Shown here one piece after another: positions 1-64,000 of a stretch of DNA of 64,000 nucleotides (position 1 is the first letter of the stretch; the number at the start of each line of letters is the position of its first letter). Origin of the DNA: Streptomyces sp. Q6 (GTDB lineage Bacteria; Actinomycetota; Actinomycetes; Streptomycetales; Streptomycetaceae); contig NZ_CP146022.1 in the NCBI RefSeq assembly GCF_036967205.1, positions 5,642,001 to 5,706,000 on the forward strand, written 5' to 3'. Both the position numbers and the translations under genes were made by a program. The notes below the pieces were generated by a model that searched no databases, was not told where the DNA came from, and was given only the letters and a program-made list of their open reading frames with translations.

Positions 1-443
1 AGGGTGCGCAGCCCGAAGTAGCCGAAGCGGTCGTCGCCCGCGGTGTCGATCAGCGCGTCGAGCCGGGCGGCGTGGACGCGGACGAACTCGGCGGTGCGGT
101 CCGCGATCAGGCCCTCGCGGTGGCCGACCGCGACCGACTCGGTGAACGAGGTGACGCCCTGCGAGGCGGCCTCGGCGGCGATGGAGAGCGTGAGCAGGCG
201 CGCGGCGAGCCGGGAGTAGGCCGGGTCCTCGGAGATGAGCCCGGCGGCCGCCTCGGTGGCGAGTTCCCGCAGCTCGGTCTCGTCGGCCCCGGCGGAGCGG
301 CCGCGCAGCGCGGCGGCGGCGACCCGGCCGGGGTCGGTGTCGGGGAGGTCGGCGGTCAGCTCGGTCAGCGTGCGCAGCAGCGCGGTGCCGGGGGCATCCG
401 CCTCGGCCACGACTGAGGCAGGATCAGCGGGCGCGATGGTCAC
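1..443 (-). CDS. nrdA: Ribonucleoside-diphosphate reductase large subunit, N-terminal part (partial)
   Basis: Only the first 147 codons are present; the gene runs off the left edge. Class Ia ribonucleotide reductase alpha subunit makes deoxynucleotides with the NrdB radical subunit in the cytoplasm. The GTG start at 443 has GAGGGAG about 8 nt upstream. Segments such as LLRTLTELTADLPDTDPGR and DRFGYFGLRTL match what I recall of the Streptomyces NrdA N-terminus; the catalytic cysteines would lie outside the window. The strongest support is the leader: a cobalamin riboswitch and two NrdR boxes, the known arrangement for the Streptomyces nrdAB operon, where B12 shuts off this enzyme in favour of the B12-dependent class II enzyme. 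Confidence 0.85.
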   Translation of the reverse strand, partial: MTIAPADPASVVAEADAPGTALLRTLTELTADLPDTDPGRVAAAALRGRSAGADETELRELATEAAAGLISEDPAYSRLAARLLTLSIAAEAASQGVTSFTESVAVGHREGLIADRTAEFVRVHAARLDALIDTAGDDRFGYFGLRT

Positions 444-559
444 GTGGGGGCTCTCCCTCGCTCGGCTCGGGGCCTTACGGGGGAGGAGTGGCTCGGGCGC
501 GCACGCACGGCGGCACCGTCGTCACCGGCCCGATCCGCGAGGCCCGACGTCGTCGACGC

Positions 560-690
560 CCCAGCCGGACGGCTCGGGCGTACCGTCGACAGGTCCTCGG
601 ACTCACGCAGGCGCTTTGTGCGCCTCCGTTCACCGTTGCGGGACAGTTCCGGAATTGCACCGGATTCCCCTGTGGCGACAGCGAGAGCGA
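560..690 (-). promoter_or_regulatory. Adenosylcobalamin (B12) riboswitch in the nrdA leader
   Basis: Read on the minus strand, this leader carries the conserved cobalamin core: GGGAATCCGGTG, then GGAACTGTCCCGCAACGGTG, a variable hairpin (GGCGC/GCGCC) and the B12-box-like GTCCGAGGACCTG at about 580-603. Cobalamin riboswitches of this class end expression when AdoCbl binds. It lies about 120 nt upstream of the nrdA GTG, so it would lower class Ia RNR when B12 is available. The outer stem boundaries are approximate. Confidence 0.9.
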
Positions 691-736
691 GCATACATGT
701 TGTGCCGGGTCGCTGCGGCAGGCCCACATCTTGTGT
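690..736 (-). promoter_or_regulatory. Tandem NrdR boxes over the nrdA promoter
   Basis: Two near-identical elements, read on the plus strand as acatgttgtg (695-704) and acatcttgtg (726-735), sit 31 bp apart, three helical turns, which is the typical phasing of paired NrdR boxes (consensus like acaCwAtATaTwgtgt). On the minus strand the promoter-proximal box overlaps a TATGCT -10-like hexamer (690-695), so NrdR binding would block RNA polymerase just before the riboswitch starts. Confidence 0.7.
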
Positions 737-759
737 CGGCCCGCCGCATGCGGCGGTGC

Positions 760-1740
760 TTACACGGTGCCCGGCCGCTTCAGGAGCGCGTCCACGAAGT
801 CCTCCGTGAAGTTGCGCGGTCCGGTGCCGAGGGCGATCCGGCCGCGGTGCCGCGTGCGCGCGTTCACCAGCGGCGACTCGACGTAGTACTCGCGGGGGTA
901 GTCGGCGTCGTAGGGGATGAACACGGTCTTGCCGCGGGTGAGTTCGGAGGCGCACTCGACGACGACCGTGCCCTCGGCGGCGGTGACGAACGACTCGTCC
1001 GCGCAGACGCCGACGGCCAGCGGGTCGTGCAGCGGGCAGCCCTCGTCGGCGCGGTAGGCGTTCAGGTAGAAGCTCATCAGGCGGGCGGTGAGCGCCATGT
1101 CCTGGCCCGCCTCCTCCAGGATCTCCAGCTCCTTGGCGCCGAACCGCCAGCCGTGCGTCGCGTCGAGCCCGACCATCGTGTAGCGGATGCCCGAGGACAC
1201 GACGAGGTCGACGGCGTCCGGGTCGGCCCACGCGTTGAACTCGGCGACCGGCGTGATGTTGCCGGGCACCTCGGCGGCGCCGCCCATGAAGACGAGGTGC
1301 TTCACGCGCCGGGCGAAGCCGGGGTCCTCGCTGAGCGCGAGCGCCACATTGGTGAGCGGCCCCGTGGCGCACACGGTGAGCTCACCCTCGTACGCGCGCG
1401 AGAGGCGCAGCAGCGCCTGCGTGGAGGATTCGGTCTGCTCGGGCGCGGTCGAGTCGGGAAGGACCTCGGTGCCCAGCCCGGCGGCGCCGTGGAACTCGCC
1501 GGCCGCCGAGTACGGCAGCCGGGTGAGCGGGCGTCCGGCGCCGCGGTGCACCGGCACGCCGCCGTCGATGCCGAAGGCGCGGGCGAGGGCGCGGCCGTTG
1601 CGGAACGTCTGCTCGGAGGGGACGTTGCCGCCGACGGTCGTGTACGCCTTGAGGTCCCACAGGCCCGTGCCGAGGAGGTACTGGAGCGCGACGGCGTCGT
1701 CGATGCCGGGGTCGCTGTCGAGGACGATGGGGGCGGGCAT
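760..1740 (-). CDS. Inosine/uridine-preferring nucleoside hydrolase
   Basis: A 326-residue protein of the IU-nucleoside hydrolase family, which splits the N-glycosidic bond of ribonucleosides to give ribose and free base (cytoplasmic salvage). The Ca2+/ribose-binding signature DSDPGIDDA is at residues 8-16 (Asp8, Asp10, Asp14, Asp15); further family segments are GPLTNVALAL, the AEFNAWADPDA stretch and LHDPLAVG, which provides the late Asp ligand. Length is normal. The ATG at 1740 follows AAGGAG by about 7 nt. It is transcribed with, but separated by a strong hairpin from, the upstream symporter gene. Substrate preference cannot be read from the sequence. Confidence 0.9.
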   Translation of the reverse strand: MPAPIVLDSDPGIDDAVALQYLLGTGLWDLKAYTTVGGNVPSEQTFRNGRALARAFGIDGGVPVHRGAGRPLTRLPYSAAGEFHGAAGLGTEVLPDSTAPEQTESSTQALLRLSRAYEGELTVCATGPLTNVALALSEDPGFARRVKHLVFMGGAAEVPGNITPVAEFNAWADPDAVDLVVSSGIRYTMVGLDATHGWRFGAKELEILEEAGQDMALTARLMSFYLNAYRADEGCPLHDPLAVGVCADESFVTAAEGTVVVECASELTRGKTVFIPYDADYPREYYVESPLVNARTRHRGRIALGTGPRNFTEDFVDALLKRPGTV

Positions 1741-1772
1741 GGGGGGCTCCTTCAGTGATCGCGGTCAGGGGA

Positions 1773-1825
1773 CACCGTAACGGGACAAGCCCCTCCGGAC
1801 CGGAGGGGCTTGTCCCGTTACGGTG
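1773..1825. terminator. 26-bp perfect inverted repeat, terminator of the symporter operon
   Basis: Arms 1773-1798 and 1800-1825 are exact reverse complements with a single central base. The hairpin lies 8 nt past the symporter stop and 33 nt before the nucleoside hydrolase gene. There is no U-tract, as is common for Streptomyces terminators; it would work in either direction. Confidence 0.8.
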
Positions 1826-1832
1826 CTGCGGT

Positions 1833-3458
1833 TCAGTGGCCGGCGTCGACTCCCACGGCGGGCAGCTCCACCTTGACGCCCTTGTCACCGGCGTCGGCCG
1901 TGTAGTCCGCGGGCGACGTCTCGTCGATGCCCTCGGGGGCCTTGGCGGCCTTCAGTACGAAGGTCAGCACGACGGTCACGATCACGTTCAGGACGAACGC
2001 GGTCAGGCCGATGTAGCCGATCTCGCCGATGCCCGGGATCTCCTTGGCGGAGCCGCCGAAGTGGTTCTGCGTCGGCGAGGCGACCCCGTACGCGGCGAGC
2101 GTGCCGTACACCATGCCGACCGCCCAGCCGGCGAGCAGCGCCCACCGGTGGAACCAGCGGGTGAACAGACCGCCGACCAGCGCCGGCATGGTCTGGAGGA
2201 TCCAGATGCCGCCGAGCAGCTGGAAGTTGATGGCGACGGTCTTGTCCATGGTCAGGACGAAGGCGAGCGCGCCCACCTTCACCAGGAGCGAGACCAGCTT
2301 GGAGACCTTGGTCTCCTGCTCGGGCGTCGCGTCCGGCTTGAGGAAGTCCTTGTAGATGTTGCGGGTGAAGAGGTTCGCGGCCGCGATGGACATGATGGCC
2401 GCAGGTACGAGCGCGCCGATGCCGATCGCCGCGAACGCGACGCCCGTGAACCAGTCGGGGAACATGTCCTCGAACAGCTGCGGGATGGCCAACTGCCCGT
2501 TCTGGACCTTGACCCCGGCCGCGATCGCCATGAACCCGAGCAGCGCGAGCAGCCCCAGCATGAGCGAGTACAGCGGCAGGATCGTGGTGTTGCGGCGGAT
2601 GACCTCGCGGCTCTTGGACGACAGCGTCGCCGTGATCGAGTGCGGGTACATGAACAGCGCGAGCGCCGAGCCGAGCGCGAGCGTCGCGTACGTCCAGGTC
2701 CCTGCCGAGCCGGGCGCGAGCGCCCCGACGGGCTTGTCGGTCGCGGGGTTGATCTGCGAGAACTTCTCGTTCGCCGCGGCGAAGATGTCGTCGAAGCCGC
2801 CCAGCTTGATCGGGATGTAGATGATGGCGACCGCGATGACGATGTAGATCAGCGTGTCCTTGACGAACGCGATCAGCGCGGGGGCCCGCAGACCCGAGGA
2901 GTACGTGTACGCGGCGAGCACGCCGAAGGCGATCAGCAGCGGCAGGTCCTTGACGAACCAGTTGGTGTTCTCGCCGCCGCCGACCCCGAGGACGTCCAAG
3001 ACGGCCTGGATGCCGACCAGTTGGAGTGCGATGTAGGGCATCGTCGCGAGGATGCCGGTGACGGCGACCGCGAGTGAGAGGCCCTTGGAGCCGAAGCGTC
3101 CGCGCACGAAGTCGGACGTCGTCACGTACCCGTGCTTGTGCGAGACCGACCACAGGCGTGGCAGGAACGTGAAGATCAGCGGGTAGACGAGGATCGTGTA
3201 CGGCACCGCGAAGAAGCCGGAGGCGCCGGCCGCGTAGATCGCCGCCGGGACGGCCACGAAGGTGTACGCGGTGTAGAGGTCGCCGCCGAGCAGGAACCAG
3301 GTGATCCAGGTGCCGAACGACCGTCCGCCCAGGCCCCATTCGTCGAGCGAGTCGCTCTCGGCCCGGCGCCAGCGCGCGGCGAGGAAGCCCATGACCGTGA
3401 CGGCCAGGAAGAAGAGGATGAAGACGGTGAGCGCGACACCGTTGACGCCGTCGTTCAC
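1833..3458 (-). CDS. mctP: Sodium:solute symporter, MctP-like monocarboxylate permease
   Basis: A 541-residue polytopic membrane protein of the SSS family with about 13 hydrophobic segments. The early WGLGGRSFGTWITWFLLGGD and TAYTFVAVPAAIYAAGASG segments are typical of the MctP branch (uptake of pyruvate, lactate and other monocarboxylates); the C-terminus is a polar cytoplasmic tail. The GTG start at 3458 overlaps the stop of the upstream DUF3311 gene (GTGA), so the two are translationally coupled, as is usual for this pair in actinobacteria. The neighbouring cstA, another carbon-source or pyruvate-linked transporter, fits a monocarboxylate role. Substrate is inferred. Confidence 0.85.
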   Translation of the reverse strand: MNDGVNGVALTVFILFFLAVTVMGFLAARWRRAESDSLDEWGLGGRSFGTWITWFLLGGDLYTAYTFVAVPAAIYAAGASGFFAVPYTILVYPLIFTFLPRLWSVSHKHGYVTTSDFVRGRFGSKGLSLAVAVTGILATMPYIALQLVGIQAVLDVLGVGGGENTNWFVKDLPLLIAFGVLAAYTYSSGLRAPALIAFVKDTLIYIVIAVAIIYIPIKLGGFDDIFAAANEKFSQINPATDKPVGALAPGSAGTWTYATLALGSALALFMYPHSITATLSSKSREVIRRNTTILPLYSLMLGLLALLGFMAIAAGVKVQNGQLAIPQLFEDMFPDWFTGVAFAAIGIGALVPAAIMSIAAANLFTRNIYKDFLKPDATPEQETKVSKLVSLLVKVGALAFVLTMDKTVAINFQLLGGIWILQTMPALVGGLFTRWFHRWALLAGWAVGMVYGTLAAYGVASPTQNHFGGSAKEIPGIGEIGYIGLTAFVLNVIVTVVLTFVLKAAKAPEGIDETSPADYTADAGDKGVKVELPAVGVDAGH

Positions 3459-3727
3459 GCGCCGGCCCCTTCCTGGGCGGAACCGGCGGGCTTGCGGGAA
3501 CGCTGGTCACGCTGCCACAGCTTGTACGCGATCATCGTGAGCGCGGTCGAGATGAGCACCCAGAGCATCTGGTACCAGTAGAAGAACGGGATGCCGATGA
3601 AGGCCGGGTCGACCTTCGCGTACGAGCTGACCCAGAGCATCGCCACGAAGGGTGCGGCCAGGCACAGTGCAATGATCACGCGCACCGGTGTGACCACCGG
3701 TTGTCTCACTTCAGGCGCATCGGACAT
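3455..3727 (-). CDS. DUF3311 small membrane protein, symporter partner
   Basis: 90 residues with two transmembrane segments (about residues 17-33 and 48-70) and a charged, Arg/Lys-rich C-terminus. It belongs to the DUF3311 family, small proteins encoded just before SSS-family permeases and thought to be accessory subunits. I start it at ATG 3727 because GGAG lies 7 nt upstream; an in-frame start 30 nt earlier has no ribosome site. Its stop overlaps the permease GTG. Confidence 0.85.
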   Translation of the reverse strand: MSDAPEVRQPVVTPVRVIIALCLAAPFVAMLWVSSYAKVDPAFIGIPFFYWYQMLWVLISTALTMIAYKLWQRDQRSRKPAGSAQEGAGA

Positions 3728-3868
3728 TCCGCGGCTCCGTCCCCTCGCTCGTCCCACTTATCTCACCTTTAACGTGCGGGAAATCTAAGCGAGAGTCTTG
3801 ATCTATGGAACCCCTGTCCGGATAACGGACGTTCGGCCGCGGTGCGCCCGGGGCGATCCCCTGCCGAA

Positions 3869-4072
3869 CTAGCAGCAACGGAAGCCCTGTCGGGGATCCG
3901 ACTCCTGCCGTTCCGTCCGGCGCCGCTCGAACTCGCGCCGCGAGGGCACGGACGCCCCCGGGTGCGTCTGCCTGAGGTGCGCCACGTACCGCTCGTACGC
4001 GCTCTCGTCGGTCAACTCCCTGACGTACCACCGCACATACCTAGCCACCCGCAGTACTGCCGACGCCGGCAT
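3869..4072 (-). CDS. YbdD/YjiX family protein
   Basis: A 67-residue soluble protein with the family core YVRWYVRELTDESAYERYV followed by a basic SRREFERRRTERQ stretch and a terminal Cys-Cys. YbdD/YjiX proteins (DUF466) are almost always encoded immediately after CstA-type transporters, as here, where the gene starts 32 nt inside the 3' end of cstA. The family is thought to modulate the transporter; no enzymatic motif is visible. Confidence 0.85.
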   Translation of the reverse strand: MPASAVLRVARYVRWYVRELTDESAYERYVAHLRQTHPGASVPSRREFERRRTERQESDPRQGFRCC

Positions 4073-6182
4073 CGCGTGCCTCCTGCTTCTCCAGCTGGGT
4101 CGGGATCAGCCCGGCCGGGGCCACCAGCGCGGACTCCACGTACGGAGCCTCGCTGAGCGTCGTCGACCGCGGGTTCCGTACGTGCTTGATGCATACCCGC
4201 GTCGCGTCCGCGATGACCACGACGATGAGCAGGGCGAGCGCGGCCGAAAGGACGCCGTCCACCGTGGAGTTGGTGACGACGGTGTGCATGTCGTCCATGG
4301 TCTTGGCGGGCGGCAGGACCTTCCCCGCGTCGATCGCGTCCTGGTAGTTCGCGCGCTGCTGGAAGAAGCCGACGCGCGGGTCCGACGAGAACACCTTCTG
4401 CCAGCTCGCGGTGAGCGTGACGACCGCGTCCCAGACGAGCGGAACCCCGGTGATCCAGGCCCACTTGAGCCGTCCGGACTTCACGAGCAGCGTCGTGCAG
4501 ACGGCGAGGGCGACGGCGGCGAGCAGCTGGTTGGCGATGCCGAAGATCGGGAAGAGCTGGTTGATCCCGCCGAGCGGCTCGTGCACGCCGACCCACAGGA
4601 AGTAGCCCCACAGGCCGACGACGACGGCGCTGGTCAGCAGCAGGCCCGGCTTCCAACTCACGTTCTTGAACGGCTTGTGGACGTTGCCGAGCATGTCCTG
4701 GAGCATGAAGCGGCCCACGCGCGTGCCCGCGTCGAGGGCGGTCAGGATGAACAGCGCCTCAAACATGATCGCGAAGTGGTACCAGAAGGCGCGCAGGCCC
4801 CCGCCGGTCACCTTCGAGAAGATCTCCGAGACGCCGATCGCGAGGGTGGGCGCACCTCCCGTACGGGACAGGAGGGTCGACTCCTCGACGTTCTTCGCGG
4901 CCCGCGCCAGATCGTCCGGCGAGATCGAGTAGCCGAGGTCGGCGACGGCCTGCGACGCCGACCGGACGGAGTCGCCGATGACGCCGGCGGGCGCGTTCAT
5001 CGCGAAGTACAGGCCCGGGTCGATGATCGAGGCGGCGACGAGCGCCATCACGGCGACGGACGACTCCATGAGCATGGAGCCGTAGCCGATCATCCGGACC
5101 TGCGTCTCCTTCTGGATCATCTTCGGTGTCGTGCCGGAGGAGATCAGCGCGTGGAAGCCGGACAGCGCGCCGCAGGCGATCGTGATGAAGACGAACGGGA
5201 AGAGCGACCCCGCGAAGACCGGCCCGTCACCGCGTGACGCGAAGTCGGTGACGGGGTCCATCTTCAGGGTGGGCAGCGCCACGACGACGCCGATGGCGAG
5301 CAGTGCGATGGTCCCGAGCTTCATGAACGTCGACAGGTAGTCGCGCGGCGCGAGCAGCATCCACACGGGCAGGACCGAGGCGATGAACCCGTACGCGACC
5401 ATCCAGATGACGAGGGTGGACGGCGCGAGCGTGAAGGTGTCGGCCCAGGACGACTCGGCGACCCAGCGCCCGGCGACGAGCGCGAGCAGCAGCAGTGCCA
5501 CACCGATGAGCGACACCTCGGACACCCGGCCGGGCCGCAGCACGCGCAGGTAGAACCCCATGAACAGGGCGATCGGGATCGTCATGGCGATGGAGAAGGT
5601 GCCCCACGGGGAGGCGGCGAGGGCGTTCACGATCACCAGCGCGAGCACGCCGAGCAGGATGATCATGATGGCGAAGGCGGCGACCAGGGCCGCGGCCCCG
5701 CCGAACGGGCCGATCTCCTCGCGCGCCATCTGCCCGAGCGAGCGCCCGTCGCGCCGCGTCGAGAAGAACAGCACGACCATGTCCTGGACGGCACCCGCGA
5801 AGATCACGCCGACGATGATCCAGATGGTGCCCGGCAGGTACCCCATCTGCGCGGCGAGCACCGGGCCCACCAGCGGTCCGGCCCCGGCGATGGCGGCGAA
5901 GTGGTGGCCCAGCAGCACGCGCCGGTCGGTCGGATGGAAGTCCATGCCGTTGTTGAGGCGCTCGGCGGGCGTGGCCCGTTTCGCGTCGACCCGCAGGACC
6001 TTGTAGGCGATGAACTTCGCGTAGAAGCGGTACGCGATGGCGTACGAGCCGAGCGCGGCGGCGACCATCCACGCGGCGGACACCTCCTCGCCGCGGGAGA
6101 GCGCGAGCACGGACCAGCCGGCTGCCGCCACGAGGGCGACGACGGTCCACAGGGCGATGGTGCGAGGGGTTGCGGTACGCAC
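4041..6182 (-). CDS. cstA: Carbon starvation protein CstA, peptide/pyruvate transporter
   Basis: 713 residues, a polytopic inner-membrane protein with some 16-18 hydrophobic segments. Family landmarks are FHPTDRRVLLGHHFAAIAGA (residues about 80-100), GPLVGPVLAAQMGYLPGTIW and the central GALSGFHALISSGTTPKMI. CstA proteins take up peptides or pyruvate under carbon limitation. The GTG at 6182 has GGGAGG 8 nt upstream. It overlaps ybdD downstream and lies 153 nt past the end of dasR on the same strand; no terminator is evident in that gap, so read-through from dasR is possible. Confidence 0.93.
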   Translation of the reverse strand: MRTATPRTIALWTVVALVAAAGWSVLALSRGEEVSAAWMVAAALGSYAIAYRFYAKFIAYKVLRVDAKRATPAERLNNGMDFHPTDRRVLLGHHFAAIAGAGPLVGPVLAAQMGYLPGTIWIIVGVIFAGAVQDMVVLFFSTRRDGRSLGQMAREEIGPFGGAAALVAAFAIMIILLGVLALVIVNALAASPWGTFSIAMTIPIALFMGFYLRVLRPGRVSEVSLIGVALLLLALVAGRWVAESSWADTFTLAPSTLVIWMVAYGFIASVLPVWMLLAPRDYLSTFMKLGTIALLAIGVVVALPTLKMDPVTDFASRGDGPVFAGSLFPFVFITIACGALSGFHALISSGTTPKMIQKETQVRMIGYGSMLMESSVAVMALVAASIIDPGLYFAMNAPAGVIGDSVRSASQAVADLGYSISPDDLARAAKNVEESTLLSRTGGAPTLAIGVSEIFSKVTGGGLRAFWYHFAIMFEALFILTALDAGTRVGRFMLQDMLGNVHKPFKNVSWKPGLLLTSAVVVGLWGYFLWVGVHEPLGGINQLFPIFGIANQLLAAVALAVCTTLLVKSGRLKWAWITGVPLVWDAVVTLTASWQKVFSSDPRVGFFQQRANYQDAIDAGKVLPPAKTMDDMHTVVTNSTVDGVLSAALALLIVVVIADATRVCIKHVRNPRSTTLSEAPYVESALVAPAGLIPTQLEKQEARDAGVGSTAGG

Positions 6183-6335
6183 GTGAGCGTCCTCCCGTCC
6201 ATGCGGCGACGGGAGGACCGTAGGGCAGAAAGGTGATGCGCGCTACACCGCGAACAGGCTTGGTGGTACGGCGAGTTGGGCCGCGCGCGGTCCGTCGGCC
6301 GCCGGAGCCGCGGCGCGGAGGGCGCCCCGGCCCGC

Positions 6336-7154
<819 letters not shown>

Positions 7155-7229
7155 TCACATCGTGGCACGGCTCGCTCCGCGGGACTCCCCGCACGCTCCG
7201 TGATCCCTCCTTATACCGCCCGGTGACCG

Positions 7230-7245
7230 TCTGGTCTAGTCCACC
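7230..7245. promoter_or_regulatory. dre (DasR-binding element), dasR-proximal
   Basis: TCTGGTCTAGTCCACC matches the dre consensus ACTGGTCTAGACCACT at 13 of 16 positions, with the palindromic core intact. It lies about 130 bp upstream of dasR and would fit dasR autoregulation. Confidence 0.8.
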
Positions 7246-7343
7246 TTGCCGTCTCGGTCCGGCGGCCGGGCGGCCCCAACACCCGTGTCGCGCGCGGCGG
7301 GTGTCGTTCCGATAACGGACGCACAGCCCTTTCTCGGCCACCC

Positions 7344-7370
7344 TTGACACGCCTATTGGTCTGGGCCAAG
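7344..7370 (+). promoter_or_regulatory. dasA promoter region with upstream dre
   Basis: TTGACA at 7344-7349 is a consensus -35 box. It is followed at once by a weaker dre, ATTGGTCTGGGCCAAG (7355-7370), which matches the consensus at about 10-11 of 16 positions. DasR bound here would cover the -35/-10 spacer of the dasA promoter. The -10 box itself is not clear. Confidence 0.6.
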
Positions 7371-7378
7371 CTCCCGGT

Positions 7379-7394
7379 ACTGGTCTACACCATT
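7379..7394 (+). promoter_or_regulatory. dre (DasR-binding element), dasA-proximal
   Basis: ACTGGTCTACACCATT matches the dre consensus at 14 of 16 positions and is the best dre in the window. It lies 107 bp before the dasA ATG. Two dre sites upstream of dasA is the arrangement known for S. coelicolor. Confidence 0.88.
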
Positions 7395-7501
7395 AGTGGC
7401 CAGGTCCCAGTCCCACCAGCCGTATCCGCGAACGTTTTCACGTACTCGCCGTATGTCATCGCTGTGGGTGGGGGGTTGCAGGCATCCCTGAGGAGGGTGA
7501 C

Positions 7502-8779
7502 ATGAAGCGCAAGCTCATCGCGGCCATCGGCGTCGCGGGCATGCTGGTCTCGATCGCTGCCTGTGGCAGCGACGACAAGGACAGCGGCAACAAGGCCGGT
7601 CCGGACAGCTTCAAGGGCGAGACGCTGACGGTCTGGGCGATGGACGGCTCCACGCCGCCCAACTGGACGAAGGACCTGAAGGCCGCCTTCGAGAAGAAGA
7701 CGGGCGCCACGCTGAAGTTCGAGACCCAGAAGTGGGACGGCATTCAGCAGAAGATCACCACCGCGCTCTCCGAGTCGACCCCGCCGGACGTCATCGAGGT
7801 CGGCAACACGCAGACGCCGGCCTACGCGGCCACCGGCGGCCTCGCCGACCTGAGCGACCTGAAGAAGGAGATCGGCGCCGACTGGACCGAGTCCGTCTCC
7901 AAGTCCTCGGTCTACGAGGGCAAGCAGTACGCCGCCCCGTGGTACTTCGCCAACCGCGTCGTCGTCTACAACAAGAAGATCTGGGCCGAGGCCGGGATCA
8001 AGGACACGCCGAAGACGCGCGACGAGTTCTACAAGGACCTCGAGACCATCGGCAAGAAGACCAAGGCCGAGCCGCTGTACCTGCCCGGCCAGAACTGGTA
8101 CTTCTTCGACGGCCTGACCATCGGCCAGGGCGCCGACCTCGTGAAGAAGGAAGGCGACAAGTACGTCTCCAACCTGGCCGACCCCAAGGTCACCAAGGCC
8201 ATGGAGATCTACAAGAAGTACGCCTCCTACTCCAAGGCCCCCAAGGACAAGGACGAGGCCACCCCGCAGCAGGCCGAGGTCTTCGCCAAGGGCAACGTGG
8301 GCGCCTTCATCGGCATGGGCTGGGAGGGCGGCACCGCCGTCGCGGCCAACAAGAAGATCGAGAAGGACCTCGGCTACTTCACCATCCCCGGTGAGACCGC
8401 CGAGAAGCCCGAGGGCGTCTTCCTCGGTGGCTCGAACTTCGCCGTCGCCGCGGGCAGCAAGAAGCAGGAGCTCGCCAAGGAGTTCCTGAAGATGGCCCTC
8501 TCCGACAAGTTCGAGGGCGCGCTCGCCAAGGAGAGCGGCGTCATCCCGAACAAGCAGTCCCTGGAGAGCAACCTCAAGGGCAACGCCGTCGCCGAGGCCG
8601 CCGCGCCCGGCGCCGCGGTCGGTGGCACCACCCCGCTGATCCCCGAGTGGGCCGCGGTGGAGAACACCCCGAACCCGATCAAGAGCTACATGACGTCCGT
8701 GCTCAACGGTAAGTCGCCCGCCGAGGCCGCCAAGGCGGTCGAGGGCGAGATCAACAAGCGCCTCGCGCAGAAGAACTGA
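7502..8779 (+). CDS. dasA: Chitobiose ABC transporter, solute-binding lipoprotein DasA
   Basis: 425 residues. A lipoprotein signal peptide (MKRKLIAAIG start, lipobox SIAAC with Cys21) is followed by a type I extracellular sugar-binding fold (ETLTVWAMDG near residue 40; MGWEGGTAVAANKKI in the second lobe). DasA captures N,N'-diacetylchitobiose outside the cell for the DasBC permease. The ATG follows GAGGAGG by 5-6 nt. It is separated from dasB by a hairpin, so it is probably made in excess over the permease. Codon use is extremely lysine-AAG rich, fitting high expression. Confidence 0.95.
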   Translation: MKRKLIAAIGVAGMLVSIAACGSDDKDSGNKAGPDSFKGETLTVWAMDGSTPPNWTKDLKAAFEKKTGATLKFETQKWDGIQQKITTALSESTPPDVIEVGNTQTPAYAATGGLADLSDLKKEIGADWTESVSKSSVYEGKQYAAPWYFANRVVVYNKKIWAEAGIKDTPKTRDEFYKDLETIGKKTKAEPLYLPGQNWYFFDGLTIGQGADLVKKEGDKYVSNLADPKVTKAMEIYKKYASYSKAPKDKDEATPQQAEVFAKGNVGAFIGMGWEGGTAVAANKKIEKDLGYFTIPGETAEKPEGVFLGGSNFAVAAGSKKQELAKEFLKMALSDKFEGALAKESGVIPNKQSLESNLKGNAVAEAAAPGAAVGGTTPLIPEWAAVENTPNPIKSYMTSVLNGKSPAEAAKAVEGEINKRLAQKN

Positions 8780-8788
8780 TCACCGCCG

Positions 8789-8820
8789 GCCGGGGGCGCC
8801 CCTCGCGGGGTGCCCCCGGC
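8789..8820 (+). terminator. Hairpin between dasA and dasB (partial terminator/attenuator)
   Basis: A 14-bp GC-rich stem (8789-8802 with 8807-8820, one G:U pair) closes a tcgc loop directly after dasA. A leaky terminator or 3'-end stabiliser after the binding-protein gene is common in ABC sugar operons and gives more binding protein than permease. Confidence 0.65.
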
Positions 8821-8862
8821 ACAGGCGTGTCGACCGTACGGCCACGGAAGAGATGGCGAGTC

Positions 8863-9855
8863 ATGTCAGTGCAGACCGAAGGCACGGACACGGCCGGGGC
8901 AACCGGTGTCCGCAAGACCGAGGCACCGCCCCCGCGTGAGACGGGACGGCCGGTGGCCAAGCGCCGCGCCGGTGCGTCCGCCCCCTACCTCCTGCTGCTG
9001 CCCGCCCTGCTGGCCACGCTGATCCTGCTCGGCTGGCCCCTGGTGAAGAACGGCATGCTGTCGTTCCAGAACCTCAACCCGCGGCAGCTGATCCTCCACC
9101 TCACCGAGTGGAACGGGATCGACAACTACAAGGAGGTCCTGGGCAGCCCGGACTTCTGGAAGGTCGTCAAGCGCACCGTCCTGTTCACCGCCGCCAACGT
9201 CGTCCTGATCATGGTGATCGGCACGCTCGTCGGCCTGCTGCTCGCGCGGCTCGGCAAGAAGATGCGGCTGCTGCTCCTCTTCGGCCTCGTGCTCGCCTGG
9301 GCCATGCCCGTGCTCGCGGCCACCACCGTCTTCCAGTGGCTGTTCGCCCAGCGCTTCGGTGTCGTCAACGCGGTCCTCGACTCGCTCGGCTGGCACTCGA
9401 TGGCCGACCACAACTGGCTCGGCACCCAGATGTCGACCTTCTCCGTGGTCACCCTGCTGATCGTGTGGCAGTCCATCCCGTTCGTGGCCATCAACCTCTA
9501 CGCCGCGACGACGACCATCCCCAAGGAGCTGTACGAGGCCGCGTCCCTGGACGGCGCCGGCGCCTGGAAGTCGTTCTCCTCGGTGACCTTCCCGTTCCTC
9601 AAGCCGTTCCTGCTGGCCACGACATTCCTCGAGGTCATCTGGGTGTTCAAGGCGTTCCCGCAGATCTTCGCGATGAACGAGGGCGGACCCGACCGGCTCA
9701 CCGAGACCCTGCCGATCTACGCCTTCATCGAGGGCTTCGGCAACCAGCACTTCGGCATGGGCTCCGCCATCGCCTTCCTGACGATGCTGGTGCTGCTCTT
9801 CCTGACGGCGTACTACCTGCGCCTGGTGCTCAAGCAAGAGGAGGACGAGCTGTGA
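8863..9855 (+). CDS. dasB: Chitobiose ABC transporter permease DasB
   Basis: 330 residues. After a polar 40-residue N-terminus come about six transmembrane segments (first around residues 46-65) of a MalF-type permease. The cytoplasmic EAA loop reads PKELYEAASLDGAGAWKSF, the contact for the ATPase. I start at ATG 8863, preceded by GGAAGAGATGG; an upstream ATG in frame at 8827 would add 12 residues and is less likely. The stop overlaps the dasC GTG. No ATPase gene is linked, consistent with use of the shared MsiK ATPase known for Streptomyces. Confidence 0.92.
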   Translation: MSVQTEGTDTAGATGVRKTEAPPPRETGRPVAKRRAGASAPYLLLLPALLATLILLGWPLVKNGMLSFQNLNPRQLILHLTEWNGIDNYKEVLGSPDFWKVVKRTVLFTAANVVLIMVIGTLVGLLLARLGKKMRLLLLFGLVLAWAMPVLAATTVFQWLFAQRFGVVNAVLDSLGWHSMADHNWLGTQMSTFSVVTLLIVWQSIPFVAINLYAATTTIPKELYEAASLDGAGAWKSFSSVTFPFLKPFLLATTFLEVIWVFKAFPQIFAMNEGGPDRLTETLPIYAFIEGFGNQHFGMGSAIAFLTMLVLLFLTAYYLRLVLKQEEDEL

Positions 9856-10682
9856 AGCGCTCGATCTTCGGCCGCTTCTGGCCCAACGCGACCGCCGTGG
9901 TCCTCTTCATCGGCTTCGTGTTCCCCGTGTACTGGATGTTCGCGACGGCCTTCAAGCCGACCGGCGACATCATCAGCGACAACCCCGTCTGGTTCCCGAC
10001 GGACGTCACCTTCGGGCACTTCAAGAAGGCGATCGCCGCCGACCACTTCTGGACGCTGGTGCGCAACTCGCTCACCGTGACGATCCTGTCGGTGCTGCTC
10101 TCCCTCGTCATCGCGCTGTTCGCGTCCTTCGCCCTGGCCCGCATGCGGTTCAAGGGACGGCGCGGCTTCCTGATCGTCTTCATGATCGCGCAGATGGCCC
10201 CCTGGGAGGTCATGGTCATCGCGATCTACATGCTGGTCCGCGACAACGACATGCTGGACAGCCTGATCCCGCTGACCGTCTTCTACATGATGATGGTGCT
10301 GCCCTTCACGATCCTGACGCTGCGCGGCTACGTCGCCGCCGTGCCGAAGGAACTGGAGGAGTCCGCCATGGTCGACGGCTGCACGCGGCCGCAGGCCTTC
10401 GTCAAGGTGATCTTCCCGCTGCTCGCGCCGGGCCTGATGGCCACGTCGCTGTTCGGCTTCATCACCGCGTGGAACGAGTTCCCGCTCGTCCTGATCCTCA
10501 ACAAGAGCGTCGAGTCGCAGACCCTGCCGCTGTGGATCTCCCAGTTCCGCACCGCCTTCGGCGACGACTGGGGTGCGACGATGGCGGCGTCCTCCCTGTT
10601 CGCCGTCCCGATCCTCATCCTCTTCGTCTTCCTCCAGCGCAAGGCCGTCAGTGGCCTCACCGCCGGCGCCGTGAAGGGATAA
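9852..10682 (+). CDS. dasC: Chitobiose ABC transporter permease DasC
   Basis: 276 residues, MalG-type permease with about six transmembrane segments; the first (about 10-30) ends at VYWMFATAFKP, a family landmark. The EAA loop is PKELEESAMVDGCTRPQAF. The GTG start overlaps the dasB stop (GTGA), so translation is coupled. The C-terminus FLQRKAVSGLTAGAVKG is the usual end for this subunit. It works with DasA, DasB and an unlinked ATPase in chitobiose import. Confidence 0.93.
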   Translation: MKRSIFGRFWPNATAVVLFIGFVFPVYWMFATAFKPTGDIISDNPVWFPTDVTFGHFKKAIAADHFWTLVRNSLTVTILSVLLSLVIALFASFALARMRFKGRRGFLIVFMIAQMAPWEVMVIAIYMLVRDNDMLDSLIPLTVFYMMMVLPFTILTLRGYVAAVPKELEESAMVDGCTRPQAFVKVIFPLLAPGLMATSLFGFITAWNEFPLVLILNKSVESQTLPLWISQFRTAFGDDWGATMAASSLFAVPILILFVFLQRKAVSGLTAGAVKG

Positions 10683-10691
10683 CGCACCCCG

Positions 10692-12228
10692 ATGACTCAA
10701 CGGTCGACACTCGCACGCGGCACGACAGCGTCCTCCGCGCAGGACGGACTGACCCGGGACGCCCTGACGGTCCTCCAGCCCGGCTTCACCGGCACGACCG
10801 CCCCCGACTGGCTGCTGCGGCGCCTGGGGGAGGGACTCGCCTCGGTGGGCCTGTTCGGCCGCAACATCGCCTCGCCGGACCAACTGGCAGCCCTCACCGC
10901 ACAGTTGAGGGCCGAGCGCGACGACATCCTGGTCGCGATCGACGAGGAGGGCGGCGACGTCACCCGCCTCGAAGTCCGTACGGGCTCCTCGTTCCCCGGC
11001 AACCACGCGCTCGGCGCGGTCGACGACGTCCAGCTCACGAGGGACGTCGCCTTCGAGCTGGGCCGCCGGCTCGCCCAGTGCGGCGTCAACCTCAACTGGG
11101 CGCCGTCGGCGGACGTCAACGCCAACCCGGACAACCCGGTGATCGGCGTACGGTCCTTCGGCGCGGACACCGCACTGGTGGCCCGGCACACCGCCGCCTA
11201 CGTCGAAGGGATGCAGTCCGCGGGCGTCGCCGCCTGCACCAAGCACTTCCCCGGGCACGGCGACACGGGCGTCGACTCGCACCACGACATGCCCCGCATC
11301 GACGTCGGCCTCGACGTGCTGCACGCCCGCGACCTCGCCCCGTTCCGCGCGGCGATCGCCGCGGGCAGCCGGGCCGTCATGAGCGCGCACATCCTGGTCC
11401 CGGCGCTCGACCCGGACCGCCCGGCGACGCTCTCCCGCCGCATCCTCACCGGCCTGCTTCGCGAGGAACTCGGCTACGACGGCCTGATCGTCACCGACGG
11501 CATGGAGATGCAGGCCATCTCCGCGACCTACGGGATCGAACGCGGCAGCGTCCTCGCCATCGCCGCCGGAGCCGACGCCATCTGCGTGGGCGGCGGCCTC
11601 GCCGACGACGACACGGTGCTGCGGCTGCGCGACGCGCTCGTCACCGCCGTGCGCGCCGGCGACCTCGCCGAGGAACGGCTCGCGGACGCCGCCACCCGGG
11701 TACGGGAACTCGCCGCGTGGACGGCCGCGCCGCGCGCCGCGTCGGGGGCGCGGCGGGGGTGCGGCGACGGCAGGCACGGCGGACACCGAGGTCGGCCTGG
11801 TCGCCGCACGCCGCGCGATCCGGGTGACGCGCGGCGACGACACCGCGCGGGTCACCGGCCCCGTCCACGTCGCGGCCTTCTCCCCGGTGGCCAACATCGC
11901 CGTCGGCGACGAGACCCCGTGGGGCGTCGCCGCCGAACTCGAACGCCTCCTGCCCGGCACCACCACCGGTTCCTACACGGGCCCGGACGCGGGCACCGCC
12001 GCCCTGGCCGCGGCGGGCGACCGGCGCGTCGTCGCCGTGGTCCGCGACGAACACCGCCACACCTGGATGTCCTCGGCGCTCGACGCCCTCCTCGCGGCCC
12101 GCCCCGACACGGTCGTCGTCGAGATGGGCGTCCCGCAGGCCCCGCCGCGCGGCGCCCTGCACATCGCCACCCACGGAGCGGCCCGAGTCTGCGGCGTCGC
12201 GGCGGCGGAGGTCATCGTCGCAACCTGA
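10692..12228 (+). pseudogene. dasD: Beta-N-acetylhexosaminidase DasD (GH3), with an apparent frameshift
   Basis: A GH3 enzyme that hydrolyses chitobiose to GlcNAc; fourth gene of the das operon, 9 nt after dasC. The first 350 codons are intact, with IDEEGGDVTRL, the GH3 His-Asp signature KHFPGHGDTGVDSHHD and the nucleophile region LIVTDGMEM. At about 11745-11762, a G-rich stretch (G5 runs), the sense shifts by one base: the family-like C-terminal sequence (EVGLVAARRAIRV ... FSPVANIAVGDETPWG ... CGVAAAEVIVAT) is in the +1 frame and ends at 12228. Unshifted translation runs on as Arg-rich nonsense to 12242. Either one extra G (or two lost bases) has disrupted the gene, or the base call is wrong. 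The catalytic domain would survive. Confidence 0.85.
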
Positions 12229-12272
12229 TCGCCGGCCGCTGATCGGACTGATGGCCGCTGTTGGTGACGGCT

Positions 12273-12338
12273 GATCGTGACGGCTGGTCGTGACTGATGG
12301 CCGCTGATCGTGACGGCTGGTCGTGACTGATGGCCGCT
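12273..12338. repeat. Two perfect 33-bp tandem repeats after dasD
   Basis: The 33-bp unit beginning gatcgtgacggctggtcg occurs twice without a mismatch (12273-12305, 12306-12338), with decayed partial copies on the left from about 12245. The sequence is non-coding and lies between the dasD stop and its terminator. Confidence 0.85.
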
Positions 12339-12362
12339 GACTGCTGACAGCGCTTATGACTG

Positions 12363-12395
12363 GTGCCGGTCACCCCGGGCGGGGGTGACCGGCAC
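12363..12395. terminator. Terminator of the das operon
   Basis: A perfect 14-bp stem (12363-12376 with 12382-12395) around a gggcg loop, followed by ttt, is 135 nt after dasD. The rest of the gap to nagB (12396-12621) is G-rich low-complexity DNA with imperfect copies of gcccggagtgggaggc and no gene. Confidence 0.85.
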
Positions 12396-12621
12396 TTTGC
12401 GTGTCGCGGCGGGAGCGGGGAGCGGGGGTGGGAGCGGGGGTGCGGGGAGCGGGATGGGGGGCTGGGGTGAGGCGGGCGCCCGGAGTGGGAGGCCGCCCGG
12501 AGTGGGAGGCCGCCCGGCGTCGGGGCGGGCGCCCGGAGTCGGAAGCCGCCCGGCTACCGTCCCTCGGCCTTACGGCCCCTCGGTCCAACAGCCCTGTGGT
12601 CGCCTACGACCCCCGGGCCGC

Positions 12622-13407
12622 CTACAGGCCCTGCCACTCCGGCTTGTTGGCGTACGTGTGCCGGAAGTAGTCGGCCAGCTTCAGCTTGGACGCGGCGGCC
12701 TCGTCGACGACGACGGTCGCGTGCGGGTGCAGCTGCAACGCCGACGCCGGCACCACCGCGGCGACAGGCCCCTCCACGGTCGCGGCCACGGCGTCCGCCT
12801 TGCCCTCGCCCGTCGCGAGCAGCACCAGGTGACGGGCTTCGAGGATCGTCCCGATGCCCTGCGTGATGACATGCCGCGGCACCTGGCTCAGGTCACCGTC
12901 GAAGAACCGCGCGTTGTCCGTGATGGTCTGCTCGGTCAGCGTCTTGATCCGGGTCCGCGACGCGATCGACGAGCACGGCTCGTTGAACCCGATGTGCCCG
13001 TCGGTCCCGATTCCGAGCAACTGGAGATCGACACCACCGGCCGAGGCCAGCGCCTGGTCGTACTCCACGCAGGCCGCCTGCACGTCCTCGGCGCTCCCGT
13101 CCGGCCCCATGAACGCCGCCTCGCTCAGCCCGAGCGGCTCCACGACCTCCCGCAGCACGGTCGCCCGGTACGACTCGGGGTGCCCGGTCGGCAGCCCCAC
13201 GTACTCGTCGAGCTGGGCGATACGCGCCGCCGAAGCGTCGACCTCACCGGCGCGCACCTTGGCCGTCAGGGCCTGGTAGATGGGCAGCGGGGTCGAGCCG
13301 GTGGCCACACCGAGCAACGCGTCGGGCTTGCGCCGCAGCAGCTGGGCCATGGCCTCGGCGATCAGCTCGCCACCTGCCTTGGCGTCCGGAACGATCACAA
13401 CTTCCAC
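12622..13407 (-). CDS. nagB: Glucosamine-6-phosphate deaminase NagB
   Basis: 261 residues, the usual NagB length. It converts GlcN-6-P to fructose-6-P and ammonia, the last step of aminosugar catabolism, and so also removes the DasR effector. Motifs: ATGSTPLPIYQ (phosphate binding, about residue 40), AQLDEYVGLP (catalytic Asp, about 70), GIGTDGHIGFNEP (about 130-143; catalytic Asp-His-Glu). I chose the GTG at 13407 because EVVIVPDAKAGGELIA is the normal start of NagB; longer in-frame starts add unrelated sequence. It faces the das operon and has its own dre. Confidence 0.95.
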   Translation of the reverse strand: MEVVIVPDAKAGGELIAEAMAQLLRRKPDALLGVATGSTPLPIYQALTAKVRAGEVDASAARIAQLDEYVGLPTGHPESYRATVLREVVEPLGLSEAAFMGPDGSAEDVQAACVEYDQALASAGGVDLQLLGIGTDGHIGFNEPCSSIASRTRIKTLTEQTITDNARFFDGDLSQVPRHVITQGIGTILEARHLVLLATGEGKADAVAATVEGPVAAVVPASALQLHPHATVVVDEAAASKLKLADYFRHTYANKPEWQGL

Positions 13408-13450
13408 GCTGGGCCTGCCGTTTCTGGTCAGAGGGGACTGGAAGGGAACG

Positions 13451-13466
13451 TGTGGTATAGACCAAT
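13451..13466 (-). promoter_or_regulatory. dre (DasR-binding element) upstream of nagB
   Basis: On the minus strand, ATTGGTCTATACCACA matches the dre consensus at 13 of 16 positions. It lies 44 bp before the nagB GTG, at promoter distance. DasR control of nagB is established in S. coelicolor. Confidence 0.85.
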
Positions 13467-13601
13467 CTAGCAGAGCGTGACCCTCCCGGTCAGGCCCTCC
13501 ACGCCCCCACCCCGTCTCTGTCGTGGGTCCATCCCGTGGGTCCATCCGGAGGGTCCGTCCCATGCGGTCCACTCCGTCCATGCTCGACGCTGAACGGGGG
13601 G

Positions 13602-13680
13602 TCGGCATGTTGGGAGAGCGGCGGGGTCGGCATGTTGGGAGAGCGGCGGGGGCGACATGTTGGGGGAGCGGCGGGGGCGG
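13602..13680. repeat. Three 25-26-bp tandem repeats in the nagB upstream gap
   Basis: Three successive copies of a unit reading cggcatgttgggagagcggc plus G-run, the third with two changes. Non-coding, part of the 780-bp gap between nagB and the divergent SIS-domain gene, which is otherwise GC-rich low-complexity DNA. Confidence 0.75.
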
Positions 13681-13828
13681 CGGGCTGTGCGGGTCAGCGG
13701 GGTGTGGCGAGGGCTTGGGTGGCGGGGCGTGACCAGAGCTCGGCCGCAGGGCGCGATCAGGGCCAGGGGCATGGGGTGACCAGGGCTCGGCCGCGGGGCG
13801 TGACCAGCGGTCGGGCGGCAGAGCGTGT

Positions 13829-13932
<104 letters not shown>

Positions 13933-14187
13933 GCGGGCCGGAAGTGGCGGGGTGGGAGTCGCGGTAGGGGAGTCGCGGTGCGGGAGTCACGGCACGGAGT
14001 CGCGGGGCGGACCTGTCCTGCCCGCGCGCCCTCCCGCCCCCTGACCCCCGCTTCGACCATGGCGCCGCCCCCGTCCACTGGGCGAAGCCGACGCGGTGCG
14101 GCCACAGTGGAAGGTGTCCGGATCGCCGCGCCCCGGCCCCGCCCCTCCCGCGCCGGGCCCGCCACACACCCCACCGGAGGTGCTCGC

Positions 14188-15345
14188 ATGACCGCCACGC
14201 CATCCGTCCCCGACCCGCAGGCCGACCCGCGGCACCCGTCGCCGGACCGGACGTCGGGCCGGACGTCGGACCTGCCGCAGGGCTCGTCGGAGGTGCCGGG
14301 GGAGGAACGGCCCGGGCGGATCATGTTCCGCGAGATCCGTGAACAGCCCGACGTCCTGCGCCGCCTCCTCGACTCCGGCGCCCCGCGCATCCAGGAGGTC
14401 GCCCGCCAGGTCGCCGCCCGCGCCCCGCGCTTCGTCCTCCTCACCGCACGCGGCACCTCGGACAACGCCGCTCTCTACGCCAAGTACCTCCTGGAGATCC
14501 AGCTCGGTCTGCCCTGCGGTCTCGCCTCGATGTCCACCACGACGGCCTACGGCGCCCGCCCCGATCTGCGCGATGTCCTCGTCATCACCGTCAGCCAGTC
14601 CGGAGGCTCACCCGACCTGGTCGCCTCGACGAAGGCCGCCCGCGAGGCCGGCGCGATCACCCTGGCCGTGACCAACAACCCGGACTCCCCGCTGGCAGCC
14701 GTCTCCGAGCACCACATCGACATCATGGCGGGACCGGAGAAGGCCCTTCCCGCGACCAAGACGTACACCGCGTCCCTGCTCGCCCTGTACCTCTTCGTCG
14801 AGGGGCTGCGCGGCGGCGAAGGCTCCGCCGCCGCCGTCCTGCCCGATCTCGCGGCCGAACTGATCGCCCGCGACGACGAGGTCCGCACGCTCGCCTCCCG
14901 CTACCGCTTCGCCGAGCGCATGGTCATCACCTCCCGTGGTTACGGCTATCCGACCGCCAAGGAAGCGGCGCTGAAACTGATGGAGACCAGCTATATCCCC
15001 GCCCTGTCCTACTCGGGCGCCGACCTGCTGCACGGGCCGCTCGCCATGGTCGACAACATCTCCCCGGTCATCGCCGTGGTCACCGACGGCAGGGGCGGCC
15101 TGGCCCTGCAACCCGTGCTCGACCGGCTGCGCGGGCGCGGCGCCGACCTCATGGTGGTAGGCCCCGAGGCCCAGGTGGACGCCGCCTCGGCAGGCTTCGT
15201 GCTGCCGACCGCCGGAGTCGCGGAAGAGGTGCAGCCCGTCCTGGAGATCCTGCCGCTGCAACTGCTCGCGTACGAGGTCACCATCGCGCGCGGTCAGGAC
15301 CCGGACGCCCCGCGCGCGCTCGCGAAGGTGACGGAGACGCGGTAG
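14188..15345 (+). CDS. SIS-domain sugar-phosphate isomerase/deaminase (GlmS isomerase-like)
   Basis: 385 residues. After a disordered Pro-rich 45-residue N-terminus come two SIS domains: TARGTSDNAALYAKYLLE (about 95) and VSQSGGSPDLVAS (about 135) in the first, and the GlmS-type SRGYGYPTAKEAALKLMET (about 250) in the second. There is no glutaminase domain, so it cannot use glutamine as GlmS does; such stand-alone proteins (COG2222) act as aminosugar-phosphate deaminases or isomerases. The ATG follows GGAGG by 7 nt. Its place next to nagB and the das genes suggests a role in GlcN-6-P handling, but no dre was seen close to its start. Exact substrate unknown. Confidence 0.85.
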   Translation: MTATPSVPDPQADPRHPSPDRTSGRTSDLPQGSSEVPGEERPGRIMFREIREQPDVLRRLLDSGAPRIQEVARQVAARAPRFVLLTARGTSDNAALYAKYLLEIQLGLPCGLASMSTTTAYGARPDLRDVLVITVSQSGGSPDLVASTKAAREAGAITLAVTNNPDSPLAAVSEHHIDIMAGPEKALPATKTYTASLLALYLFVEGLRGGEGSAAAVLPDLAAELIARDDEVRTLASRYRFAERMVITSRGYGYPTAKEAALKLMETSYIPALSYSGADLLHGPLAMVDNISPVIAVVTDGRGGLALQPVLDRLRGRGADLMVVGPEAQVDAASAGFVLPTAGVAEEVQPVLEILPLQLLAYEVTIARGQDPDAPRALAKVTETR

Positions 15346-15397
15346 CGCCGAAGCGCGGGGGTGGGGGTGCGGCCGAGCACCTACGCCCGCGGGACCC

Positions 15398-16150
15398 TCA
15401 GACCAGCGAACCTCCCGTCGCGTCGACCCACTGCCCCGTCACCCACCGTCCGTCCGGCGACGCCAGGAACGCCACCACGTCGGCTATCTCCGCCGGTGTC
15501 CCCACCTTGCCCAGGACCGAGAAGGCGGCGGCGCCGGCCCACGCCTCGTCGCTCGCCCGCAGCCATTCCGCGTTCACATCCGTGTCGACGATTCCCGGGG
15601 CCACCGTGTTCGCCGTGATGCCGCGCGGCCCGAGGACCCGGGCCAGATAGCGGGTGAACACGTCGAGCGCGCTTTTCGTCATCGCGTACGGCATGAGGTC
15701 GGGGAGAAGTGTGGTGCGGGTGACGCCGGACGAGATGTTGATGATCCGGCCCCCCTCGCGCAGCCGCGGGGCCGCGAGCTGGGCCAGGAAGAACGGGGCC
15801 TTGGTGTTGACCGTGAAGAGCCGGTCGAACTCCGCCTCCTCGATCTCCGCGAAGGCGCTCGACGTCCCGATCCCCGCGTTGTTCACCAGGATGTCCAGCC
15901 CGTCGGCCCGCGCCTCGAACTCCTCCCACAATCCCTGCGCCGCGCCCGGCTCCGCGAGATCCGCCCGGATCTCGAACGCCGATCCGCCCGCCGCCTCGAT
16001 CGCGGCCACCGTCTCCTTCGCCGCCGCCTCGTTCGACCCGTAATGCACCGCGACCCGTGCCCCGTCCCGGCCGAGGCGCTCGGCGATGCCCCGCCCGATG
16101 CCCCGGCTCGCGCCCGTGACCAGTGCCGTCCTGCCCGTGAGTACGCCCAT
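15398..16150 (-). CDS. Short-chain dehydrogenase/reductase
   Basis: 250 residues, a classical SDR with the cofactor motif TGASRGIG (12-19), NNAG (about 90), INISSG and the catalytic YAMTK (about 155-159), ending in the family-typical WVTGQWVDATGGSLV. An NAD(P)H-dependent carbonyl/hydroxyl oxidoreductase; substrate not predictable. Divergent from a TetR gene 130 bp away, which probably controls it. The intervening stretch has repeated gtagcgc/gcgcta half-sites. Confidence 0.92.
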   Translation of the reverse strand: MGVLTGRTALVTGASRGIGRGIAERLGRDGARVAVHYGSNEAAAKETVAAIEAAGGSAFEIRADLAEPGAAQGLWEEFEARADGLDILVNNAGIGTSSAFAEIEEAEFDRLFTVNTKAPFFLAQLAAPRLREGGRIINISSGVTRTTLLPDLMPYAMTKSALDVFTRYLARVLGPRGITANTVAPGIVDTDVNAEWLRASDEAWAGAAAFSVLGKVGTPAEIADVVAFLASPDGRWVTGQWVDATGGSLV

Positions 16151-16204
16151 GACGTCGCCCCTTCCCCTCTTGGCGATGGCCGCGGCTCACCCACGGCCAC
16201 AAAT

Positions 16205-16270
16205 CTGTAGCGCTCGTTATGAAAATGACCGTAGCGCACCACCATCCCCGTTTTCTAGTGGGCGCTATAG
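16205..16270. promoter_or_regulatory. Probable TetR operator between the SDR and TetR genes
   Basis: The AT-richer intergenic stretch has tagcgc motifs at about 16208 and 16231 in one orientation and gcgcta at about 16263 in the other. Such inverted half-sites in a divergent promoter suit a TetR repressor controlling both genes. The exact operator is not defined. Confidence 0.45.
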
Positions 16271-16280
16271 AATTCACCCC

Positions 16281-16904
16281 ATGGCGACCAAGCAGCGCGG
16301 GCGACCCCGCTCCTTCGATCGGGAGACCGCCCTGGAGAAGGCCATGCGAGCCTTCTGGGAGAACGGGTACGAGGCGACTTCGGTCTCCGATCTGACCCGC
16401 GAGATGGGCATCGGCGCCCCGAGCCTGTACGCCGCCTTCGGCGACAAGCGCTCGCTGTTCGAGGAGGTCGTGCGGGTCTACGGCATCACGCACGGCTCAG
16501 GGCCCGGCCGCGCCCTGGCCGAGGAGCCCACGGCGCGTGGGGCGGTCGAGCGGCTGCTGCGGGAGGCCGCCGACGAGTTCACCGACCCCGCCCACCCGCA
16601 CGGCTGTCTCGTCATCCACGCCGCGACGAACTGCACGACGCCCGAGGTCGAGCAGACGCTGCGTGATCAGCGCCTCGCCAGCCTCGGTGCCATCGAGGAC
16701 CGGGTACGCCAGGGCATCGATGCCGGAGAGCTGCCGCGGCACACCGACGCGACGGCGCTCGCCCGCTTCGTCGGCGCCGTGTTCCAGGGCATGTCCCAGC
16801 AGTCGCGGGACGGCGCGAGCAGGGCCGAGCTGGAGGCCGTGGCCGATGTCGCGATGACGGTCTGGCCGGCAAATGAACCGGCGGGGCCCGGCACGCGTGA
16901 GTGA
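16281..16904 (+). CDS. TetR/AcrR-family transcriptional regulator
   Basis: 207 residues. The N-terminal HTH covers about residues 10-58 (TALEKAMRAFWENGYEATSV, GIGAPSLYAAFGDKRSLFEE), followed by a ligand domain with a conserved HPHGCLVIHAATNC segment typical of the YxaF/AcrR-like branch. I start at ATG 16281; a longer upstream frame runs through the intergenic operator and lacks conservation. Probably represses the divergent SDR gene; ligand unknown. Confidence 0.92.
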   Translation: MATKQRGRPRSFDRETALEKAMRAFWENGYEATSVSDLTREMGIGAPSLYAAFGDKRSLFEEVVRVYGITHGSGPGRALAEEPTARGAVERLLREAADEFTDPAHPHGCLVIHAATNCTTPEVEQTLRDQRLASLGAIEDRVRQGIDAGELPRHTDATALARFVGAVFQGMSQQSRDGASRAELEAVADVAMTVWPANEPAGPGTRE

Positions 16905-17273
16905 GGGCGTACGTTGGAGTAACCGTGGACGCGGTTGTCGGAGGAAGCGACGACAACAAACCTCCGTCGATGCATGGACATCGGAGAATGGTCTAGTCCA
17001 CAATGCGTAACTGAGACCTCCGTCCTCCCCGCACAGGAGGATGGAACAGAGGACCCGTCGCTCTCTGCCCTGACTGCGCCGGATCCTCGATCGGCCCCCG
17101 GGACCGCACACCTGGAAGCCGATGCACCTGAAGGGCTGCGGTGCCAGGGAAAGGGTTGAGGGTCCCGACCCCCGGCGCCGCGGCCCGTCGGTCTTTTCCG
17201 GGCCAATGGTGACCGATCAGGTGCGAAGCCGGTCGATTCGGGGCCCTGTCGACCGACAGGTACGCTCGGGCTT
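16905..17273 (+). other. 369-bp leader of the histidine kinase gene, with a dre-like site
   Basis: No gene was found. At 16987-17002 AATGGTCTAGTCCACA matches the dre consensus at 13 of 16 positions. Downstream are GC-rich hairpin-forming stretches (for example around 17155-17215) and no recognised riboswitch. The site suggests DasR may also act on the kinase gene, or on the end of the tetR transcript. Confidence 0.55.
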
Positions 17274-18749
17274 GTGCCCTCCATGAACGATCTCGTACGC
17301 CAGCACACCGCTCTCGGTGACTCCGATCTCGAGTGGCTCCATCTGCTGGTCTCGGAGTGGCAGTTGCTCTCCGACCTCTCCTTCGCCGACCTCGTCCTGT
17401 GGGTACCCACCCGCGACGGGACGCGGTACGTCTCCGTCGCGCAGATGCGTCCGAACACCGGACCCACGTCCTACCAGGACGACATGGTCGGCCACCTCGT
17501 GCCGCGCGGCCGCCGCCCCATGCTGGACGCCGCCCTCGACGAGGGCCGCATCGTGCGCGAGGGCGACCCCGAGTGGCGCGAAGAGGTTCCGGTGCGGGTG
17601 GAGTCCATCCCCGTACGCCGGGAGGGCCGGGTCCTCGGCGTCATCGCGCGCAATACGAACCTGCTCACCGTCCGTACGCCCTCGCGCCTGGAGCTGACCT
17701 ATTTGCAGTCGGCGTCCGACCTCGCGCAGATGATCGCGGCCGGCTCCTTCCCGTTCCCCGACCAGCAGGTCGACATGGACGCGTCGCCGCGCGTGGGTGA
17801 CGGACTGATCCGCCTCGACGCCGACGGTGTGGTCCAGTACGCCTCGCCCAACGCGCTGTCCGCCTACCACCGGTTGGGTTTCTCCGCCGATCTCGTCGGC
17901 CACCACCTCGGCACGACGACGGCCGAACTCGCCCCGTCCCGCGGCCCGGTGGACGAGGCACTCTCCAAGGTGGCCAGCGGCTGGGCGCCGCGCGAGTTCG
18001 AGATCGAGGGCGAGGAGGGGTCGATCCAGGTCCGCGCGATCCCGCTCAAGCCCAAGGGCACCCGCATCGGTTCGCTGGTCCTGCTGCGCGACGTGACCGA
18101 ACTGCGCCGCCGAGAGCGGGAGTTGATCACCAAGGACGCGACCATCCGGGAGATCCACCACCGGGTGAAGAACAACCTCCAGACCGTCGCCGCGCTCCTT
18201 CGCCTCCAGGCGCGGCGCATCGAGTCGGACCGGGGCCGCGAGGCCCTGGAGGAGGCGGTGCGGCGGGTCGGTTCCATCGCGATCGTGCACGAGACGCTCT
18301 CGCAGAACCTGGACGAGCGCGTGGAGTTCGACGAGATCGCCGACCGCGTGCTCGCCATGGTGGCGGAGATCTCACCGGGCCAGGTCACCGGCCGGCGCAC
18401 CGGCCGCTTCGGCATCCTGGACGCCGAGGTGGCGACCCCGCTCTCCATGGTCCTGACCGAGGTGTTGCAGAACGCGCTGGAGCACGGCTACCGCCAGGGC
18501 GACACCGGCACGGTCGAGGTCTCGGCGGTGCGCGGCGGCACCAGCAAGGACGCCCGCCTCCTGATCACCGTCCAGGACGACGGCGTCGGCCTGCCCGAGA
18601 ACTTCGACCCGAAGCGCTCCGGGAATCTGGGGCTACAGATCGTACGTACCTTGGTGGAGGGCGAGTTGGGCGGAACGTTCGACATGGTGCCCGCACCGGA
18701 GCGCGGCACCCAGGTCGTCCTCGACATCCCGGTGCGCTCCCAGAAGTAG
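17274..18749 (+). CDS. PdtaS-type cytoplasmic sensor histidine kinase
   Basis: 491 residues, no transmembrane segment. Order: GAF-like domain (about 1-150), PAS domain (about 180-285), HisKA_2 dimerisation/phosphotransfer helix with REIHHRVKNNLQTVAALLRL (about 293-312) and a HATPase with N box LTEVLQNALEHGY and G boxes DDGVGLP and NLGLQIV. The H-box identifies the HWE/HisKA_2 class used by PdtaS, which phosphorylates an ANTAR RNA-binding regulator encoded elsewhere. GTG 17274 and ATG 17283 are both possible starts. It converges on wblE, with a terminator between. Confidence 0.9.
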   Translation: MPSMNDLVRQHTALGDSDLEWLHLLVSEWQLLSDLSFADLVLWVPTRDGTRYVSVAQMRPNTGPTSYQDDMVGHLVPRGRRPMLDAALDEGRIVREGDPEWREEVPVRVESIPVRREGRVLGVIARNTNLLTVRTPSRLELTYLQSASDLAQMIAAGSFPFPDQQVDMDASPRVGDGLIRLDADGVVQYASPNALSAYHRLGFSADLVGHHLGTTTAELAPSRGPVDEALSKVASGWAPREFEIEGEEGSIQVRAIPLKPKGTRIGSLVLLRDVTELRRRERELITKDATIREIHHRVKNNLQTVAALLRLQARRIESDRGREALEEAVRRVGSIAIVHETLSQNLDERVEFDEIADRVLAMVAEISPGQVTGRRTGRFGILDAEVATPLSMVLTEVLQNALEHGYRQGDTGTVEVSAVRGGTSKDARLLITVQDDGVGLPENFDPKRSGNLGLQIVRTLVEGELGGTFDMVPAPERGTQVVLDIPVRSQK

Positions 18750-18783
18750 CCGCTTCGCGGTACTGCGCAGACGCAAACAGCAG

Positions 18784-18816
18784 TGAGCCCCGGACCGTTG
18801 AACGGTCCGGGGCTCA
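18784..18816. terminator. Bidirectional terminator between the kinase gene and wblE
   Basis: Perfect 16-bp arms (18784-18799 and 18801-18816) around one central base, 35 nt after the kinase stop. It serves the kinase gene and, on the other strand, lies 137 nt past the end of wblE. Confidence 0.85.
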
Positions 18817-18952
18817 TTACTCGCGTTGCTCGGGTCATGTCCCGGGCTGAGCCTGGGGGAGCATCGGGGGGTACTGCGCGCTGCGGCTCGGGGGCGGGAG
18901 ATGCGTACTCGCTGTACGCGCCGCCGGGCTCAGGCTCGATACGGGGTGGGAA

Positions 18953-19210
18953 TCAGGCAGAAGCCTGACGGGCCCGGTTGCGAGCGGCGCGGCGCTTCAT
19001 CGCGCGGCGCTCGTCCTCGCTGAGGCCACCCCAGACGCCGGAGTCCTGGCCGGACTCGAGCGCCCACTGCAGGCACTGCTCCATGACGGGGCAGCGGCGG
19101 CAGACGGCCTTGGCTTCCTCGATCTGCAGCAGCGCAGGACCGGTGTTGCCGATGGGGAAGAAGAGCTCGGGGTCTTCCTCGCGGCAAACGGCGTTGTGAC
19201 GCCAGTCCAT
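18953..19210 (-). CDS. wblE: WhiB-like iron-sulfur regulator WblE
   Basis: 85 residues. Wbl proteins hold a [4Fe-4S] cluster and act with the primary sigma factor. The four cluster cysteines are Cys9, Cys37, Cys40 and Cys46 (C-x27-C-x2-C-x5-C); GVWGG follows and the C-terminus is a basic tail (ERRAMKRRAARNRAR) for DNA contact. Length and sequence match WblE, the family member present in nearly all actinobacteria. Strong ribosome site AAGGAGAGG about 8 nt before the ATG. Confidence 0.94.
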   Translation of the reverse strand: MDWRHNAVCREEDPELFFPIGNTGPALLQIEEAKAVCRRCPVMEQCLQWALESGQDSGVWGGLSEDERRAMKRRAARNRARQASA

Positions 19211-19529
19211 GGCTGCTACCTCTCCTTGGTATTACGTGCAGGTTGCTTGTGAATGTGAACGCTTTCACGAATCCCTCAACAAGTGAAGGGCCGAACGTCA
19301 CATACGCGACGGTGGTCCGTTGCTTGGAGGAGGGGATTCGGGCTCTCTGTGGGGCCGATGTTGCGGGCCGTCCCGAGCGCCATGTAGAGATTCGCAAACC
19401 TCGGCGGCGGATACAACCCCTTCTGGAAAGTTTTTTTTGATTCCTCGGTGTCGGCTAGGTCACAGCCGTACTTCCATGGGGTGGAGCCTGGCCCAAACGT
19501 TCGAGATAAAGGACTTTGGGCCCTTCCAC
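19211..19529 (-). other. Promoter and leader region of wblE (no gene)
   Basis: This 319-bp stretch between the lipid kinase and wblE holds no credible gene. It is AT-richer than its surroundings and includes a run of eight T on the plus strand (19431-19438; A-run on the wblE sense strand). A long leader is plausible, but no defined promoter or riboswitch could be assigned. Confidence 0.5.
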
Positions 19530-20498
19530 TCACACAATCACACGCAGTGCACGGCGTACGCCTGTGAACGTCACGCTCGTCCGCAGCCCCAGGTGGTCAC
19601 CGTCCATCTGGAGGGGCAGAGGCGCCTTCGAATGCAAGGTGAAGTCGGTCAGGTCATGGAGCGTGACCGCGTTCTTCCCGTGGGGCCCGCGCTCGGGGGT
19701 CGAGGCGAGCAGCTGGGTGCCGTAACGGGCCACCGAGGGGGTGGAGAGTTTCTTGAGTCCGAGCACGTCAAGGCCGGTGTCGAAGGACGCCTGGGGCGTC
19801 GGGTACAGCGGCCGGTTGCCCAGGAAGGTCCACGGCGAGGTGTTGCTGATTATGGAGACGACCAGATCCGTGACCGGGTCCTCGCCCGGCCGTTCGAGCG
19901 TGATCGTGCCGTGCCGGCGGTCGGGCTCCCCGAGGAACTGGCGTACGACCTGTCGCACATACAGGGCATGGGTCGAACGCTTGCCCCGTTCCCGCTGCTG
20001 CTCCACGCGGCCGACCACCCCCGCGTCGAAGCCCAGTCCGGCGCTGAAGGTGAACCAGCGGGACGGGACGCCTTCGTCCTCGGTACCCACCGTGCCCGCG
20101 GCGAGGCCCAGGCCGACCGTGCGCTGCCGCCCCTCGCGCAGGGCGTCCAGGAGCTGGCCCGTGGCCTCCACGGGCTCGTTCGGCAGGCCCAGCGCGCGCG
20201 CGAAGACGTTCGTGGAGCCGCCGGGGACGACCGCGAGGCCGGGCAGCCGGTCGAGATCGGGGCCGTGGTGCAACAGCCCGTTCACGACCTCGTTGACCGT
20301 GCCGTCGCCGCCGAGGGCGACGACCAGCTCGATGTCCTTGCTCTCCGCGGCCTGCCGGCCGAGGTCCCGGGCGTGGCCGCGGTACTCGGTCGTGACCGCC
20401 TCGAGCTTCATCTCGCTCGCCAAGGCGTGGATCAGCACATCACGCGTGCGCTCACTGGTGGTGGTTGCCGCCGGATTGACCACGAGAAGTGCACGCAT
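19530..20498 (-). CDS. Diacylglycerol kinase-family lipid kinase
   Basis: 322 residues, cytoplasmic, possibly membrane-associated. The ATP-binding GGDGT motif is at residues 63-67 and the family VVPGGSTNVFARALGLP follows at about 91-107; the C-terminal PLPLQMDGDHLG is also typical. Members phosphorylate diacylglycerol, sphingoid or related lipids; substrate unclear. Divergent from a small membrane protein gene. Confidence 0.9.
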   Translation of the reverse strand: MRALLVVNPAATTTSERTRDVLIHALASEMKLEAVTTEYRGHARDLGRQAAESKDIELVVALGGDGTVNEVVNGLLHHGPDLDRLPGLAVVPGGSTNVFARALGLPNEPVEATGQLLDALREGRQRTVGLGLAAGTVGTEDEGVPSRWFTFSAGLGFDAGVVGRVEQQRERGKRSTHALYVRQVVRQFLGEPDRRHGTITLERPGEDPVTDLVVSIISNTSPWTFLGNRPLYPTPQASFDTGLDVLGLKKLSTPSVARYGTQLLASTPERGPHGKNAVTLHDLTDFTLHSKAPLPLQMDGDHLGLRTSVTFTGVRRALRVIV

Positions 20499-20624
20499 GC
20501 AAGGCAGAGTACCTAGCGCCCTTGATCCGGCCCAGACCGAGGTAGGGCTCCGGTAAGCGCCGCGGGCGGCGGATGCCGGTACGGGGCCTGAGGGGGAGCG
20601 ACGCGCGGAGGCTACTCTGCAAAG

Positions 20625-21077
20625 GTGACCTCAGAGCAGAACCCCGCCCCGGAGACCTCCGCAGAAGACGGCCCGCGCCCCGGTCGGCTGACCGCCGCAG
20701 CGGCCCTGGCCGGCCTTGAAGGAGCCGCCCTCGCCGTGGGCGGCGCCTACATGCTGATCGCCGGTCTCGCGGGCTCTCCCGACAACCCGGAGCAGGCCAT
20801 CACCGGCGGCGTCACGCTCCTCGTGCTCGCGCTGCTGCCGCTGCTCGCCGCGCGCGGACTGCTCGCCCGCAAGAGCTGGAGCCGCGGCCCCGCGATCATC
20901 ACGCAGATCATGGCGCTCCCGGTCGCCTACACGCTCCTCCAGGCCGACAGCCTGGCCATCCCCGGCGGGATCGTGCTCGCCGTGGTCGCGATCACCGCGC
21001 TGGTGCTGCTCGTGAACCCCCAGACCACCCGCGCGCTCGGCATTCGCACGCCAGGGGGCGCGCAGGAGTCCAAGTGA
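20625..21077 (+). CDS. Small integral membrane protein, function unknown
   Basis: 150 residues with a polar N-terminus and four predicted transmembrane segments (about 28-50, 58-78, 87-105, 110-130), ending in a short polar tail. No catalytic motif. The GTG at 20625 is preceded by a weak AAAGG. It lies between the lipid kinase gene and sigH and ends in a shared bidirectional terminator. Conserved in Streptomyces by recollection, but of no known role. Confidence 0.8.
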   Translation: MTSEQNPAPETSAEDGPRPGRLTAAAALAGLEGAALAVGGAYMLIAGLAGSPDNPEQAITGGVTLLVLALLPLLAARGLLARKSWSRGPAIITQIMALPVAYTLLQADSLAIPGGIVLAVVAITALVLLVNPQTTRALGIRTPGGAQESK

Positions 21078-21107
21078 GCCTCATAGAGGCGGGCAAGAAG
21101 CGACAAG

Positions 21108-21148
21108 AAGGCGCCCGGTGCAGTGGCCATCACTGCACCGGGCGCCTT
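21108..21148. terminator. Bidirectional terminator between the membrane protein gene and sigH
   Basis: Perfect 18-bp arms (21108-21125 and 21131-21148) with a gccat loop; the stem base is AAGG...CCTT, giving a short T-run in both directions. Lies between convergent genes. Confidence 0.9.
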
Positions 21149-21174
21149 CATGTGCGTACGTACGTCGCAGGAGG

Positions 21175-22176
21175 TCACTCCTCGACGAGGAGCTTCTCCC
21201 GGAGCTGGGCCAGCGTGCGGGCCAGCAGACGGGAGACGTGCATCTGCGAGATGCCGACCTCCTGGGCGATCTGCGACTGCGTCATGTTCCCGAAGAACCG
21301 CAGCAGCAGGATGCGTTTCTCGCGCGGCGGCAGATCCTCCAGGAGCGGCTTGAGGGACTCGCGGTACTCGACGCCCTCGAGCGCCTCGTCCTCGGCGCCC
21401 AGGGTGTCGGCGACCGCCGGGGACTCGTCGTCCGTGTCGGGGACGTCCAGGGACAGCGTGGAGTACGCGTTGGCCGACTCCAGGCCCTCCAGGACCTCTT
21501 CCTCCGAGATGGCCAGCTTCTCGGCCAGCTCGTGGACCGTGGGGGAGCGGCCGTGCAGCTGGGACAGCTCGGCCGTCGCCGTCGTCAGGGCGAGCCGCAG
21601 CTCCTGGAGCCGACGCGGCACACGCACCGCCCAGCCCTTGTCGCGGAAGTGCCGCTTGATCTCGCCGACGACCGTCGGTGTCGCGTACGTGGAGAACTCC
21701 ACCCCGCGCTCAGGGTCGAAACGGTCGACCGACTTGATCAGGCCGATCGTCGCGACCTGGGTCAGGTCGTCGAGCGGCTCGCCGCGGTTGCGGAAGCGGC
21801 GGGCCAGGTGCTCGACGAGGGGCAGGTGCATGCGGACGAGCTGATTGCGCAGCTCCGCGTACTCCGGACTGCCGTCCTTCAGGGTGCGCAGCTCGATGAA
21901 CAGCGCACGCGCGCCGCTGCGGTCCTGCGGATTGTGCCGGCCCTGCTGCTCACCGTGTCGCTCGTGGTCGCTCATCAATCCCGCCCGTCGCGCGTCCGAT
22001 CCCCCTGGGGTCCCGCGAAGCTCGGCCCCGGAGGTCGGGTCCGCTGTGTCTTCAGGGTGTGGCCTGGCCTGCTGTTCGGGGATGCCGGTGGTGAGCCGTC
22101 GCATCCCGCCCGTGCCGTCGGCCGGGAGATCCCGTGTGCCGCGCTTGTCGTCCCGCACCGGACCGTCCCCGTTCAT
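21175..22176 (-). CDS. sigH: SigB/SigF/SigG-family stress sigma factor, SigH-type
   Basis: 333 residues. Region 2 is LTQVATIGLIKSVDRFD with FSTYATPTVVGEIKRHFRD; region 3 follows; region 4 HTH is MTQSQIAQEVGISQMHVSRL, and the end is REKLLVEE. The ATG at 22176 overlaps the ushX stop by one base (TGATG), so translation is coupled. About 67 residues precede a second in-frame ATG at 21975 (MSDHERHG), so long and short forms may both be made, as reported for SigH of S. coelicolor. The name rests on this organisation and gene order. Probable role: osmotic/heat stress and development. Confidence 0.85.
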   Translation of the reverse strand: MNGDGPVRDDKRGTRDLPADGTGGMRRLTTGIPEQQARPHPEDTADPTSGAELRGTPGGSDARRAGLMSDHERHGEQQGRHNPQDRSGARALFIELRTLKDGSPEYAELRNQLVRMHLPLVEHLARRFRNRGEPLDDLTQVATIGLIKSVDRFDPERGVEFSTYATPTVVGEIKRHFRDKGWAVRVPRRLQELRLALTTATAELSQLHGRSPTVHELAEKLAISEEEVLEGLESANAYSTLSLDVPDTDDESPAVADTLGAEDEALEGVEYRESLKPLLEDLPPREKRILLLRFFGNMTQSQIAQEVGISQMHVSRLLARTLAQLREKLLVEE

Positions 22177-22589
22177 CACGCCGGGCCTGGGCCCGCGCCA
22201 CGCTTCTTGTAGAGGCTGATCGACACCGTGTTGTCGTCGGCCACCGAGGAGTCGACCTGGCCCGCGAGGGCCGAGAGAACCGTCCACGCGAACGTGTCGC
22301 GCTCCGGTGCCCGGCCGTCGGTCGTCGGCGCGGAGACCGTCACCTCCAAGGAGTCGTCGACGAGGCGGAACACGCAGCTGAGCACGGAGCCCGCGACGGC
22401 CTGCTGGAGCAGGATCGCGCAAGCCTCGTCGACCGCGATGCGCAGGTCCTCGATCTCGTCGAGGGTGAAGTCCAAACGCGCTGCGAGGCCGGCCGTGGCC
22501 GTCCGCAGCACCGACAGGTAGGCACCCGCAGCCGGCAGCCGGACTTCGACGAAGTCCTGATTCCCGGGCTCGCCTGCGAACTGGGACAC
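22176..22589 (-). CDS. ushX: Anti-sigma factor, RsbW/UshX-type
   Basis: 137 residues of the HATPase_c anti-sigma kinase family; the N-box region reads IEDLRIAVDEACAILLQQ and the C-terminus DNTVSISLYKKRG. It would bind and hold the sigma factor encoded immediately downstream. I place the start at GTG 22589, 6 nt after a near-perfect GGAGGTGAG; a longer frame from GTG 22655 lacks a ribosome site. An imperfect palindrome (gcgtcac...gtgacgc, 22649-22673) lies just upstream. Confidence 0.85.
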   Translation of the reverse strand: MSQFAGEPGNQDFVEVRLPAAGAYLSVLRTATAGLAARLDFTLDEIEDLRIAVDEACAILLQQAVAGSVLSCVFRLVDDSLEVTVSAPTTDGRAPERDTFAWTVLSALAGQVDSSVADDNTVSISLYKKRGAGPGPA

Positions 22590-22844
22590 CCTCACCTCCA
22601 AGGTGGTACAAGCACTTTCGGGCTCCGGGAGGTCCTCCCCCGGGTGATGCGTCACGTATATACGCGGTGACGCTACCGCGCGCCCGACTTTCCTGTCCCG
22701 GGGACCCCCGGCCCAGTGCTGTCACTCATAGTAAGCCTACGGGTACGGACAGTGGCTAGAGGGTGTGCGGGCCCAATTGGAAAGAGCGGGCGCCGGGTTG
22801 ACGTACCCAAGCGCCCACGGATCGAACCCCGATGGCGGTACGGA

Positions 22845-23105
22845 TCAGACCAGGCGCGTGTCCACGAAGCACCAGCGCCAGCTCTCACCAGGCTCGAAGG
22901 TGCGCATCACGGGGTGCCCGGTCTCCTTGTGGTGCTCCGTCGCGTGTTTGTACGGCGAGGAGTCGCAGCAGCCGACGTGGCCGCAGACGAGACACAGCCG
23001 CAGTTGCACAGGGTGACTGCCGACGGCCAGACACTCCAGACAGGTCTCGCTCAGGGGCGCGGGCTCGGGGTGCGGCAGCGCGTCGACGTGCGGGCACTCG
23101 TTCAT
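22845..23105 (-). CDS. UBP-type zinc-finger protein
   Basis: 86 residues, essentially one ZnF-UBP domain: Cys4, His6, Cys22, Cys25, Cys38, Cys41, Cys46, His54 and His64 form the ligand set, with LCLVCGHVGCCDSS the recognisable core. In eukaryotes this fold binds the ubiquitin C-terminus; in actinobacteria the small stand-alone versions have no known partner. Often encoded, as here, beside a Na+/H+ antiporter, from which it is divergent by 56 bp. Confidence 0.88.
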   Translation of the reverse strand: MNECPHVDALPHPEPAPLSETCLECLAVGSHPVQLRLCLVCGHVGCCDSSPYKHATEHHKETGHPVMRTFEPGESWRWCFVDTRLV

Positions 23106-23161
23106 GATGGCCAGGTTACGACGCGCGGCGTGCCGATGGGCTGCCGGACGGGAGGCGGGCC

Positions 23162-24760
23162 ATGGACGTATTGCCACTGGTGGGACTGATCGCGGCGAGT
23201 GCCGCGGTAGCGGGAGCGGCACGCAGGACACCGGTTCCGGCGCCACTCCTCCTTGTCGCGATCGGCCTGGCCGCCTCCTACGTGCCGGGCATTCCGGAGT
23301 ACACGCTCGACCCGCACATCGTGCTGCCGCTGATCCTGCCGCCGCTGCTGCACACCGCCGCCCTGGAGAGCTCGTACCTCGACCTGAGGGCGAACATCCG
23401 GCCCGTGGCGCTCCTGTCGGTGGGCTACGTCCTGTTCGCCACCGTGGCGGTGGGCTGGCTCGCGTACGAGCTGATCCCGGACCTGCCGCTCACCGCGGCG
23501 CTCGTCCTGGGGGCCGTGATCGCCCCGCCGGACGCCGTGGCCGCCACCGCGATCGCGCGGCGGGTGGGGCTGCCCTCGCGGATCACCACGATCCTCCAGG
23601 GCGAGTCCCTCGTGAACGACGCGACCGCGATCACCGCCTACAAGGTCGCGCTCGCCGCGGCAGTCGGAGAGGGAGCGAGCTGGGCGGGCGGCATCAAGGA
23701 GTTCTTGGTGGCGGCCGTCGGCGGGGTCGGCGTGGGGCTGCTGCTCATGGTGCCGCTGCACTGGCTGCGCACGCACCTGAAGGAGGCGGTGCTCCAGAAC
23801 ACGCTCTCCCTGCTCATCCCCTTCGTCGCGTACGCCGCCGCGGAACAAGTAGGCGCCTCCGGAGTGCTCGCGGTGGTGACCGTGGCGCTCTACCTGGGAC
23901 ACCGCTCCTGGCAGGTCGACTTCGAGACGCGGCTCCAGGAGGCGGCCGTGTGGAAGGTCGTCGCGTTCATCCTGGAGTCGGCCGTCTTCGCGCTCATCGG
24001 ACTCCAGCTGCGCGTCGTCGTCGAGGACCTCGGCGAGTACAGCGTGGGGCAGGCCGTCTGGTACGCCGTCGGGGTGTTCTTCTTCGTCGTCGTGATCCGC
24101 TTCGTCTGGTCGTATCCCGCCACCTATCTGCCGTGGTGTCTGTCGTCGCGCATCAGGGCGCGCGAGAGCGAGACCGACTGGAAACGGCCGCTGATCGTGA
24201 GCTGGGCCGGCATGCGGGGTGTCGTCTCGCTGGCGATCGCGTTCTCCATCCCGCTCGTCACGGAGGACGGGACGCCGTTCCCGGGGCGCAATCTGGTGCT
24301 CTTCCTCACGTTCACGACCGTCATCGGCACGCTCGTCGTCCAAGGGCTCACGCTGCCGCCGCTCATCAAGTACCTGAAACTGCCGGGCCGGGACGTGCAG
24401 GCCGAGACGCTCGCCGAGGCGCAGGCGCAGAGCGTCGCCTCCACGGCCGCGGAGGAGCGGGTGGACGAGCTCATGCGGGACCAGCGCAACTGCCTGCCAG
24501 AGCCCCTCCAGGACCGTCTGCACACCGTTCTGGAACGGCGCCGCAACTCCGTGTGGGAACGGCTCGGCCAGCCCAACCCCGTGACCGGCGAGTCCGCCGA
24601 CGGCACCTACCGGCGGCTCGCGCGCGAGGCGATCGCCGCCGAGCGCGAGGTCTTCGTACGGATGCGGGACGAGCGGCGCATCGACGACGAGATGATGCGG
24701 ACGCTGCTGCGCAAGCTGGACCTGGAGGAGGCCGCCGCCTATCGCGAGGTCGACGACTGA
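23162..24760 (+). CDS. Na+/H+ antiporter, CPA1 family
   Basis: 532 residues: about 12 transmembrane segments in the first 410, then a 120-residue charged cytoplasmic tail. The CPA1 landmarks are LILPPLLHTAALE (about 56-68), APPDAVAATAIARRVGLP (about 121-138) and QGESLVNDATAI (about 145-156), carrying the conserved Asp residues of the ion-binding site; RESETDWKRPLIVSWAGMRG is also typical. Exchanges cytoplasmic Na+ (or K+) for protons. The 3' end overlaps the convergent PLP enzyme gene by 22 bp. Confidence 0.93.
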   Translation: MDVLPLVGLIAASAAVAGAARRTPVPAPLLLVAIGLAASYVPGIPEYTLDPHIVLPLILPPLLHTAALESSYLDLRANIRPVALLSVGYVLFATVAVGWLAYELIPDLPLTAALVLGAVIAPPDAVAATAIARRVGLPSRITTILQGESLVNDATAITAYKVALAAAVGEGASWAGGIKEFLVAAVGGVGVGLLLMVPLHWLRTHLKEAVLQNTLSLLIPFVAYAAAEQVGASGVLAVVTVALYLGHRSWQVDFETRLQEAAVWKVVAFILESAVFALIGLQLRVVVEDLGEYSVGQAVWYAVGVFFFVVVIRFVWSYPATYLPWCLSSRIRARESETDWKRPLIVSWAGMRGVVSLAIAFSIPLVTEDGTPFPGRNLVLFLTFTTVIGTLVVQGLTLPPLIKYLKLPGRDVQAETLAEAQAQSVASTAAEERVDELMRDQRNCLPEPLQDRLHTVLERRRNSVWERLGQPNPVTGESADGTYRRLAREAIAAEREVFVRMRDERRIDDEMMRTLLRKLDLEEAAAYREVDD

Positions 24761-25680
24761 GCGTCGGGACCCGGCGACCCCGTGACGACGGCGGCCAGCC
24801 GCGTGCCCCGCGGGAAGGCGCCTTCGGCCGTGAGGGCGACAAGGGCGTAGAGCATCTTGGCGACGTAGAGACGCTCGACGGGCAGGCCGTGACGCTGTTC
24901 GAAATCCTCGGCGAACGCGGCCAGTTCCGCGGGCACGCGCGCGTAGCCGCCGAAATGGAAACGGTCCTCCACCTGCCAGCTGCCGCGCGGCCCGCCGAAA
25001 GCGGCTTCCTGCAAGGCGCGGATCTCCGCATCCAGGAAGCCGCCCTTGAGGACGGAGACACCCACGGCACGCCGACCCGCGGGGAGCCCCGCGGCGAGGC
25101 CCGCGAGGGTGCCGCCCGTCCCGCAGGCGAGCGCCACGACGTCGGCCAGGTCGCCGAGCTCGTGGCCGAGGGCCGTGCAGCCTTGCACGGCGAGAGAGTT
25201 GCTGCCGCCCTCGGGGATCACATACGCGTCCCGGGCGTCGGCGGCGTCGAGGAGCGCCGCGAGGGCGTCCGGGTCCGTCTTGTGTCGATACGTCGATCTG
25301 TCGACGAAGTGCAGCCGCATGCCGTCGGCCGCGCAGCGGGCCAGGGACGGGTTGAGGGGCCGGTCGGCGAGCTCGTGACCGCGGACGATGCCGAGGGTGG
25401 GAACGTCCAGGAGACGGCCTGCCGCGGCGGTGGCCCGCAGATGGTTCGAGTAGGCGCCGCCGAAGGTCACGAGGGGGCGGCCCCGCGCGGCGGCGAGGTT
25501 CGGCGCGAGCTTGCGCCACTTGTTGCCGATCAGGTCCGGGTGGATCAGGTCGTCCCGCTTCAGGAACAGCCGGACGCCGTGGCGCGCGAAGCGGTCGTCG
25601 TCGACCTCGGTGAGCGGCGACGGCAGGCGGGGGCGCGGAGCGGCGACGGGCGGGCGGGACACCCGGCCATTGTCGGACAT
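24739..25680 (-). CDS. PLP-dependent D-cysteine desulfhydrase / ACC deaminase-like
   Basis: 313 residues, fold-type II PLP enzyme. The PLP lysine is Lys54 in IGNKWRKL; FGGAYSNHLRATA follows, and EGGSNSLAVQGC with ACGTGGTLAGLAAGL binds the cofactor phosphate. The family covers D-cysteine desulfhydrase, L-cysteate sulfo-lyase and ACC deaminase; which one is unclear. I start at ATG 25680. Overlaps the antiporter 3' end. Confidence 0.88.
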   Translation of the reverse strand: MSDNGRVSRPPVAAPRPRLPSPLTEVDDDRFARHGVRLFLKRDDLIHPDLIGNKWRKLAPNLAAARGRPLVTFGGAYSNHLRATAAAGRLLDVPTLGIVRGHELADRPLNPSLARCAADGMRLHFVDRSTYRHKTDPDALAALLDAADARDAYVIPEGGSNSLAVQGCTALGHELGDLADVVALACGTGGTLAGLAAGLPAGRRAVGVSVLKGGFLDAEIRALQEAAFGGPRGSWQVEDRFHFGGYARVPAELAAFAEDFEQRHGLPVERLYVAKMLYALVALTAEGAFPRGTRLAAVVTGSPGPDAQSSTSR

Positions 25681-25710
25681 GTGTCCGGGTGCCCGCCGCA
25701 ACGCCCCGTG

Positions 25711-26301
25711 CTACTTGAGCCGGTCGCGGATACGCTCCCGCATCGCCGCCATCGTGAACCCCTTCGGGTCCACCTTGCCCGGCTGCCACTCCAGGTGGCC
25801 GATGACCGAGCGCTCCGTCCAGCCGTGGTGGCGGCAGATCGCCGCCGCGGCCTTCTCGATGGCCAGGAGCTGCTCCGCCGGCCACGGGTCGTGCCCGTCG
25901 CCGAGGTTCTCGCACTCGAAGCCGTAGAAGCGGCTGTTGCCGTCCGTGTTCGCCTCGTTGTCGTGCGGCAGCGCCTTCTCCGCGATCACCGCCCGCAGTA
26001 CGTCGTCGTCGCCGAGACCCGCGTGGTTCGCGCGGCCGTAGCCGACCAGGTGCACCCGGCCGTCCTTGGTGATGACGCCGTGGCACAGCGGCCCGGGTAG
26101 GTCCGGGTGGCCGTCGCGGCAGATACGGACCGTGCGCTCGCTGCCCGAGGTGACGGTGTGATGGATCATCACGCCGTTCAGGGGGCCCCAGGCGCCCTTG
26201 TGGTTGCGATTGTGGTGGCGCCAGTCACCGACTTCGACCACGGTCAGGCCCTCGTTCTTGAGGGCGGCGAGAAAACTGCTCGCGGACATGGGTGGGGCCA
26301 T
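25711..26301 (-). CDS. N-acetylmuramoyl-L-alanine amidase (Amidase_2/PGRP)
   Basis: 196 residues. Zinc-amidase motifs: MIHHTVTSG (first His), CHGVITKDGRVHLVGYGRAN, RFYGFECEN and VIGHLEWQPGKVDPKGF (second His and the Asp/Lys region). It cleaves the MurNAc-L-Ala bond of peptidoglycan. No signal peptide is visible, so it may be phage-like or leave the cell by another route. The ATG at 26301 has AAGGAGG 6 nt upstream, which decides against an in-frame start 84 nt earlier. Confidence 0.9.
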   Translation of the reverse strand: MAPPMSASSFLAALKNEGLTVVEVGDWRHHNRNHKGAWGPLNGVMIHHTVTSGSERTVRICRDGHPDLPGPLCHGVITKDGRVHLVGYGRANHAGLGDDDVLRAVIAEKALPHDNEANTDGNSRFYGFECENLGDGHDPWPAEQLLAIEKAAAAICRHHGWTERSVIGHLEWQPGKVDPKGFTMAAMRERIRDRLK

Positions 26302-26469
26302 GGCCGCCTCCTTAGCGGGGAGTGACGAGCGCCGTTCGCGCACCGTCTCGTACCGCTGCTTGTACAGGAACTGCCCTACGGCCACTACTCGTTCGTACGC
26401 CGTGCGAGCCGTTCCGGACAGGGGTGACCAGGTCAGAGAGCCCCGTGCGGGAGCCTTCGTGCGGGGGGC

Positions 26470-26703
26470 TCAGCTGTGGAGGAACCCGTCCCCGTTCGTC
26501 GCGACGTGCGCCTCCAGGGCCTGGAGCGCCTGCTGGGTGGCCTGCGGGCTGCCGGTCCCCTTGCGCTCCGCGTAGTACGCCGCACCCAGCTTCTTCAGCA
26601 GGTCACCACCGGCGCGCTGTGCCTGGACGTCGTCCAGCTTCTGCTTGCCCTGCGTGAGTCCGCGCTGCGCCTGCTCCTTGGCACGGTCCAGAAAGCCAGC
26701 CAT
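26470..26703 (-). CDS. Conserved hypothetical small protein
   Basis: 77 residues, hydrophilic, helical, starting MAGFLDRAKEQAQRGLTQGK; no signal peptide or membrane segment. The N-terminal amphipathic Lys/Gln-rich region resembles small actinobacterial proteins of unknown role. GAGGAG lies about 8 nt before the ATG. Divergent from the encapsulin gene by 246 bp; no link in function is evident. Confidence 0.75.
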   Translation of the reverse strand: MAGFLDRAKEQAQRGLTQGKQKLDDVQAQRAGGDLLKKLGAAYYAERKGTGSPQATQQALQALEAHVATNGDGFLHS

Positions 26704-26949
26704 GGTTCGTCTCCTCTTGTGGGTCCTGCTGCGGTGTCCGCGCTGTTGTTTCGTCCGTTTCCCGATCAACGCGCGCCGGGAGCCGGTGGTTCCGAAAACC
26801 GGCTTCGGGACGCCGAACCGGGTTCGAAAAACGCCGCCCATGCCCCGTCCGCCACTGATCCATTCCCGCTCATTTGTGTAATGGCGCGACCACGTTCCGT
26901 GCTGGAAAGGTGGGCGGCGCAGGCCAGTTCATGATCGGGAGGGCAATTC

Positions 26950-28356
26950 ATGTCGGTAGGCGAAGAGGTCCGCACGGAGCAGCCGGGGTCGCAGAAGAGC
27001 CTCGGCACATCCGCCGCGCGGAATCTGGCCACCACCACCAAATCCGCGCCGCAGATGCAGGAGATCAGCTCCCGCTGGCTGTTGCGGACGCTGCCCTGGG
27101 TGGATGTGCAGGGCGGCACGTACCGGGTGAACCGGCGACTCAGCTACTCGGTCGGGGACGGCCGCATCACGTTCGTGAAGACGGGTGACCAGGTCCGCGT
27201 CATCCCCGCCGAGCTGGGGGAGCTGCCGGCGCTGCGCGACTTCGAGGACCAGGACGTCCTGGGCGAGCTGGCCCAGCGCTGTACGCAGCGCGAGTTCGCG
27301 GCGGGCGAGGTCCTGGCCTCGTTCGGCAGCCAGGCGGACGAGGTGTACCTCCTCGCGCACGGCCGGGTGGAGCAGGTCGGCGCGGGACCGTACGGGGACG
27401 ACGCGGTGCTCGGCGTCCTCGCCGACGGCGCGTACTTCGGCGAGCAGGCCCTGCTCGACCCGGAGAGCATCTGGGAGTACACGGCTCGCGCGGTCACCGC
27501 GTGCACGGTGCTCACGCTGCCGCGCCGCGACCTGGAGCAGATCGCCGAGCGCTCCGAGGCGCTGCGCGACCACCTCCACCGGCTGCGGTCGGTTCCGGAG
27601 CAGCGGGCCAACAAGTACGGCGAGCGGGAGATCGACCTCTCCGCCGGCCACGTCGGGGAAGCGGTGCTGCCGGGCACGTTCGTCGACTACGAGTCGGCGC
27701 CGCGCGAGTACGAACTGAGCGTCGCGCAGACCGTCCTGCGCATCCATACGCGCGTGGCCGACCTCTACAACCAGCCCATGAACCAGACGGAGCACCAGCT
27801 CCGGCTGACCGTCGAGGCGTTGAAGGAGCGCCAGGAGCACGAGCTGATCAACAACCGGGAGTTCGGCCTCCTCAACAACTGCGAGTACGACCAGCGGTTG
27901 CAGCCGCACGACGGTGCGCCCAGCCCGGACGACATGGACGAGCTGCTCAGCCGCCGGCGTGGTTCCAAGCTGTTCCTGGCGCACCCGAAGGCGATCGCCG
28001 CGTTCGGCCGCGAGTGCAACAAGCGGGGCCTCGTGCCCGAGAGCATCGACGTGGGCGGGAACCGGATCCCGACCTGGCGCGGTGTGCCGATCTACCCGTG
28101 CGCCAAGATCCCGATCTCGGACGCGCGGACCACGTCCATCATCTGCATGCGTACCGGACAGGAGGAACAGGGCGTCATCGGCCTGCGGCAGTCCGGCATC
28201 CCGGACGAGATCGAGCCGAGCCTGTCCGTGCGGTTCATGGGCATCAGCGAGCAGGCGATCATCTCGTACCTGGTGACCACCTACTACTCGGCGGCGGTCC
28301 TGGTGCCCGACGCGCTCGGGGTCCTGGAGAACGTGGAGGTGGGCCGGTGGCGGTGA
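26950..28356 (+). CDS. Family 2B encapsulin shell protein (EshA-type) with cyclic-nucleotide-binding domain
   Basis: 468 residues. The N-terminal arm has the EshA-type signature [20 protein letters not shown] (residues 17-36), then [24 protein letters not shown]/cNMP-binding domain (about 95-210: [40 protein letters not shown]) is inserted into the HK97-like shell protein, and the shell domain resumes to the end ([60 protein letters not shown]). Family 2B shells assemble into nanocompartments that package terpenoid enzymes; EshA was known earlier as a growth and antibiotic-related protein in S. griseus. The ATG follows GGGAGGG by 7 nt. A polyprenyl synthase gene follows. The phosphate-binding cassette is atypical. 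Confidence 0.92.
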
Positions 28357-28472
28357 CACCCACCCCCCGGCGGTCCGTGTCCCCGCCCGCCGGGGCGGGT
28401 ACATCCAGGGGGTACGCGCCCAGCAGCAGCGGAACCGCCACCGTCCGCACCCTCTCCGGGGTGAGTCCATGA
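28347..28472 (+). CDS. Small Pro/Ser/Thr/Gly-rich ORF coupling encapsulin and polyprenyl synthase
   Basis: A 41-codon frame begins with GTG 28347, 7 nt after GGAGG, inside the last codons of the shell gene (a second GTG at 28353 overlaps its TGA), and ends with a TGA that overlaps the ATG of the polyprenyl synthase (ATGA). The product is disordered and rich in Pro, Ser, Thr, Gly and Arg ([16 protein letters not shown]...), with no hydrophobic segment. It may be a real small protein, a translational bridge, or a cargo-loading extension separated from the synthase by an indel. Similarity to disordered encapsulin cargo-loading regions is only compositional. Confidence 0.4.
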
Positions 28473-29575
28473 CGCAGACGACGGAGACGCGAGTGGTGGC
28501 AGAGCATGTCGAGGCGGTGGCGGCGAGCGCGGGCCGCGACGGGCACGAGGCGCACGAGGCGGCGGTGATCCTCGCGCAGGCCAGGAGCACCGTCGATCCC
28601 GAACTGCGCACAGCCGTCGAGGCCCTGCCGGGGTCCATACGCCGCGTTGCCCTGTACCACTTCGGCTGGGAGCACGCGGACGGTACGCCCGCGGCGGGGA
28701 ACGCGGGGAAGGCCGTACGGCCCGCCCTCGTCCTGGCCGCGGCGCGGGCCCTGGGCGGCCGGCCCGAGCAGGCGGTACGGGCGGCGGCAGCGGTGGAGTT
28801 GACGCACAACTTCACCTTGCTGCACGACGACGTGATGGACCGGGACGCCACCCGCAGGCACCGGGCGACCGCGTGGACGGTGTTCGGGGACGCCGACGCG
28901 ATCCTGGCGGGTGACGCGCTCCAGGCCCAGGCGCAGCGGCTGCTCGCCGAGGACCGGCACCCGGCGGCGGCCTCGGCGGCGGCCCGGCTCGCGGCCTGTG
29001 TCGTCGAGTTGTGCGCGGGCCAGTCCACGGACGTCGCCCTGGAGCGGCGTGATCCGGCGGAGGTGACCCTGGAGGAGACCCTCGCCATGGCGGAGGCCAA
29101 GACGGGGGCGCTGCTCGGCTGCGCGTGTGCGCTCGGCGGGCTGTACGCGGGGGCGGCGCCGGAGGAGGTCGAGGCGCTGGACGCGTTCGGGCGGGCGGCG
29201 GGCCTGGCGTTCCAGCTGATCGACGACGTGATCGGGATCTGGGGCGACCCGGCCCGCACCGGCAAGCCGGCCGGGGCCGACCTGGCCGTACGCAAGAAGT
29301 CCCTGCCGGTCGTCGCGGGTCTCGCCTCGGGCGGCCCGTACGCGGCCGACCTGGCCGCGCTGTACGGGCCACCGGGTCCCCGTAAGGAGAGCGAGGCGGA
29401 ACTGGAGGCCATCGCGCTCGCGGTCGAGCGGGCCGGTGGGCGCGACTGGGCGCAGACGGAGGCCGCGGACCAGATGGCTCGCGCGGTGCACCAGTTGTCG
29501 CGGGCGGTCCCGGATCCGGAGGCGGCGGGCGGACTGCTGTCGCTGGCGGAGTTCGTCACGCGACGCGGTTACTGA
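28469..29575 (+). CDS. Polyprenyl synthetase, predicted family 2 encapsulin cargo
   Basis: 368 residues of the trans-isoprenyl diphosphate synthase family, which condenses IPP onto an allylic diphosphate. The first aspartate-rich motif is DDVMD at 120-124 within THNFTLLHDDVMDRDATRRH; the second is the variant IDDVIGIWGD at about 251-260 followed by GADLAVRKKSLPVV. KAVRPALVLAAARALGG (about 81-97) binds diphosphate. Placement 112 bp after an EshA-type shell gene is the known family 2B layout with a polyprenyl transferase cargo. The N-terminal 38 residues are polar and could carry a loading signal. Product chain length is not predictable. Confidence 0.9.
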   Translation: MTQTTETRVVAEHVEAVAASAGRDGHEAHEAAVILAQARSTVDPELRTAVEALPGSIRRVALYHFGWEHADGTPAAGNAGKAVRPALVLAAARALGGRPEQAVRAAAAVELTHNFTLLHDDVMDRDATRRHRATAWTVFGDADAILAGDALQAQAQRLLAEDRHPAAASAAARLAACVVELCAGQSTDVALERRDPAEVTLEETLAMAEAKTGALLGCACALGGLYAGAAPEEVEALDAFGRAAGLAFQLIDDVIGIWGDPARTGKPAGADLAVRKKSLPVVAGLASGGPYAADLAALYGPPGPRKESEAELEAIALAVERAGGRDWAQTEAADQMARAVHQLSRAVPDPEAAGGLLSLAEFVTRRGY

Positions 29576-29683
29576 CGACGGGCTGACGGGGGGCCAGTGA
29601 CGGGTCACGGGCCGGCGGGCTGGCGGGTGGTGATCCCGGCGGGCCGTTGGAGAGAAGCCGAGGGAGGGAGGCAGGGGGCATGG

Positions 29684-29751
29684 GATAACGGGGGAAAGAG
29701 GTGACCGGGGGAAAGAGGTGACCGGGGGAAAGGGGTGACCGGGGGAAACGG
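29684..29751. repeat. 17-bp tandem repeat, four copies
   Basis: Unit gtgaccgggggaaagag repeats every 17 bp (29684, 29701, 29718, 29735) with few changes. It occupies much of the 291-bp gap between the polyprenyl synthase and GNAT genes, which holds no gene or clear terminator. Confidence 0.85.
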
Positions 29752-29866
29752 GGGAGAGGACAAGGCGGAGTGCAGGGGACCGTGCCCGTGTGCTCCGCTG
29801 ATCACTTAGGCTGCCAACGACCGGACAGGGCAAGCGGGTTGAGGTTCGAGGCAGGGGGCGGTCGGC

Positions 29867-30556
29867 GTGGGTGTGCGCATCCGGCGGGCGGAGCAGAGTG
29901 ATCGGGACCTCGTCGTGCGACTGCTCGACGACGCGTTCATGGACGATCCGGTCAGCGGCTGGGTCTTCCCCGGCGAGGAGTACCGGCGCGCCCGGCACGC
30001 GGGGCTGATGGGTGTGTTCACCGACGCCACGCTCGCCGACGGGTACATCGATCTCGTGGACGACAGTGCGGCCGTCGCGCTGTGGATGGAGATGCCGGAC
30101 GAGCCCCATCAGGCCCACGAGCCGCATGATTCGCATGAGGCGAATGCGTCCGATGAGGTGGACGGGTCACCGGAGTCCGCCGAGCTTGCCGCGCTCGCCG
30201 AGAAGGAACTGGCCGAGCAGGCCGCGGCCGTGCGGGCAGCCGTCGACCCGGACAACGAACGGGTCGAGCAGATAGCCCGGTTGACGGCCGGCATCCACCC
30301 CGTGGGCCGCGCGCACGTCTATCTCTGGATGATCGGCGTCGTGCCGGGCCGGCAGGGCGAGGGCCTCGGCACCGCGCTGATGGCGCCGGTCCTTGAGCGT
30401 TGCGACCGGGAAGGGCTGCCCGTCTATCTGGAGGCCAGCAACCCGCGCAGTCGCGCGCTGTACGAGCGGCTCGGTTTCGTGTGCACGGGCACCGCGCTCG
30501 ACCTGCCGGACGGGCCGACGCTGTGGCCCATGTGGCGGGAGCCGCACACGAGCTGA
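29867..30556 (+). CDS. GNAT-family N-acetyltransferase with acidic/His insert
   Basis: 229 residues. N-terminal IRRAEQSDRDLVVRLLDDAF and the acetyl-CoA loop VVPGRQGEGLGTALMAPVLE (about 162-180) with LEASNPRSRALYERLGF identify the fold. Between them (about residues 78-132) is a low-complexity acidic insert with EPHQAH/EPHDSHEAN-type repeats and a charged helix that most GNATs lack. Substrate unknown. A 12-bp repeat array begins 17 nt after the stop. Confidence 0.88.
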   Translation: MGVRIRRAEQSDRDLVVRLLDDAFMDDPVSGWVFPGEEYRRARHAGLMGVFTDATLADGYIDLVDDSAAVALWMEMPDEPHQAHEPHDSHEANASDEVDGSPESAELAALAEKELAEQAAAVRAAVDPDNERVEQIARLTAGIHPVGRAHVYLWMIGVVPGRQGEGLGTALMAPVLERCDREGLPVYLEASNPRSRALYERLGFVCTGTALDLPDGPTLWPMWREPHTS

Positions 30557-30573
30557 CGGCGCCGGTGACTTAT

Positions 30574-30765
30574 CTGATGGCCGGTCTGATGGCCGGCCTG
30601 AAGACCGGCCTGAAGACCGGCCTGAAGACCGGCCTGAAGACCGGCCTGATGGCCGACCCGATGACCGACTTCATGGCCGTCCGATGACCAACGCGACGAC
30701 CTGTCCGATGATCGACGCGACGGCCCGTCCGATGGCCGACGCGATGGCCGATCCGGCGACCGTGC
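30574..30765. repeat. 12-bp tandem repeat array, about 16 units
   Basis: Strict 12-bp periodicity: two ctgatggccggt/c, four perfect ctgaagaccggc (30598-30645), then progressively diverged units to about 30765. Because 12 is a multiple of 3, one frame would read as a Gly-Leu-Lys-Thr repeat, but it has no start signal, so I take it as non-coding. It fills the gap between GNAT and the convergent TetR gene. Confidence 0.85.
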
Positions 30766-30862
30766 TGGTGGGCGATTCGGGCGACCGTGCTGGTGGCCGA
30801 TGGGGCGGCCGGGCTGGTGGGCGCGTAGGTGACCGCGTCGCGCCCACGGGTCCCCGAAGAGG

Positions 30863-31453
30863 TCACGTCGCCGGCACGATCCGCTCCACCAGTCGCTCCA
30901 CCACACCATCGGGCACGCTCACGCCGGGGATCGCGCCGTCCAGCATCCCGGGCATCGTCAACTGCTCCAGGATCAGGCCGAGCATGCCCAGGTAGAGCAG
31001 CGTGATGTCCTGGGCGTCGCCCGGCAGGCCCGACTCGGCGTTGAACGCGATGCCGAAGTCGAGGTCGCCGCGCAGCGACGTCATCAGGGACGCGCGCAGT
31101 TCCGGCCTGCGCCCCGCCTCCAGGCGCATCTCCAGCAGGGCGAGGAAGCCGGTGCGGTCGCCCTGCACGCGGCTCATCAGGTCGTGCATGAACGCGGTGA
31201 CCAGGGCCCGGTCGCGGGGGCGCGCGAGAAGCTTCTCGATGATCTCCGGCTTCGGCGCGAGCCGCTGGTGCAACCAGCCGTCGATCTGCCGGAGCAGGTC
31301 GTCGCGGCTGGCGAAGTAGTTGGACGAGGTGCCGATGGGGACGCCCGCCGCCGTGTCCACGGCGCGGAAGGTCAGGCCCCGCGCGCCCTCCGCGGCCAGC
31401 ACCTCGACGGCCGCGTCCACGAGAGCGGCTCTGCGCTCCGGATTCCTCGCCAT
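30863..31453 (-). CDS. TetR-family transcriptional regulator
   Basis: 196 residues. HTH at about 8-52 (ALVDAAVEVLAAEGARGLTF, GVPIGTSSNYFASRDDLLRQ), then an all-helical ligand domain. Divergent from a DHFR-like reductase gene, with a clear inverted repeat in between, so it probably represses that gene and itself. Ligand unknown. Confidence 0.92.
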   Translation of the reverse strand: MARNPERRAALVDAAVEVLAAEGARGLTFRAVDTAAGVPIGTSSNYFASRDDLLRQIDGWLHQRLAPKPEIIEKLLARPRDRALVTAFMHDLMSRVQGDRTGFLALLEMRLEAGRRPELRASLMTSLRGDLDFGIAFNAESGLPGDAQDITLLYLGMLGLILEQLTMPGMLDGAIPGVSVPDGVVERLVERIVPAT

Positions 31454-31501
31454 CTCCCGAACTCCTTCCCCGTCACCGACGTCTCTCGCCTAATCCCTTG
31501 C

Positions 31502-31537
31502 AACCACTACAGGTGAAGTACTATAACTGAAGTGGTT
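31502..31537. promoter_or_regulatory. Probable TetR operator upstream of the DHFR-like gene
   Basis: AACCACT (31502-31508) and AGTGGTT (31531-31537) are perfect inverted arms, with a direct tgaagt repeat and a central agtact palindrome between them. The AT-rich element lies 49 bp before the TetR start and is the likely operator for the divergent pair. Confidence 0.6.
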
Positions 31538-31546
31538 CGGGGGGAA

Positions 31547-31612
31547 GTCATCGACAGGTCATCGATAGGCCGTCGACAAGTCGTCGAGCGGTCGACGAGC
31601 GGTCGACGAGGC
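31547..31612. repeat. 11-bp tandem repeat, six units
   Basis: Six consecutive 11-bp units related to gtcatcgacag, changing gradually to gtcgacgagcg. Lies between the operator and the DHFR-like start, so it would be in the 5' leader or promoter; units are spaced about one helical turn. Confidence 0.8.
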
Positions 31613-31653
31613 CGTCCCCGGAGCGTTCTGTCGCCCAGCGAAAAGAGACCAGC

Positions 31654-32241
31654 TTGCGCAAGCTCACGTACTTCGTCGCCGCCTCCATCGACGGCTTCAT
31701 CGGGGACGAGTCCGGAGACGGCTCCGCGTTCATGTCCTTCCTCGACGAGGAGTTCCTTGGGTTCCTGACCAGCGAATACCCCGACACGCTCCCCACTCAG
31801 GCCCGCCCGGCGTTCGGCCTCGACGGGGCGCCGAACAAGAAGTTCGACACGGTCATCCAGGGTCGCGGCAGCTACCAGGTGGGCCTCGACGCCGACGTCA
31901 CCAGCCCGTACGGGCATCTGCGCGAGTACGTCGCCACGCGCAGCCTCACCGAGTCGCCGCACCCGAACGTGGAGCTGATCCGCGACGACGTCGTCGGGAA
32001 GATCCGCGAACTCAAGGCTGAGGACGGCGAGTTGGGCATCTGGCTGTGCGGTGGCGCGCAGGTGGCCGGGCTGCTCGCGGACGAGGTCGACGAGCTGGTG
32101 ATCAAGACGTATCCGATCGTCTTCGGCGGCGGGATGCCGATGTTCGGCGGTCGGAAGTGCGGCCTGGAGCAGTTCGCCCTGGTGGAGAACCGGACGTTCG
32201 GCAACGGCGTGATCGTCCGCCGGTACACGCGGACGGCGTAG
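31654..32241 (+). CDS. Dihydrofolate reductase / RibD C-terminal-like reductase
   Basis: 195 residues. Begins RKLTYFVAASIDGFIGDESG, the N-terminus of the DHFR/RibD-C superfamily; LGIWLCGGAQVAGLLADEVD (NADPH-binding GG) and the YPIVFGGGMPMFGG segment are also diagnostic. Such stand-alone proteins are NADPH-dependent reductases of unknown substrate, often near a TetR gene. The start appears to be TTG at 31654, with AAAGAGA upstream; no ATG or GTG gives a better N-terminus. Confidence 0.88.
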   Translation: MRKLTYFVAASIDGFIGDESGDGSAFMSFLDEEFLGFLTSEYPDTLPTQARPAFGLDGAPNKKFDTVIQGRGSYQVGLDADVTSPYGHLREYVATRSLTESPHPNVELIRDDVVGKIRELKAEDGELGIWLCGGAQVAGLLADEVDELVIKTYPIVFGGGMPMFGGRKCGLEQFALVENRTFGNGVIVRRYTRTA

Positions 32242-32283
32242 CGCCCCGCCGCACCGGCCGCGCGACCTCATAGGTTGTCCGGC

Positions 32284-32619
32284 ATGAGCGAACTGCTGCA
32301 CATCACCGAGCGCACCCTGTGGGAGAGCGCCAGGGCCGCGGGCACGTACACCTGGTCGACCCGCGGCAGGACCCTCCAGGAGGAGGGGTTCATCCACTGC
32401 TCGTTCCCGCACCAGCTGCGCGGGGTCGCCGAGTTGCTGTACGGGGCGGCGCCTGCGCCCGGCGAGCTGGTGGTGCTCGTCATCGACCCGGCGCTGCTCG
32501 ACGTGCCGGTGCGGGTCGAGGAGGTCTCGCCGGGCGGACCCCGATTCCCGCACATCTACGGGCCGTTGCCGGTGGTCGCGGTGACCGAGGTACGGGACTG
32601 GCCGCATCCCGATGCGTGA
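32284..32619 (+). CDS. DUF952 family protein
   Basis: 111 residues. The family core is ELLHITERTLWESARAAGTY followed by EEGFIHCSFPHQL and the C-terminal FPHIYGPLPVVAVTEV. DUF952 proteins are small, soluble and uncharacterised, with an ADP-ribosyltransferase-like fold suggested for the family. The ATG at 32284 is 40 nt after the DHFR-like gene, so they may be co-transcribed. Confidence 0.9.
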   Translation: MSELLHITERTLWESARAAGTYTWSTRGRTLQEEGFIHCSFPHQLRGVAELLYGAAPAPGELVVLVIDPALLDVPVRVEEVSPGGPRFPHIYGPLPVVAVTEVRDWPHPDA

Positions 32620-32779
32620 AGGCGCTCACGGCCCGAGGTGATCTCGCGTCGGGGCGTTGCGCACAGCCTTCCGGTCGCATCTCGACTTGGGCACGCGGGT
32701 GGCGCGGCGGAACTCGCAGGCCGCGGCGAGGAGAAGCTCCACCCGGTGCGCGAAGTGCCCAAGTGGCTGTGGTGAGAGG

Positions 32780-33622
32780 CTAGTTCAGTGCCGTACGGGC
32801 GTCGATCGTCGCGTTGACCGAGTCCGCCATCGCCCGGACGAACGCCGTCCGGGTCGCTTCGTCCACCAGGTCGAGCGACAGGTACGGGTTGAGGTCCTCC
32901 AGCTCCACCAGCAGCAGGTCGCCCTCCGGGGCGCGGCAGGCGTCGACGCGCTGGATGCCGTGCGCGAGGCCGTTCCACTCGATGAAGCTCCGGGCGAACT
33001 CCCGGTCCGCGTCGGTGGGTTCGTACGGGACGAGCTCCCAGCGGCGGTCCGGGTCGGGCGCGTACAGGGCGTACTGGAGCCGGTCGTCGACGAAGTAGAA
33101 GGAGACCTCGTACGTGAAGTCGATGCGTGGCTGGACCAGGATGCCGTCGGCGTAGGGGAGGCCGGCGAGCTCCTCGGGACGTACGAAGCGCAGGCCTATC
33201 GAGTCCGCGCCCAGCTTCGGCTTCGCGACGTACGCGTCGGCGCGGGGGAGCCGGTCCAGGTCCTCCGCGCGGTCCACGGTCGGGATCACCGGGTACCCGG
33301 CGGTGGTCAGGTCGAGGAGGTACTGCTTGCCGGCCATGTCGGCGCGGCCGGTCAGCGGGTTGTAGACGTTCGTGCCCCGCTCCAGGGCCCGCGCGCGGAA
33401 CGCCTCGTAGCCCTCTTGGTAGCCGAGCACCGGCCCGCTGTTGCGCACCACGACTGCGTCGAAGCCGTCCATCAGGGCGACCGCGTCCAGCGGGTGGCAG
33501 AGCGCGAGGTCGAACCAGGCGCGCAGCCGGGAGGCGAGGCGGATGTCCTCGTCGCAGTAGCGCCGGCCGCGGGCCTCGTACGCGAGGTCGGTGACGTAGA
33601 GGACGCGGGGACGGCGAGGCAT
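32780..33622 (-). CDS. ATP-grasp-like protein (RimK/glutathione synthetase type)
   Basis: 280 residues. The layout resembles ATP-grasp ligases: an N-terminal Rossmann-like part (PRVLYVTDLAYEARGRRY), a central ADAYVAKPKLGADSIGLRFV region (ATP-binding Lys and small loop, about 130-150), LVQPRIDFTYEVSFYFVDD and a C-terminal metal/acid segment GIQRVDACRAPEGDLLLVEL ending LEDLNPYLSL. Substrate unknown. The upstream region is a 16-bp repeat array; no clear ribosome site. Confidence 0.7.
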   Translation of the reverse strand: MPRRPRVLYVTDLAYEARGRRYCDEDIRLASRLRAWFDLALCHPLDAVALMDGFDAVVVRNSGPVLGYQEGYEAFRARALERGTNVYNPLTGRADMAGKQYLLDLTTAGYPVIPTVDRAEDLDRLPRADAYVAKPKLGADSIGLRFVRPEELAGLPYADGILVQPRIDFTYEVSFYFVDDRLQYALYAPDPDRRWELVPYEPTDADREFARSFIEWNGLAHGIQRVDACRAPEGDLLLVELEDLNPYLSLDLVDEATRTAFVRAMADSVNATIDARTALN

Positions 33623-33640
33623 GGAACGGCTCCAGTACAG

Positions 33641-33736
33641 GGACTACGGGAAACAGGCACTGCGGGTATCAGGGACTGCGGGTATCAGGGACTGCGGGAA
33701 TCAGGGACTGCGGGAAACAGAAGCTACGAGGAACAG
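33641..33736. repeat. 16-bp tandem repeat, six units
   Basis: Six consecutive 16-bp units (consensus ggactgcgggtatcag), the middle four nearly identical. It begins 19 bp upstream of the ATP-grasp-like start codon and fills most of the gap to the sodN terminator, so it overlaps the promoter or leader of that gene. Confidence 0.88.
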
Positions 33737-33752
33737 AAGTTCGGGGGACGGC

Positions 33753-33790
33753 GAAGGGCCCGGCCGGGCGGAAGCTCGGTCGGGCCCTTC
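33753..33790 (-). terminator. Terminator of sodN
   Basis: Arms 33753-33766 and 33777-33790 pair over 14 positions with one G:U-type mismatch, with a 10-nt loop, about 70 nt after the sodN stop. Confidence 0.8.
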
Positions 33791-33861
33791 GGAGATGTTC
33801 ACACAGCGAACCCGCGGGGGTGCACCGCCCGCCGGTTCCGCGGACGTGAACGAGGCCTGGG

Positions 33862-34257
33862 TCAGGCCTTCTTGGTCTCCCAGAAGATCTTGTCGATCTG
33901 GGCGATGTAGTCCAGCGCCTTCTGGCCCGTGGCCGGGTCGGTCGAACCCTTGGCGGCCGAGAGGGCCTTCAGGGTGTCGTTGACCAGCTGGTGCAGCTCC
34001 GGGTACTTCTCGAAGTGCGGGGGCTTGAAGTAGTCGCTCCACAGCACCGAGACGTGGTGCTTGGCGAGCTCGGCACGCTGCTCCTTGATGACCGTGGCGC
34101 GCGCCTGGAAGTGCGCGTCGTCGTTGCCGGCCATCTTTTCCTGGACGGCCTTGACCGACTCGGCCTCGATGCGGGCCTGGGCGGGGTCGTACACGCCGCA
34201 GGGGAGGTCGCAGTGGGCGCTGGCCTTCACCTTGGGGGCGAACAGGCGGGAAAGCAT
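33862..34257 (-). CDS. sodN: Nickel superoxide dismutase
   Basis: 131 residues. Ni-SOD converts superoxide to oxygen and peroxide. The 14-residue propeptide MLSRLFAPKVKASA is followed by the nickel hook HCDLPCG (His15, Cys16, Cys20; mature His1, Cys2, Cys6). The rest is the four-helix bundle, ending FWETKKA. The propeptide fixes the start at 34257, with AAGGA upstream. The maturation protease gene sodX is divergent 168 bp away, the standard arrangement. Nickel-dependent control is known for Streptomyces sodN; no operator was identified with confidence here. Confidence 0.97.
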   Translation of the reverse strand: MLSRLFAPKVKASAHCDLPCGVYDPAQARIEAESVKAVQEKMAGNDDAHFQARATVIKEQRAELAKHHVSVLWSDYFKPPHFEKYPELHQLVNDTLKALSAAKGSTDPATGQKALDYIAQIDKIFWETKKA

Positions 34258-34425
34258 GTAGCTGTTCCTTCCTCGTGATCGTCTTCTCGGGTGCGACATT
34301 ACTCCGTGCAGGACGGGTTTTCTCGGGTGCCCCCAGGGGCTTAGGTCAAAAGACCGGCGTCAGACTGGGACTGGTGGAGGATGGAACAGGTGCCGGAGCA
34401 CGGCGGGAACCGGGGAGGATGACTG

Positions 34426-34875
34426 ATGCCCGAGGCGGTCGAGGAAGTGCGCGAGGCGAAGGTGCCGTTTCAGATCATCGAAGTGGACGGGCCGTCCATG
34501 GTGCCCACCCTCTATCCGGGCGACTGGATGCTGGTGCAGCACGGCGCCCGGGTGCGTCCGGGTGACGTCATCGTGCTGCGCCACCCCTTCCAGCAGGACC
34601 TTCTGGTCGTGAAGCGGATCGCCGAGCGCAGGGACGGCGGCTGGTGGGTCCTCGGCGACAACCCGGGCGCCGGCGGCGACAGCACCGTGTACGGCGTCGT
34701 CCCCGACGAGCTGGTGCTCGCCAAGGTGCGCGGGCGGCTGCGGCGCCGCAGGCCGTGGGCCGAGGGCGAGGGTCAGCGGTCCGTGACGGCCGTGCTGTCC
34801 TGGGTCTGGTCCGCCGTACGTCCCGTGTCGGCCCGGTCGGGGCCGTCGGCCTCCAGGCGCTTGCGGGCACGGTAG
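34426..34875 (+). CDS. sodX: Ni-SOD maturation protease SodX (S26 signal-peptidase-like)
   Basis: 149 residues. The S26 catalytic dyad is Ser24 in GPSMVPTL and Lys63 in LLVVKRIAE; VRPGDVIVLRHP and WWVLGDNPGAGGDS are the other family boxes. It removes the SodN propeptide so that His1 can bind nickel. No membrane anchor is visible, unlike ordinary signal peptidases. GGGGAGG is 7 nt before the ATG. The last 103 bp overlap the end of the convergent CGNR gene. Confidence 0.94.
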   Translation: MPEAVEEVREAKVPFQIIEVDGPSMVPTLYPGDWMLVQHGARVRPGDVIVLRHPFQQDLLVVKRIAERRDGGWWVLGDNPGAGGDSTVYGVVPDELVLAKVRGRLRRRRPWAEGEGQRSVTAVLSWVWSAVRPVSARSGPSASRRLRAR

Positions 34876-35408
34876 GCGGCCACGTTGGCGCGGGTCGCGC
34901 AGCGGTCCGAGCAGTAGCGCCGTGAGCGGTTCGTGGACGTGTCCAGGTACGCGTTGCGGCACGGGGTCGCCTCGCAGAGGCCGAGGCGGTCCACGCCGTA
35001 CTCCGTGAGGTGGAACGCCAGGCCCATCGCGGCGATCGCCGCGTACCCCGCCGTCGCGTTCGACGGGTGGTCCGCCAGGTGCATGTGCCACAGGGGGCGG
35101 CCGTCGTCGTCGCGGTGGTTGTGCCCGGAGATCTGCGGGCTCACCGGGAACTCCAGGAGCAGCGAGTTCAGCAGGTTCACCGCGAGTTCCTCGTCGCCGC
35201 CGTCAGCGGCTTCGAACACGGTGCGCAGGCGTGCCCGGATGCCGCGGAAGCGGGTCAGGTCGGCGTCGGTGGCACGGCGGGCCGCGTCCTGGCCCGCGCC
35301 GAAGAGCTCGCGCACCGCCTCCACCGAGGTCAGCGTGTCCTTGCCACGCCCCGGTTCCTCGGTGTTGACCAGGCGCACTGCGTAGTCCGAGTAATAGGCC
35401 AGTTCCAT
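34773..35408 (-). CDS. ABATE/CGNR zinc-finger protein
   Basis: 211 residues. An N-terminal ABATE domain (AYYSDYAVRLVNTEEPGRGK, and HLADHPSNATAGYAAIAAMG) is followed by a CGNR-type zinc finger, here CEATPCRNAYLDTSTNRSRR with YCSDRCATRANVAAYRAR (about 145-185; four Cys). These proteins are putative stress-related transcription regulators. The variant PCRN replaces CGNR. Its 3' end overlaps sodX on the other strand. Confidence 0.88.
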   Translation of the reverse strand: MELAYYSDYAVRLVNTEEPGRGKDTLTSVEAVRELFGAGQDAARRATDADLTRFRGIRARLRTVFEAADGGDEELAVNLLNSLLLEFPVSPQISGHNHRDDDGRPLWHMHLADHPSNATAGYAAIAAMGLAFHLTEYGVDRLGLCEATPCRNAYLDTSTNRSRRYCSDRCATRANVAAYRARKRLEADGPDRADTGRTADQTQDSTAVTDR

Positions 35409-35453
35409 GATTGGACCTTACCAAGGGTCAGGGGTGGAGCAGGGCGCTCGGCG

Positions 35454-35477
35454 ACTCGGGCCCGCGTGAGCCCGAGT
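35454..35477. terminator. Short hairpin downstream of the TetR gene
   Basis: Perfect 8-bp arms (35454-35461, 35470-35477) with an 8-nt loop, 26 nt after the TetR stop and upstream of the CGNR gene. A modest terminator candidate. Confidence 0.5.
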
Positions 35478-35502
35478 GAGAAGGGAACCGTGGCCGGCCC
35501 GG

Positions 35503-36081
35503 TCAGTCAACGGGGAGCCGGTCCACCAGCAGTCCCACGCGCCGCTCGGTCTCCTGCGGGGGCAGGCGTCCCGCCCGGGTCAGGGTCGCGAGGCCGTGCA
35601 GGCACGCCCAGAACGTCTCGGTGAACAGCCCCGCGTCGACGCCGTCCCCTGCTACCTCCCCGAGGCTCTCCAGGAGCGCGGCGAAGGCGTCCTTGAGGGG
35701 TTCCGGGGTGTCCTCCCGCGCGTACGGGAGGCCGCCGTCGAGCTGGAAGATCGCGTCGTACACCGCCGGGTTGCGCTCGGCGAAGTCGAGATAGGCGTGG
35801 GCGAGGGCGGCGACCCGCGCGCGCGGGCCGGACGCGGCGGCGGTCGCCGCGCGCACCGCCACGGCCAGATCGGCGGCACCCTCCAGGGCGACGGCGCCGA
35901 TGATCTCGCGTTTGCCGCGGAAGTGGCTGTAGAGGACGGGCTGGCTGTACTCGATGCGGTCGGCGAGCCGACGCGTGGTGACCGCGTCCCAGCCCTGCTG
36001 CTCGGCGAGTTCCCTGGCTGTCGCCACGATGAGGCGCTCGCGCTCCGCCCGTTCGCGCTGCTTGCGTTCTTGTACCGACAT
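35503..36081 (-). CDS. TetR-family transcriptional regulator
   Basis: 192 residues from ATG 36081; a longer in-frame start 27 nt upstream would run into the operator. HTH about 10-60 (LIVATARELAEQQGWDAVTT, LADRIEYSQPVLYSHFRGKR), then a TetR_C-type domain (ALAHAYLDFAERNPAVYDAI). Divergent from the DUF1772 gene with two palindromic operators in the 92-bp gap, so it very likely controls both itself and the DUF1772/DUF4267 genes. Confidence 0.93.
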   Translation of the reverse strand: MSVQERKQRERAERERLIVATARELAEQQGWDAVTTRRLADRIEYSQPVLYSHFRGKREIIGAVALEGAADLAVAVRAATAAASGPRARVAALAHAYLDFAERNPAVYDAIFQLDGGLPYAREDTPEPLKDAFAALLESLGEVAGDGVDAGLFTETFWACLHGLATLTRAGRLPPQETERRVGLLVDRLPVD

Positions 36082-36090
36082 GACTGGGAT

Positions 36091-36155
36091 TCTAGCACCG
36101 CTAGACAATCGAGCGACAGTAGGGCTAGCGTTGCATCATCACCTAGCAATGCTAG
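36091..36155. promoter_or_regulatory. Two TetR operators (CTAGC palindromes)
   Basis: TCTAGCACCGCTAGA (36091-36105) and CTAGCAATGCTAG (36143-36155) are both palindromes built on ctagc/gctag arms; a third half-site (ggctagcg) lies between them at about 36124. One is next to the TetR start, the other 19 bp before the DUF1772 ATG. Confidence 0.75.
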
Positions 36156-36173
36156 AAATTTGGAGGGGTCGCC

Positions 36174-36620
36174 ATGTTCGACGCGCTTGAGATCGTCACC
36201 ACGGTGGTTGTCGGATTGATGGTGGGGGTCGAGCTCGCCGTCGCCTTCGTCATGAACCCGATCCTGAACGCGCTCCCCGAGGACAGCAGTCAGCTCGGCC
36301 ATGCGCACGGGGGCCGGATGATGGGCGCCCTGATGCCGTTCTGGTACATCGGCTCGCTCGTCCTCGTCGCGGTCTGGGCCGTCACCGGGTGGGACCCACA
36401 CGGCACCGGCCTCGTCGTCGGTGGCGGGGTGCTGCTGGCCGTCAGCGTGATCATGTCGGTCCTGCTGCTCGTCCCGATCAACAACCGGAACAAGACGTGG
36501 ACCCCCGAGAACCGGCCCGCCGACTGGAAGCAGCAGGTGCAGCGCTGGAACCGGTACCACTACGTCCGGGTCGCCGTCATCGTCGCCGCGTTCACGCTGC
36601 TCGTCGCCGCCCTCGTCTGA
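36174..36620 (+). CDS. DUF1772 membrane protein (anthrone oxygenase-like)
   Basis: 148 residues with four transmembrane segments (about 5-27, 50-70, 80-98, 128-147) and the family boxes NPILNALP, HGGRMMGALMPFWYIGS, PINNRNKTW and DWKQQVQRWNRYHYVRV. DUF1772 includes anthrone oxygenases and many unassigned bacterial membrane proteins. Likely repressed by the divergent TetR. A ribosome site ttggagggg precedes the ATG. Confidence 0.9.
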   Translation: MFDALEIVTTVVVGLMVGVELAVAFVMNPILNALPEDSSQLGHAHGGRMMGALMPFWYIGSLVLVAVWAVTGWDPHGTGLVVGGGVLLAVSVIMSVLLLVPINNRNKTWTPENRPADWKQQVQRWNRYHYVRVAVIVAAFTLLVAALV

Positions 36621-36676
36621 GCCGGACGCCGACGCCGCGCTCGCCCCCACGCTCCGCGCTCCACGAAGCTCATCGG

Positions 36677-36796
36677 TCCACCGGGCCGTCGGTCCACCGG
36701 TCCACCGGGCCGTCGGTCCACCGATCCACCGATCCGTCAGTCCGCTGTTCCGCCGATCCGCCGTTCCGCCGTTCCACCGATCCGTCGTTCCACCGA
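36677..36796. repeat. 8-bp tandem repeat, 15 units
   Basis: Exactly 120 bp in strict 8-bp register: tccaccgg, gccgtcgg, tccaccga, tccgccgt and similar units. It lies between the DUF1772 and DUF4267 genes, just before the ribosome site of the latter. Confidence 0.85.
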
Positions 36797-36817
36797 AGAC
36801 TCGTAGGGAGAAGAACC

Positions 36818-37243
36818 ATGTCGCTGAAGAAGTTCAACACCGTCCTGGCCGCCGCCTTCATCCTCTTCATCCTCTGGTTCGGCTCGGAGTTCATCCTGAG
36901 CCCGGAGACGACGGCCCCCGACTTCGGCCTGCCGAGCTGGCCGTCCGGCGACGGTGGCGGCTTCCTGGTCATCAAGGGGATACGCGACGTCGTCCTCGCC
37001 CTGGTCCTGGGCGTCCTGCTGATCACGGGCCACCGCCGGGCGCTGGGCTGGGCGCTGCTGGTGGAGGCCCTCGCCGCGTACGGCGACATGACGACCGTGC
37101 TGGCCCACCACGGCTCCGTGGCCACCGCGCTCGGCGTCCACTGCCTGACCGCGACCGCGATGGTGATCAACGGCCTGCTGATACTGCGCGAGACCCGCAC
37201 GGTCGTGCCCGTCGCGGCGACGCCCACCCCGCAGCCCGCCTGA
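36818..37243 (+). CDS. DUF4267 small membrane protein
   Basis: 141 residues, four hydrophobic segments (about 7-26, 52-70, 75-92, 100-122). The FLVIKGIRDVVLALVLGVLL motif is typical of DUF4267, uncharacterised membrane proteins often found with TetR and DUF1772 genes. AGGGAGAAG precedes the ATG by about 6 nt. Probably co-regulated with the DUF1772 gene despite the repeat array between them. Confidence 0.85.
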   Translation: MSLKKFNTVLAAAFILFILWFGSEFILSPETTAPDFGLPSWPSGDGGGFLVIKGIRDVVLALVLGVLLITGHRRALGWALLVEALAAYGDMTTVLAHHGSVATALGVHCLTATAMVINGLLILRETRTVVPVAATPTPQPA

Positions 37244-37270
37244 CGCGACGGGCCGGCCGCGGGAACGGGA

Positions 37271-37306
37271 AAGGGCGGTGGGGACCCTGGGGTCCCCACC
37301 GCCCTT
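37271..37306. terminator. Bidirectional terminator between the DUF4267 and amino-acid ABC genes
   Basis: Perfect 17-bp arms (37271-37287 and 37290-37306) with AAGGG/CCCTT ends, between convergent genes. Confidence 0.9.
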
Positions 37307-37328
37307 CACGCGCAAGGCGCTACCGCGG

Positions 37329-38096
37329 TCACAGCACCTTGGACAGGAACGACTGCGTCCGCTCGTGCTGCGGGTTCGTCAGGACGTCGCGCGGATGCCC
37401 CGACTCGACGACGACGCCCTCGTCCATGAAGACCAAGCTGTCGCCGACCTCGCGGGCGAAGCCCATCTCGTGCGTCACGACGACCATCGTCATGCCGGAC
37501 TCGGCGAGGTCGCGCATGACGTCGAGGACGTCACCGACCAGCTCCGGGTCGAGCGCCGACGTCGGCTCGTCGAACAGCATCAGCTTCGGGTCCATCGCCA
37601 GCGCGCGGGCGATCGCCACCCGCTGCTGCTGGCCGCCGGAGAGCTGCGAGGGGTAGTTGCCCGCCTTGTCGGCCAGGCCGACGCGGTCGAGCAGCTCCTG
37701 GGCGCGGGTCCGGGCCTGCGCCCTCGACTGCCGCTTGACCTGGACCGGCGCCTCCATGACGTTCTCGAGCGCCGTCATGTGCGGGAAGAGGTTGAAGCGC
37801 TGGAACACCATGCCGATGTCGCGCCGCTTCAACGCGACTTCCCGGTCGCGGAGTTCGTAGAGCTTGTCGCCCTGCTGCCGGTAGCCGACCAGCTGGCCGT
37901 CGACGTAGAGCCGCCCGGCGTTGACCTTCTCCAGGTGGTTGATGCACCGCAGGAACGTCGACTTGCCGGAGCCGGAGGGGCCGATGAGGCAGAAGACCTC
38001 ACCCTGCTTGACCTCCAGGTCGATGCCCTTGAGGACCTCGACGTTGCCGAAGGACTTGTGGACGCCCTCGGCCTTGACCATGGCGTGCTCGGTCAT
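37329..38096 (-). CDS. Polar amino-acid ABC transporter, ATP-binding protein (GlnQ-type)
   Basis: 255 residues. Walker [10 protein letters not shown] at 39-47, Q-loop [17 protein letters not shown], signature [17 protein letters not shown], Walker [15 protein letters not shown], switch His in [13 protein letters not shown]. It powers uptake of a polar amino acid through the permease encoded upstream, with a 4-bp overlap. GlnQ/HisP subfamily. Substrate is not determinable; glutamate/glutamine or basic amino acids are usual. Confidence 0.94.
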
Positions 38097-39040
38097 CGCA
38101 GGGCTCCCTTCGGGCGGCCCACGGAGAACACGCTCGCGCGCACCTTCTGCCAGGGCGTGGGCGGCAGTTGACGGCTGGAGCCACGGGCGTAGTAGCGCTC
38201 GATGTAGTACTGACCGACGCTGAGCAGCGACGTCATGATCAGGTACCAGGCCGCGGCCAGGAAGTACATCTCCACCGGCGAACCGGACTGCTGGCCGATG
38301 TCCTGGGCCGCTCTGAACAGCTCGGGATACTGCACCGCCGACACCAGCGAGGTCGTCTTCAGCATGTTGATGACCTCGTTGCCCGTGGGCGGCACGATGA
38401 CGCGCATCGCCTGCGGGATGACCACCCGGCGCAGCGTCTTGGTGTGGCTCATGCCGAGCGCGTGCGAGGCCTCCGTCTGCCCCTCGTCGACCGAGAGCAG
38501 GCCGGCGCGGCAGATCTCCGCCATGTACGCGGCCTCGTTCAGACCGAGACCGAGCAGCGCCGTCAGGAACGGCGTCATGAACGACGACCAGTAGTCCTTG
38601 TAGATCGGCCCGAGGTTGATGTACTCGAAGACCAGACCCAGGTTGAACCAGACGAACAGCTGGACCAGGACCGGGGTGCCGCGGAAGAACCAGATGTAGA
38701 ACCAGGCGATCGAGCTGGTCACGGGGTTCTTCGACAGGCGCATCACGGCGAGCAGGACACCGCCGACGATGCCGACCGTCATCGACAGGACCGTCAGGAG
38801 CAGGGTCCTTCCGACGCCGGAGATGATCCGGTCGTCGAAGAAGTAGTCGGGGACGGCGCCCCAGTTGATCTTGCCCTGGGCGAACGCGTAGATGATCGAG
38901 CCCAGGATGCCGAGCGCGATCACCGCCGCGACGTAACGCCCGTAGTGCCGGACCGGGATCGCCTTGATGGCTTCCGGCGCGGCCGCGGGCGGCGGCGTGT
39001 CCTCGGGGCCGCCGCCCGTCTTCTCTATGTCAACAGACAC
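38093..39040 (-). CDS. Polar amino-acid ABC transporter permease
   Basis: 315 residues. A polar N-terminus, one early transmembrane segment (about 34-54), then the HisM/GltJ-type permease core ([37 protein letters not shown]). The EAA loop is [20 protein letters not shown] with [20 protein letters not shown] after it. The start is GTG at 39040. A single permease, so it likely works as a homodimer. Confidence 0.93.
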
Positions 39041-39082
39041 GGATCTTGCCTTTCAACGACGTCGACTGCGCGCGCTCGGCGC

Positions 39083-40048
39083 TTACTTGCCGCCGTTGAC
39101 GGTGGCGGCGTCGACGGCACCGGCCTCGACACCCCACTTGGCGATGATCTTCTCGTACTCGCCGTTCTTGATGACGGCGTCCAGCGCGGCCTTGATGGCG
39201 TCGCGCAGCTCCGTCTGGTCCTTGGCGACCGCGATGCCGTACGGGGCGGCCTCGACCTGCTCGCCGACGATCTCGAAGTCCTTGCCGCCGCCCGAGGTCT
39301 TCACCGCGTACGCGGCGACCGGGAAGTCGGAGGAACCGGCGTCGGCGCCACCGGAGCGCAGGCGGGTCTGGGCCTGCTGGTCGTCGTCGAAGGCCTGGAT
39401 GCCGAGCTTCTTGCCCGACGGGCACTTCTTGGCCTGCGCCTTGGCGAGGTCGTGGGAGACCGTGCCGCGCTGGACGACGATCTTCTTGCCGCACAGGTCG
39501 TCCCAGGTCTTGATGCCCTGGGTCTTGCCCTTCGGCGTGTAGATCGAGACGCCCGCGTTGAAGTAGTCGACGAAGTCGACGCCCTCGCCGACCTTCTTGC
39601 CGGTGTCGGAGTCGACACCGTCCTGACGGTCCTTGGTGTCGGTCATGGCCGACATGGCGAGGTCGTAGCGGTTCGAGCGCAGACCCGTGATCAGGGTGTC
39701 GAACGTGCCGTTCTGGAACTCGAACTTCACGCCGAGCTGCTTGCCGAGCGCGTCCGCCAGGTCGGGGTCGATACCGATGGCCTTGCCCGACTTGTCCTTG
39801 AACTCGACGGGCGCGTACGCGATGTCGGAACCGACGCGGATGACGCCCTTGTCGCGGATCTCCTTGGGGAGCTTGCTCGCGAGCGGTGCGGCCTTCGACG
39901 ACGCCTTGTCCGAGCTGCTCTCGTCGGACTTGGTCTGGTCACCGCAGCCGGTCAGCAGCAGAGTGCCGGCGACCGCGATCGCGCCGACCGCGGCTATCCG
40001 GGACTTCGCGGACTTCGCGGTCGTACGACGGGTGGTGCTTGCGGTCAT
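39083..40048 (-). CDS. Amino-acid ABC transporter, solute-binding lipoprotein
   Basis: 321 residues. Signal peptide with a lipobox LLTGC (Cys about 34), then an SBP_bac_3 domain: KGVIRVGSDIAYAPVEFKDK, GIDPDLADALGKQLGVKFEF, LCGKKIVVQRGTVSHDLAKA. I start at ATG 40048, 8 nt after GGAGG; a longer frame upstream has no signal peptide. First gene of the operon, so it captures the amino acid for the downstream permease and ATPase. Confidence 0.94.
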   Translation of the reverse strand: MTASTTRRTTAKSAKSRIAAVGAIAVAGTLLLTGCGDQTKSDESSSDKASSKAAPLASKLPKEIRDKGVIRVGSDIAYAPVEFKDKSGKAIGIDPDLADALGKQLGVKFEFQNGTFDTLITGLRSNRYDLAMSAMTDTKDRQDGVDSDTGKKVGEGVDFVDYFNAGVSIYTPKGKTQGIKTWDDLCGKKIVVQRGTVSHDLAKAQAKKCPSGKKLGIQAFDDDQQAQTRLRSGGADAGSSDFPVAAYAVKTSGGGKDFEIVGEQVEAAPYGIAVAKDQTELRDAIKAALDAVIKNGEYEKIIAKWGVEAGAVDAATVNGGK

Positions 40049-40613
40049 GGTTGGTTCCTCCGGCAGGGTGAGGGAGTTGCCGTGCTCGGTCGCCTTGGCA
40101 CACACCTTCGGGTGTCGCGACCTCGTGTGATGACGGCATCTTGCCATTCGGACTGGCCGCCTCAGGGTGTCTGAGATGTCAAAATCGGATAACAGGTGGA
40201 CCAAGCCGCCCAACAGGCCCGCGCATCAGGGTGCATAGGGCCCACATCATCTGCGGACGTATCGCCCGGCGGCCGGAGATTCTCCGGCGAACTGTCCGCT
40301 GTCTCATTATTCGGGCGGACTTTCATCGCCCTTTGAGCATGAGTCGATGACTTGTCCACATATTCGGCTATGAGTCATGTCACCGCCGCGTGATCGATCA
40401 CGTATGCACTCGTGCGCGACCGCGTCCGTCAGGTAAGAAGGTTCTTTACACCCCTCATCCGGGGCTCAGGGCGCGCGTGCGGCGCGCCCGTCGTGTACGT
40501 GCCCGTGCAGCGGTTCACCAACGTGACCGAACGGTGCGTACGCGGTGCCCGCCCGCTCCTCAACCAGGAGCGGACACCCTCACTGATGCAATAAGACTTA
40601 AGGGGTCAGACAA
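40049..40613. other. 565-bp divergent promoter region with a Crp-like palindrome
   Basis: No gene found between the ABC operon and the malic enzyme. The region is AT-richer than the genes. At 40389-40402 lies the perfect 14-bp palindrome CGTGATCGATCACG, which contains GTG-N6-CAC, the half-sites reported for Streptomyces Crp. Possible TTTACA/TAAGACTT-like promoter elements are not certain. Confidence 0.55.
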
Positions 40614-41828
40614 GTGGCAGCGGAGATCGTCAATCCTCGCAGCGACAGCAGTACCGGCAACGAAGGCACCGACGAGCCTTTCGATCCGGCGTTCGCGCTG
40701 CACCGCGGCGGCAAGATGGCCGTGCAGGCCACCGTGCCGGTCCGCGACAAGGACGACCTGTCCCTGGCGTACACGCCCGGCGTCGCGAAAGTGTGCAGCG
40801 CGATCGCCGAGCAGCCGGAACTCGTCCACGACTACACATGGAAGTCCAACGTCGTGGCTGTCGTGACGGACGGTACGGCCGTGCTCGGACTCGGTGACAT
40901 CGGTCCCGAGGCATCCCTCCCGGTGATGGAGGGCAAGGCCATTCTCTTCAAGCAGTTCGGCGGTGTCGACGCGGTGCCGCTGGCGCTCGCGACGACCGAC
41001 GTCGACGAGATCGTCGACACCGTCGTGCGGCTCGCGCCGTCCTTCGGCGGCGTCAACCTGGAGGACATCGCGGCGCCCCGGTGCTTCGAGATCGAGCGCA
41101 GGCTCCAGGAGAAGCTCGACATCCCGGTCTTCCACGACGACCAGCACGGCACGGCCGTGGTCACGCTGGCCGCGCTGAAGAACGCGGCGAAGCTGTCCGG
41201 GCGCTCGCTCGGCGAGCTGCGCGGTGTGATCTCCGGCGCCGGTGCGGCGGGCGTGGCGATCGCGAAGTTCCTCCTGGAGGCCGGTCTCGGCGACGTCGCG
41301 GTCACCGACCGCAAGGGCATCGTCAGCCGGGACCGCGAGGACCTCACGTCGGTCAAGCGTGAGCTGGCCGAGATCACCAACAAGGCCGGTCTGAGCGGAT
41401 CCCTCGAGGACGCGCTCGCCGGTGCCGACCTGTTCGTCGGTGTCTCGGGCGGTACGGTCCCCGAGTCGGCGGTCGCCTCGATGGCGCCGGGTGCCTTCGT
41501 CTTCGCGATGGCGAACCCGAACCCCGAGGTGCACCCCGACGTCGCCCACAAGTACGCGGCCGTGGTCGCGACCGGGCGCTCGGACTACCCGAACCAGATC
41601 AACAACGTGCTGGCGTTCCCCGGCATCTTCGCGGGCGCCCTCCAGGTGCGCGCCTCCCGGATCACCGAGGGCATGAAGATCGCCGCGGCCGACGCGCTGG
41701 CCGCCGTGGTGGGCGATGAGCTCGCCGCCGGCTATGTCATCCCGTCGCCGTTCGACGAGCGGGTGGCTCCGGCCGTCACGGCCGCGGTCGCCGCCGCGGC
41801 CCGCGCCGAGGGCGTCGCCCGCCGCTAG
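40614..41828 (+). CDS. Malic enzyme (probably NADP-dependent)
   Basis: 404 residues. Oxidative decarboxylation of malate to pyruvate, giving NAD(P)H and CO2. LAYTPGVAKVCSAI holds the catalytic Tyr; IPVFHDDQHGTAVVTLAAL is the metal-site motif; VISGAGAAGVAIAKFLLEA is the Rossmann loop; MANPNPEVHP follows. A short bacterial-type form without phosphotransacetylase domain. Start GTG 40614 after AGGGG. Gene order recalls S. coelicolor SCO5261, reported as NADP-dependent and linked to triacylglycerol and polyketide precursor supply; cofactor use is inferred from that. Confidence 0.92.
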   Translation: MAAEIVNPRSDSSTGNEGTDEPFDPAFALHRGGKMAVQATVPVRDKDDLSLAYTPGVAKVCSAIAEQPELVHDYTWKSNVVAVVTDGTAVLGLGDIGPEASLPVMEGKAILFKQFGGVDAVPLALATTDVDEIVDTVVRLAPSFGGVNLEDIAAPRCFEIERRLQEKLDIPVFHDDQHGTAVVTLAALKNAAKLSGRSLGELRGVISGAGAAGVAIAKFLLEAGLGDVAVTDRKGIVSRDREDLTSVKRELAEITNKAGLSGSLEDALAGADLFVGVSGGTVPESAVASMAPGAFVFAMANPNPEVHPDVAHKYAAVVATGRSDYPNQINNVLAFPGIFAGALQVRASRITEGMKIAAADALAAVVGDELAAGYVIPSPFDERVAPAVTAAVAAAARAEGVARR

Positions 41829-41843
41829 CGGCCGGCTGTCCGG

Positions 41844-41871
41844 TAAAGGCCCCGCCCTCGGCGGGGCCTTT
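41844..41871 (+). terminator. Terminator of the malic enzyme gene
   Basis: 12-bp perfect stem (41844-41855 with 41859-41870) ending in tttt, 16 nt after the stop. A textbook rho-independent terminator. Confidence 0.92.
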
Positions 41872-41950
41872 TCCGTGCGCCGCGCCAGGGGATGTGTGTC
41901 ACAGGCCGGGGTGGTTCCGCGTGCCCGCCGCGCCACTTATCGTCAAGGTC

Positions 41951-42913
41951 ATGTTCGCCGCCTACGCAGCCCGCATCGACCGTGATCAGCCGCTGAACGG
42001 CCTGGAGTTGGGGGAGCGGCCCGCCCCCGAGAACCGGCCCGGCTGGACCACCGTGAACGTCAAGGCCGCCTCCCTCAACCACCACGACCTGTGGTCCCTG
42101 CGCGGGGTCGGACTCGGCGAGGAGGCGCTGCCGATGATCCTGGGCTGCGACGCCGCCGGGATCGACAGCGAGGGCAACGAGGTCGTGCTGCACTCCGTCA
42201 TCGGGCAGACCGGCTACGGGGTCGGCCCGCGCGAGGGCCGCTCCATCCTCACCGAGAAGTACCAGGGCACCTTCGCCGAGCAGGTCTCCGTGCCGCAGTG
42301 GAACGTGCTGCCGAAGCCGAAGGAGCTCTCCTTCGAGGAGGCCGCGTGCCTGCCGACGGCGTGGCTGACGGCGTACCGGATGCTCTTCACGAACGCGGGC
42401 GTACGGCCCGGCGACTCGGTCCTTGTGCAGGGCGCGGGCGGCGGTGTCGCCACGGCCGCCATCGCCCTCGGCAAGGCGGCCGGGCTGCGCGTCTTCGCGA
42501 CCAGCCGTGACGAGGCCAAGCGCAAGCGGGCGCTCGAACTGGGCGCGGTCGAGGCCGTGGAGTCGGGGGCGCGGCTGCCGCAGCGCGTGGACGCCGTGAT
42601 CGAGACGGTGGGCGCGGCGACCTGGTCGCACTCCGTCAAGTCCCTGAAGCCGGGCGGCACGCTGGTCATCTCGGGCGCGACCAGCGGCCCCAACCCGAAG
42701 GCCGCCGAGCTGAACCGCATCTTCTTCCTGGAGCTGAAGGTCGTCGGCTCGACGATGGGGTCCAAGGACGAGCTGGAGGACCTGCTGGCCTTCTGTGCGG
42801 CGACGGGCGTGCGGCCGGTGATCGACGAGGTGCTGCCGCTCGACCGGGCGCGCGAGGGCTTCGAGAAGATGGCGGGCGGCGAGCTGTTCGGAAAGGTCGT
42901 GCTGACCGTCTGA
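41951..42913 (+). CDS. Zinc-binding-type alcohol dehydrogenase/quinone oxidoreductase (MDR)
   Basis: 320 residues of the medium-chain reductase family. N-terminal GroES-like part (AASLNHHDLWSLRGVG, ILGCDAAGIDSEGNEV), then the nucleotide-binding VQGAGGGVATAAIALGKAAG (about 157-176). No structural-zinc four-Cys lobe is present, pointing to a zinc-independent quinone-oxidoreductase-like enzyme. I start at ATG 41951; its ribosome site is weak (AAGG close to the ATG). Substrate unknown. Confidence 0.9.
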   Translation: MFAAYAARIDRDQPLNGLELGERPAPENRPGWTTVNVKAASLNHHDLWSLRGVGLGEEALPMILGCDAAGIDSEGNEVVLHSVIGQTGYGVGPREGRSILTEKYQGTFAEQVSVPQWNVLPKPKELSFEEAACLPTAWLTAYRMLFTNAGVRPGDSVLVQGAGGGVATAAIALGKAAGLRVFATSRDEAKRKRALELGAVEAVESGARLPQRVDAVIETVGAATWSHSVKSLKPGGTLVISGATSGPNPKAAELNRIFFLELKVVGSTMGSKDELEDLLAFCAATGVRPVIDEVLPLDRAREGFEKMAGGELFGKVVLTV

Positions 42914-42927
42914 GGCGGCGTACGGGA

Positions 42928-42960
42928 AAGGGGCGTCCACTCGGGGCGCCCCTTCTTTTC
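42928..42960 (+). terminator. Terminator of the MDR gene
   Basis: Stem aaggggcg/cgcccctt (42928-42935, 42947-42954) followed by cttttc, 15 nt after the stop. Confidence 0.75.
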
Positions 42961-42961
42961 T

Positions 42962-43011
42962 CCCCTCATGTCAACTTCGGTTGACATGAGGGGAGCGTCA
43001 ACCTACATTGA
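42962..43011 (+). promoter_or_regulatory. UUCG-capped 14-bp hairpin/operator and promoter of the HTH gene
   Basis: Arms 42962-42975 and 42980-42993 are perfect and enclose ttcg closed by C-G, the extra-stable tetraloop. The right arm contains TTGACA (42981-42986), a consensus -35 box, with TACATT 17 bp later (43004-43009) as -10, placing the transcript start at or next to the ATG at 43016. The half-site gttgaca/tgtcaac recurs as gtcaacctacattgac over the -10. This looks like an autoregulatory operator over a promoter giving a leaderless mRNA. Confidence 0.65.
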
Positions 43012-43015
43012 CACC

Positions 43016-43225
43016 ATGACCGAGGCAACGGATCTCGCCGAGCAGGCGGGCGCCCGCGATCCGCGGGTCGGGCTGCGGGCGGTCGCCGCGCTGCGGCGGC
43101 TGCTGGAGCAGCTGGAAGCGGTACAGGTGCGCAGTGCGCGCAATCAGGGCTGGTCGTGGCAGGACATCGCGGCCGAGCTCGGAATCAGCAGGCAGGCCGT
43201 GCACAAGAAGTACGGGAGGCGATGA
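43016..43225 (+). CDS. Small helix-turn-helix DNA-binding protein
   Basis: 69 residues. A helical N-terminus (VGLRAVAALRRLLEQLEAVQ) is followed by the HTH WQDIAAELGISRQAVHKKYG (48-67) at the very C-terminus. ATG 43016 has no ribosome site and sits 7 nt after the -10 box, consistent with a leaderless transcript; in-frame upstream ATG 42968 lies inside the operator hairpin. The stop overlaps the next gene (ATGA). HTH plus Clp-N pairs are common in actinobacteria. Confidence 0.85.
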   Translation: MTEATDLAEQAGARDPRVGLRAVAALRRLLEQLEAVQVRSARNQGWSWQDIAAELGISRQAVHKKYGRR

Positions 43226-43782
43226 TGTTCGAGCGATTCACCAAGGGCGCCCGCGACGTGGTCAAGGGCGCCGTCGCACACGCGGAACGGGAACGCGCGG
43301 AGTACGTCGACGAGGGGCATCTGCTGCTCTCGCTCCTCGACCGGCGCGGCACCCGGGGCTCCTTCGCCCTCGGCGCGCTCGGCGTCGACGCCGACGGACG
43401 CCGTGACGTCATCGGCCGCTCCCTGGCCGACGCCCGCCGCCGCGCGGGCCTCTCCCAGGCGGACGCGGAGGCCCTCGCCGGTCTCGGCATCGACGTGGAC
43501 GAGATCGTCGCCCGGGTCGAACAGGCCCACGGCGTCGGCGCGCTGACCGGTGGCCGCCGACTGGGCGGCCGCCGCCCCTTCAGCCGCGAGGCCAAGGGCG
43601 TCCTGGAGTCGTCCCTGCGCGCCGCTCTCGCCCACCGCGACCGCGCCATCGGCGACGAACACCTGCTGCTCGCCCTGACCACCCGCCCCGGCGTCGCCGC
43701 CGAGGCCCTGGCCGCACACGGAGTGACCGCGGGGTCGGTGGAGCGGGTGCTGTACGGGGGCGGCGAGGCGGCGGCGAGCTGA
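43222..43782 (+). CDS. Clp N-terminal domain protein (no ATPase)
   Basis: 186 residues with two Clp_N repeats: MFERFTKGARDVVKGAVAHA, AEYVDEGHLLLSLLDRRGTR and later FSREAKGVLESSLRAALAHR, AIGDEHLLLALTTRPG. These are the substrate/adaptor-binding helical repeats of ClpA/C/B without the AAA+ part, so it may act as an adaptor, or as a partner that senses proteins for the HTH regulator. ATG 43222 overlaps the HTH stop (ATGA); ATG 43225 is an equal alternative. Confidence 0.88.
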   Translation: MMFERFTKGARDVVKGAVAHAERERAEYVDEGHLLLSLLDRRGTRGSFALGALGVDADGRRDVIGRSLADARRRAGLSQADAEALAGLGIDVDEIVARVEQAHGVGALTGGRRLGGRRPFSREAKGVLESSLRAALAHRDRAIGDEHLLLALTTRPGVAAEALAAHGVTAGSVERVLYGGGEAAAS

Positions 43783-43806
43783 CCTCCGCGCCCCCGCCCC
43801 GGGAAC

Positions 43807-44841
43807 TCACCCCTTCGGTACCCGCAGCGCCGCCCCGATGTGGGCCGCCGCCTCCGACAAATGGCGGCGGGCCGAGCGGAGTTGGTCGGCGGTCACGCCG
43901 TGGTCCCGCGCCGTGTCGCGGATGTCGTCACGGAAGCGGTCCAGGAGCCGGTCCAGATCGCGGGCCGGGTCGCCGGTGGAGTCCTCCGCCGCCCACGACG
44001 GGACGTACTCGGCGGGGACCTCGTCGGACGGTGGGCGGTACTGGGGCTCCGGGCCGGCGTCCGGCGCCGGGCGAGCCGTGTCCTTGCCGAAGGACTTGCC
44101 GAACTCGCCGAACTCCTTGGCCAGTTCGGACAAGCCCTCGCGGACGCCCGTCGGCCAGTCGCCGCGCGCGAAGTGGTCCTGGACCTGGTCCTGCACGCGC
44201 TTGGCCATCCGCTGGAGCTCCTCCTGCGCCTGCGCCCGCACCTTGTCCTGGGTCTCCTTGGCCTGACGGCGTGCCCGCTGCGCCTCGTCGCGCGCCCGGC
44301 GGCTCTCGTCCTTGGCCCGCCGCGCCTGCTCCTTCCACTCCTGCTTGGCGCGGCGCAGCTCCTCCTTGGCCGCGCTCCAGGATTCGCTGTCCCTGAAGTC
44401 CGGGGCGTCCTTCGGGTCCTTGGCGTCCTTGAAGGCACCGGGACCGCCCGAGGTGCGCGCCTGGGAGGTGGCCGCCCGGACCTCGCGGCGCAGATCGCCC
44501 GCCGCGCCCCGCACGTCGTCCCGGATCTCGGCGGCCAGCTCGGCCACCGACTCGCGGATCTCCAGCTCAAGATCCGCCAACTCGCCGCTGCGATCGGCCA
44601 GTTCGGCGCGGCCCGCGTCCGTGATCGCGTAGACCTTCCGGCCGCCCTCGGTGGTGTGCGTGACCAGGCCCTCGGACTCCAGCTTGGCCAGGCGCGGGTA
44701 GACCGTGCCGGCCGAGGGCGCGTACAGGCCCTGGAACCGCTCCTCCAGCAGGCGGATCACCTCGTACCCGTGACGCGGTGCCTCGTCGAGCAGCTTGAGG
44801 AGGTACAGGCGCAGTCGGCCGTGGGCGAAGACGGGAGCCAT
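43807..44841 (-). CDS. PadR-family regulator with long coiled-coil extension
   Basis: 344 residues, much longer than the usual 110-190. N-terminal PadR winged helix (about 1-85: LRLYLLKLLDEAPRHGYEVI, YAPSAGTVYPRLAKLESEGL, GGRKVYAITDAGRAEL), then a charged helical region (about 95-230, rich in Lys, Arg, Glu, Ala; likely coiled coil) and an acidic, Pro-containing C-terminus. The ATG overlaps the stop of the DUF4097 gene (TGATG). Probably represses the operon from the palindromes upstream. Confidence 0.9.
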   Translation of the reverse strand: MAPVFAHGRLRLYLLKLLDEAPRHGYEVIRLLEERFQGLYAPSAGTVYPRLAKLESEGLVTHTTEGGRKVYAITDAGRAELADRSGELADLELEIRESVAELAAEIRDDVRGAAGDLRREVRAATSQARTSGGPGAFKDAKDPKDAPDFRDSESWSAAKEELRRAKQEWKEQARRAKDESRRARDEAQRARRQAKETQDKVRAQAQEELQRMAKRVQDQVQDHFARGDWPTGVREGLSELAKEFGEFGKSFGKDTARPAPDAGPEPQYRPPSDEVPAEYVPSWAAEDSTGDPARDLDRLLDRFRDDIRDTARDHGVTADQLRSARRHLSEAAAHIGAALRVPKG

Positions 44842-45731
44842 CAGAGCACCTTCTTGTCGGCGGAGGAGTCGGCAGGGGCGTCGGCGGGGGAATCGGCAGG
44901 AGCGTCGGCCGGTGTCGCGTCGTCCGTCGGCGGCCTGCGCAGGAGGGCGATCGCGCCGGACACCGTCGTCGCCTTCAGCTTGCCGGAGCCCGCCCCCAGG
45001 CGGCCCGTGATCTTGTGCGCGCCCCACTGGCCGGAGACCCGAAGGCCCTCGAAGGCGTTCGACACCGCGCCGCTCGCCGTGTTCGCCTCGACCTCCGTGT
45101 CCGCCGGGTGCGGGATGCGGATGGCGATCTCGCCGGAGACGCTCGCCAGGCTCACGTCCGTCGGCCCCGCCGGGTCCAGGTCCACGATCATCGAACCGCT
45201 GACCGTGTCCGCCTTCACGAAGGACCCCGAGCCGTCCAGCACGGTCAGATCGCCCGACACCGAGTTGAACCTGAGATCGCCGGTGACCGCCTGCGCCTCC
45301 ACGCTGCCGGAGACCGTGCTGGTGCGCACCGGGCCTGTGACGCCCACCAGCGTGGTGTCGCCGGTGACGCCCTTCACCTCGGTACGCCCCTGTATGCCGG
45401 AGACGACCGCGCCCGCGCCGACCACACCGAGTTCGACCCGGGTGCCGTACGGCACCGCGAGGGAGACGACCGCGCTGCGGTGCCAGCCCTTGCGGTCGAG
45501 CCACTTGAGGAAGCCCTTCCAGGGCAGGTCGTCGTACGCGACGGACAACGTGCCGTCCGGCTCCTGCTTCACCAGGAGCGGTGGCCCCTCGATGTCCGAG
45601 ATCTCCAGGCGGGCCGAGCTCTCGTCCGTGCCCACCACGTTCACCGTTCCGTTCACGATGCGTACGTGCAGGGCCGTCACCGGCTCGTCGAAGGCGAGTT
45701 TCTGCGGCTCTGCGACGGACCACTCGGGCAT
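44841..45731 (-). CDS. DUF4097 beta-strand-repeat protein
   Basis: 296 residues, soluble, no signal peptide. The middle is a right-handed beta-helix-like repeat with VTGDTTLVGVTGPVRTSTVS and FNSVSGDLTVLDGSGSF-type turns, typical of DUF4097/LiaG-like proteins. The tail is Ala/Pro/Asp rich (PADAPADSPADAPAD). ATG 45731 lies 7 nt after GAGGAGG. Function unknown; pairing with a PadR gene and the LiaFSR-linked relatives suggest an envelope stress role. Confidence 0.88.
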   Translation of the reverse strand: MPEWSVAEPQKLAFDEPVTALHVRIVNGTVNVVGTDESSARLEISDIEGPPLLVKQEPDGTLSVAYDDLPWKGFLKWLDRKGWHRSAVVSLAVPYGTRVELGVVGAGAVVSGIQGRTEVKGVTGDTTLVGVTGPVRTSTVSGSVEAQAVTGDLRFNSVSGDLTVLDGSGSFVKADTVSGSMIVDLDPAGPTDVSLASVSGEIAIRIPHPADTEVEANTASGAVSNAFEGLRVSGQWGAHKITGRLGAGSGKLKATTVSGAIALLRRPPTDDATPADAPADSPADAPADSSADKKVL

Positions 45732-45756
45732 GGTGCGACCTCCTCGGGAGTGAACA

Positions 45757-45792
45757 CGCCATATCGCGTCCTCTCGTAAACACGATATATCG
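45757..45792 (-). promoter_or_regulatory. Promoter and probable PadR operator of the DUF4097-padR operon
   Basis: cgatatatcg (45783-45792) is a perfect palindrome and gccatatcgcg (about 45758-45768) a related half-site. On the minus strand a TTGACT -35-like box lies just upstream (about 45803-45808), with TATCGT 16 bp later, so the palindrome overlaps the -10. This fits autorepression by the PadR protein. Confidence 0.6.
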
Positions 45793-45896
45793 CGGTTCCG
45801 GGAAGTCAAGACTGTCGAGAGCGCGGACGCGGCCGGTGGTCGCCCTCGGGTGGTCATGTGTGGTCCAAGTCGGGCAAATTGCCCTAGCGTGGGGCC

Positions 45897-46718
45897 ATGC
45901 CGTCCCCCGAACCCGCCGGTGCCCTCCTGCTCTGCCGCGCCGAACCCACCGTCGTCGGCCCCGCCGCCCAGCTGCTGCGCGAGCGCATGCTGCTCGCCGC
46001 GGCCGGACGCGAGTGGAGCGTCCTCGTACCGGAGACGAAGCCCTGGACGGCCTCGGCGGGTGGCGGCGAACCCGTCGACCGGGTCCTCGGAGGCTGGGCC
46101 GGAGCGCTCGCCGTCGGCGCGCCCTGGCCGGTGCTCGCGCTGTGGTGGGACGCCGACCACAGCGGCTTCACGCTCGCCTCGGGATTCCGCCGCCCCGTCG
46201 GCTACGAATGGCTCGCGAACGGCACCCCGGTCGGCGAGCACGAGGCCTTGCGCACCTTCGCCGCCCGCCTCGGCCTCGACCCCGTACTCGACATGCAGTC
46301 CCTGGAGTCCCTGGCCGAACCCGACACCGAGGCCGACGCCCGCGCCCGGATGCGCGGCCTGCTCGCGGTCCTGACCCGCGCCGGGCTCACGCTCCCCGCG
46401 GGCCTGACGCCCGGCGAACCGGCGGACCGCCTGCGCGAGGTCGCCCGCGTGCAGCCGGACGCGGAGCGCGTCGCGTGGTCGGGCTGGCGGGACGCGGTGC
46501 ACGCCGAGCTCGACGTCGTGGAGAGCAGCAGCGTCGGCCCCTGGCTGCGCGGGCCCCGGGCCCGCTGCGTCGCCGCCGCCCAGCTCGCCGCCGGGGTCCC
46601 GCTCACCCTCTACGGCCTGCGGCGGCGCAGCGGCGGCTGGCTCACCGCCGGCGCCGTCCTGCTCGCCCACGGCGCCCTCGGATTCGCGTACGACAGGATG
46701 CGCGCGACCCGCGACTGA
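45897..46718 (+). CDS. Conserved hypothetical protein with C-terminal membrane segments
   Basis: 273 residues. I do not recognise a family with known function. The N-terminal two thirds are soluble (LLLCRAEPTVVGPAAQLLRE, VLALWWDADHSGFTLASGFR); the last 40 residues hold a hydrophobic hairpin (AGVPLTLYGLRRRSGGWLTA, VLLAHGALGFAYDRM). Alone in orientation between the DUF4097 operon and DUF6104. Confidence 0.75.
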   Translation: MPSPEPAGALLLCRAEPTVVGPAAQLLRERMLLAAAGREWSVLVPETKPWTASAGGGEPVDRVLGGWAGALAVGAPWPVLALWWDADHSGFTLASGFRRPVGYEWLANGTPVGEHEALRTFAARLGLDPVLDMQSLESLAEPDTEADARARMRGLLAVLTRAGLTLPAGLTPGEPADRLREVARVQPDAERVAWSGWRDAVHAELDVVESSSVGPWLRGPRARCVAAAQLAAGVPLTLYGLRRRSGGWLTAGAVLLAHGALGFAYDRMRATRD

Positions 46719-46728
46719 CTCCTGGGCG

Positions 46729-46911
46729 CTACTCGTCGTCCTCGTCGTCGTCCAGCCGCGCCAGCCACGTCGCCAGGCGCTCCACCGGCACCTCGAAGTC
46801 CGGGTTCAGATCCACGAAGGTCCGCAGCTGCTCGGCGAGCCACTCGAAGGTGACCTCCTCCTCGCCTCGCCGCTTCTCCAGCTCTTCGATGCCACGGTCC
46901 GTGAAGTACAT
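46729..46911 (-). CDS. DUF6104 family small acidic protein
   Basis: 60 residues: MYFTDRGIEELEKRRGEEEV then TFEWLAEQLRTFVDLNPDFE and a DDDEDDE tail. A short conserved Streptomyces protein with no assigned function, found next to kgd. It is transcribed in the same direction as kgd but beyond its terminator. Confidence 0.85.
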   Translation of the reverse strand: MYFTDRGIEELEKRRGEEEVTFEWLAEQLRTFVDLNPDFEVPVERLATWLARLDDDEDDE

Positions 46912-46942
46912 GCCCCCATTATCCCCGGCCGGACACGCGCGA

Positions 46943-46981
46943 GGGCCCCGCCCCGAGCCGTGACGACTCGAAGCGGGGCCC
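46943..46981. terminator. Terminator of kgd
   Basis: Stem gggccccgc (46943-46951) with gcggggccc (46973-46981), extended by an inner cgag/ctcg pair (46954-46957, 46967-46970), 20 nt past the kgd stop. Confidence 0.8.
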
Positions 46982-47000
46982 CGGATGTGCCGTACGAGAC

Positions 47001-50000
47001 CTACGCCTCGAACACCTCACGCACCAGCTGCTCCTGCTCCGCCTGGTGGCGCTTGGCCGAGCCGACCGCCGGGGACGAGGAGTGCGGACGCGAGATGCGG
47101 CGCAGCCGCTCGCCGTGCGGGATGTCGGCGCCGACCGCCAGGTCCAGGTGGTCGATCAGGTTGAGCGCGATGAACGGCCACGCACCCTGGTTCGCCGGCT
47201 CCTCCTGGGCCCACAGGTACTTCTCGGCGTTCGGGAACTTGCTGATCTCCGCCTGGAGCTCGGCACCCGGCAGCGGGTACAGACGCTCGACGCGGATGAT
47301 CGCGGTGTCGGTGATCCCGCTCTTCTTCCGCTCGGCCTCGAGGTCGTAGTACAGCTTGCCCGACACGAAGACGACCTTCTTGACCGCGTTCGCCTCGACC
47401 GAGTCGTCGCTGATGACCGGACGGAAGCCGCCCGACGTGAACTCCTCCACCTTCGACGCGGCGGCCTTGAGGCGCAGCATCGACTTCGGCGTGAAGACCA
47501 CCAGCGGCTTGTGGTGCGGGTTGTGCACCTGCCACCGCAGGAGGTGGAAGTAGTTCGACGGGAGCGTGGGCATCGCGACCGTCATGTTGTTCTGGGCGCA
47601 GAGCTGGAGGAAACGCTCGATGCGGGCCGAGGAGTGGTCCGGGCCCTGGCCCTCGTAGCCGTGCGGCAGCAGCAGGGTGACGCCGGACGTCTGGCCCCAC
47701 TTCTGCTCGGCGGCCGAGATGTACTCGTCGACGACCGTCTGCGCGCCGTTGACGAAGTCGCCGAACTGCGCCTCCCACAGCACGAGGGACTCGGGACGCG
47801 CCAGCGAGTAGCCGTACTCGAAGCCCATGACCGCGTACTCGGAGAGCAGCGAGTCGTAGACGTTGTAGCGGGCCTGCTCCGGGGAGAGGTACAGCAGCGG
47901 CGTGTAGTCCTCGCCGGTCTCCCGGTCGATCAGGACCGCGTGGCGCTGGCCGAACGTGCCGCGGCGCGAGTCCTGGCCGGACAGGCGGACCGGGGTGCCC
48001 TCCAGGAGGAGGGAGCCGAGGGCGAGGGTCTCGCCCATGCCCCAGTCGATCGTCCCGTCCTCGATCATCGACGCGCGGCGCTGCAACTGCGGCAGCAGAC
48101 GCGGGTGGACGGTGATGTTGTCCGGGATGTTGACCTGGGACTCGGCGATGCGCTTGACGACCTCCTGGGAGATCGCGGTCTGCACCGGCACCGGGAACTC
48201 GGCCTGCGGCTCCGGGATGGGAGCCTCGCCCGGGTGCGAGACGGCCTCGCGGACCTCGGTGAAGACCTTCTCCAGCTGCCCCTGGAAGTCCTGGAGCGCC
48301 TGCTCCGCCTCTTCGAGGGTGATGTCGCCGCGACCGATGAGGGACTCGGTGTACAGCTTGCGCACCGAGCGCTTCTTGTCGATCAGGTCGTACATCAGCG
48401 GCTGCGTGAACGCCGGGTTGTCCGACTCGTTGTGACCGCGGCGGCGGTAGCAGATGAGGTCGATCACGACGTCCTTGTTGAACGCCTGACGGAACTCGAA
48501 CGCGAGGCGCGCGACGCGGACGACGGCCTCGGGGTCGTCGCCGTTCACGTGGAAGATCGGCGCCTCGATCATGCGGGCCACGTCGGTGGCGTACATGGAG
48601 GAGCGCGACGACTCCGGGGCGGCGGTGAAGCCGACCTGGTTGTTGATGACGATGTGGACCGTGCCGCCCGTGCGGTAGCCGCGCAGCTGCGACATGTTGA
48701 GCGTCTCGGCCACGACGCCCTGGCCCGCGAAGGCCGCGTCACCGTGCAGGGCGACGGGCAGGACCGTGAAGTCCGTGCCGCCCTTGTTGATGATGTCCTG
48801 CTTGGCGCGGACGATGCCCTCGATGACCGGGTCGACCGTCTCCAGGTGGGACGGGTTGGCGGCCAGCGAGACCTTGATCTGCTCGCCGTCCAGGCCGGTG
48901 AAGGTGCCCTCGGCGCCCAGGTGGTACTTCACGTCGCCGGAGCCGTGCATCGACTTCGGGTCGAGGTTGCCCTCGAACTCGCGGAAGATCTGCGCGTACG
49001 ACTTGCCGACGATGTTCGCCAGGACGTTCAGGCGGCCGCGGTGGGCCATGCCGATGACGACCTCGTCGAGGCGGGCCTCGGCGGCGGAGTCGATGACCGC
49101 GTCGAGCAGCGGGACGACGGACTCGCCGCCCTCCAGGGAGAAGCGCTTCTGGCCGACGAACTTCGTCTGGAGGAACGTCTCGAACGCCTCCGCGGCGTTC
49201 AGCCGGCGCAGGATGCGCAGCTGCTCCTCGCGCTCCGGCTTCGAGTGCGGGCGCTCCACACGGTCCTGGATCCACTTGCGCTGCTTCGGGTCCTGGATGT
49301 GCATGAACTCGATGCCGACCGTGCGGACGTAGCTGTCACGCAGCACACCGAGGATGTCGCGGAGCTTCATCATCGACTTGCCGGCGAAGCCGCCGACGGC
49401 GAACTCGCGCTCCAGGTCCCACAGCGTCAGCCCGTGCTCGTTGATGTCGAGGTCGGGGTGCTTGCGCTGGCGGTACTCCAGCGGGTCGGTGTCGGCCATG
49501 ACGTGGCCGCGGACCCGGTAGGAGTGGATCAGCTCGAAGACGCGGGCGGCCTTGGTGACGTCGTCGTCGTGCGAGGCGTCGATGTCCTTGAGCCAGCGGA
49601 CCGGCTCGTAGGGGATGCGCAGGGCCTTGAAGATGTCGTCGTAGAACTCGTTCTCACCGAGGAGGAGGTTCGCGACGACGCGCAGGAACTCGCCGGAGGC
49701 GGCGCCCTGGATGACCCGGTGGTCGTAGGTCGACGTGAGCGTCATGACCTTCGAGATGCCGAGCTTGTTGAGGGTGTCCTGGGACGTGCCCTGGAACTCC
49801 GCCGGGTAGTCCATCGAGCCGACGCCCATGATGACCGACTGTCCGGGCATCAGGCGGGGGACCGAGTGGACGGTGCCGAGGCCGCCGGGGTTGGTCAGCG
49901 AGACCGTGACGCCGGTGAAGTCGTCCATGCCCAGCTTGCCGTCACGGGCGCGGCGGACGATGTCCTCGTAGGCCTGCCAGAACTCGAAGAAGTTCAGCGT

Positions 50001-50813
50001 CTCGGCCTTCTTGATGCCCGCGACGACCAGCTGACGGTCGCCGTTGGGCTTCACGAGGTCGATGGCGAGGCCGAAGTTGATGTGCTCCGGCTTGACCAGG
50101 GTCGGCTTGCCGTCCTTGACCGCGAAGGAGTGGTTCATCGACGGCATGGCCTTGATGGCCTGCACCATCGCGTACCCGATGAGGTGCGTGAAGGAGATCT
50201 TCCCGCCGCGGGCGCGCTTGAGGTGGTTGTTGATGACGATGCGGTTGTCGAACAGCAGCTTCACCGGGACGGCGCGCACGGACGTGGCCGTGGGGACCTC
50301 GATGGAGGCGTTCATGTTCTTCGCGACGGCGGCGGCGGGACCGCGCAGCGTCACGAACTCGGGGCCGGCAGGGGCCTCGGTCGTCACTTCTTCAGCCTTC
50401 TTCGGTGCAGGAGCAGGTGCGGGAGTCGCGGCAGCGGCCGGCTTCGGCGCGGCGGGCGCCTGGGCGGGAGCTGGGGCGGCAGTCTGTGCGGCAGCCGGGG
50501 CGGCAGTCTGTGCGGGAGATGCGGCAACGGGCTGTGCGGGTGCGGGTGCGGGTGCGGCCGGGGCCGCGGGCTTCTGGGCCGGTGTCTTCACAGGCTCAGT
50601 CGGCGCAGCCCCCGCGGCTGCGGCACCGGGCTTGTAGTCGGCGAAGAAGTCCCACCAGGCTCGGTCTACCGAATTCGGGTCCTGGAGGTACTGCTGATAG
50701 ATCTCGTCGACGAGCCACTCGTTGGGACCGAAGGCGGCAGCAGGGTTTTTGCCCTGCCCGGCTTGGTCGGTCTCGGTGGAGATGCTCGAGTTACTGGGGG
50801 ACTGTGGCGACAC
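47001..50813 (-). CDS. kgd: Multifunctional 2-oxoglutarate decarboxylase/dehydrogenase (E2-E1 fusion)
   Basis: 1270 residues. The actinobacterial enzyme combines E1o with an E2-type acyltransferase domain and feeds succinyl-CoA into the TCA cycle with shared E3. Order: N-terminal [15 protein letters not shown]-like segment ([14 protein letters not shown], about 28-60), an Ala/Pro linker (about 70-150), the catalytic E2 domain ending in [13 protein letters not shown] (His about 363), then E1 with [20 protein letters not shown] and the TPP motif [20 protein letters not shown] (about 688). C-terminal [19 protein letters not shown]. There is no lipoyl domain. Activity of the family is controlled by GarA and acetyl-CoA. 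Confidence 0.95.
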
Positions 50814-51053
50814 GGCGTGAACCGCCCTCTTCCGCTTCTCACAAGGTGATGGACAGCGGGAATAAAGGCTACGCCTCCATCAGCGGCACGTGCAGACCGG
50901 GCCGGTGATCCGTCGCGTAAGTCACACTGGAAGTTGTGTTTCGGGCCTGGAAATGGCGGGAAACAACCGGGGTTTGCGTACGTTCGGATCCGCGCCCGGC
51001 GCGTCTGAGTACGCCCTGGCGCGGCTTGACCCCTGCCTGACCGAAACCCTACG

Positions 51054-52187
51054 TCAACTTTGCGTTCTCGGCTCTCCCGGAAGAGTGACCTTGATCCGGC
51101 AGCCGCGTGCCGATTCGGCCACGCCGATCCGGCCGCCGTGCAGGTCCACGGCCCAGCGCGCGATGGCGAGCCCGAGTCCCGTGCCGCCGTCGCCCTTGCC
51201 CTGTGCGCCCTTGGCCGCGGCGCCCCGGTTGAAGCGCTCGAAGACCCGGTGCCACTCGGACTGCGGGATGCCGGGGCCCTCGTCGAGGACCTCGAGGTCC
51301 AGGGACTCCGGGTAGGGCCCGCGCCGGGCCCGTACGGTGACGCGGCCGTGCGCGGGGGAGTGCTTCACCGCGTTGTCGATGAGATTCGCCACGACCTGGT
51401 GGATGCGCTCCGGGTCGGCGTGCGCGGTCAGCTCGGGCGGTGAGACGTCGAGGTGCAGATGGACGTCGGTCCGGGTGTGCGTGCCGGAGCCCGAGGCGAT
51501 GCCGGCGCGCTGGGAGACGGCCATGTTGGCCTCCTTCAGCACTCCCGACAGATAGGGCCAGACCTCGAAGCGGCGGGCCTTGAGCGGCACGACACCGTTG
51601 TCCAGACGGGAGAGGTCGAGGAGGGTCTCGACGAGCCGGCCGAGCCGCTCCGTCTGCTTCAGCGCCGTACGCATCGTCTCGGGATCGGCGCTCATCACGC
51701 CGTCGACCACGTTCTCCAGGACCGCGCGCAGGCCCGCGATGGGGGTGCGCAGCTCATGGGAGACATTCGCCACGAGTTCCTTGCGCTGCTGGTCCTGCGC
51801 GGCCAGCTCGTCGGCCATGCGGTTGATCGTCACCGCCAGGTCGCCCAGTTCGTCGCGGCGGCCGTCGCCGCGCACCCGGCGCGTGTAGTCCCCGTTCGAG
51901 ATGGAGCGGGCCACCGTGTTCATCTCGTCCAGCGGCGCGGTCAGCGAGTGCGCCACGAACTGCGTGATCAGCAGTGTCGCGATGATCGAGAACACCGTGA
52001 TGAAGCGGAGCTCCGTCGCCGTGTACATCGCCACCATGAGCAGGCCCGTGGTGATGAAGACGGAGACGACCACGAGCGTGCCGAGCTTCGCCTTGATCGA
52101 GAACGGGCGCAGGCCGCCGGTCGCCCAGTGCGGGTTGAGGGGCGGCTTGAGCGGCCGTGAGTGCGGTGCCCGGTCCCCGGCGCTCAT
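51054..52187 (-). CDS. Two-component sensor histidine kinase
   Basis: 377 residues. Two close transmembrane segments (about 34-56 and 62-82) with hardly any extracellular loop, a HAMP domain (about 83-135), HisKA with VSHELRTPIAGLRAVLENVV (about 145-165) and HATPase (VVANLIDNAVKHSPAHG, DEGPGIPQSEWHRVFERFNR, GTGLGLAIARWAVDLHGG). The short loop suggests it senses inside the membrane or a small ligand. The ATG overlaps the regulator stop by ATGA. Confidence 0.93.
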   Translation of the reverse strand: MSAGDRAPHSRPLKPPLNPHWATGGLRPFSIKAKLGTLVVVSVFITTGLLMVAMYTATELRFITVFSIIATLLITQFVAHSLTAPLDEMNTVARSISNGDYTRRVRGDGRRDELGDLAVTINRMADELAAQDQQRKELVANVSHELRTPIAGLRAVLENVVDGVMSADPETMRTALKQTERLGRLVETLLDLSRLDNGVVPLKARRFEVWPYLSGVLKEANMAVSQRAGIASGSGTHTRTDVHLHLDVSPPELTAHADPERIHQVVANLIDNAVKHSPAHGRVTVRARRGPYPESLDLEVLDEGPGIPQSEWHRVFERFNRGAAAKGAQGKGDGGTGLGLAIARWAVDLHGGRIGVAESARGCRIKVTLPGEPRTQS

Positions 52188-52921
52188 GGGGTCGGCGTCT
52201 CCAGCGCGTAACCGACGCCGTGCACGGTCCGGATGCGCTCCGCCCCGATCTTCCGGCGCAGCGCCTTGATGTGGCTGTCGACGGTACGGGTGCCCGAGGC
52301 GTCGGCCCAGTCCCACACCTCGGCGAGCAGCTGCTCGCGGGAGAGGACGGCGCGCGGCGTGTTCGCCAGGCAGACCAGCAGGTCGAACTCGGTCGGAGTG
52401 AGGTGGACGTCCTCGCTCCTGACCCGCACGCGGCGCTGCGCGTGGTCGATCTCCAGTTCGCCGAGGCGGAGGATCCCGCTGCGCGGAGTCGCGGCGGCGA
52501 GCGCGGCCCGCTCGACGCGGCGCAGCAGGACGTGGACCCGCGCCGCCAGCTCTCTCATGGAGAACGGCTTCGTCATGTAGTCGTCGGCGCCGACGCCGAG
52601 ACCGACCAGCATGTCGGTCTCGTCGTCGCGCGCCGTCAGCATCAGCACCGGCACCGGCCGCTGGGCCTGCACGCGACGGCAGACCTCGAGGCCGTCGAAG
52701 CCGGGCAGCATGATGTCGAGAATCAGCAGGTCGGGCTGCCAGGCCTCGGCCGTGTCGACCGCTGACGGGCCGTCCTGTGCGGTTTGCACGAGGAATCCCT
52801 CGGCACGCAGCCGGGCGGCGATGGCCTCCACGATCGTGGGGTCGTCCTCGACGACGAGTACCCGTCGCTGGGCGCCCGGCGCCGCCGTGCTGGTGTTGTG
52901 GGAGGTGTGTGTCTGCTCCAT
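52184..52921 (-). CDS. OmpR-family response regulator
   Basis: 245 residues. Receiver with VLVVEDDPTIVEAIA, phospho-acceptor Asp69 (DLLILDIMLPGFDG) and YMTKPFSMRELAARV; the C-terminal winged helix includes LTPTEFDLLVCLANTPRAVL and TVDSHIKALRRKIGAERIRT. Partner of the downstream kinase. I start at ATG 52921, as the first 18 residues before the receiver are a plausible polar tail; longer in-frame starts read intergenic sequence. Confidence 0.94.
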   Translation of the reverse strand: MEQTHTSHNTSTAAPGAQRRVLVVEDDPTIVEAIAARLRAEGFLVQTAQDGPSAVDTAEAWQPDLLILDIMLPGFDGLEVCRRVQAQRPVPVLMLTARDDETDMLVGLGVGADDYMTKPFSMRELAARVHVLLRRVERAALAAATPRSGILRLGELEIDHAQRRVRVRSEDVHLTPTEFDLLVCLANTPRAVLSREQLLAEVWDWADASGTRTVDSHIKALRRKIGAERIRTVHGVGYALETPTP

Positions 52922-53015
52922 CGCCCCGCCCCTGAATGCGCGCCACCGTGGCGCGCTTGACGCTTGAATGATCTGGGTTTCGGACGTCAGCGTACGGGGA
53001 GTTACCGCCGGTCGG

Positions 53016-53702
53016 CTACGCGGCCCGTACTGCGAGGTGCACCACGTCGGGTACGCCTCGGACAACGGGGATCTCTTCGGTGCGGACCGCCCGGAATCCG
53101 GCATTCCGCAAGGTTCTTTCAAAATTTGCGGAGGGCTGTGCGGACCAAACGGCCAGCACGCCACCGGAGTTGAGACGAGCGGCACAGGCGGCGAGGCCCG
53201 CGGGCGAGTAGAGGTTCTCGTTGTCCTCGGTCACGGTCCAGTCCGGGCCGTTGTCGATGTCGAGGCAGAGCGCGTCATATGTCGCGGTGGTTGTGTGGAT
53301 GTGGTGCACGAGATCGGCCTCGACGATCTCGGTGCGCGGATCGGCGAGCGCCTCGGCCGAGAGGTGGGTCAGCGGACCGTCGCGATGCCAGTCGATGATC
53401 GCCGGTTCGCGCTCGACGACGGTGATCCGGCCCCAGCGCGGATCCGCCGCCGCGTGGGCGAGCGAGAAGCCGACGCCCAGGCCGCCGATGAGGACGTCGG
53501 GGTGTTCGCGATCGTCGGGCAGCGCGTCCAGGGCCGCGTCCACGAGCAGTCGCTCGGAGCGGCCGTCGGACGTGTCCATCAGGAACGTGCCGTTGGCGAT
53601 GATCTGGAGCAGGTCGTGGCGGCGCCTCAGGACGATTTCGCCGAAGGGGCCCTCACGGCGGTCCAGGACGACGGTGGTTTCTTCCGGGTACGCGGTGCTC
53701 AT
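53016..53702 (-). CDS. Spermidine/spermine synthase-like methyltransferase-fold protein
   Basis: 228 residues with the Rossmann-like polyamine synthase fold: DVLIGGLGVGFSLAHAAADP (about 92-111), TVVEREPAIIDWH (acidic end of strand 2) and TYDALCLDIDNGPDWTV. The catalytic decarboxy-SAM-binding residues of true spermidine synthase (the GG-GDG motif) are altered to GGLGVG. Polyamine substrate is therefore uncertain. Starts at ATG 53702; divergent from a TetR gene 70 bp away. Confidence 0.8.
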   Translation of the reverse strand: MSTAYPEETTVVLDRREGPFGEIVLRRRHDLLQIIANGTFLMDTSDGRSERLLVDAALDALPDDREHPDVLIGGLGVGFSLAHAAADPRWGRITVVEREPAIIDWHRDGPLTHLSAEALADPRTEIVEADLVHHIHTTTATYDALCLDIDNGPDWTVTEDNENLYSPAGLAACAARLNSGGVLAVWSAQPSANFERTLRNAGFRAVRTEEIPVVRGVPDVVHLAVRAA

Positions 53703-53772
53703 GCGGGCCAGTTTCACGTACGGGGCGGTGGGCGCGGGCGGAGGTGCGCGGACCGGCTCATAGGGTGGACAC

Positions 53773-54432
53773 ATGGAGCGCAGTCAGGAGCAGAAGTCCC
53801 GTAGACCCGCGGTCCGCGGCAGCTATGCCGTGGGGGACGAGCGGCGCGCCCGGATCCTGGACACCGCCGTCGAGCACTACGCGCGGTGGGGCTTCCACGC
53901 CTCCTCGCTGGCCCGGATCGCCAAGGACGTGGGGATCACGCAGGGCGGGCTGCTGCACCACTTCCGCTCCAAGGAGGACCTGCTCGTCTCGGTGCTGCGG
54001 CGCAGCGACGAGCAGGACGTCGAGCGGTTCTTCTCGCGGGAGCCGGCCACGCCCGTCGAGGTGTTCGAACTGCTCGTCGAGCTCGCCGCGCACAACGCCG
54101 AGCGCCCCGGCCGCACCAAGATGTTCAACGTCCTGGCCGGCGAGGCCGGTGAGCCGGGCCACCCCGCCCACGACTTCTTCGTACGCCGGTACCGCACCGT
54201 CATCGCGAAGACCGCGGCCCCGCTGCGGGCCGCCGTCGAGCGCGGCGAGCTGAGGCCGGACACCGACCCCGAGGGCGTCGCCGCCGAGCTCGCCGCTGTC
54301 ATGGACGGGCTCCAGCTCCAGTGGGCGCTCGCCCCCGACACGTACGACATGGTGGGGCGGCTCCGCTCCTATCTCGACCGTCTGCTGCGCTCCGTCACGG
54401 TCGACGGGGCCGGGCTGCCCGCGCGTCGCTGA
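53773..54432 (+). CDS. TetR-family transcriptional regulator
   Basis: 219 residues. HTH about 24-72 (RARILDTAVEHYARWGFHAS, DVGITQGGLLHHFRSKEDLL), C-terminal ligand domain of the BetI/TetR_C type. Starts ATG 53773. Divergent from the polyamine-synthase-like gene; target not defined. Confidence 0.93.
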   Translation: MERSQEQKSRRPAVRGSYAVGDERRARILDTAVEHYARWGFHASSLARIAKDVGITQGGLLHHFRSKEDLLVSVLRRSDEQDVERFFSREPATPVEVFELLVELAAHNAERPGRTKMFNVLAGEAGEPGHPAHDFFVRRYRTVIAKTAAPLRAAVERGELRPDTDPEGVAAELAAVMDGLQLQWALAPDTYDMVGRLRSYLDRLLRSVTVDGAGLPARR

Positions 54433-54561
54433 GGGCGGGTTGCGGACGTCGCCCGCTGCTGTGAGGTTGCTGTGCATCGCGCCTCACGTGTCGCCGGTCA
54501 CAGACAACGGCACCCGGTGGGGCGAAGGGTGGGGTGGATCGGCAGGAAAGGGGTGTCCCGG

Positions 54562-55350
54562 GTGGAACCGGATGTGACGGCCGACGCCGACATACGCGAG
54601 CTGCGCGACCCGCGGGGTCCGCTGCCCGCCGTTCCCGCGCAGCCCGGGGCGCCGGTCCCGGAGCGGCTGCCCCGCGGACGCCTCGCCCGGCTGCGGCCGT
54701 GGCGGCTGCTGCCCACGCCGTCCGGCACACCGTTCACCTTCACGTACGCCGTCGTCCTCGTCGGCACCTCGCTGTACATGCAGTTCGGGGACCCGGACAC
54801 GGTCTCCTCGCTGCTCCGCGCATCCAGCACCGATGTCGCCCATCTGGCCCAGTCGCCGGTGCTCGTGCTGCTGGCCAGCGCGCTGTGGATCGCGGGCGGC
54901 ATCACGTCACCGTTCGTGATCGCCTTCGTCGTCGTCCTGACCGCCCTGGAGCGGCGTATAGGAGGAGTGCGCGCGGCCGGCGTCTTCCTGCTCGGCCACG
55001 TCCTCGCGACCCTCGCCACGGAGGTCCCGGTCGGCTTCTCCGTGCTGGCGGGCCACCTTCCCGACAGCTCCCTGCACCGCCTCGACTACGGCATCAGCTT
55101 CGGTGTCGCCGCGAGCATAGGAGCGCTGGCCGGCCTGCTCACCCCGTGGCCCCGCCTCCTGGTGCTGCTCGGCTTCGGCGGAATGCTCGTCGCGGACCTG
55201 ATCGCGTTCACCGATCCGCTGAGCAACTGGGGACATCTGCTGGCCCTGGCCATCGGTGTGGCGACCTGGCCCCTGGTCCGCCGCTGGACCCGCCCCCGAC
55301 CGGCGGCGGAGACACCCCGAACCGCACGAGGCAGTGCCACAGCTGCTTGA
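54562..55350 (+). CDS. Rhomboid-like membrane protein
   Basis: 262 residues with a polar N-terminus and six hydrophobic segments (about 52-72, 95-115, 130-148, 160-190, 195-215, 220-240). The layout resembles rhomboid proteases; YGISFGVAASIGALAG may be the variant of the GxSG serine motif, and NWGHLLALAIG the catalytic-His helix. The canonical Asn/His of segment 2 is not obvious, so it may be a pseudoprotease. The start is uncertain: GTG 54562 (AAAGGGG 8 nt upstream) or GTG 54553. The 3' end overlaps the DUF3626 gene by 143 bp. Confidence 0.75.
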   Translation: MEPDVTADADIRELRDPRGPLPAVPAQPGAPVPERLPRGRLARLRPWRLLPTPSGTPFTFTYAVVLVGTSLYMQFGDPDTVSSLLRASSTDVAHLAQSPVLVLLASALWIAGGITSPFVIAFVVVLTALERRIGGVRAAGVFLLGHVLATLATEVPVGFSVLAGHLPDSSLHRLDYGISFGVAASIGALAGLLTPWPRLLVLLGFGGMLVADLIAFTDPLSNWGHLLALAIGVATWPLVRRWTRPRPAAETPRTARGSATAA

Positions 55351-56368
55351 CGTACTGCAGGACCGCGTCCTGGCCGCCGTGGGCCGACCAGCTCCGCGGT
55401 GACCTGACGACCGAGGCGGCCGCCCGTCCGACGGCCGCCGCGTCGAGGGCGCCGCCGGTCCCGAACTCGCCGGCCACCCGCGCCGCGACCGACGGCAGCG
55501 CGGGGCCGCGGAACGCGGCGAGTTCCGCGTCCCGGCCCGCCGGGCGCAGGACGAACCCGCAGTGCCACTCCACCGGCAGTCCGAGGCCGGCGAGCAGGTC
55601 GCCGCTCCGGGTGCCGCGGAAGGACGGGTCGAGGACGAGCGCCTCCGCGTCCCTGGCCAGGTCCACGTCGCCGTGCACCTGCGCCTCCACGGAGAAGTCG
55701 AGGGAGCGGCCGATGGGCCGCGGTGCGCCTTCCGGCAGCGCGCGGATCGCCGTCACCGGGTCGGCGCCCCGCACACCGAGCGACGCGCCCGTCATCGCCG
55801 CGTCCGCCACGAGAGCGGCGAGCACGGGGTGCAGCGCGTCCGCCGTGCCGATGTCGGCCGGGCCGACATGGCTGTCGCCGAAGCAGAAACTGGTCCGCTC
55901 GTTCACCTCGGGCCGCAGCCGCACATGGCACGACCCGAACCGGGGCGCGGCGCCGTCCGCGTGCCGCATGAGGTTCAACGCCCCGTACGTGGGCCGCTGC
56001 TCGGGGGCGGCGCTCCGGTAGGCCCCGCCGAACAGCCGCTCTTCCCACCCGTCGCGCGGGCCGCCCGGGTGCGCGCTGCGGCTGCCGTTCGACAGACCCG
56101 TCTCGTACTGGCCGCGGTACCGGCCGTCGGCGGCGAGCCGCTCGGCGACGGTGGCGCGGTGGCCGAGCGCGGGCACGAGGCGGTCCGGGTGGAAGTTCAG
56201 GGTCACGCGCGCGTGGGCGCGCACCGTCGCGATCAGTGCGGCCGCCTTGGCGGGCGTGACTCCGTGGCCGCGCAGCCGGGCGAGGGCGTCGGCGCGGCCC
56301 GCGCGACCGGCCGCGCGCACGTGCCGCAGGGCGGCCTGCTGCGCGGGGGTCGGCGGGGGCGGGGTCAT
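55208..56368 (-). CDS. DUF3626 family protein
   Basis: 386 residues. Family boxes: VTLNFHPDRLVPALGHRATV (about 54-73), GRYRGQYETGLSNGSRSA, ERTSFCFGDSHVGPADIGTA, RSLDFSVEAQVHGDVDLARD and LPVEWHCGFVLRPAG. DUF3626 proteins are widespread and uncharacterised; the spread of conserved His/Arg/Asp suggests an enzyme. The conserved part ends near residue 348 (LQYVKQLWHCLVRFG), and the final 38 residues are Pro/Gly/Ser-rich and lie opposite the rhomboid-like gene. Confidence 0.85.
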   Translation of the reverse strand: MTPPPPTPAQQAALRHVRAAGRAGRADALARLRGHGVTPAKAAALIATVRAHARVTLNFHPDRLVPALGHRATVAERLAADGRYRGQYETGLSNGSRSAHPGGPRDGWEERLFGGAYRSAAPEQRPTYGALNLMRHADGAAPRFGSCHVRLRPEVNERTSFCFGDSHVGPADIGTADALHPVLAALVADAAMTGASLGVRGADPVTAIRALPEGAPRPIGRSLDFSVEAQVHGDVDLARDAEALVLDPSFRGTRSGDLLAGLGLPVEWHCGFVLRPAGRDAELAAFRGPALPSVAARVAGEFGTGGALDAAAVGRAAASVVRSPRSWSAHGGQDAVLQYVKQLWHCLVRFGVSPPPVGGGSSGGPGARSPHRWPGPADVPSCSADR

Positions 56369-56454
56369 GCGCCGCAGTATCGGGGTGTGCGACCGGGCCG
56401 GGCAAAGGGATTCCGGTACGGGCCCGGCCGCTCAGGGGCGGGCGGGGCAGGTGC

Positions 56455-57123
56455 TCAGCGCGGGCCCACGTACGTCGCGTTCGTCAGGGGGGCCACCGTC
56501 CGCCAGCCCACCGCCTTGTAGAGGAGGTGGCCCTCGGGGGTGCAGGCGAGGACGGCTCGGGTGGCGCCCGTGGCGTGGGCCGCCGCGTGGAGCGTGCCCA
56601 TGATGACCCGGCCGAGGCCCTTGCGGCGGTGGTCCTCGGACGTCTCGATCTGGTCGACCACCGCGCTCGCGCCGGTCGGCACGACCTGGCCGCGCGCCGC
56701 GAAGGCGCCGTCGGCGTCGGTGATCAGGAGGCGGGTGACGGCTCCGCGGGTCCAGGAGCGCAGGTGGTAGCCGGAGGGGACCTCGGGGGCCGGTGCCGGG
56801 GTCAGCTCCGTCGTCATCAGGTAGTCGTCCGAGCCGTACGGCTCCCATTCCGGGCCGAGCCAGGGCAGCACCCGGGCCGGGTCCGCGAAGACCTTCAGGT
56901 GGGTGTTCCTGGCGCGCGTCGACTCCGTCGCCTTGCGGACGTCCTCCTCGCGCACCGCGTCGTTCGTGGCGCCGATGACGTGCCGGCCGACCTGCTGCGG
57001 CAGGCCCACGTGGATCGTGTAGCCCCAGGGCTCGACGAGCGGGGGAGTCGCCCCGCGCGAGACGACCCAGCCGTCGACCCAGTCCCGTACGTGATCCACA
57101 CGATCCACGCCCGCGTCCGCCAT
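56455..57123 (-). CDS. GNAT-family N-acetyltransferase
   Basis: 222 residues. The acetyl-CoA-binding part is in the C-terminal half: TGASAVVDQIETSEDHRRKG then GLGRVIMGTLHAAAHATGAT (about 160-185) and TPEGHLLYKAVGWRTVAPLT. The N-terminal half (DWVDGWVVSRGATPPLVEPW) is specific to a Streptomyces branch. ATG 57123 follows GGGGAG by 5-6 nt. Divergent from lon. Confidence 0.88.
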   Translation of the reverse strand: MADAGVDRVDHVRDWVDGWVVSRGATPPLVEPWGYTIHVGLPQQVGRHVIGATNDAVREEDVRKATESTRARNTHLKVFADPARVLPWLGPEWEPYGSDDYLMTTELTPAPAPEVPSGYHLRSWTRGAVTRLLITDADGAFAARGQVVPTGASAVVDQIETSEDHRRKGLGRVIMGTLHAAAHATGATRAVLACTPEGHLLYKAVGWRTVAPLTNATYVGPR

Positions 57124-57198
57124 GGCCACTCCCCGGATGTAATGGTTGCTTGTGGTGAGTGAACCTTACGTGTGCGGTGTTCCGGCGCGACAGAGGTG

Positions 57199-57215
57199 AT
57201 CGCTGACAGCGAACG
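57199..57215. promoter_or_regulatory. ClgR-like box upstream of lon
   Basis: gatcgctgacagcgaac contains a perfect TCGCT-gac-AGCGA palindrome resembling the ClgR site (GTTCGCT...GCG). ClgR is known to activate lon and clp genes in Streptomyces. It lies 75-90 bp before the lon ATG. Confidence 0.7.
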
Positions 57216-57246
57216 CGCGGTCGGGAACATTCGGAGGTGCTCAAGC

Positions 57247-57267
57247 ATTGAGTCGACATAGCTCAAC
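57247..57267. promoter_or_regulatory. HAIR element (HspR operator) upstream of lon
   Basis: ATTGAGT-N7-GCTCAAC matches the HAIR consensus CTTGAGT-N7-ACTCAAG at 11 of 14 arm positions with the exact 7-bp spacing. Streptomyces lon is a reported member of the HspR/HAIR heat-shock regulon. It lies 22 bp before the lon ATG. Confidence 0.8.
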
Positions 57268-57288
57268 TTGACTGCCTAGGGAGAGATC

Positions 57289-59709
57289 ATGGCTTCGACG
57301 TCCAACCCACTCACCCTGCCGGTGCTGCCCCTCGACGACGAGGTCGTGCTGCCCGGAATGGTGGTGCCGCTGGACCTGAACGACACCGACGTACGCGCCG
57401 CGGTGGAGGCCGCTCAGGCCGCCGCCCGCTCCAGCGGGCCCGACGGGGGAACCAAGCCGAAGGTGCTCCTTGTTCCGCGGGTCGACGGCACGTACGCGAA
57501 CACCGGTGTGCTCGGCACCGTCGAGCAGGTGGGGCGCCTCGCCGACGGCGACCCGGGCGCGCTGATCCGCGGCCGCGGCCGCGTGCGCATCGGCGCGGGC
57601 ACGACCGGGCCCGGCGCCGCTCTGTGGGTGGAGGGCGTGACCGTCGAGGAGGAGGTGCCCGAGCCGCTGCCCGGCGCGGTCACCGAACTCGTCAAGGAGT
57701 ACAAGGCGCTCGCCACGAACTGGCTGAAGAAGCGCGGAGCCTGGCAGGTCGTGGACCGCGTCCAGCAGATCGACGACGTGTCCGCCCTCGCCGACAACTC
57801 CGGCTACTCCCCGTTCCTCACGACCGCGCAGAAGGTCGAACTCCTGGAGACCGCCGACCCGGTCGCCCGCCTCAAGCTCGCCACCGCCCAGCTGCGTGAG
57901 CACCTCGCCGAGCAGGACGTCGCCGAGACCATCGCCAAGGACGTGCAGGAAGGCGTCGACAAGCAGCAGCGCGAGTTCCTGCTGCGCCGCCAGCTCGAAG
58001 CCGTACGCAAGGAACTGCGCGAGATCAACGGCGAGCAGGACGGCGAGGAGTCCGACGACTACCGGGCCCGCGTCGAGGCCGCCGACCTGCCCGAGAAGGT
58101 CCGCGAGGCGGCCCTCAAGGAGGTCGACAAGCTGGAGCGGTCCAGCGACCAGTCGCCGGAGGGCTCCTGGATCCGGACCTGGCTGGACACCGTCCTCGAA
58201 CTGCCGTGGAACGAGCGGACCGAGGACGCGTACGACATCCGCGGCGCCCGCGCCGTCCTCGACGCCGAGCACTTCGGTCTCGACGACGTCAAGGAGCGGA
58301 TCACCGAGTACCTGGCCGTGCGCAAGCGGCGCTCCGAGCGGGGGCTCGGGGTCGTCGGCGGGCGGCGCGGCGGTGCCGTGCTCGCGCTCGTCGGCCCGCC
58401 CGGAGTGGGAAAGACGAGCCTCGGTGAGTCCGTCGCCCACGCCATGGGCCGCAAGTTCGTCCGCGTCGCGCTCGGCGGCGTCCGGGACGAGGCCGAGATC
58501 CGCGGCCACCGGCGTACGTACGTGGGCGCGCTGCCGGGACGGATCGTGCGGGCCGTCAAGGAGGCCGGGTCCATGAACCCGGTCGTGCTGCTCGACGAGA
58601 TCGACAAGGTGGGATCGGACTTCCGGGGCGACCCGGCCGCCGCCCTCCTCGAAGTGCTCGACCCGGCGCAGAACCACACCTTCCGGGACCACTACCTGGA
58701 GGTGGAGCTGGACCTGAGCGACGTCGTGTTCCTGGCGACCGCGAACGTGCTCGAAGCCATCCCCGAGGCACTGCTCGACCGGATGGAGCTCGTCCGCCTC
58801 GACGGCTACACCGAGGACGAGAAGGTCGTCATCGCGCGGGACCACCTGGTGCCGCGACAGCTGGAGCGCGCCGGACTCGCCGACGGTGAGGTCGCCCTCG
58901 ACGAGGACGCGTTGCGCAAGCTCGCCGGTGAGTACACGCGGGAGGCCGGTGTCCGCAACCTGGAGCGGGCCGTCACGCGGGTGCTGCGCAAGGTCGCGGC
59001 CCAGCACGAACTCGGCGACCGGGAGCTGCCGTTCACGGTCGGCGAGGGTGACCTGCGGGCGCTCATCGGGCGGCCGCACCACGTGCCCGAGTCCGCGCAG
59101 GACCCGGCCGAGCGGCGCACGGCGGTGCCGGGTGTCGCGACCGGCCTCGCGGTCACCGGAGCCGGTGGCGACGTCCTCTTCGTCGAGGCGTCCCTCGCCG
59201 ACGCGGAGACCGGGGCGGCCGGGCTGACCCTGACCGGTCAGCTGGGTGACGTCATGAAGGAGTCGGCGCAGATCGCCCTGTCCTTCCTGCGTTCCCACGG
59301 CGCCGAACTGGAGCTGCCCGTCGCCGACCTGAAGGAGCGGGGCGTGCACATCCACTTCCCCGCGGGCGCGGTGCCGAAGGACGGGCCGAGCGCGGGCGTC
59401 ACGATGACGACCGCCCTCGCGTCGCTGCTGAGCGGACGCCTCGTCCGTACGGATGTGGCGATGACCGGTGAGGTCTCGCTGACGGGCCGGGTGCTGCCCA
59501 TCGGCGGCGTGAAGCAGAAGCTGCTCGCCGCGCACCGGGCGGGCATCACGACCGTCATCATCCCGAAGCGCAACGAGGCCGACCTGGACGATGTCCCGGC
59601 GGAGGTCCTGGAGAAGCTGGAGGTGCACCCGGTGACGGACGTCCGACAGGTTCTCGAACTGGCCCTGGCCCCGGCCGAGGTGAAGGTGGAGGTCCCCGTC
59701 GCCGCGTGA
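57289..59709 (+). CDS. lon: ATP-dependent protease Lon
   Basis: 806 residues. N-terminal substrate domain (LPVLPLDDEVVLPGMVVPLD), a coiled region (VDKQQREFLLRRQLEAVRKE), AAA+ ATPase with Walker A GPPGVGKTS (about 368) and Walker B NPVVLLDEIDKVG, then the S16 protease with catalytic Ser701 in PKDGPSAGVTMT and Lys744 in GGVKQKLLAAHRAG, spaced 43 apart as in E. coli Lon. It degrades misfolded and regulatory proteins in the cytosol. Control by HspR and ClgR is indicated by the upstream operators. Confidence 0.96.
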   Translation: MASTSNPLTLPVLPLDDEVVLPGMVVPLDLNDTDVRAAVEAAQAAARSSGPDGGTKPKVLLVPRVDGTYANTGVLGTVEQVGRLADGDPGALIRGRGRVRIGAGTTGPGAALWVEGVTVEEEVPEPLPGAVTELVKEYKALATNWLKKRGAWQVVDRVQQIDDVSALADNSGYSPFLTTAQKVELLETADPVARLKLATAQLREHLAEQDVAETIAKDVQEGVDKQQREFLLRRQLEAVRKELREINGEQDGEESDDYRARVEAADLPEKVREAALKEVDKLERSSDQSPEGSWIRTWLDTVLELPWNERTEDAYDIRGARAVLDAEHFGLDDVKERITEYLAVRKRRSERGLGVVGGRRGGAVLALVGPPGVGKTSLGESVAHAMGRKFVRVALGGVRDEAEIRGHRRTYVGALPGRIVRAVKEAGSMNPVVLLDEIDKVGSDFRGDPAAALLEVLDPAQNHTFRDHYLEVELDLSDVVFLATANVLEAIPEALLDRMELVRLDGYTEDEKVVIARDHLVPRQLERAGLADGEVALDEDALRKLAGEYTREAGVRNLERAVTRVLRKVAAQHELGDRELPFTVGEGDLRALIGRPHHVPESAQDPAERRTAVPGVATGLAVTGAGGDVLFVEASLADAETGAAGLTLTGQLGDVMKESAQIALSFLRSHGAELELPVADLKERGVHIHFPAGAVPKDGPSAGVTMTTALASLLSGRLVRTDVAMTGEVSLTGRVLPIGGVKQKLLAAHRAGITTVIIPKRNEADLDDVPAEVLEKLEVHPVTDVRQVLELALAPAEVKVEVPVAA

Positions 59710-59724
59710 GCCGCGCGCGGACCG

Positions 59725-60756
59725 TCAGGTGCCTGAGGGGCTGGAGTCGAGCCAGCCCCTCAGCGTCGCCCGCACACCCGCCTGGAAGCGGGTCTGCGCG
59801 TTCAGCATCGTCATCAGACGGGTGATGCGGCGGCGCACCGTGTGCACATGGAGGTCGAGGCGGCGGGCGATCGCCTCGTCCTTCAGGCCCGAGGCGAGCA
59901 TCGTCAGGAGCTCGCGGTCCTCGTCCGTGACCTGGTCGGGGGAGTCCGAACCGATCGGCATGGAGCGCTCCCACACCGCCTCGAACAGCGGCACCAGGGC
60001 GTGGCTGAGTAGCGAGTCGTTCACCACGAGCGCGGAGGCCGTCGGGTCCGCCGCGTCGGTCGGCGGCAGCAGCGTCACCCGCCGGTCGACGGTGAACAGC
60101 TTGGTCGGCAGGTCCTGGCCGACCCGTATCTGAACCCCTTGCGCGGCAAGGTCGTTGAGGCCGCGCGCCCGCCCGGGAAAGGTGAAGCCCTCCCGGTCCA
60201 CGACCGCCCGCACCCGTGCCCCGCGCCGCACGGGCGACGCCATGTCGAGCGGGGTCGGCATGCCGTCCGGCTGGGAGGACGCGTACGGCGGGCGGTCCAG
60301 GAGCGCCACCTCCTCGGTCGCCGACGCCAGCATCGCCGCGATGCGCTCGCTGATCGCCCGGCCGCCGCGGACCGTCTCGATGCCCATCGCCCGGACGTCC
60401 GCGGGGGTGGCGCTCAGGAGCTGCGCGGCGAGCCGGTCCACGGAACCGGTGAGCTCCTCCAACTCGGCCGACCGGTGCAGGAGTTCCGCCTGGCGGTGAT
60501 GGAGCAGATTGCGCAGGGCCGTCGCGGGCGCGACCGCGACGGGCACCGTGCCGCCGCGCGGCTGCGGCACCGTGAAACCGCGGTCGGCGAGGTGGCCGAG
60601 GACGGCGCCGGTCCGCCGGACCGAGAGCCCGACCGCCCGCGCGAGCCCCGCCCGCGAAGTGAACGCGGGCGGTGTGAGCAGGGCTTCGTACACCCTGAGC
60701 TCTTCCTCGCCGAGTCCGAGAGCCTGCCACTGCGCGTCGTGCCCACCCGATGTCAC
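59725..60756 (-). CDS. TrmB/LuxR-type HTH transcriptional regulator
   Basis: 343 residues. An N-terminal TrmB-like winged helix (LGLGEEELRVYEALLTPPAF, GLSVRRTGAVLGHLADRGFT), a sensor/PLD-like middle (SERIAAMLASATEEVALLDR) and a C-terminal LuxR HTH (LTMLASGLKDEAIARRLDLH, VHTVRRRITRLMTMLNAQTR). Starts GTG 60756, since a longer frame reads into the intergenic region. Divergent from the secreted M4 protease gene 147 bp away, so it may regulate that gene. Confidence 0.88.
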   Translation of the reverse strand: MTSGGHDAQWQALGLGEEELRVYEALLTPPAFTSRAGLARAVGLSVRRTGAVLGHLADRGFTVPQPRGGTVPVAVAPATALRNLLHHRQAELLHRSAELEELTGSVDRLAAQLLSATPADVRAMGIETVRGGRAISERIAAMLASATEEVALLDRPPYASSQPDGMPTPLDMASPVRRGARVRAVVDREGFTFPGRARGLNDLAAQGVQIRVGQDLPTKLFTVDRRVTLLPPTDAADPTASALVVNDSLLSHALVPLFEAVWERSMPIGSDSPDQVTDEDRELLTMLASGLKDEAIARRLDLHVHTVRRRITRLMTMLNAQTRFQAGVRATLRGWLDSSPSGT

Positions 60757-60903
60757 CTGGGCATTTTCCGTTGATCGATGCAGGCCACACAAGTGTGCAC
60801 GTACACAAGTAAGCACCCGGAACGCATTGTTCCCACGGGGTGCCCGGCCTTTGCATGGCCGCACCGACATCCGTTCACGCATCAGTGGCACCGGAGGGCA
60901 ACT

Positions 60904-63756
60904 GTGGGGACCTCAGCACGCAGACGTAAGGACACGAGCCGGGGCCGGGGCATAGCCGCGGCCCACGGAGTGGCGGCACTGCTCGCCGCCGCGGGCCTGA
61001 TGGTCACCGGAGTGTCGGCCGCGCAGGCGGCCGACACCACGGCCCCGGTCGTGAACGGCGCGGACACCGACACCGACACCCCCTCGCTCGTCACCGGGCT
61101 GCACGACGAGGTGTCCGCCACCGACAGCGCCGCCGACGCGGCCCGCGGCCACCTCGCCGGCAAGAAGGGCCGCTACCACATCGCGGACACCTCGGCGAAG
61201 GACCTCACCTCGCTCGGCACCACGACCGCCAAGGGCGGCCGCGAGACGGTCCGGCTCCAGCAGAAGTACCGGGGCGTCGAAGTGCTCGGCGGCCAGTACG
61301 TGGTCCGCATGGAGAAGAAGGACGGCAAGCGCACCGTCACCGGCACGTCCGGCAAGTACTTCACCGAGCTGAAGCTGGACACGGTCACGCCGAAGGTCTC
61401 CGAGAAGGTCGCGATCCAGCGCGCCGTCGCCGCCGCGGCCACCCAGCTCGGCACGGCCCCGCTGCGCGCACCCGCCAAGGGCGCCAAGGCCGGCGAGAAC
61501 CCGCTCAGCGGCAAGGCCGAAGGAGTCGTCGTCCTGCCGCAGGGCGAGGGCGTGCTCGCCCGCCACATCACCGTCACGGGCAGCAACCCGGCCGACGGGA
61601 CGCCGGTGCGGCAGGAGGTGTACGTCGACGCCCACTCCGGGTTCCCGCTGCTCCAGTACAGCGGCATCCAGTCCTTCGGCTCGACGGACACGGCCACCGG
61701 ACAGACGCAGGACGCGGCGACGACCGCGGACGACGCCGCCACCACGTCCGTCCCGCCGTTCCTCGTCAAGGGCTCCGGCACCCGCTACAACGGCGAGAAG
61801 GCCGACCTCAACCTGTACAAGGGCGCCGACGGCACCTACCAGATGATCGACTACGGGTTCCGGACCGCCGAGGACCCGTACGAAGGCCCCATGCTGAAGA
61901 CCTACGACGCGCGCGGCGTCGACGTCGCGTACGCGTCCGGCACCTGGCCGAGCGGCGTCAAGGTCTTCTCCTCGACCACCCCCGAGTTCGGCGCCGACGC
62001 CACCGACTCCGGTGCGGTGGACGCCCATTGGGCCGCCAACAAGGTCTACGGCTACTACAAGGACCACTTCGGCCGTAAGGGGCTCGACGACAAGGACGAG
62101 TACATCTACTCGCTCGTCGGCGTCACGGCCAACGGCGGCCCGTACAACAACGCCTTCTGGGACGGCAGCAAGATGGTGTACGGCCAGGGAGGCGGCGACT
62201 ACCGCACCTTCTCGGCGGACGCCGACGTCGTGGGCCACGAGATGACGCACGGCGTCACCGAGCACAGCGCGAACCTCGTGTACGTGGGCCAGTCCGGCGC
62301 GATCAACGAGGCGATCTCGGACTACTTCGGCAACGCCATCGACCTGGAGTCGAGCGGTCAGTCGATGGACGACCCGGACTCGGGTCTGCTCGGCGAGGAC
62401 CTGTGCACCACGCTGTCGCCGCGCGAGTGCGCGCTGCGCGACCTCAACAACGACATGACCACGCAGAAGGACTTCATCGGCGTCACCGCCCGCGGTGACA
62501 GCGGCGGCGTGCACCTCAACTCGCCGATCTTCTCGGGCGCGCTGTGGGACATCCGCAAGAGCTTCGGCGGCGACTTCGCCGACCAGGTCGTCTACCGCGC
62601 GCTGACCGCGTACATGACGCCGCTCGACGGCTTCACCGAGGGCCGCGCCGCCGTCCTCGCGGCCGCACAGGAGCTGGGCGCCACCAAGGCCCAGGTGCAG
62701 ACCGTCGAGGACGCCTTCGCCCGGCACGGCATCGTGCCCGGCTGGGAGACCAAGCTCGGCGTCGACACGGACACCCTCCTGACCGCGGTCAACACGTCCT
62801 CCACCAACGTCGGCGCGGGCGGCGGCAAGTACGCCGTCTCGCGCAGCAACGAGGACGGCAGCGAGCCGTACTCGGTGTGGGTGGGCGACACCTCCGGCAA
62901 GGGCGCACCCCAGCAGGTGAGCCCCAACAACGGTGACTACAACGTCTACGCGAACACCGACGGCAAGACCGTGGTGTGGGCCGACTACAGCAGCAACGGC
63001 GTCTCCATCATGGCGCGCCCGGTCGGCGGCGGACTCGCCAAGCGGGTCGACGCCATCGGCAGCGACGTCTCCGGGCTCGTCGTGGACGGCGACTACGTCG
63101 CGTACACCGCGACCAACCCGCAGTACGGCGTGACGAACGTCCGGTACGTCAACATGAAGACCGGCGAGGTCGGCCTGGTCGACGGCGGCCGTCCCTACCG
63201 CATCTCGGGCCTGCCCTCCGTCAAGAACGGCAAGATCGCCTTCGCGGCGTTGACGCCCGACGCGAACGGCAACGCCGTGCTCGGCGTCAACGTCTTCGAC
63301 GCGGCGGCCGGCACCACCAAGGCGATGCCCGTCAGCAGCGGCGTGCAGAGCGTCGGCCAGACCGCCATCACCGACGACGGCGTCTTCTGGATCGAGGACA
63401 CGGACCTGACCGACGGCGGCAAGGCCATGGTGCGCCGCGCCGGCCTCGACGGCACGAACCCCCTCACCGTCACCCCGGAGTCCGGCACCGGCTCGCTGTA
63501 CGCGTACACGCTCACCGCCTCGGACGACGCGGTCACCGTCACCCAGCTGCCCCCGGCCACCACGTGGGCCAACGCGACGCTGCCGAAGCTGTACCAGGTC
63601 GCTCCCGACGGCAAGGGCGGCCCCAAGCGCGTCTCCTGCAACCGCGGCGACCAGGCCTACGCGGCCGCCGACACCGGACAGCGCGTGCTGTGGCTGGACG
63701 GCACCACCGGCTCCACGAACCTCGTGAAGCGCGACAGGCCGGCGGGCAAGTGCTGA
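60904..63756 (+). CDS. Secreted M4 (thermolysin-family) zinc metalloprotease
   Basis: 950 residues, long for the family. The GTG at 60904 follows GGAGGG by 7 nt. Signal peptide (Arg/Lys-rich, then GVAALLAAAGLMVTGVSAA, cut near AQAAD), FTP/PepSY propeptide (about 60-280), then the catalytic domain with HEMTH (His445, Glu446, His449) and Glu469 in NEAISDYFGN; GGVHLNSPIFSGALWDI carries the later catalytic His. From about 620 on, a TolB/beta-propeller-like region (YAVSRSNEDGSEPYSVWVGD) replaces the usual P-domain or PPC. Probably an extracellular protease. Confidence 0.93.
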   Translation: MGTSARRRKDTSRGRGIAAAHGVAALLAAAGLMVTGVSAAQAADTTAPVVNGADTDTDTPSLVTGLHDEVSATDSAADAARGHLAGKKGRYHIADTSAKDLTSLGTTTAKGGRETVRLQQKYRGVEVLGGQYVVRMEKKDGKRTVTGTSGKYFTELKLDTVTPKVSEKVAIQRAVAAAATQLGTAPLRAPAKGAKAGENPLSGKAEGVVVLPQGEGVLARHITVTGSNPADGTPVRQEVYVDAHSGFPLLQYSGIQSFGSTDTATGQTQDAATTADDAATTSVPPFLVKGSGTRYNGEKADLNLYKGADGTYQMIDYGFRTAEDPYEGPMLKTYDARGVDVAYASGTWPSGVKVFSSTTPEFGADATDSGAVDAHWAANKVYGYYKDHFGRKGLDDKDEYIYSLVGVTANGGPYNNAFWDGSKMVYGQGGGDYRTFSADADVVGHEMTHGVTEHSANLVYVGQSGAINEAISDYFGNAIDLESSGQSMDDPDSGLLGEDLCTTLSPRECALRDLNNDMTTQKDFIGVTARGDSGGVHLNSPIFSGALWDIRKSFGGDFADQVVYRALTAYMTPLDGFTEGRAAVLAAAQELGATKAQVQTVEDAFARHGIVPGWETKLGVDTDTLLTAVNTSSTNVGAGGGKYAVSRSNEDGSEPYSVWVGDTSGKGAPQQVSPNNGDYNVYANTDGKTVVWADYSSNGVSIMARPVGGGLAKRVDAIGSDVSGLVVDGDYVAYTATNPQYGVTNVRYVNMKTGEVGLVDGGRPYRISGLPSVKNGKIAFAALTPDANGNAVLGVNVFDAAAGTTKAMPVSSGVQSVGQTAITDDGVFWIEDTDLTDGGKAMVRRAGLDGTNPLTVTPESGTGSLYAYTLTASDDAVTVTQLPPATTWANATLPKLYQVAPDGKGGPKRVSCNRGDQAYAAADTGQRVLWLDGTTGSTNLVKRDRPAGKC

Positions 63757-63775
63757 GCTGAGCCCACCCCAGACG

Positions 63776-63810
63776 AAGGCGGCCGGTTCCGTGGGGGAAC
63801 CGGCCGCTTT
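63776..63810. terminator. Terminator of the M4 protease gene
   Basis: An 11-bp core stem (63780-63790 with 63796-63806) extended by a bulged AA/TT end, followed by ttt. 20 nt after the stop and facing the convergent muramidase gene. Confidence 0.85.
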
Positions 63811-63852
63811 CTCCTGTCTGCCGTACGGGTCTGCCGTACGGGCGGGACCGGC

Positions 63853-64000
63853 TCAGCCGTTGGCGAGCGCCTGTACGCGGTCCAGGGCGCCGTTGAACTT
63901 GTTGTGATCGCCGACCGTCGGACCGGACGACGTGTACTGCCACATCGTGTAGTAGCCCCAGCCCGCGGGCAGCGTGCCCGGGTCGGCGGCGTAGCGGGCG
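63853..64000 (-). CDS. GH25 lysozyme-like muramidase, C-terminal end (partial)
   Basis: Only the last 48 codons are in the window; the gene continues to the right. WGYYTMWQYTSSG followed by VGDHNKFNGALDRVQALANG is the conserved C-terminal end of GH25 (Chalaropsis-type/cellosyl) N-acetylmuramidases, which hydrolyse MurNAc-GlcNAc bonds of peptidoglycan. Stop at 63853-63855. Convergent with the M4 protease. Confidence 0.85.
   Translation of the reverse strand, partial: ARYAADPGTLPAGWGYYTMWQYTSSGPTVGDHNKFNGALDRVQALANG

Follow-up and report, generated by a model that had tools for sequence, protein, structure and literature searches.

Locus organisation

Within the 64,000-nucleotide stretch of Streptomyces sp. 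Q6 DNA analysed here (the window), a family 2B encapsulin shell gene is followed on the same strand by a gene for a polyprenyl diphosphate synthase (Table 1). Both open reading frames are intact and lie at the coordinates first given for them, the synthase starting 112 nt 3' of the shell stop, and an ATG at +112 recurs among many relatives.

Table 1. Features of the shell-synthase locus, in positions of the window
Feature	Coordinates	Strand	Evidence
Family 2B encapsulin shell gene, 468 aa, probably EshB type	26950..28356	+	NF041163 match; tree grouping with synthase-linked shells
N-arm, residues 17-66, holding the 15-residue shell signature	26998..27147	+	Mean column conservation 0.954 (81 shells)
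Inserted cNMP-binding-type domain, residues 114-201, without the canonical phosphate-binding arginine	27289..27552	+	PF00027; alignment to cGMP kinase domain; residue counts
HK97-fold SrpI-like shell domain, residues 216-466	27595..28347	+	PF19307, 455.4 bits
Block 5' of the shell start, GATCCATTCCCGCTC-TTCG-GTAAT-GC, kept in relatives; candidate promoter or operator	26857..26885	+	81-sequence alignment; function inferred
112-nt spacer, shell stop to synthase start	28357..28468	+	Sequence; DNA-level similarity with shifting frames
Stem-loop in spacer, 11 of 12 positions paired, G-U allowed	28377..28404	+	Stem scans, covariation
Polyprenyl diphosphate synthase (probably geranylgeranyl or farnesyl), putative cargo, 368 aa	28469..29575	+	NF041169; both Asp-rich motifs

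The shell protein

The shell protein matches NF041163 ('family 2B encapsulin shell', the full-length NCBIfam equivalog encap_f2b) with 777.1 bits against a cut-off of 400, and the alignment spans residues 17-466 and all 450 model positions. This check against the family 2B profile bears out an earlier note, made from the letters alone, that had read the gene as a shell of this family. The components named there are likewise present, as the 15-residue shell signature occupies residues 17-31, the inserted cyclic-nucleotide-type fold is recognised by PF00027 (68.7 bits, cut-off 27.5), and the HK97-like remainder is recognised by PF19307 with a cut-off of 22.8. The N-arm is the most conserved of six regions measured across 81 shells. 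Viral profiles returned a single, weak match to a major head protein (29.3 bits), as expected for the HK97 fold. The size of the shell and synthase profile scores excludes chance.

The closest solved chain is 9bhu (688 bits), with 9bje and 9bix also among the best; 9bhu is the family 2B encapsulin of S. griseus, and the other two are Enc1 and Enc2 of S. lydicus (PMC12407261). Judging from these solved homologues, the Q6 protein most likely assembles into an icosahedral particle. Homology to Sl-Enc1 and Sl-Enc2 extends over nearly the full shell length, and diagnostic motif 1 of the Q6 shell is RRR, as in Sl-Enc2, which is described as assembling alone (PMC12407261). The S. lydicus system consists of two shell genes, whereas a profile search of the Q6 genome (8.95 Mb, two contigs) found one 2B shell above the cut-off and thus no pair within 10 kb, by which a two-component system is recognised. 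Two weaker NF041163 matches in this genome, at 45 and 20 bits, are confined to the cNMP region of the model.

The polyprenyl synthase

The downstream protein matches PF00348 (187.7 bits, cut-off 27) and, by a narrow margin, NF041169, 'family 2 encapsulin cargo protein polyprenyl transferase' (478.7 against a cut-off of 450), and its best solved-chain match is 3nf2. Both Asp-rich motifs are complete (DDVMD at residues 120-124 and DDVIGIWGD at 252-260), so that the earlier reading of a polyprenyl synthase with a complete DDVMD holds. Both are also near invariant among 74 synthases, a set made up of the window protein and 73 of 76 relatives with a match (L004, L009 and L018 were dropped). Five residues before the first Asp motif lies F115, which is 98% conserved in this set. 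An aromatic residue at this position favours C20 products, and geranylgeranyl diphosphate would therefore be a reasonable guess for the product.

The N-terminal part of the synthase is of a different character. Conservation is low over residues 1-28 (mean 0.34, compared with 0.83-0.86 for the remainder of the 74 synthases), no loading motif common to the set was seen in this stretch, and LGT[SA] is absent from all 74 proteins. In Q6, 30 residues precede the conserved AAVIL stretch, and the length of this extension ranges from 7 to 270 residues in the set, with starts chosen automatically. According to the available part of a published catalogue, operons of the polyprenyl transferase type combine the same 2B shell, with its internal cNMP-type domain, with an adjacent polyprenyl synthase, occur mostly in Actinobacteria, and contain synthases without a conserved targeting motif, as is the case here (PMC8346489). 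A disordered N-terminal domain of 50-100 residues is described there as usual and not as a strict criterion, compared with about 30 residues in Q6 (PMC8346489).

Abundance and genomic neighbourhood

The pair is a well-supported example of a system that has been catalogued, is frequent in Streptomyces and has its own NCBIfam models. In agreement with the earlier statement that such loci had been catalogued, 900 family 2B operons of the polyprenyl transferase type were counted in 2021 in the part of the report available (PMC8346489). Among 150 Streptomyces genomes, 147 have a 2B shell and 114 a cargo synthase above the respective cut-offs. The clade of the Q6 shell, defined by at least 72% identity to it (other shells reach at most 69% among the matches listed), comprises 121 shells across 118 genomes, and the synthase lies directly downstream on the same strand in 111 of them. 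Counted per genome, both genes are present in 112 of the 150, the shell only in 6, the synthase only in 2 and neither in 30. Such co-occurrence can reflect shared descent besides function.

The 80 relatives fetched comprise 78 labelled Streptomyces and 2 labelled Actinobacteria bacterium. Genes for a Na/H exchanger and a PALP protein occupy the upstream flank at all 63 loci with full flanks, which also contain an amidase (50), an acetyltransferase (40) and a Ni-SOD (40), and a gene near the window pair is read as a Ni superoxide dismutase. A Pfam scan of ten neighbours, two of which gave no match at all, found no additional terpenoid gene.

The system had been put forward as little described, which is apt for its function and not for the system as such, given its place in the catalogue, its dedicated models and its frequency in the genus. 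The accompanying claim that few polyprenyl-type members have been studied agrees with the literature, since the best-ranked matches, which covered few subscription papers, yielded no experimental study and no reported product, ligand or packaging reason for polyprenyl-type 2B shells.

A stem-loop in the intergenic spacer

A small coupled open reading frame (39 codons in the window) between the shell stop GTGA and the synthase start was considered and rejected, because frames shift among relatives and the similarity is at the DNA level. The spacer instead contains a stem-loop. Covariation was assessed in 59 of 79 relatives together with the window, with 20 left out as this region is unaligned, and the 12-pair stem has standard pairs in 81.9% of cells. 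Its covariation score is 0.195, compared with 0.139 in shuffles and 0.045-0.144 when the stem is slid. Two of five stem measures, double-change pairs (124/500) and pair types (46/500), are not clearly above shuffles, and double changes are more numerous in one slid version (28) than in the stem itself (26).

The 80 nt after the shell stop were also scanned for 12-bp stems in which 11 or more positions pair, G-U included. Such stems are present in 32 of 79 members of the first set (7.2 in shuffles) and in 17 of 38 synthase-linked loci of a second set (2.2 in shuffles), which holds more divergent shells and may overlap with the first, and as members are related the counts are not independent events. 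Perfect 12-pair stems are found in 9/79 and 10/38 (0.4 and 0.0 in shuffles), and stems with at least 11 Watson-Crick pairs in 17/79 and 11/38 (0.2 and 0.3). In control regions, 11-pair stems occur in 10/79 and 1/37 upstream of the shell and in 0/79 and 3/38 inside the coding region, while 12-pair stems are absent from all controls. Shells of the 2-MIB type have stems of at least 11 pairs in 2 of 9 cases.

Divergent members form stems at the same position from unrelated sequences, an argument for structure. Folding energy by itself supports the hairpin weakly, with a mean z of -1.24 and 32 of 80 spacers below -1.5. As under half of the spacers pass the stem test, the hairpin is common and not universal. 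A role in lowering synthase output is probable, but the stem has no T-run and may instead act as a terminator or a stabiliser.

The cyclic-nucleotide-binding-type domain

The name of the inserted domain invites the view that the pair forms an enzyme compartment regulated by a cyclic nucleotide, and the PF00027 match above its cut-off is in line with this. The residues of the domain, however, speak against it. The cassette arginine of a cGMP kinase aligns to S173 of the Q6 shell in a HMMER alignment, and in 81 close shells this position holds A (65), T (8), S (6), G (1) or a gap (1). No Arg is present at positions 171-176 in the 80 of these 81 shells that have letters there, the remaining one being a gap row. 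In 40 further shells, Arg is found at 173 in none and singly at 171, 174 or 176; in 34 other 2B shells it is found at 173 in 2, at 174 in 5, and at 171 and 176 in 1 each. W175, present in 80 of the 81 close shells and in 34/34 of the other 2B shells, had been regarded as the arginine-equivalent position in a hand alignment, which was given up in favour of S173; close relatives lack the Arg either way.

Furthermore, the available part of the S. lydicus study states that the cNMP-type domain of 2B shells binds no cyclic nucleotide (PMC12407261). Together with the missing arginine, this suggests that the ligand, if there is any, is probably something other than a cyclic nucleotide. The 'effector ligand' of the earlier note is weakened in that sense, and regulation of the compartment by a cyclic nucleotide appears extremely unlikely.

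EshA or EshB

The shell had been labelled EshA-type, a name that the locus does not support. According to the accessible text of the respective sources, eshA lies in one operon with 2-MIB (2-methylisoborneol) genes (PMC6428758), and SCO5249 is eshB, a putative cyclic-nucleotide-binding paralogue of eshA, SCO7699 (PMC3878966). EshA (SCO7699 and S. griseus EshA) is thus linked to 2-MIB genes, whereas the gene after the Q6 shell encodes a polyprenyl synthase and not a 2-MIB synthase or methyltransferase, by which an EshA operon would be recognised.

In a tree of 60 shells, the Q6 shell falls among synthase-linked shells, in one of two clades that are each supported at 100/100. The other clade consists of eight shells (L091-L096, L100 and L110) that are 65-68% identical to the Q6 shell. 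The downstream cyclase was checked for four of them (L091, L092, L096 and L110), whose partners are recognised by the cargo model for single-domain terpene cyclases and are taken as 2-MIB type. The separation from EshA rests on these 2-MIB-linked shells, as the tree holds no named EshA sequence, and L115 and L116, also linked to a 2-MIB-type cyclase, fall inside the clade of the Q6 shell.

The sodN gene of S. coelicolor is SCO5254. Presumed synteny with sodN, combined with the published descriptions, suggests that the S. coelicolor counterpart of the pair is probably SCO5249-SCO5250 and that the Q6 shell is probably of the EshB (SCO5249) type. In the parts of these reports available, SCO5250 is named among isoprenoid-precursor pathway genes and is up 4.4-fold on glucose (PMC7494193), while SCO5249 is listed in a transcript abundance table for developmental mycelia (PMC3610822), is a possible repression target of AtrA (PMC13170358), and in a whiH mutant is higher by qRT-PCR with little change by S1 mapping (PMC3878966).

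Shells without the synthase and with other partners

Five relatives have an intact shell ORF and no intact synthase at the same locus, which requires four changes on the 60-shell tree. In L063 and L098 (genome G101) the synthase is cut down to its two ends, and these remnants demonstrate its loss; in L024, L101 (G006) and L114 (G141) the gene is absent, probably through loss as well. L033, from a metagenome bin, has no synthase match within 10 kb downstream. The opposite situation is found in L118 (G076), where the synthase is kept and the shell is gone from the locus, so the synthase may be able to act unpackaged. Broken synthases in L018 and L113 were not counted as losses, because neighbouring genes are broken too, which points to assembly errors. 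Among the six shell-only genomes, G006, G101 and G141 are without an intact synthase at the locus, G082 has a broken one, and a cyclase of geosmin type takes its place in G010 and G051. As for the two genomes counted as synthase-only, the shell of G130 runs off the end of a contig, and G076 is truly without a shell at the locus.

Partners also differ within the clade of the Q6 shell. The gene directly after the L112 shell (G051) encodes a geosmin-type cyclase (1175.8 bits against a cut-off of 1200). L111 (G010) adjoins, on the opposite strand, a geosmin-type frame that is shorter and scores 765 bits over model positions 25-509 of 735; both shells sit on long branches, so their exact place in the tree is unsure. 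L115 and L116 are followed by their 2-MIB-type cyclases, and GPAGLGTSAAR is seen in L115. In myxobacteria, encapsulins are reported in all geosmin clusters studied, according to the available part of that work (PMC12224551).

The luminal loop holding residue 371 has been named as a loading candidate in the available part of the S. lydicus study (PMC12407261). In the first set, residue 371 is N in 69 of 77 synthase-linked shells and in four synthase-less shells other than L101, and H in the geosmin-linked shells (2), in the 2-MIB-type-linked group (3, one partner unknown) and in L101. N371 was rejected as a cargo mark, since only 12 of the 38 synthase-linked shells of the second set have N and 18 have H.

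Is the synthase the cargo?

The synthase may simply be a co-transcribed neighbour that is never packaged, with the shell holding another cargo or working empty as an external ligand-binding particle. The missing loading motif in the 74 synthases, the five relatives that keep an intact shell without a synthase and the one synthase without a shell (L118) are all in keeping with this. Against it, the synthase stands directly behind 111 of 121 clade shells, the protein matches an NCBIfam model built for encapsulin cargo, and cyclases recognised by cargo models follow other 2B shells. An unpackaged synthase is therefore considered unlikely, and the polyprenyl synthase remains the likely cargo of the shell.

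A second possibility is that the shell is shared, taking up the linked synthase together with a geosmin synthase encoded elsewhere, so that the prenyl diphosphate made by one would be used by the other. One region of the Q6 genome, C1:6646817-6648526, has two terpene cyclase domains and is of geosmin type; further cyclase domains lie at C1:5635473, where the protein is close to epi-isozizaene synthase (643 bits against a cut-off of 675), and at C1:5718337. In favour of sharing, this genome has one 2B shell, and the sequence GGPTGLGTSG between the two domains of its geosmin-type synthase is close to the putative targeting motif GPTGLGTSAAR given in the accessible part of PMC8346489. The clade members L112 and L111, which adjoin geosmin-type cyclase genes, point in the same direction.

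Several observations stand against such sharing. The Q6 geosmin synthase is 0.98 Mb away and scores 1145 against a cargo model cut-off of 1200, which is exceeded by geosmin synthases in only 9 of 150 genomes. The residue before the first Asp motif of the polyprenyl synthase suggests a C20 product, whereas geosmin synthase needs a C15 substrate. Genome G102, a fragmented assembly with no shell above the cut-off, keeps a similar motif. The exact GPTGLGTS pattern occurs 49 times, spread over 45 of the 150 genomes, which does not exceed the 56 matches of a backward control, and although 34 of the 49 lie inside geosmin-type genes, the number alone is meaningless and was set aside as evidence. Co-occurrence of geosmin synthase and shell was likewise set aside, since nearly all of the 150 genomes have a geosmin-type gene and the comparison tests nothing. 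A search for LGTSAAR elsewhere in the Q6 genome gave 3 matches compared with 6 in the backward control, one of them being the shell and two lying in unrelated frames, as chance would produce. On this balance, a compartment shared with geosmin synthase is quite improbable for Q6.

An extended version would have the EshB shell serve as a multi-cargo terpenoid compartment, with the linked synthase as one cargo and geosmin synthase, and in relatives 2-MIB synthase, as a further one that a GPTGLGTS-type motif recruits in trans. The shell N-arm contains SLGTSAAR, which the GPTGLGTS-type motif of the cyclases resembles, and the motif might dock by mimicking this N-arm segment. Prenyl-chain supply would then be coupled to cyclisation, with the hairpin setting the shell-to-synthase ratio. 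This proposal is offered as speculation with a low chance of being correct.

A model for the shell-synthase pair

To account for these observations, a polyprenyl-type, probably EshB, 2B operon is favoured with somewhat more confidence than doubt, in which the synthase is enclosed in the shell, the hairpin tunes expression, and the synthase is the usual but not obligate cargo. The shell protein would self-assemble into a small icosahedral compartment (T=1, about 28 nm) whose outer face carries the cNMP-like domains. The synthase would be made from the same transcript and then enclosed, and allylic diphosphates would be extended within the shell. The stem-loop between the genes would lower synthase expression relative to the shell, in keeping with a ratio of 60 shell subunits to few cargo molecules. 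The cNMP-like domain may bind a ligand other than a cyclic nucleotide, or may act as a structural or docking domain. Since the shell is kept without the synthase in some relatives and is paired with geosmin- or 2-MIB-type cyclases in others of the clade, it looks like a general terpenoid compartment.

To conclude, the additions to the catalogued system are modest, namely shells kept without the synthase, the variety of partners within one clade, and the spacer hairpin, and neither such shells nor the hairpin is found in the available part of the catalogue account (PMC8346489). The hairpin would offer a simple handle on the shell-to-cargo ratio, and the shells kept without a synthase, together with the geosmin-paired members of the clade, provide natural tests of the role of the shell without its usual cargo.

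Antisense match and upstream block

Opposite the 5′ half of the family 2B encapsulin shell gene, the Rfam family RF02735 is matched at full length (127.8 bits against a gathering threshold of 50), which has no bearing on expression here. RF02735 is Sernc350, an antisense sRNA of Saccharopolyspora, and the family probably originated from a transcript antisense to some 2B shell gene. In addition, a block upstream of the shell start is strongly conserved across 81 aligned sequences; it may be a promoter or an operator, though it matches no familiar type.

Locations of the features discussed (C1, contig carrying the window)
Feature	Location	Strand
Conserved block, GATCCATTCCCGCTC-TTCG-GTAAT-GC	window 26857-26885	
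RF02735 match	window 26984-27488	minus
N-arm stretch with SLGTSAAR	window 26998-27042	
Terpene cyclase gene	C1:5635473	
Terpene cyclase gene	C1:5718337	
PTGLGTSG	C1:6647606	
2B shell and SufS-type gene, Kitasatospora	NZ_CP108290.1 (locus L136), 5992-8857	

Cargo and possible docking

Two 2B shells of relatives (L097 and L099, in genomes G068 and G101) have no recognisable cargo gene directly downstream, and in the shell tree they form a separate branch, close to the shell of locus L105. On an 853-kb Kitasatospora plasmid, an annotated 2B shell adjoins a SufS-type cysteine desulfurase; cysteine desulfurase cargo is better known from 2A than from 2B encapsulins. The window is flanked by two terpene cyclase genes, one 6.5 kb ahead of its start and the other 12 kb beyond its end.

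The SLGTSAAR of the shell N-arm is similar to GPTGLGTSAAR of terpene cyclases, a putative targeting motif according to PMC8346489, and PTGLGTSG is present in the geosmin-type synthase of the same genome. Mimicry of the shell N-arm might serve as a docking route for cargo.
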